Assembly: GCA_023135215.1 (NCBI GenBank)
Contig: JAGLTP010000392.1
Span: 1 to 6,441 of the forward strand
Origin: Candidatus Heimdallarchaeota archaeon
GTDB taxonomy: Archaea; Asgardarchaeota; Heimdallarchaeia; Heimdallarchaeales; Heimdallarchaeaceae
DNA length: 6,441 nt
Direction: 5' to 3'
Shown here in pieces: positions 1 through 6,441 of the stretch. Numbering within the stretch: the first letter of the stretch is position 1; each line of letters opens with the position of its first letter. The notes below the pieces were generated by a model. It worked only from the letters and a program-made list of their open reading frames with translations, was not told where the DNA came from and made no database searches. The position numbers were made by a program, and so were the translations under genes.

Positions 1-393
1 TAATCTCAGTCTTTCATACCTTAAACTGGGATCCACATGAATTGCTACTATAACAAATTCGTCATTAAGATGATTCTTAAAATAATCAACTTCAGCTTGA
101 CTTCTGATTCCGTCAATAATTATTCTATGATTTTCCTCTTCTATTAGACTATCAATTGCTTTACAAGTAAGATGTGCAACTGCCTCTTCTCCCATTTTTT
201 CTCTGACTTGCACCATTACTCTTTGTGTGTTATCTGGAGTGGGTTCAAATCCTTCCTCAACAACTTTCGCTCGAATTACATCTCCCATAATGACAGTTTT
301 ATAGCCTCTTTGGGTCGCAAACTGTGCAAATAAGCTTTTCCCAGAACCAGGCATACCTGTCACCCCAATCACTCTAGTAATTCGATTTGTCAT
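1..393 (-). CDS. UPF0200-family P-loop nucleotide kinase-like protein (3' end outside window)
   Basis: Reading the minus strand from an ATG at 393 gives 131 uninterrupted codons to the window edge, so the C-terminus is missing. UPF0200 proteins are usually about 180-190 aa, so roughly two thirds is visible. Residues 13-20 form a Walker A loop (GMPGSGKS) straight after the first beta strand. A later hydrophobic strand ends in DGIRSQAEVDYF (94-105), the conserved DGIRS segment of archaeal UPF0200 proteins, which have an adenylate-kinase/dephospho-CoA-kinase-like fold. It is presumably a cytoplasmic nucleotide or small-molecule kinase; the substrate is not established for the family and cannot be told here. 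The gene diverges from thpR across a 103-nt spacer. No strong TATA box lies at the leaderless distance. The A/T element at 463-479 could serve both directions, leaving a leader of about 50 nt. The family call is confident; the function is open. Confidence 0.85.
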   Translation of the reverse strand, partial: MTNRITRVIGVTGMPGSGKSLFAQFATQRGYKTVIMGDVIRAKVVEEGFEPTPDNTQRVMVQVREKMGEEAVAHLTCKAIDSLIEEENHRIIIDGIRSQAEVDYFKNHLNDEFVIVAIHVDPSLRYERLRL

Positions 394-462
394 CAAGCTC
401 AAAGAGGAAATAAAGATTGTAGTTAAAAGTTTTGTTAATTGATTAATTTTCTGAACTGAATA

Positions 463-479
463 AATATTTATAAAATATT
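463..479 (+). promoter_or_regulatory. TATA box of thpR (leaderless spacing)
   Basis: An A/T element with core TTTATAAA at 467-474 is centred about 26 nt before the thpR ATG at 497. Archaeal TBP sites lie about 25-27 nt upstream of the transcription start, so the mRNA probably begins at or within a base or two of the start codon. No Shine-Dalgarno-like purine run precedes the ATG, which agrees with a leaderless transcript. The element is nearly palindromic and might also fire toward the UPF0200 gene. Confidence 0.6.
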
Positions 480-496
480 AAAAAATCCAATAAATT

Positions 497-1057
497 ATGG
501 TTCGTGCATTCATCTCCGTAGATTTCACAGATAAGCTCATTCAGGAAAGAATAAAAGATTTACAAGATGAAATCAGTTCTTCTGGAGCACATTTGAGACT
601 AGTTAATCCTAGTATTTTGCACATTACTTTAGAATTTCTTGGAGACATTACTGAAGATCAAATTGCAATAGTAAAAGAAATTCTTGAGGAGCTAGAATTT
701 GATTTAATTAAACTGAATGTTAAAAATCCAAATGTTCTACCTAATGAGAATCATGTCAGGGTAGTCTACTGTGAATTAGACGGGGATATTGAACCTCTCA
801 AGGAAATTCAGAAAACTCTTAGAGAAAAACTTCAGACAAACGGTTTTAGAGTTGATAATCGCTCCTTTAAGCCACATTTAACAATAGCAAGAGTGAAATC
901 TGCTAAGAATAGAAAAGAATTAATTAGAGTTATTAAACAACAATCTGAAGTATCTTGTGGAATTCAAGAAATCAACACAATAAATTTAAAACAATCCATA
1001 TTAAAACCGGAAGGACCTCAATATACAAAATTACATGAAGCTCACGCAAAAAAATAG
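497..1057 (+). CDS. thpR: ThpR: RNA 2',3'-cyclic phosphodiesterase / 2'-5' RNA ligase family (2H phosphoesterase)
   Basis: This 186-aa protein has the usual length of archaeal/bacterial ThpR (LigT). Two HxT motifs define the 2H superfamily: H42-I-T44 within LHITLEFLG and H127-L-T129 within FKPHLTIAR. Each comes from one of the two pseudo-symmetric lobes and supplies a catalytic His and Thr. The N-terminus MVRAFISVDF is the typical first strand. Known members open 2',3'-cyclic phosphates on RNA to 2'-phosphates and can join or cleave 2'-5' linked RNA in vitro; the cellular substrate in archaea is not settled. The protein is cytoplasmic, with no signal or membrane segment. The cca homologue follows after 18 nt on the same strand, so the two are probably co-transcribed from the TATA box near 470. 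A thpR-cca pairing is one I recall from other archaea. Both active-site motifs are intact. Confidence 0.95.
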   Translation: MVRAFISVDFTDKLIQERIKDLQDEISSSGAHLRLVNPSILHITLEFLGDITEDQIAIVKEILEELEFDLIKLNVKNPNVLPNENHVRVVYCELDGDIEPLKEIQKTLREKLQTNGFRVDNRSFKPHLTIARVKSAKNRKELIRVIKQQSEVSCGIQEINTINLKQSILKPEGPQYTKLHEAHAKK

Positions 1058-1063
1058 AATAAG

Positions 1064-1072
1064 AAAAGTGAT
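1064..1072 (+). promoter_or_regulatory. Possible Shine-Dalgarno of the cca homologue
   Basis: The thpR-cca spacer holds AAAAGTGAT, which ends 3 nt before the ATG at 1076. Its GTGAT part matches the 3' half of the archaeal consensus GGAGGTGAT. It is a weak site close to the start codon, consistent with translation of the second cistron of an operon. No TATA-like element sits between the two genes. Confidence 0.35.
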
Positions 1073-1075
1073 AAA

Positions 1076-2587
1076 ATGAGTAAATCCAATACTCCAAACG
1101 TAGCTAAAAAGAAAGAGACTCTTAATCATGATGAAGTTGAAAAGAAAGTACTAGAAGTAATTCAAGTTCAATGGGAACAACATGAAAAACAAAGAGAACT
1201 CTTGTCAATATTAAGTGAAAAAATCCAGATGGATTTGAATTCTCTTGGCTATATCGGAAGAGTAGAAACTCAAGGATCATTCATTCGAAAGACCTATCTA
1301 AGTGAAGATGAGACTTTTGATTTACTTCTAATTCTATCGAGATCAGAGAAAGCAAAAGTCCATCAAATATTAGATGCTTTGGTTCAAAGGTTGAAAAAAG
1401 ATAGAGTTAAGAAACAGCTAATTACTGTTGAAAAACATACTGGTAAAATGCCATATTTACGTATGATAGTTGATGAAGAACTCATTAACTTATTTGTCGG
1501 TTTTGAAGTATCACCTGGAGAAGAAACAATTTCCATTTTCGATTTAATTCCAATGCATACTCAATATATTCTGACTCATATGAAAGAAGAAAAAAGACAA
1601 GAAGTGCTCTTATTCAAGAAATTCGTAAAAGCAATAGGTGTCTATAGGAGTGAAATAGGAGCTATCGGATTCAACGGATACCTTTGTGAGTTACTAATAA
1701 TATTCTACGGTACTTTTAGAAAAGCTATAGAAGCAATAAGAAACTGGAAACCAAGAACCATTATTGATCTTAAGAAGAATCAAGAAAAAACTGAAGATGT
1801 TGATTTTCTTACAAGCGAACTTCTAGTGGGGTATTATCCATTATACGTGTTAGATCCACTGAATCCAAAAGACAATGTTGCTGCTAGTGTTTCAGTAGAC
1901 CAGTATAATTCAATTGTTGCAGCTGCAAATATTTACTTCTACAATCCTTTAATCAGCTTTTTCGAGGATCAATTATGCGAAGCTCCTCCTTTTGATGATT
2001 TAGTACGAAAGATAGTTAATTCAGGAAGAGAAATAGTTGTTTTAACAATAGACAGAGATTTTAAAGAGTCTGAAGTATGCTGGCAAAAAGCTCTAAACAT
2101 AAGATCATCATTCGAAACTGAATTAAGGAATAACAATTATCTACTTGAGAGGATTAAGCCTTTTGTCTCCGATGAACACTTTGGAGTCTTTGTAAGTTTA
2201 ATGGCTGCTAATCCCCAAATATCACTGCGTAGGGAAGGACCTGAAGTTACATCAAGAGAATCACTGAAATTCCTGAGACGATACTCAAAACATGTAGATG
2301 TAGTAGCTGGACCTTTCATTGACGATGACAAGTGGGTTATTCATTTTACTAAAAAAGGTCAAATAATAAATGATTTCCTTCAAAATCTTGTAAAGAAAAA
2401 TACATTTGTTCTAAATGTAGATTCTTTTCTTAAAATAGAAATTAAAGAAAAAATGTCTGTTTTAGGCTTAGATGACAATCTTAGAGAAATGTATGAAATT
2501 GATGAAACCTTCTCTGAAAGCTTCTTCTTATTTATAGAGAGAAAACCCTTGTGGATTTGCAGTTTAAAGGATGCTGATTTATTTTAA
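1076..2587 (+). CDS. cca: Archaeal class I CCA-adding enzyme (tRNA nucleotidyltransferase) homologue with degenerate active site
   Basis: The 503-aa protein has the archaeal CCA-adding enzyme architecture: nucleotidyltransferase head (about 25-165), central helical domain with the hallmark GFNGYLCELLIIFYGTF (198-214), body with DPLNPKDNVAASVS (260-273), and tail with REGPEV (386-391). It is some 50-60 aa longer than usual, through a basic N-terminal extension and extra C-terminal sequence. I aligned it by eye to Archaeoglobus fulgidus CCA, recalled from memory. The triphosphate-binding H133, K152 and Y161 correspond to H161, K181 and Y190. Metal ligand D61 corresponds to D82. However, E59 is T80, D110 is N138, the DRTP arginine is L157, and base-contacting R224 is D266. 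Active family members add CCA to tRNA 3' ends using CTP and ATP; two of three catalytic carboxylates are missing here, so activity is doubtful. It is the second gene of the thpR operon. The fold is certain; function as a normal CCA enzyme is not. Confidence 0.9.
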   Translation: MSKSNTPNVAKKKETLNHDEVEKKVLEVIQVQWEQHEKQRELLSILSEKIQMDLNSLGYIGRVETQGSFIRKTYLSEDETFDLLLILSRSEKAKVHQILDALVQRLKKDRVKKQLITVEKHTGKMPYLRMIVDEELINLFVGFEVSPGEETISIFDLIPMHTQYILTHMKEEKRQEVLLFKKFVKAIGVYRSEIGAIGFNGYLCELLIIFYGTFRKAIEAIRNWKPRTIIDLKKNQEKTEDVDFLTSELLVGYYPLYVLDPLNPKDNVAASVSVDQYNSIVAAANIYFYNPLISFFEDQLCEAPPFDDLVRKIVNSGREIVVLTIDRDFKESEVCWQKALNIRSSFETELRNNNYLLERIKPFVSDEHFGVFVSLMAANPQISLRREGPEVTSRESLKFLRRYSKHVDVVAGPFIDDDKWVIHFTKKGQIINDFLQNLVKKNTFVLNVDSFLKIEIKEKMSVLGLDDNLREMYEIDETFSESFFLFIERKPLWICSLKDADLF

Positions 2588-2607
2588 AAAAACAAAAAAA
2601 GAAAAAA
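2586..2607 (-). terminator. Oligo-T terminator of the surface-protein gene
   Basis: Read on the minus strand, three T runs (6, 7 and 7 T, separated by single C and G) begin 10 nt after the stop codon at 2617-2619. Archaeal RNA polymerase terminates at such oligo-T tracts without needing a hairpin. The tract touches the last bases of the convergent cca homologue's stop codon. For that plus-strand gene I see only a weak T-rich stretch (2617-2626), inside the 3' end of the surface-protein gene. Confidence 0.6.
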
Positions 2608-2616
2608 GGAATGAAA

Positions 2617-4131
2617 TTATTTCTTTCTACGTAGATATACTAATGCAATAATTGGTGTTATTGAAGCTGTGATTATCAACAAATCTGTAGCACTGAAACC
2701 TATAGTGAAAGTATTGCCATTATCTCCATCATCTGTAGGTTCTTCACCTTCATTCAGTAACTTAACAGGATGAATGACGAAATATGGTTTGCCATCTATA
2801 TCTTTTAAGTCAAAGTAGTTAGGTCCATCTTCAGAATTTTGAGCTAAAATTACAGTTATGTAGATATAGTCTCCTGCGCTGAATACCCCATCCCTTCCAG
2901 CTGAATCACCGGAATTAAGAGGTTTGGAAAACTCAACTTGTCTGTGAGTACCTGTATAGGTTACATTAGCTTGACCATCATTCATACCCCCAACTTCTTC
3001 ATCAGCTGTTGGTTCACCTAGACCTCCAGGAATGAACCCGTCAAGATAGCCATAGCTACCCAACATAACAAAATCAGTTCCATCTGTATAGTTTAGCATA
3101 TCAACTCCTTTACCAATCAAAATTCCTACCCAATCACCCGGTGTTTCAAGTTCATCGTATAAATCAAAGTAGAAGTACATGTTGATTCCATTATGGCATA
3201 CTAACATTGTGACATTCCAAACTAGACTCGAATCTATCATCCCAGTGCTCCAATTAAGATAGGATAATGTCAACTGATATTCCATTGCATCATCCCAAGC
3301 TGATTCATCAGCCACTCCATCAATGATAATTGTTTTTGTAGTATAAGGAGCTTGAAATTCAGACCCTTCAACAGATCCTGGATACATCGGTCCATCATAT
3401 AATTCTAATGGATCTCCAAGATTATCTCCAATATCCACTCGTATATAGCGGAATTCTTCTGGGATCATTGTTCCAAAGTTTGGTCCATTGTCTTCAGGAA
3501 AGATATTTATCCATGCTGCAATTTCAACTGCAATTGCTTGTCCATAATCTAAGAATATATCTTTTCCAGCAGTGTCACCTGATCTCAGGAGTTTGGATCC
3601 TTCAAAAAACGAACCGTTTAAACTTGTATATATCAAGGAACAATGAGCATCATTTGTACCTCCATAATACTCATCATTCATAGGTGCTGATTCTTCACCA
3701 CCATCTGGAAAAGCTAAGTCCATGTAAGTATTATAATAAGCATACATATGTACTCCATCATTTTGTCCTGGTTTACCAAAGAAGTGTATATCTGCTGCTT
3801 TCACATGACCTAAATCGATTGGTATGTATAGATACCAGAAAAGATGAGTATTGTTGTAAGCGAAATTAATGACAGTTGTTAATGTGGTATAAGCACTCTG
3901 AAAAGTGGTAGTTGTTCCAACAACATATTCATAGATGTCAAAATATCCTTCGTTAGCTGTATTCCAATCACCATAATCTCCATCAATTATGATACTTGGA
4001 TTATATTCAGCAACTAGGGATAGCGTGGGTGCAATTGTATCTTGAGCTACAATGTCAATTACACCAGTGCTCAGGATACTTATTCCAAAAATTGTAATAA
4101 CTACTATTGTTAGTGTTCTATAAACCTTCAT
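2617..4131 (-). CDS. Secreted, membrane-anchored surface protein with two tandem CBM9/DOMON-like domains
   Basis: I start this at the ATG at 4131 (504 aa). The reading frame runs open to another ATG at 4206, but the inner start opens directly on a signal peptide (K2, R5, hydrophobic 6-28, plausible cleavage after A29) and has a GGGGG Shine-Dalgarno-like run 6 nt upstream. Two related units follow, about 45-235 and 265-455. Each begins with an IIIDG strand (47-51; 268-272), continues with DEYYGGTND or DEEVGGMND (153-161; 377-385) and LRSGDTAGKD or LNSGDSAGRD, and ends in EDNGPNF or EDGPNYF. The IDG...W opening and the VEFSKPLNSGD strand resemble CBM9/DOMON-like beta-sandwich domains, which bind sugars or haem; no ligand can be assigned. 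An acidic linker (461-472) precedes a membrane helix (about 476-499) and an RRKK tail, so the bulk faces outside. Six N-x-S/T sequons suggest N-glycosylation. Topology is confident, domain family moderate. Confidence 0.8.
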   Translation of the reverse strand: MKVYRTLTIVVITIFGISILSTGVIDIVAQDTIAPTLSLVAEYNPSIIIDGDYGDWNTANEGYFDIYEYVVGTTTTFQSAYTTLTTVINFAYNNTHLFWYLYIPIDLGHVKAADIHFFGKPGQNDGVHMYAYYNTYMDLAFPDGGEESAPMNDEYYGGTNDAHCSLIYTSLNGSFFEGSKLLRSGDTAGKDIFLDYGQAIAVEIAAWINIFPEDNGPNFGTMIPEEFRYIRVDIGDNLGDPLELYDGPMYPGSVEGSEFQAPYTTKTIIIDGVADESAWDDAMEYQLTLSYLNWSTGMIDSSLVWNVTMLVCHNGINMYFYFDLYDELETPGDWVGILIGKGVDMLNYTDGTDFVMLGSYGYLDGFIPGGLGEPTADEEVGGMNDGQANVTYTGTHRQVEFSKPLNSGDSAGRDGVFSAGDYIYITVILAQNSEDGPNYFDLKDIDGKPYFVIHPVKLLNEGEEPTDDGDNGNTFTIGFSATDLLIITASITPIIALVYLRRKK

Positions 4132-4149
4132 TTTGAACCCCCGTTCAAA
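4132..4149. promoter_or_regulatory. Perfect 7-bp inverted repeat abutting the surface-protein start codon
   Basis: TTTGAAC (4132-4138), a CCCC spacer and GTTCAAA (4143-4149) form a perfect inverted repeat that ends on the base next to the ATG at 4131-4129. On the minus-strand mRNA it could fold as a 7-bp hairpin with a GGGG loop, holding the only Shine-Dalgarno-like run, GGGGG. As DNA it is a possible operator at or just after the transcription start. It may therefore act in translation, in transcription, or be chance; the sequence alone does not decide. Confidence 0.45.
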
Positions 4150-4172
4150 TGTTCTTATTATATTTGTCCTTT

Positions 4173-4186
4173 TTTTATATATATAC
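4173..4186 (-). promoter_or_regulatory. TATA box of the surface-protein gene
   Basis: On the minus strand a TATATATATAAA element is centred near 4178, which would place transcription start near 4153 and leave a leader of about 20 nt containing the GGGGG run. A second, weaker element (AATATAATAA, about 4155-4164) lies 29 nt from the ATG and could instead give a nearly leaderless transcript. The first option fits the Shine-Dalgarno-like run better. Confidence 0.45.
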
Positions 4187-4277
4187 GATATGTTTGAGGA
4201 AAACATAATTATGGGAGTTCGAGAAAAGTGGAGTTGTCTCCTAAAGAATTTTTGTCATTATTTTATGTTTATTTCAG

Positions 4278-4286
4278 TTTTTATAA
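4278..4286 (+). promoter_or_regulatory. TATA box of the Mre11-like gene
   Basis: TTTTTATAA, centred near 4282, predicts a start near 4308 and a leader of about 20 nt. That leader would include GGGGT at 4317-4320 and its flank, a plausible Shine-Dalgarno 10 nt before the GTG at 4331. The short stretch 4187-4277 between this and the divergent promoter holds nothing else I can name. Confidence 0.4.
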
Positions 4287-4330
4287 TGAAATCTATGACT
4301 GAAAGATAACATCATGGGGTAGAGATTATA

Positions 4331-5329
4331 GTGAAAATCTTAGCTACAGCAGATAGCCATTTTGGCTATGAATTTGGAAGAACATCACAAGCTAAGAATC
4401 AATCTATTCAAAAGATGTTTGATGTTTATCAAGAAGTAATGCAACAAGCAAAATCAGAAAGAGTAGACTTAGTCCTCCATGGGGGAGATATGTTTAATCG
4501 ATCTCAACCAAAAAAGAAAATAATCTCTGAAGCTTATAACCTGATCAGAAATATAGCTGAAGAAGGAATCCCATTTATTGGAATTCCAGGAAATCATGAC
4601 AGATCAAAACTTCCTGAAACATTATTAAATTTCATCGATAAAGATATTCATTTACTTAGTAAATTCTCTGCGATTGAAGTAGAAGATTTAGTAATACTTG
4701 GATTTCCATTTATTGGTAAGAATCCAAGAGTAATTCTGTCAAAAGCAAATAGTTTAGCTGAAAGTTATCCGCAAAAATCTTTTCTCATTCTATGTCACCA
4801 ACTCTTTGATGGAGCTATGTTTGGCCCCCACCAGCATGTTTTCAAAAATAGATCTGATACACTGGTTACTACGGATTTACCGGAAAATGTTAGATTGATT
4901 TTATCAGGTCACATTCATAGGGCTCAGTCTTTGCAAAATAGAAGGGTATACTATACAGGATCTTTAGAAAGAACTAGTTTTATGGAAATTATTGAACCAA
5001 AGGGTTATTTATTATTTAATTTAGAAGATGATTATTTTGATGTAAGATTCAAAGAAATAGAAACTCTACCCATGGAAGTCAAAGAGCTGGATATAACCGA
5101 TGTGAACCAAATCTCAAAGCTAATTGATCAACATTATCCAGATAATAGCATCAGAACTCAACTACGATTTTTTGGAAGAAAACTAACAGAAGATGAAATT
5201 AAATTCCTTTGGGCTTATTTACCTGCAAAAGAATTCCCATTACTTTCTTTCTCTCCAAAGAATCCTTCATATATTCTGAGGAGTTTATACAGCAACAGAA
5301 TAATGAATTTCCATTTTGAAGCGAGTTAA
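4331..5329 (+). CDS. Mre11/SbcD-like metallophosphoesterase (DNA exonuclease family), stand-alone
   Basis: The 332-aa protein starts with GTG. The start is supported because it puts D8 and H10 of the first motif at the same positions as in Pyrococcus Mre11, and a Shine-Dalgarno-like GGGGT lies upstream; an earlier ATG at 4314 meets a stop after one codon. All five calcineurin-like metal motifs are present: D8-x-H10, GGD53, GN88HD, H156 in LCHQ, and GH194-x-H196. These should hold two metal ions (typically Mn) for nuclease activity. GSLERTSF (210-217) is also typical of SbcD/Mre11. A small C-terminal cap (about 245-332) follows. The protein then ends, with no clear Rad50-binding helix-loop-helix segment; archaeal Mre11 proteins are usually about 370-420 aa. 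No rad50, herA or nurA flanks it. It is probably a DNA-end nuclease or a related phosphodiesterase working without a neighbouring Rad50. The family call is confident; orthology to Mre11 is not. Confidence 0.85.
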   Translation: MKILATADSHFGYEFGRTSQAKNQSIQKMFDVYQEVMQQAKSERVDLVLHGGDMFNRSQPKKKIISEAYNLIRNIAEEGIPFIGIPGNHDRSKLPETLLNFIDKDIHLLSKFSAIEVEDLVILGFPFIGKNPRVILSKANSLAESYPQKSFLILCHQLFDGAMFGPHQHVFKNRSDTLVTTDLPENVRLILSGHIHRAQSLQNRRVYYTGSLERTSFMEIIEPKGYLLFNLEDDYFDVRFKEIETLPMEVKELDITDVNQISKLIDQHYPDNSIRTQLRFFGRKLTEDEIKFLWAYLPAKEFPLLSFSPKNPSYILRSLYSNRIMNFHFEAS

Positions 5330-5335
5330 TATCAT

Positions 5336-6094
5336 TCAAAACTCCTTAATCAGGTAACGATAACGATATTTCTCCTTGAACCCTACTTTTTTGTATAAAT
5401 TTATTGCTGATGCACTTTCTGATTCTACTTGTAAGAAAACTCTGTCTACCAAATTAACATCTCCCCATTCTATCATCTTAGCTAATATAGTCTGTGCAAT
5501 TCCTTTGCGTCTATAATCTGGATGAGTAAACATACTGTAAATTACCATGTAATTCTCTTGGAGAACAGCAAGACCAACAGCTACTGTTTTTTCGTTATCT
5601 CCAGCTATGAAATAGCCTACATTAGATTGAGCAATTCTACCAATAATCTCTCTCCTTCCATCAATCTGTGGTTTATCTGCTTGATTGATTATTTGCAGTT
5701 CAGTCAACCATTTATCTAATTCACCCTCCAAGAGGAGAAACTCAAATTTTTCGTTTAGATAAGAAAGGTTTATTTCATCGATATTAGCCATCATAACAAT
5801 TGTTTCATCTTTTATTTCATAATCGAGTGAAAGAAGTTTATTTTGTAGAGAAGCTGGTTCAAAAGTGTCGTGTAATTGAAATATCGAAGGAAGATTATTT
5901 GCTCGATAATAATTCTCAACTGCTAGTATGTCTTCGTTTAGATTTCCACCGGAATATTCCACTGGAGAAACGCTGTTTACTCGTTTAGTTATCCCCTCAG
6001 AAATGCGAATCTTCCAACCATTTAGGTTTAAACTTATTTTAGGAGGCCAAGTAAAATTTGAAATCTCCTGCAAAGTTTTTATCTCTTCACTCAT
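5336..6094 (-). CDS. GNAT-family N-acetyltransferase, two-lobed (degenerate N-terminal half plus active C-terminal half)
   Basis: This 252-aa cytoplasmic protein ends in a canonical GNAT domain (about 118-252). The signs are the strand VAVGLAVLQ, then MFTHPDYRRKGIAQTIL with the acetyl-CoA pyrophosphate loop R195-R196-K197-G198-I199-A200, then VFLQVESESASAINLYKKVGF (220-239, with the conserved N232 and Y234). The N-terminal half has a recognisable pattern (WPP at 16-18, LNGWKIRIS, TKRVNSVSP at 36-44, LPSIFQLHD, SLDYEI) seen in double-GNAT acetyltransferases, where that lobe lacks a CoA loop and likely shapes the substrate site. The acceptor substrate cannot be inferred. It converges on the Mre11-like gene with 6 nt between stop codons, so the two transcripts probably overlap at their 3' ends. 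A TATA-like element 27 nt before the ATG suggests a leaderless mRNA. The family call is firm. Confidence 0.88.
   Translation of the reverse strand: MSEEIKTLQEISNFTWPPKISLNLNGWKIRISEGITKRVNSVSPVEYSGGNLNEDILAVENYYRANNLPSIFQLHDTFEPASLQNKLLSLDYEIKDETIVMMANIDEINLSYLNEKFEFLLLEGELDKWLTELQIINQADKPQIDGRREIIGRIAQSNVGYFIAGDNEKTVAVGLAVLQENYMVIYSMFTHPDYRRKGIAQTILAKMIEWGDVNLVDRVFLQVESESASAINLYKKVGFKEKYRYRYLIKEF
5387..5392 (+). terminator. Possible oligo-T terminator for the Mre11-like gene
   Basis: The first T6 run downstream of the Mre11-like stop codon lies about 58 nt on, inside the 3' end of the convergent acetyltransferase gene. If used, the nuclease transcript would carry a short antisense overlap with its neighbour. 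This is weak evidence, since short T runs are common in such A/T-rich DNA. Confidence 0.25.
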
Positions 6095-6116
6095 CTTATG
6101 TCTGATTGCTAAAATG

Positions 6117-6127
6117 ATTATAAAAAT
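6117..6127 (-). promoter_or_regulatory. TATA box of the acetyltransferase gene (leaderless spacing)
   Basis: On the minus strand ATTTTTATAAT is centred near 6121, 27 nt before the ATG at 6094. This matches a transcript starting at the start codon. No Shine-Dalgarno-like run precedes the ATG. Confidence 0.5.
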
Positions 6128-6147
6128 TATATTGTTTTGAGATTAAT

Positions 6148-6156
6148 TTTATATAA
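6148..6156 (+). promoter_or_regulatory. TATA box of the lipid-kinase gene (leaderless spacing)
   Basis: TTTATATAA is centred near 6152, 26 nt before the ATG at 6178. It lies about 30 nt from the divergent acetyltransferase TATA box, so the two promoters share an 83-nt spacer and each looks leaderless. Confidence 0.55.
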
Positions 6157-6177
6157 TTCCTAAACATCTAAAGCTTA

Positions 6178-6441
6178 ATGGATTCCGAACCTTTCTTGAT
6201 CATCAATCCTAATGCAGGTTCAGGTAAAGCTGGTAAGAGAATAAACAAACTTCTACCTTCGATCAAGGAGCATTTTGGAGAAATTGCTTATGAAATAACA
6301 AAGAAACCAAGGGATGAGGTTTCTATTACAAAAAAAGCAATAGAGGAAGGTTACAAAACTATTTTGTCAATGGGAGGAGATGGAACAGCTTCAAACATTG
6401 GTGATGTGTTAATAGATTATCCAGATGTAAAACTAGGAATG
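6178..6441 (+). CDS. Diacylglycerol kinase-family lipid kinase (YegS/LCB5-type), N-terminal part
   Basis: Reading from the ATG at 6178 gives 88 open codons to the window edge, about 30% of the usual 290-320 aa. The N-terminus FLIINPNAGSGKAGKR (6-21) is the first strand and NPxAG loop of the DAGK catalytic domain, and GGDGT (66-70) after a hydrophobic strand is its nucleotide-binding signature. Family members phosphorylate lipid hydroxyls (diacylglycerol, sphingoid bases and similar) with ATP at the inner face of the membrane; ATP-NAD kinases share the fold and the GGDGT motif. The early NPNAG loop and short N-terminus favour the lipid kinase branch. In an archaeon the likely substrate would be an ether lipid or an isoprenoid precursor, which is inference. 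The ATG is supported by the TATA box 26 nt upstream. It is divergent from the acetyltransferase gene. Confidence 0.85.
   Translation, partial: MDSEPFLIINPNAGSGKAGKRINKLLPSIKEHFGEIAYEITKKPRDEVSITKKAIEEGYKTILSMGGDGTASNIGDVLIDYPDVKLGM

Follow-up and report, generated by a model that had tools for sequence, protein, structure and literature searches.

The class I CCA-adding enzyme homologue encoded in the window (the whole stretch of 6,441 nt that was analysed) has lost its catalytic residues across orthologues and has nevertheless been held under purifying selection, the pattern expected of a pseudoenzyme; judged from its residues, the protein is probably inactive. Its host clade is of the Heimdallarchaeaceae type, and the gene is the native archaeal class I gene, an orthologue and not a paralogue. 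We infer that the dismantled protein has no CCA-adding activity and that CCA repair in the clade is carried out by a class II enzyme. The explanation that we favour, and consider likely, is that the native enzyme was displaced and kept as a non-catalytic protein that would bind tRNA or other RNA ends. The features of the window are listed below, with residue counts from a census of 59 clade rows (some being the same protein from two sources) against 101 other class I rows, loci read from genomes included.

1..402, minus strand: P-loop kinase-like gene, divergent neighbour, cut by the window edge
497..1057, plus strand: thpR, RNA 2',3'-cyclic phosphodiesterase homologue, upstream of cca (TIGR02258 133.5 bits, cut-off 65.7)
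1076..2587, plus strand: class I CCA-adding enzyme homologue with dismantled catalytic site, 503 aa
1277..1279, plus strand: Ser68 (A. fulgidus Ser47) of the GS motif, kept; S in 56/56 clade rows covering the site
1313..1315, plus strand: Thr80 (ACT), replacing catalytic Glu59; T 28, S 13, V 12, I 2 and A 1 in the 56 covering clade rows, 3 rows not covering
1319..1321, plus strand: Asp82 (Asp61), the sole catalytic carboxylate left; D in 56/56 clade rows
1439..1447, plus strand: Thr122-Gly123-Lys124 of the clade motif TGKxP, where canonical enzymes have YAEHP
1487..1489, plus strand: Asn138 (AAC), replacing catalytic Asp110; N 50 and H 8 in 58 clade rows
1544..1546, plus strand: Leu157, replacing the DRTP arginine (Arg129); R in 0/58 clade rows
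1556..1558, plus strand: His161 (His133), kept; 58/58 clade rows
1616..1618, plus strand: Lys181 (Lys152), kept; 58/58 clade rows
1643..1648, plus strand: Tyr190 (Tyr161), kept (Y in 58/58 clade rows), then clade-specific Arg191 (A. fulgidus Gly162)
1871..1873, plus strand: Asp266 (GAC), replacing base-selecting Arg224; D 47, E 7, N 3, M 1 and S 1 in 59 clade rows, R in none of them and in 101/101 others

The reading frame contains no internal stop, and homology extends over the class I domains (PF09249, PF21133, class I fold), with no match in the protein to PF01743, the class II head domain. A. fulgidus numbers were counted along a HMMER alignment to the PDB sequence (1r89), that is, a sequence alignment and not a structural one, in which the GSxxRxT...D stretch shows no gap. 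T80, D82, N138, L157 and D266 are paired there with E59, D61, D110, R129 and R224, and S68, R71, H161, K181 and Y190 are kept at S47, R50, H133, K152 and Y161, the last three of which we take to be triphosphate binders. In A. fulgidus CCA, Glu59, Asp61 and Asp110 are the catalytic carboxylates and Arg224 reads the base of CTP and ATP (PMC3925840, in excerpt). Compared with the archaeal class I enzyme, Glu59, Asp110, Arg129, Arg224, the histidine of YAEHP and Gly162 are therefore all replaced here: of the three metal carboxylates of a class I enzyme (E/D59, D61, D/E110) only D82 remains, next to T80 and N138, and D266 stands in place of the base-reading arginine. An AlphaFold2 model (pLDDT 87.7) has strands at 80-87, carrying T80 and D82, and at 135-143, carrying N138. 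The codons, frame and length given by the sequence-only reading (ACT at 1313-1315, AAC at 1487-1489, GAC at 1871-1873, 503 codons) are correct, its gapless alignment to the archaeal motif recurs in the HMMER alignment, and the A. fulgidus positions that it gave (E59, D61, D110, R224) agree with those obtained by counting. Its claim that H161, K181 and Y190 are kept likewise agrees with the alignment and with all 58 clade rows.

A protein search returned 74 proteins, of which P0001 is the window's own and P0002-P0037 are 52-89% identical to it; identity then drops to canonical class I enzymes at 31% or less. These 36 homologues, several of them named Heimdallarchaeaceae or Heimdallarchaeota by their sources, are dismantled wherever the sites are covered. 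In contrast, the other class I rows have D/E at position 80 in 99/100 (one N, in P0065), D/E at position 138 in 97/100, R157 in 100/100 and R266 in 101/101. The three rows with Asn at position 138 (P0040, P0196 and P0197) are intact at the other catalytic positions inspected. Position 191 is R in 96% of 57 clade rows, and all 90 other rows of the alignment have G there. Being common to the whole clade and absent from other class I rows, the dismantled pattern is not due to chance or sequencing error. Ten positions conserved at 90% or more elsewhere are lost or relaxed in the clade (P31, F84, H125, Y127, V155, R157, L180, G191, D263 and R266), nine of them within residues 84-266. The clade shares 22 invariant positions with other class I proteins, including G67, S68, T73, D82, D156, H161, K181 and Y190, and has gained near-invariant residues of its own: K120, G123, K124, R129 and N200 (97% or more) and R191 (96%), in window numbering. 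Only three positions of the body and tail reach 90% in the family (G388, P389, F399), all of them kept, so that the comparison says little about these domains.

In a quick class I tree of 64 rows, the 21 dismantled rows, including the window's, make up one side of a branch (SH-aLRT 100). The nearest sisters are intact (G030, G031, G032 and G011; loci L095-L097 and L078) and join the dismantled clade at a fork with support 92. The stem of the clade measures 1.89 changes per column, exceeded only by the midpoint-root branch (1.46 + 0.49), and its crown end branches are 0.004-0.5 long; one long stem followed by short branches suggests a single loss and then renewed constraint. The median dN/dS (Nei-Gojobori) was 0.079 over clade pairs with pS under 0.65 (26/231), with 0.052 for the window and L001 and 0.064 for the window and L005; ten intact pairs gave 0.074-0.335. 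The sequence-only reading had argued against random decay, and losses common to the whole clade together with a median dN/dS of 0.08, i.e. purifying selection, bear this out. It had proposed following T80, N138 and D266 through orthologues, where restored residues would have pointed to sequencing error: the loss of catalytic residues is clade-wide, the exact replacement residue varies, and no orthologue with restored residues was found in the clade. Of the two identities that it offered, the retained pseudoenzyme fits these clade-wide losses, the selection and the kept pocket residues, with activity judged by sequence.

The other identity, a changed paralogue, does not fit, since each of 21 clade genomes yielded a single class I gene, at the thpR-cca locus. 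In the window, thpR, whose product carries two HxT motifs, ends 18 bases upstream of the 503-codon frame on the same strand. It lies next to the dismantled gene on the same strand in 21/21 clade loci and beside the class I gene in 28/53 other loci, as found with the window ThpR as query (E up to 1e-6; some loci have only about 1 kb of flank). The order of kinase-like gene, thpR and cca is also present in the intact sister G032, and in G030 and G031 thpR is divergent relative to the class I gene. Since the locus is kept across the clade, the dismantled gene is an orthologue in its old place. Two further genes were noted in the window. Positions 2617-4206 (minus strand) encode a 529-aa protein that matches no Pfam or NCBIfam model; by eye, its N-terminal part resembles a signal sequence, and a hydrophobic stretch at the C-terminus ends in RRKK. 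A homologue was found in 12/21 clade loci, some of which are short. Positions 4331-5329 (plus strand) encode an Mre11/SbcD-like phosphoesterase of 332 aa, with a homologue in 13/21 clade loci and no Rad50-like match among the window's other scanned proteins.

A second CCA-adding enzyme accompanies the dismantled one. The sequence-only reading had suggested searching the genome for an intact second cca; one is indeed present in 19 of the 21 clade genomes (none was found in G003 and G028), although it is a bacterial-type class II enzyme and not a class I copy. Class I proteins read from all 21 genomes were dismantled, and those of 53 other genomes were intact wherever covered (L036 is too short for its head to be judged); class II was found in one of these 53 (G152). 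Five genomes reached via related loci each had one PF09249 match, with a class II (PF01743) match in 4/5. Among 227 Asgard genomes, PF09249 was matched in 187 and PF01743 in 40; by hand count, 21 had both, 166 class I only, 19 class II only and 21 neither. G190 has both and lies outside the 21 and 53 class I proteins read, and G024 has a clade-type class II enzyme and no class I match. On the single 3,326,783-base contig of G013, the dismantled gene is found at 58.3 kb and the class II gene at 3250.7 kb, so that mis-binning does not explain the pair. All class II proteins from 20 clade-type genomes contain the GGFVRD..DxD, RRDFT(I/V)N and EDxxR motifs. For those of G013 and G005, the best NCBIfam models were CCA tRNA nucleotidyltransferases, ahead of A-adding enzyme and PcnB, all below cut-offs. 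In a quick class II tree of 42 rows, the 12 clade rows form one side of a branch (support 100). They cluster (99) with 13 bacterial-type rows, of which eight bear the names of Bacteroidota genera or orders; as the bacterial rows were picked from matches to a clade query, the tree does not settle the donor. Fifteen rows from genomes without class I stand apart (support 87). The dismantled class I protein is more conserved than the class II enzyme in all 136 pairs among 17 genomes (mean identity 0.716 vs 0.533). Separately, 18 genomes of the phylum (G033-G040, G042, G044-G052; loci L045-L054, L056-L061, L063, L157-L160, L163 and L164) have no class I match and one or two class II enzymes, several having enzymes of about 650 aa and about 390 aa; in these genomes CC- and A-adding may be divided between two enzymes, and class II may have been acquired separately.

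The tRNA genes sampled were those of the top-scoring loci, at most 30 in each search, and not full gene sets. In this sample CCA is encoded in 31/32 distinct genes of G013, 17/17 of G025 and 15/15 of G005, all clade genomes, in 10/10 genes of each of the intact sisters G030, G031 and G032, in 10/12 of G009, and in 4/22 of G051, which has class II only. As nearly all sampled clade genes carry CCA, its addition probably serves for repair in these archaea, and the same state in the sampled sister genes suggests that encoded CCA is older than the loss. ARAGORN also predicted an intron-bearing G013 tRNA with a CTA anticodon (Pyl-like; L126 1826-1933) and one with a TCA anticodon (Sec-like; L130 1501-1607).

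How might such a protein act? The nucleotidyl-transfer residues would have been lost once, in the clade ancestor, with the gene staying in the thpR-cca locus. The body and tail of the protein may still bind, without catalysis, a tRNA at its acceptor/T-arm half or an RNA that resembles tRNA, and the old triphosphate pocket could hold a 3' end or a nucleotide phosphate. That the metal ligands and the base reader are gone while the pocket residues persist agrees with a protein that still holds RNA ends or nucleotide phosphates without polymerising. Its role may be that of a tRNA chaperone or surveillance platform, and RNA ends could be handed to the co-encoded cyclic phosphodiesterase ThpR.

Other readings deserve consideration. 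Without any catalysis of its own, the protein could partner or regulate the active class II enzyme (or ThpR), recruiting or orienting tRNA in a hetero-oligomer. We regard this as doubtful, given that the two genes lie apart in G013 (58 vs 3251 kb, over 130 kb even if the contig is circular), that the class II enzyme evolves faster than its supposed partner, and that the co-occurrence amounts to a single phylogenetic event. A changed enzyme or NTP sensor, in which a cleft made of TGKxP, Asp82, His161, Lys181, Tyr190 and the new Arg191 binds NTP for sensing or new chemistry, would account for the invariance of H161, K181 and Y190 and for the near-invariant K120, G123, K124, R129, N200 and R191 in or beside the old cleft motifs. 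However, residue 266, at the base-reading site, is not constant (D/E/N/M/S), which leaves no new base specificity fixed, and to our knowledge no nucleotidyltransferase works with one of three carboxylates; this reading, too, appears unlikely. It is very improbable that the protein still adds CCA by means of an unusual metal site. The fold and pocket are kept and most rows have acids at 77 and 78, just ahead of Thr80, yet the clade has lost two carboxylates together with the DRTP arginine and Arg224, residues that persist elsewhere, and a class II enzyme is present. Moreover, the window protein (242.6 bits) and its dismantled G013 counterpart (225.5) fall below the TIGR03671 equivalog cut-off of 281.3, whereas the intact Asgard proteins of G032 (297.7) and L030 (387.0) exceed it. 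Decay, sequencing error or misbinned contamination might be suspected in data that are mostly metagenome assemblies; the agreement of P0002-P0037, a dN/dS of about 0.08 and a locus conserved in 21 genomes leave almost no room for it.

The nearest precedent is Utp22/NOL6, a eukaryotic small-subunit-processome protein. Like the window protein, Utp22 adopts the class I CCA fold, has lost catalytic carboxylates while keeping one Asp, and apparently lacks enzymatic activity (PMC3794860, in excerpt). A functionally similar role as RNA scaffold in ribosome assembly could thus be imagined, and Utp22 is the first non-CCA Foldseek match of the model (E 2.6e-13, rank 15), further down for an intact control (E 1.7e-10, rank 21). 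We nonetheless give this reading a slight chance. Utp22 consists of two modules in tandem, is found in complex with Rrp7 and has blocked tRNA channels (PMC3794860, in excerpt), whereas the archaeal protein is a single module of 503 aa with pocket residues kept and, unlike Utp22, has a class II enzyme alongside. Searches with 22 members (E up to 10, HMMER filters) gave matches to 21 Pfam families, none of them Nrap, and a profile search at E up to 1 did not yield Utp22. The match to ILF2/ILF3 (NF45/NF90), a nucleotidyltransferase-fold heterodimer, spans model residues 14-297 only. Class II CCA-adding enzymes of bacteria and eukaryotes, which perform the reaction that was the ancestral function of the window protein, differ from class I in architecture (PMC3925840, in excerpt).

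CCA-adding enzymes are usually regarded as housekeeping genes. The archaeal enzyme (COG1746) has been used as a marker of genome completeness (PMC9258230, in excerpt), and here the marker is present yet unlikely to do its job, so homology annotation misleads for a whole archaeal family. The open-licence literature, as far as available in excerpt (including PMC9258230, PMC9499178, PMC9723677 and PMC3925840), yielded neither a description of a CCA pseudoenzyme in archaea nor an Asgard case in which class II had replaced class I. The displaced and retained enzyme that we favour provides a comparable natural case, in which a bacterial-type enzyme joins a housekeeping enzyme and the old one is kept under strong constraint without catalytic residues. 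For comparison there are intact sisters, tRNA genes that encode CCA in lineages with and without the change, and the enzyme that presumably took over. It also offers a single-module test case for the step from tRNA enzyme to RNA scaffold proposed for eukaryotic Utp22 (PMC3794860, in excerpt). More speculatively, and with rather long odds, the clade may replay a possible eukaryote replacement, in which class II takes over the CCA work and the freed class I protein becomes a conserved RNA-binding scaffold. Heimdallarchaeaceae are placed close to eukaryotes. On this speculative reading they would serve as a model of how Utp22/NOL6 arose, or even be related to that event, and the degenerate protein would be under tighter constraint than the live enzyme through having become a core RNA-handling factor.

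Another class I lineage of the phylum (L075-L077, L098-L111, L113 and L114) was also noted: it has a one-residue insertion and a motif of the GS(T/S)GxKxTxL type, and 14 of its rows form a deep branch of their own in the class I tree.
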